From an uncultured Anaerolineaceae bacterium (GTDB taxonomy: Bacteria > Chloroflexota > Anaerolineae > Promineifilales > Promineifilaceae): a stretch of 8,370 nucleotides of DNA. Below are positions 1-8,370 of this stretch, one piece after another; position 1 is the stretch's first letter; each line of letters begins with the position of its first letter. The translations under genes and the position numbers were made by a program. The stretch spans positions 1-8,370 of the forward strand of contig CALBTC010000060.1 in NCBI GenBank assembly GCA_937967805.1. Direction: 5' to 3'. The notes beneath the pieces are model-generated. The model made no database searches and was not told where the DNA came from. It saw only the letters and a program-made list of their open reading frames with translations.

Positions 1-2
1 GC

Positions 3-2471
3 ATCGGCGGCAGCGCCTTCTTTTGGCTGCCCGCCATCGCCGAACGCAGCGCCATCCAATTTGGCCGAGCCAGCAGCGCCTGGCCGTTTCTTTACGTCAA
101 CAACTTTTTGCCGCTGGACCAACTACTGGCCCTGCCGCGCAGCGCCGATCCCAGCCTGCTAAACGATTGGCCGCCGCGGGCCCTGGGCAGCCTGCTGCTC
201 ATCATGGCCCTGGCCGGGGCTGGACTGGCGTGGCGACAATCTGCCCGCAATCGTTGGCTGGCTGGCTTTTTATTGGCAGGATTGGCCGGATATGTTTTCC
301 TCACCGTTTCCGGGTCCGAATTTTTGTGGACGGCCGTTCCCCAACTGGCGGCTTTCCAATTCCCCTGGCGCTTTCTGGCACCCGCCAGCTTCCTGGCTGC
401 TTTTTTGTGCGGTGGATTGGGTCTTCAGAAGAGCCAACCTCCCGCAGGTTCCATTCAAGATGATCGTCAAGGGGATAAACCTGCGGGAGGTTTCACTTCT
501 CTGCGTCTCCGCGCCTCTGCGTTAAATCTTTTAGCAATTGTGGTGTTGGCGGTGGGGCATTGGGGCTGGCTGTACCCGGATGTGTGTGATACGCCGGACG
601 ATCTGTCTGTGGCGGGGATGGTGCGTTGGGAGCAGGCAACGCAGACATTGGGCAGCACCGCCAGCGGCGAACTGCTGCCGCGCGATGTGGAAATCGTGCC
701 CGAACCCACCGATCCACCTGCCTGGGAAGCCCGGCTAGACCCAACCACATTACCCGTCGAGGCCACCATCTTGGCTGCCGACTACCGACCGTTGGCTACA
801 ACCGTTGAACTGGAAACGGCTCCTTCGGCAAGCTCAGGACAAGTCGTTCCCTTCCAGGCCACCCTGCGCATCTTCAATTTCCCCGGCTGGCGCGTCACGG
901 TCAACGGCCGTCCCGTGCCCATCATCCCCACTGATCTTGAAGGCTGGATAACGGTGCCGGTGCCGGACGGCCGTTCCACCATCCAGGCTCGCTTCGGCGA
1001 AACGCCGCTGCGCCAGGGGGCGAATGGGGTGTCTCTGGTGAGCCTTGTGTTGCTTTTGGGACTCTTGGGGTTCGGTAAACGGTATTCGGTAATCGGTAAT
1101 CGGTCAACCGTTCACAGCTTACCGATCACCGATTACGGATTACCGTTCACCGTCGCACTCCTGCTCATTGCTGCCAAAATCCTCGTGGTTGACGCGGGGC
1201 ACACGCCGCTGCGGCAGGCTCGTTTGCAGGATGGGGCGTTGGCGAGTGTAGACCAGCCGATGCAGGTGACGCTGGGCACGCCGGACAATCCAGCGCAGGT
1301 GCGTTTGTGGGGTTTGGATGAATGGGAAACGGCCGTTCCCGCCGACAACCCGCTCACCCTTACCCTCTACTGGCAGGCGCTCCAGCCGCTGACGGCTAAT
1401 TACAAAGTGGGGCTCACCTTACTGGACGAAAACGGCGTCCGTTGGTCCGACGAAGGGCTGCGCGACTATCGCTGGCGGCGCAACCCGCCGCCGACAACGA
1501 GTTGGCCCACCGACCAGTACGCCCTCACCGCCTACTTTGTCGACATGCTGCCCGGCACACCGCCCGGCCACTACCAGCTTCAGCTCTCCTTTTTTGAGGA
1601 AGGCAGCCTGACGCCGCTCACTTTTTACAGCGTCGACGGACGGCCGTTTGGCCCGCAGCTTGAATTGGGCACGGTGACGCTGCAACTGCCCGACGATCCC
1701 TGGCCGGCCACGATGATGATGCAGCACCGGCTGGAAATCACAGACGGCACAACGACGCTGCTGGGCAGCAACCTGGACCGCACGGAAGCCACGCCGGGCG
1801 ATCCGCTGCTGGTGACGCTGTTTTGGTCTGCCGACGCGGCAAGCAGTGCCGAACTGAGCCTGGTGGATGAATCCGGGAAAGCGGCCGCCAACTGGCCGGT
1901 GACGTTTCCTGACTACGGCGCGGGCGCGTGGCGCAGCCAGCTGCTTTTGCGCCTGCCGTTGTCTTTGGGGAACGGCCGTTACCAATGGCAGCTCACTTTC
2001 CCCAACGGCTTAACCGTTAACTGGGGCGAACTGGTCATCACCGCCCCTGAGCGTTTGCTGACGATGCCGGAGGTGGATACGGCCGTCAACATCACCCTGA
2101 GCGAGCAGGCTAGCCTGATGGGATTTTCGTTGAAAGATGACGCGGCTGCGGCGGGGAAAACAATCAACCTGGAATTAGTGTGGCAGGCGGTGACGGAAAT
2201 GAGTGAGAGCTACCGGGTGTTTGTGCATGTGTTGGGGGAAGACGGCCGTATCGTGGCCCAGGTAGACGGCTTGCCGGCCAACTGGACCCGGCCCACCAGC
2301 GGCTGGCTCCCCGGCGAATTCATCCGCGACGCCCACAGCCTAACCCTGCCGCCAGAACTCCCCCCCGGCGACTACATGCTGGTCACCGGCCTTTATCTGC
2401 CTAACGGCAGCCGCCTCCAGCAGCCCAACGGCCAGGACCACATTCAGCTTACTACCATTACCATTCCTTGA
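3..2471 (+). CDS. 5'-truncated multi-pass membrane protein, PTPS-related/YfhO-like, with C-terminal beta-sandwich modules
   Basis: The frame is open from base 3, so the gene starts upstream; 822 residues are visible. Residues 1-400 hold about six hydrophobic segments (near 60-76, 85-101, 122-141, 172-191, 343-357 and 380-396). FFWLPAIAER (6-15), FPWRFLAPASF (120-130), the TLGSTASGELLPRDV stretch (215-229) and FPGWRVTVNGRPV (293-305) resemble large Chloroflexota membrane proteins labelled 6-pyruvoyl-tetrahydropterin-synthase-related or YfhO-like. That label is historical, and no pterin enzyme activity is implied. After the last membrane segment come three beta-rich modules (about nt 1240-1690, 1735-2045 and 2085-2471) with the recurring pattern L-x-L-x-W-x-A ... 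PPG-x-Y. They are probably extracytoplasmic. A role in cell-envelope glycan or lipid-linked sugar handling is inference from the family. Repeats at 436-526, 821-844 and 1074-1151 are translated as part of the protein. There is no frameshift in the visible part. The family call is moderately sure; the function is unknown. Confidence 0.75.
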   Translation: MGGSAFFWLPAIAERSAIQFGRASSAWPFLYVNNFLPLDQLLALPRSADPSLLNDWPPRALGSLLLIMALAGAGLAWRQSARNRWLAGFLLAGLAGYVFLTVSGSEFLWTAVPQLAAFQFPWRFLAPASFLAAFLCGGLGLQKSQPPAGSIQDDRQGDKPAGGFTSLRLRASALNLLAIVVLAVGHWGWLYPDVCDTPDDLSVAGMVRWEQATQTLGSTASGELLPRDVEIVPEPTDPPAWEARLDPTTLPVEATILAADYRPLATTVELETAPSASSGQVVPFQATLRIFNFPGWRVTVNGRPVPIIPTDLEGWITVPVPDGRSTIQARFGETPLRQGANGVSLVSLVLLLGLLGFGKRYSVIGNRSTVHSLPITDYGLPFTVALLLIAAKILVVDAGHTPLRQARLQDGALASVDQPMQVTLGTPDNPAQVRLWGLDEWETAVPADNPLTLTLYWQALQPLTANYKVGLTLLDENGVRWSDEGLRDYRWRRNPPPTTSWPTDQYALTAYFVDMLPGTPPGHYQLQLSFFEEGSLTPLTFYSVDGRPFGPQLELGTVTLQLPDDPWPATMMMQHRLEITDGTTTLLGSNLDRTEATPGDPLLVTLFWSADAASSAELSLVDESGKAAANWPVTFPDYGAGAWRSQLLLRLPLSLGNGRYQWQLTFPNGLTVNWGELVITAPERLLTMPEVDTAVNITLSEQASLMGFSLKDDAAAAGKTINLELVWQAVTEMSESYRVFVHVLGEDGRIVAQVDGLPANWTRPTSGWLPGEFIRDAHSLTLPPELPPGDYMLVTGLYLPNGSRLQQPNGQDHIQLTTITIP
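436..526. repeat. In-frame hairpin repeat plus CTCTGCG-type repeat inside the membrane-protein gene
   Basis: A perfect 15-bp inverted repeat has arms at 436-450 (AACCTCCCGCAGGTT) and 478-492. Each arm is itself nearly palindromic (AACCT...AGGTT). Directly after it, 493-526 is a CTCTGCG/CTCCGCG/CTCTGCG run ending in GTTAAA, of a type seen scattered through many bacterial genomes. Together they encode about 30 residues in the loop between two membrane segments. Confidence 0.7.
821..844. repeat. Short interspersed repeat of the TTCGGCAAGCTCAGGACAAG type
   Basis: The stretch at 823-843 matches, from memory, a common small bacterial interspersed sequence (reverse complement CTTGTCCTGAGCTTGCCGAAG). 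It is translated in frame as roughly SASSGQVV, between two beta strands of the extracytoplasmic part of the membrane protein. It has no inverted partner nearby. Confidence 0.5.
1074..1151. repeat. 78-bp inverted repeat built from GGTAATC units, inside the membrane-protein gene
   Basis: Arms of 31 nt at 1074-1104 and 1121-1151 pair at 27 of 31 positions around a 16-nt loop. The left arm contains near-tandem GGTAATC units. The element is read in frame, from GKRYSVIGNR to LPITDYGLPF, and links two membrane segments. Its size and symmetry resemble a small hairpin-type mobile repeat. Confidence 0.75.
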
Positions 2472-2478
2472 GTAGTCT

Positions 2479-2689
2479 AAAAGCTTTTATCACGAATGGA
2501 ACGAATAAACGAATAGCACGAATGAAACAATGAATTTGCACCCGTTTTCATTCCTGGGGTGATAACAGTTCAAGATGATGGATTCCCGCCTTCGCGGGAA
2601 TGACACGCGTAGATTTCGGTAATTTCAGTAAGACAGCAAGAAGGTAAATTCGTGATATTTGTCCATTCGTCATATTCGTGATTGCTTTT
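2479..2689. repeat. Nested composite repeat filling the intergenic gap
   Basis: This block explains nearly all of the gap between the membrane protein and the methyltransferase. The outer arms, about 2479-2524 and 2643-2689, are imperfect inverted copies built of CACGAAT/ACGAAT units and bounded by AAAAGC and GCTTTT. Between them lies a second, unrelated hairpin (2582-2599). The right arm extends into the methyltransferase reading frame and supplies its last codons and stop. No gene is seen in the gap. Confidence 0.65.
2582..2599. repeat. ATTCCCGC-CTTC-GCGGGAAT hairpin repeat
   Basis: A perfect 8-bp stem closes a CTTC loop, within the widespread GGATTCCCGCxTTCGCGGGAATGAC repeat family. No T-tract follows on either strand, so it is not a canonical intrinsic terminator. 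It could still stabilise or end transcripts between these two convergent genes. Confidence 0.7.
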
Positions 2690-3281
2690 TCAGGATGATG
2701 AGTTCTTCGATGTTTTGGCGGGAGGGGACGGAGTCCGGCGGGAACTCGCGGTGCTGCAGATTGAACCCATGTTCAGTGAGCAGTTCAATGACAGCATCGG
2801 GCTGGACGACAAAGGGTGGGCCACCGGGACGCTTGCCGATGGGGAAGGCGAGGCCGATGTAAAGGCCGCCGGGCTTGAGCAGGCGGGCGGCCAGGGCGGC
2901 ATACTCACCGCGCCGGGCCGGATCGATGGCGCAGAAGCAGGTGTATTCGAGCAGGTAATCAAAACGGCCGTTCCAATCCTCACCCAATTCAAAAATATCC
3001 TTCTGCACAATCTGCACCGGGTGGGCTGGATCGTCCAGTTCGCGCATCGCTTCGATGGCTTGGGGCGCAAAATCAACGGCCGTTACCATAAAACCATGCC
3101 GGGCAAACAGCCTTGCATCGTGACCGCGCCCGGCCCCCAGCACAATCATCTCGCCGGGAGGATAGTCGCCGCTGGCCACCAGCCGGGCAAAGACGGGGGT
3201 TGGATGGCCGAGGTCCCAGGGGACACGGCCGTTGGCATAGCTTTCCTGCCAATATTGGGGGGAGTTGGTATCGAGCAGCAT
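2670..3281 (-). CDS. TPMT-like SAM-dependent methyltransferase
   Basis: 203 residues from the ATG at 3281. The protein is a soluble class I methyltransferase of the thiopurine S-methyltransferase/halide-thiol methyltransferase family (PF05724 type). Visible marks are YWQESYANGRVPWDLG (10-25), the SAM-binding loop VLGAGRGHDA (47-56; relatives usually have PGCGRGHDA), acidic D70 after the second strand, EYTCFCAIDPARR (112-124) and LLKPGGL (134-140). Relatives methylate thiols, halides or metalloids; the substrate here cannot be read from sequence. The frame stays open to 3338, but those extra 19 codons are translated from a repeat hairpin and lack family similarity, so the internal ATG is preferred. 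A perfect TATAAT ends 6 nt before it. The last codons and the TGA stop lie within the 2479-2689 repeat. The gene is convergent with the membrane-protein gene and divergent from the oxidoreductase. Confidence 0.88.
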   Translation of the reverse strand: MLLDTNSPQYWQESYANGRVPWDLGHPTPVFARLVASGDYPPGEMIVLGAGRGHDARLFARHGFMVTAVDFAPQAIEAMRELDDPAHPVQIVQKDIFELGEDWNGRFDYLLEYTCFCAIDPARRGEYAALAARLLKPGGLYIGLAFPIGKRPGGPPFVVQPDAVIELLTEHGFNLQHREFPPDSVPSRQNIEELIILKKQSRI

Positions 3282-3287
3282 GTGTCC

Positions 3288-3317
3288 ATTATAACCATGT
3301 GATGCGTGAAGCGTGAA
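3288..3317 (-). promoter_or_regulatory. Promoter of the methyltransferase gene, probably leaderless
   Basis: On the minus strand, TTCACG (3317-3312) is followed after 18 nt by TATAAT (3293-3288), a perfect -10 box. The ATG begins 6 nt later at 3281, so the start of transcription falls at or next to the start codon. There is no purine-rich ribosome site between them. The -35 box lies within the neighbouring repeat. Confidence 0.5.
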
Positions 3318-3344
3318 ACGTGACCAGAACCAGATCACGTTTCA
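3301..3344. repeat. GCGTGAA-type hairpin repeat
   Basis: TGAAACGTGA (3314-3323) and TCACGTTTCA (3335-3344) form a perfect 10-bp inverted repeat around 11 nt. It is preceded by GATGCGTGAAGCGTGA, which repeats the same GCGTGAA unit. The element sits in the gap between the divergent methyltransferase and oxidoreductase genes. Confidence 0.6.
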
Positions 3345-3352
3345 AGCCAGGC

Positions 3353-3381
3353 TGGGCAAGCGTTTCTTTTTCCGTTAAAAT
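3353..3381 (+). promoter_or_regulatory. Candidate promoter of the F420/FMN oxidoreductase gene
   Basis: TGGGCA (3353-3358), 17 nt, then TAAAAT (3376-3381) gives 4/6 and 5/6 matches to sigma-70-type boxes. Transcription would begin near 3388, at the edge of the palindrome at 3387-3400. The untranslated leader would be about 40 nt. Confidence 0.4.
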
Positions 3382-3386
3382 AAATA

Positions 3387-3400
3387 CGGACCGCGGTCCG
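3387..3400. promoter_or_regulatory. 14-bp perfect palindrome, candidate operator
   Basis: CGGACCGCGGTCCG is a perfect palindrome located directly at the predicted transcription start and about 30 bp before the ATG. Its size and position suit a dimeric repressor, for example of the TetR type. The regulator is not in the window, so the link is inference. Confidence 0.5.
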
Positions 3401-3429
3401 CTTTTATCGAATACCGCAAAAGGAGTGTT

Positions 3430-3843
3430 ATGTCTACTAAAATACCAGATTCTCACAAAGACTTGTTAAATGCCCCTGTCTACGTGGACGTCGTCACTGT
3501 AATGCCGGACGGGCAGCCACAGGCTTCTGTGGTATGGTGCAGTTATGATGGCGAACATGTGTTGGTGAATACGGCCGTTGGCCGCCAAAAAGAGAAAAAC
3601 CTGAGCGAGCGTCCCATGGCCACCGTCCTCGCCGTCGATCCGGAGAATCCGTTCCGCTACATCGAAGTGCGCGGCAATGTTGAACTCAGCAAAGAGGGAG
3701 CGCTGGACCACATCAACCAGCTGGCCAAAGCGTATCGTGGTGCCGACAGCTATTATGGCGGCGTGCAGCCGGCAGAAATGGCCCAAAAAGAAACCCGGAT
3801 CATATGCAAAATTAAACCCACCCACGTAAACGCCTTTGGCTAA
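3430..3843 (+). CDS. PPOX-class F420/FMN-dependent oxidoreductase (split-barrel flavin reductase family)
   Basis: 137 residues, the usual length for single-domain split-barrel proteins of the pyridoxamine-phosphate-oxidase superfamily, F420-binding (Rv1155-like, FDOR-B) branch. Family marks in order: IPDSHKDLLNAP (5-16), VMPDGQPQASVVWCSYDGEHVLVNTA split into strands over residues 24-49, the cofactor-phosphate loop GRQKEKNLSERP (51-62), AVDPENPFRYIEVRGNVEL (68-86) and the helix DHINQLAKAYRG (93-104). The protein is cytosolic and probably a homodimer with cofactor at the interface. Relatives reduce diverse electron-poor substrates with F420H2 or use FMN; which cofactor applies cannot be settled here. 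AAAAGGAG at 3418-3425 is a strong ribosome site 4 nt before the ATG. The gene has its own promoter, operator-like palindrome and terminator, so it is a one-gene unit that may be inducible. Confidence 0.88.
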   Translation: MSTKIPDSHKDLLNAPVYVDVVTVMPDGQPQASVVWCSYDGEHVLVNTAVGRQKEKNLSERPMATVLAVDPENPFRYIEVRGNVELSKEGALDHINQLAKAYRGADSYYGGVQPAEMAQKETRIICKIKPTHVNAFG

Positions 3844-3852
3844 AAAAAACCG

Positions 3853-3892
3853 GAAGGGTGCCGGAAGAAATCGACACCCTTCTTTCTTTTTT
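3853..3892 (+). terminator. Intrinsic terminator of the oxidoreductase gene
   Basis: GAAGGGTG (3853-3860) pairs with CACCCTTC (3875-3882), leaving a 14-nt loop, and is followed by a T-rich run (TTTCTTTTTT, 3883-3892). It starts 9 nt after the stop codon. This isolates the oxidoreductase transcript from the peptidase gene downstream. Confidence 0.85.
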
Positions 3893-3894
3893 GG

Positions 3895-3923
3895 TTGGCG
3901 AATCAGGCAAGGCGCATTATCAT
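3895..3923 (+). promoter_or_regulatory. Promoter of the S9 peptidase gene, probably leaderless
   Basis: TTGGCG (3895-3900), a 17-nt spacer and TATCAT (3918-3923) match sigma-70-type boxes at 4/6 and 5/6 with ideal spacing. Only 7 nt separate the -10 box from the ATG at 3931. No Shine-Dalgarno sequence lies in between. The promoter starts just after the terminator T-tract of the previous gene. Confidence 0.45.
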
Positions 3924-3930
3924 TCATCCC

Positions 3931-5880
3931 ATGTGTGCAAAAAAGGTAGCGCCGTACGGCTCGTGGAAATCCCCAATCAGCTCAGACCTCATTGTGGCCG
4001 GATCGATTGGCTTGGGGCAATTGAAGGTTGAGGGTGATGCCGTTTTTTGGACCGAGGGACGGCCGTCTGAAAACGGCCGCAACGCATTGGTACGCTGGAC
4101 ACCTGAAAACGGCATCGAGGAGCTGTCTGCCGCTGGGTTTAACGTGCGCAGCCGCGTCCATGAATATGGCGGCGGGGCCTACGCTGTCCACGACGACACC
4201 ATCTACTTCACCAACTTCGTTGATCAGCGACTGTACATGCAGTATCCGCACAGCGAGCCGGAACCACTCACCGCCAATGAGCCGCTTCGCTTTACCGACG
4301 GCGTGGTTGATCCCCAGCGCGGCCGCCTCTTCTGCATTCGCGAGGACCACACCTCGTTCGGACAGGAGCCCAGCAACACCCTGGCCAGCCTGAACCTGGA
4401 CAGCCACGATGAAAGCGGCACCGTCCTGGCCGAAGGGTACAATTTTTATGCCTCGCCGCGCCTCAGCCCAAACGGCCGTCAACTGGCCTGGCTCTGTTGG
4501 AACCACCCCAACATGCCCTGGGACGGCACCGAACTGTGGGTGGCCGACCTGGACGAGACGGGCACAGCGCTGAGCAATCTCACCCTGGTGGCCGGCGGCC
4601 CCATCGAATCCATTTTCCAGCCGGAATGGTCGCCGGCAGGTGAGCTCCATTTTGTGTCTGACCGCACCGACTGGTGGAATTTGTACCGCTGGCGCGAGGG
4701 CAAGGTGCAGCCGCTGTACCCGATGGATGCCGAATTTGGCCGGCCGCAGTGGGTGTTTGGCATGTCTACGTACGGCTTTGAAGATGCCGACAGCATTATT
4801 TGCACCTACACGCGAAACGGCCGTTGGCACCTGGCCCGCCTCAATACAAGAACAAACCAGTTGACCCGCATCAAAACACCGTACACCGCCATTAGCTATT
4901 TGCAGGTGAGCAGCGGTAAGGCCTGCTTTATTGGCGGCTCATCAACCCGGCCCAGCGCCGTCGTGCAACTCGATCTGCAAACGCATGAATGCCGGGTACT
5001 GCGCCAATCCACAGACTTGACCATAGACACCGCTTACCTCTCCGTCCCGGAACCGATAGAATTCCCCACAGAAAACGGCCTCACGGCCCACGCCATCTAC
5101 TACCCGCCGCAGAATCGTGACTTTGCTGCCCCAGAGGGGGAACTGCCGCCGCTACTGGTGCTCAGCCACGGCGGGCCTACCAGCGCCACGGACACCACGT
5201 TTAGCCTTAGCAAGCAATATTGGACCAGCCGCGGCTTTGCCGTTTTGGACGTGAACTATGGCGGCAGTTCGGGATACGGCCGTGCCTACCGGCAGCGGCT
5301 CAACGGGCAGTGGGGCATTGTTGATGTGCAAGATTGCATCAATGGTGCCAAACACCTGGTGGCACAAGGGCTGGTCGACGGCAGCCGGTTGGCCATTCGT
5401 GGCGGCAGCGCCGGTGGCTACACCACACTGTGCGCGCTCACCTTTTACGATACGTTCAGCGCCGGTGCCAGCCACTTCGGCGTTAGCGATGTAGAAGCGC
5501 TGGCCCGCGACACCCACAAATTTGAGTCGCGCTACCTGGACAGCATGATTGGTCCCTACCCCGAAGCCAAAGAAACCTACGTGGCCCGTTCGCCCATCCA
5601 CTTTACAGACCAGATCAACTGCCCCCTCATTTTATTCCAGGGATTAGAAGATAAAGTGGTGCCGCCCAGCCAGGCCGAAACGATGTTTGAAGCGGTAAAA
5701 GCCAAAGGCATCCCCGTAGCCTACGTCGCCTTCCCCGGCGAGCAGCATGGCTTCCGCAGCGCCGAAAACATCAAGCGTACGCTGGACGGCGAGCTTTATT
5801 TCTACGGCCAAATCTTCGGCTTCGAACTGGCTGATCCCGTCAAACCCATCGACATCGAAAACCTGCCAAACTCTGCCTAA
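3931..5880 (+). CDS. S9 family serine peptidase (prolyl oligopeptidase/acylaminoacyl-peptidase type)
   Basis: 649 residues, the normal length for the family. Residues 1 to about 390 form the beta-propeller, with [12 protein letters not shown] (75-86) and [10 protein letters not shown] (243-252) typical of acylaminoacyl-peptidase-like members. From about 400 is the alpha/beta-hydrolase catalytic domain: HGGP (413-416, oxyanion region), nucleophile Ser493 in GGSAGGY, Asp574 in GLEDKVVPP and His606 in GEQHGF. The triad is complete, so it should be active on short peptides, probably removing N-terminal residues or dipeptides. No signal peptide is seen, so it is predicted cytosolic, serving peptide turnover. 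The frame is open upstream to a TTG at 3895, but that codon lies in the predicted -35 box. ATG 3931 gives the expected N-terminus ([11 protein letters not shown]). It converges with the RelA/SpoT homologue. Confidence 0.93.
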
Positions 5881-5890
5881 AACCTCTGCT

Positions 5891-5996
5891 TGTCATTCTG
5901 ACCGAAGGGAAGAATCCCTCTGAAGATTATCCTGCAAAAGCTATGCCTGCGAAGGATAATGTCCGTAGGGATTCTTCGTTTCACTCAGAATGACGA
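5891..5996. repeat. 106-bp nested hairpin element between convergent genes
   Basis: The outer arms 5891-5919 and 5967-5996 are imperfect inverted copies of the well-known GTCATTCTGAxxGAAxxxAAGAATCCCT repeat. Inside them, ATTATCCT (5926-5933) pairs with AGGATAAT (5953-5960). A transcript from either strand would fold into one long stem. On the plus strand TTTT follows at 5997-6000, so it may also end transcription of the peptidase gene. Confidence 0.65.
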
Positions 5997-6000
5997 TTTT

Positions 6001-6095
6001 AGTCTGTCACGTTGCGCATGTGGTCTAAATCCGCTCGATACCTCTCTCCACGGACTGCATTCGCCAGGACCCTCAATTTGATTTGAATAAGGAAG
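6001..6095. other. Intergenic remainder with no recognisable feature
   Basis: This stretch follows the hairpin element and precedes the stop codon of the RelA/SpoT homologue. No reading frame, repeat or terminator could be supported in it. Confidence 0.5.
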
Positions 6096-8324
6096 TTATT
6101 CGGGGCGGTAAAACGAATCGGCGGGCAGCAGAGGGTCTGGCTCTTCAAACGAATCCACAATTTCTACAAAAAAGACGTTGGCCAGGGCCCGCATCTGGTG
6201 CAGCACGCGCACCAATTGGCGTGGGCGCAGCACTTCGATGGCCAGATGAATATGCACCTCATTAGGCGCGCCCGGCTCCGGGGTGTGGATGTAAGCGATA
6301 TTTATATCTTCATCATTCATCAACTGGGTGATTTCAAAAAGGAGACCGGGGCGATCATACACCTTGACTTGCAGTTTGATCTGGCGCACCTCGCGTGGGG
6401 CGGCTTCCCCCCAGGCCAGCTTCAGCTTGCGCCCGGCCAGCCGGCCAGGATTCAAGGTATGGCAGCGCTGGTGATGGACGGTGACGCCCCCATCGCGCCG
6501 TAAAAAGCCGATGATAGCATCCGGCGGCCGGGGGTTACAGCTGCCGCAGAGGCGAATTTCGCGCCCTTCGGCCTGGGTCACCACAAACTGATCGCCATTT
6601 TCAGAGTAGACGACCTTGCCCAGGTGGCGCGCCGGGCCCTGGGACCACATCTCTTCGACCAGCTTGGTGGTAACGGCCGTTGGCAATAACTCGGCCCGGC
6701 CCAGCTCGTAATACATATCGCGGGTGTTGTTATAGCCAAAGGCATGGGCCACCCGCTCGTGCGGGTAGCTGTGCAGCCCCAGCATGGCCAGTTCATCTTG
6801 CAGCAGTTGGAGGCCCTGGTAAACGGCCGTTTGCGGCGACAACCGTCTAAACCAGCGGCGGGCGTGGCTGCGGGCGTAATTGGTCATGATGTAACCCAAA
6901 TCTTCATCCAGCCAGGCCCGCTGCGGCTGCGCCTTCTCCTTCTTCATGATGCGCACCTTCATGCCGTCATGCAGCGGCTTGTTCAGCGGGTACAGCATAT
7001 CGTTCACGTAGGCCGAATGGCATTGATCGCCCAACCCGGTGTGGATAGCGTAGGCAAAATCAAGCGCCGTGGCTCCTTTGGCCAGTTCAATGGCGTCCCC
7101 ACGCGGGGTAAATACCCGAATCTGCTGCCGGAACACATCTTCCACCACGCCGCGCACACCGGCCGTGGGGTCTTGTGGCTCTACGTTGATGTTTTCATTA
7201 ATATTCTCGAAAAAAGCTTCCATTCGGCCGGCCACACCGCTGGTCCACATGGGTGTATCGGCATACAGCCAACGGGCCAACACCCCCACTTCAGACACTT
7301 TGTCCATCGCCTCTGTGCGCAAGCGCAGCTTCAAATGCTGTCCATTGGTATGCACCACCGTCGTGTGCAGGGAACGATAAAGATTGTCGCGGGCCACGGC
7401 CACATAATCATCAAACGTGCCCGGCACCGGCTGCCAAAGCTGATGCAAGTATCCCAACGCCCGATAGCAAGATTGCCAACTGTCCATCAATACCACCAGG
7501 CGCATCGTTTTATCTACCTCGTAAAACGAGGCAGCATTCTCGCACAAATCCTGGTACACGCTGTAAATATTTTCTGGCGCTAAAAATACGCGACGTACGT
7601 CCAAATCTGCCTGGAGCAAGCAGTCGAATATCTGGCCGCTAATCAACTGATACTCTTCTTGCTGTTCGTGATGGATTTGCGTCAGGCGCTCGCGAATAAT
7701 CTTGTGCGCATCCGGGTCAAGCACTTCCAGGGAGAGCGATTCCAGCTCATTTTTGAGCCACCAGATACCAAGACGGTTGGCTAGAGGCGCATAAACGGAC
7801 AAGGTTTCTTTGGCTTTGTAAACCTGGCGCGAATGGGGCGTAGCTTTAATTGTGCGCATGTTGTGCAGCCGGTCAAACAGCTTGATGATGACGGCGCGCA
7901 CGTCATTGGTCATGGCCCCCAGCAGTTTATGCAGGGTGAGGTCTTCAATTTCTTGTTTAGACAGCTCTTTGCGGTTGGCAAAGCCTTTGGTGACGTCCTT
8001 CAGCTTGGTGACGCCATCTACCAGGCGGGCCACTTCTGGGCCAAACTGGCTCTCAATTTCATCAATGGTGACCCTGGTGTCTTCGGCCACATCATGCAGC
8101 AGGGCGGCAACCAAAGCGGGCGCATCCAGCATATATTCAGAAATGTAGTAGGCAACAGTCAGCGGGTGCGTAAAAAAAAGCTCACCGGACTTACGGCGTT
8201 GTTCTCCGTGTTCCCGGCGAGCGAGGGCAAAGGCTTCCTGCACACAAATGCGGTCCTCAGCACTAAGGTACTTGTTAACCTGCTCAAAGAACTGCCTACC
8301 GTCAGACGCAATGGTATCGGTCAT
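6096..8324 (-). CDS. RelA/SpoT homologue with intact HD hydrolase and degenerate (p)ppGpp synthetase domain
   Basis: 742 residues, full length for a long RSH stringent-response protein. Domains: HD hydrolase (about 25-200) with R44, H53, H77-D78, E81-D82, and D151/N155 in DRLHNMRT; synthetase-like region (about 240-355); TGS (about 402-462) with AIHT, whose His contacts tRNA in relatives; helical region (470-515); zinc-finger-like CGSCNPRPPD ... HHQRC (593-621); and ACT (about 648-720). Aligned by eye without gaps to bacterial Rel, the synthetase lacks its key residues: RPK of the G-loop is A249-P-E251, the following Lys is D259, catalytic Asp is K272, and Glu-x-Gln of ExQIRT is K332-x-R334. 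Y316 remains. The likely role is cytosolic hydrolysis of (p)ppGpp under ribosome/tRNA and ACT control, with synthesis by another enzyme. A relA or spoT symbol is withheld. There is no ribosome site, and a -10-like hexamer lies just before the ATG. Confidence 0.92.
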   Translation of the reverse strand: MTDTIASDGRQFFEQVNKYLSAEDRICVQEAFALARREHGEQRRKSGELFFTHPLTVAYYISEYMLDAPALVAALLHDVAEDTRVTIDEIESQFGPEVARLVDGVTKLKDVTKGFANRKELSKQEIEDLTLHKLLGAMTNDVRAVIIKLFDRLHNMRTIKATPHSRQVYKAKETLSVYAPLANRLGIWWLKNELESLSLEVLDPDAHKIIRERLTQIHHEQQEEYQLISGQIFDCLLQADLDVRRVFLAPENIYSVYQDLCENAASFYEVDKTMRLVVLMDSWQSCYRALGYLHQLWQPVPGTFDDYVAVARDNLYRSLHTTVVHTNGQHLKLRLRTEAMDKVSEVGVLARWLYADTPMWTSGVAGRMEAFFENINENINVEPQDPTAGVRGVVEDVFRQQIRVFTPRGDAIELAKGATALDFAYAIHTGLGDQCHSAYVNDMLYPLNKPLHDGMKVRIMKKEKAQPQRAWLDEDLGYIMTNYARSHARRWFRRLSPQTAVYQGLQLLQDELAMLGLHSYPHERVAHAFGYNNTRDMYYELGRAELLPTAVTTKLVEEMWSQGPARHLGKVVYSENGDQFVVTQAEGREIRLCGSCNPRPPDAIIGFLRRDGGVTVHHQRCHTLNPGRLAGRKLKLAWGEAAPREVRQIKLQVKVYDRPGLLFEITQLMNDEDINIAYIHTPEPGAPNEVHIHLAIEVLRPRQLVRVLHQMRALANVFFVEIVDSFEEPDPLLPADSFYRPE

Positions 8325-8332
8325 AAACGGTA

Positions 8333-8360
8333 ATGATATTAAAAACAGAAGAAAAGTAAA
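8333..8360 (-). promoter_or_regulatory. Promoter of the RelA/SpoT homologue, possibly leaderless
   Basis: On the minus strand, TTTACT (8360-8355), a 16-nt spacer and TATCAT (8338-8333) precede the ATG at 8324 by 8 nt. No ribosome site is present in that gap. TAATAT (8341-8336) is an overlapping alternative -10. The surrounding sequence is very AT-rich. Confidence 0.4.
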
Positions 8361-8370
8361 ACTTTTTTAT

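Follow-up and report, generated by a model that had tools for sequence, protein, structure and literature searches.

A putative hydrolase-only long RelA/SpoT homolog and its apparent synthetase-only partner in a group of Chloroflexota

The RSH gene and its surroundings

The window analyzed here is an 8,370-nt stretch of contig CALBTC010000060.1 of an uncultured Anaerolineaceae bacterium (assembly GCA_937967805.1). It carries on its reverse strand an open reading frame for a long RelA/SpoT homolog (RSH), and the features of the window are listed in Table 1. The HD_4, RelA_SpoT, TGS and ACT_4 matches in the translated sequence are all above the Pfam cut-offs, and the long RSH model TIGR00691 gives a score of 526.7 bits (cut-off, 499.2 bits). 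By this domain architecture and by TIGR00691 the window protein is a long RSH.

Table 1. Features of the window, with nucleotide positions and amino acid (aa) positions of the RSH protein.
Feature	Position (nt)	Strand	Basis or remark
Long RSH gene, 742 aa, ATG start; hydrolase site intact, synthetase site replaced	6096..8324	-	ORF, Pfam, TIGR00691
HD (ppGpp hydrolase) domain, aa 31–188	7761..8234	-	HD_4, 157.1 bits; 8/8 active-site residues (RHHDEDDN)
HDVAED motif, aa 77–82	8079..8096	-	Read in translation
Pseudo-synthetase domain, aa ~240–356 (RelA_SpoT profile, aa 252–355)	7257..7607	-	Profile and alignment
Replaced synthetase site, codons 249–334: A249/E251, D259, K272, K332, R334	7323..7580	-	Alignment; D306, N314, Y316 and H320 kept
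TGS domain, aa 402–461, including H428	6942..7121	-	Pfam
Zinc-finger-like C593-x-x-C596...H617...C621, aa 593–621	6462..6548	-	Zinc binding predicted
ACT domain, aa 648–720	6165..6383	-	ACT_4, 37.8 bits
Probable stop codon of upstream response-regulator gene, cut by window end	8367..8369	-	From identity with L001/L003
S9 peptidase gene, convergent, downstream of the RSH gene	3895–5880	+	ORF, Pfam
822-aa open reading frame without Pfam match	3–2471	+	
TPMT-like methyltransferase	2670–3338	-	
F420-dependent PPOX-class oxidoreductase	3430–3843	+	TIGR03618

The initial annotation had described the TGS, zinc-finger and ACT domains as remaining in this protein. The TGS and ACT domains are found by Pfam, and TGS residue H428 is present in 53/53 copies of the window-type RSH (termed paralogue A) in the order discussed below. 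The zinc finger remains as well, with an altered cysteine spacing: all 53 readable copies of paralogue A display C593-x-x-C596, whereas canonical Rels show an adjacent Cys pair at positions 595–596 (30/30). The C-terminal half of paralogue A retains the Cys2-His-Cys set with its first Cys shifted. This shift may alter ribosome or tRNA contacts.

Of the 48 paralogue A loci with 300 nt or more of DNA upstream, 43 have a response-regulator gene immediately before the RSH gene, on the same strand. No such gene precedes the other RSH groups (0/103 loci). The regulator consists of a receiver and a Trans_reg_C domain, and its best NCBIfam match is RpaB, at a score below the cut-off. In L003 it occupies positions 5225–5956 (+), and genes for FHA, DnaJ-VWA and PP2C proteins are found farther upstream.

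A scan for promoters and terminators gave three of each, compared with 1.8 and 3.3 in shuffled sequences, i.e. background. A link to defence systems was also considered and set aside; PADLOC yielded weak matches only (20.3 bits between the window protein and RmrT), and these are taken as shared similarity in the TGS region.

Hydrolase and synthetase sites

The hydrolase site was scored at R44, H53, H77, D78, E81, D82, D144 and N148 (B. subtilis Rel numbering). All eight residues are present in the window protein, and the hydrolase motif is intact, as the initial annotation had stated. The synthetase site was scored at R241, K243, S247, K251, D264, E324 and Q326 by alignment with B. subtilis Rel (6yxa). 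Of these seven residues only the serine is kept (S247, which is S255 in the window protein). R241, K243, K251, D264, E324 and Q326 correspond to A249, E251, D259, K272, K332 and R334, respectively. The G-loop RPK is seen as A249 P250 E251 in both translation and alignment, the next conserved Lys is replaced by D259 and the catalytic Asp by K272, and the ExQIRT motif has become KxRLRT. These are the replacements that had been read by eye in an ungapped alignment. The alignment with B. subtilis Rel, proposed at the time as a check, is offset by 8 at all positions tested and therefore runs gap-free over the synthetase domain.

A placement of the catalytic residues elsewhere in this domain is rejected because the alignment is free of gaps and the replacements are fixed across the family. 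There is a small doubt concerning D271, which lies one residue ahead of the catalytic position and is Asp in 43 of 54 paralogue A copies; in principle, catalysis could use it with the register shifted by one. In 4/54 order copies (L124, L116, L126 and L130) the catalytic position itself is Asp. Judged by the alignment, the window synthetase domain has neither the G-loop residues that bind ATP nor the catalytic Glu and Gln, and its catalytic Asp is lost or displaced by one position. With its synthetase residues lost, the protein would not be a bifunctional Rel[HS]. Its intact HD residues, together with the lost synthetase catalytic residues, are those expected of an [Hs] type.

The homologue counts refer to the best 120 of 4442 homologues above the cut-off. 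Among these 120, none has all seven synthetase residues. Position 332 is Lys in 120/120 and position 334 is Arg in 119/120, and Glu 251 and Asp 259 are found in 117 and 118 sequences. Exceptions among the 120 are P0099, with K251 and Q334, and P0117, with Asp at position 272. All 116 readable sequences of this set have an intact HD site. Because the replaced synthetase site is shared by homologues, it is not the result of chance or of a sequencing error. The source taxa, where given for the listed homologues, are Chloroflexota groups (Ardenticatenaceae, Anaerolineae, Chloroflexi and Promineifilaceae). P0002, P0006, P0011 and others are filed as bifunctional synthetase/hydrolase despite the lost synthetase site; the present assignment corrects this naming for close relatives, e.g. 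P0002.

Two RSH paralogues with opposite sites

Paralogue A is present in 54/56 genomes of one GTDB order, which are mostly metagenome assemblies. All eight hydrolase residues are found in 52/52 readable copies and all seven synthetase residues in 0/54. The G-loop Arg and the G-loop Lys are each lost in 54/54, and all 54 have Lys or Arg in place of the catalytic Glu. Paralogue A has also lost the Arg at position 277 that is invariant among canonical Rels. Residues D306, N314, Y316, H320 and R336, which are on the guanine side, are kept in all 54 copies. Forty-three canonical Rels from outside the order served as controls (30 from the class, six from the class with an insertion, and seven from the phylum), and these are intact at 8/8 HD and 7/7 synthetase positions. 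The 30 class Rels (L016–L045) are the best-scoring synthetase matches, so that only their HD domain is an unselected control. From the phylum search (201 genomes) the copies examined are the best matches listed.

The pseudo-synthetase domain has a dN/dS of 0.020–0.047 in close pairs, a rough value with dS near saturation. With this reservation about the ratio, purifying selection acts on the dead domain. It is predicted to keep its fold.

A separate synthetase had been expected to exist beside a hydrolase-only RSH. In close relatives (five genomes, five named records) a second long RSH is found in 4/5, with an intact synthetase site and a synthetase profile score in the canonical range (132–134 bits); the fifth genome, G002, is fragmentary at this point. 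In the order, a second long RSH (termed paralogue B) is present in 53/56 genomes, and for these relatives of the window genome the expectation is borne out at the level of sequence. The paralogue B synthetase site is intact in 52/52 readable copies and the HD site in 0/50. Residues E81, D82 and N148 are mostly replaced, with H77 kept in 40/53 and D78 in 46/53. With its synthetase intact and its HD residues lost, paralogue B has the sequence features of a RelA[hS]-like protein. Since the partner has also lost its hydrolase residues, the split appears to be reciprocal.

Both paralogues are found in 51 genomes. Paralogue A is alone in G002, G126 and G145, and paralogue B is alone in G141 and G168. 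An additional HD piece lies at a contig edge in G002, thus some of the absences may be assembly gaps. Small HD_4 proteins (150–290 aa, above the cut-off) are found in 16/56 order genomes, so that most of the genomes have no clear hydrolase with an intact site other than paralogue A.

A search of 396 genomes of the class with the window protein showed two long matches in seven genomes outside the order. In G409 these are two pieces of a canonical Rel. The other six genomes have an RSH with an intact HD site and a degenerate synthetase site (L195–L200), whose replacements differ from those of paralogue A. Four of the six (G007, G453, G534 and G581) have a second RSH with both domains intact. In G556 the second RSH has D82 changed to Glu, and in G469 it is without the HD motif. 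The [Hs]-like RSH of G007 (L199/L164) occupies a long branch of its own and occurs beside an intact Rel.

Relation to known systems, history and proposed function

The RelA/SpoT pair has been described from beta- and gamma-Proteobacteria. The E. coli RelA sequence was aligned for comparison, and RelA[hS] of these groups resembles paralogue B in having an intact synthetase with a degenerate HD domain. Paralogue B differs from it in retaining more of the HD framework and in grouping with Chloroflexota Rels. The window protein shares domain order, HD site and fold with bifunctional Rel[HS], from which it differs by the loss of the synthetase site. The small alarmone hydrolases (Mesh1, RelH), unlike the window protein, are without synthetase, TGS and ACT domains.

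Hydrolase-only long RSHs are known from Moraxellaceae, and SpoT[Hs] of this family, e.g. A. baumannii SpoT (PDB 7qpr), resembles paralogue A. According to PMC9974481 and PMC3153485, SpoT[Hs] has a working HD domain and a dead, folded synthetase domain, and occurs beside a synthetase-only RelA. PMC9974481 also reports that in A. baumannii SpoT the matching guanosine-binding Tyr is Asn and that GDP is not bound. In contrast, Y316 is kept in 54/54 paralogue A copies. The shortened alpha6-alpha7 and Core segments of SpoT[Hs] were looked for in paralogue A but not found; the medians are 32 and 51 residues, compared with 31 and 50 in 30 canonical Rels (crude anchors were used). In the openly licensed literature searched, neither a split nor a hydrolase-only long RSH was listed for Chloroflexota, which is no proof of novelty.

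Trees (LG+C20) were built from 50 of 95 aligned RSHs, using the full length and the C-terminal half. The sequences omitted include the near-copies L196 and L192, L199 because of its long branch, the ATPase-fused type and numerous close relatives, and other phyla are represented by E. coli RelA and SpoT only. Paralogue A is monophyletic (100/99 full length, 96/89 C-terminal half). Four of the [Hs]-like genes found outside the order form a clade, termed E2, which groups with paralogue A (100/99, and 99/96 in the C-terminal half); in a quick tree the support for this grouping is only 76. Paralogue B is also monophyletic (80/97, 96/92) and lies among the Chloroflexota Rels. Paralogue A and its [Hs]-like sister group, from five other genomes, together branch apart from all sampled Chloroflexota Rels (99/96, C-terminal half). 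E. coli RelA is placed without support. E. coli SpoT falls elsewhere than paralogue A, on a long branch, in trees that contain no Moraxellaceae sequence. At the level of sequence comparison, this case is probably independent of the Moraxellaceae, as proposed initially.

A single duplication within the order, with A and B as sole sisters, is disfavoured (AU p 0.035, C-terminal half). A clade of A, B and E2 is compatible with the data (AU p 0.298, C-terminal half). The simplest reading is provisionally that the [Hs] copy is old, and that the HD site of its partner was lost later in paralogue B and again in G469. This history is provisional because of the long branches. According to PMC9974481, in Proteobacteria RelA lost its HD first and the Moraxellaceae SpoT its synthetase later. 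The order of losses in Chloroflexota would, provisionally, be the reverse.

The best explanation, in which we place considerable confidence, is that the window protein is a monofunctional (p)ppGpp hydrolase [Hs] of the long RSH type, paired with an [hS] synthetase in an independently evolved equivalent of the SpoT[Hs]/RelA[hS] pair. The initial proposal of a hydrolase-only long RSH, with HD intact and synthetase residues lost, is thus supported by the residues at both sites. Other explanations have to account for the same sequences. The kept guanine-side residues, the conservation of the new residues E251, D259, K332 and R334, and the frequent D271 are what one would expect if the synthetase domain were still catalytic, making (p)ppGpp or another pyrophosphorylated nucleotide by means of D271 and the retained guanine site. 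This is very unlikely in view of the uniform loss of the G-loop Arg and Lys, the change of the catalytic Glu to Lys or Arg, and the loss of Arg 277; no synthetase is known to lack all four. Gene decay, by which the domain would drift since the partner covers its function, would agree with the lost catalytic residues and the long branches. It is extremely improbable, however, given the low dN/dS, the fixation of the replaced residues in the family and the open reading frames in 54/56 order genomes.

The same end state could also have been reached by transfer of an [Hs] gene into Chloroflexota from another phylum. The position of A and E2 apart from the sampled Chloroflexota Rels would fit a transfer, in trees where E. 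coli RelA and SpoT stand for all other phyla. Yet the known source taxa of the listed homologues are all Chloroflexota groups, and a deep position can be an artefact of long branches; we regard a transfer as unlikely.

Under the preferred explanation, a monofunctional hydrolase with a synthetase partner, the two paralogues lost opposite halves of an ancestral Rel, since A has an intact HD and a dead synthetase site and B the converse. The window enzyme probably only destroys ppGpp, and its sister enzyme in related genomes probably only makes it. It seems that the RelA/SpoT division of labour known from Proteobacteria evolved separately in this group of Chloroflexota. The [hS] partner would synthesize (p)ppGpp and the window protein would remove it. 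The non-catalytic synthetase domain may act as a folded regulatory or structural link between the hydrolase and the C-terminal TGS, zinc-finger and ACT domains. The new charges of E251 and D259, opposite to those of K332 and R334, probably keep the empty ATP side closed through putative salt bridges. Transcription of the [Hs] gene is probably tied to the response regulator encoded upstream.

The guanine-side residues are kept in paralogue A, and A. baumannii SpoT has lost the Tyr together with GDP binding; sensing of a guanine nucleotide by the pseudo-synthetase domain is therefore possible. The kept residues could instead serve the fold. A more far-reaching proposal, which we put forward tentatively and consider doubtful as a whole, combines an independent and complete RelA/SpoT-type split, conserved throughout an order of Chloroflexota, with the reverse order of losses and with nucleotide sensing. 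The synthetase of one copy would have been lost first, with the other copy still bifunctional (three related genomes look to be at this stage), and the hydrolase of the partner later, at least twice, and the guanine pocket would be a sensor of GDP, GTP or (p)ppGpp that gates the hydrolase, unlike in A. baumannii SpoT.

If this is a separate reciprocal split in a second phylum, it could be asked whether making and degrading alarmones were separated by the same structural rules in both. Short loops and the loss of the guanosine-binding Tyr are two such rules, proposed on the basis of A. baumannii SpoT, and neither seems to apply to paralogue A. The relatives represent three stages (a bifunctional Rel alone, Rel with [Hs], and [hS] with [Hs]), which makes the path testable.

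Other RSH-related sequences were also noted. L089 (1262–4660, -, in G003), of 1133 aa, is more distant and displays RelA_SpoT-like, TGS, ACT and AAA-like parts without an HD match. A third long RSH type in the order (L160, L161 and L159) has Lys for the Glu of HDxxED and a degenerate synthetase site; shorter open reading frames of this type are L162 and L149, and there are further matches of ~1100 aa in the order. L160 (2067–5384, +; 1106 aa) is fused to an AAA/ATPase_2-like C-terminal domain, for which PADLOC gave a weak match only. The third type is possibly a dead RSH that serves as a sensor for the ATPase.
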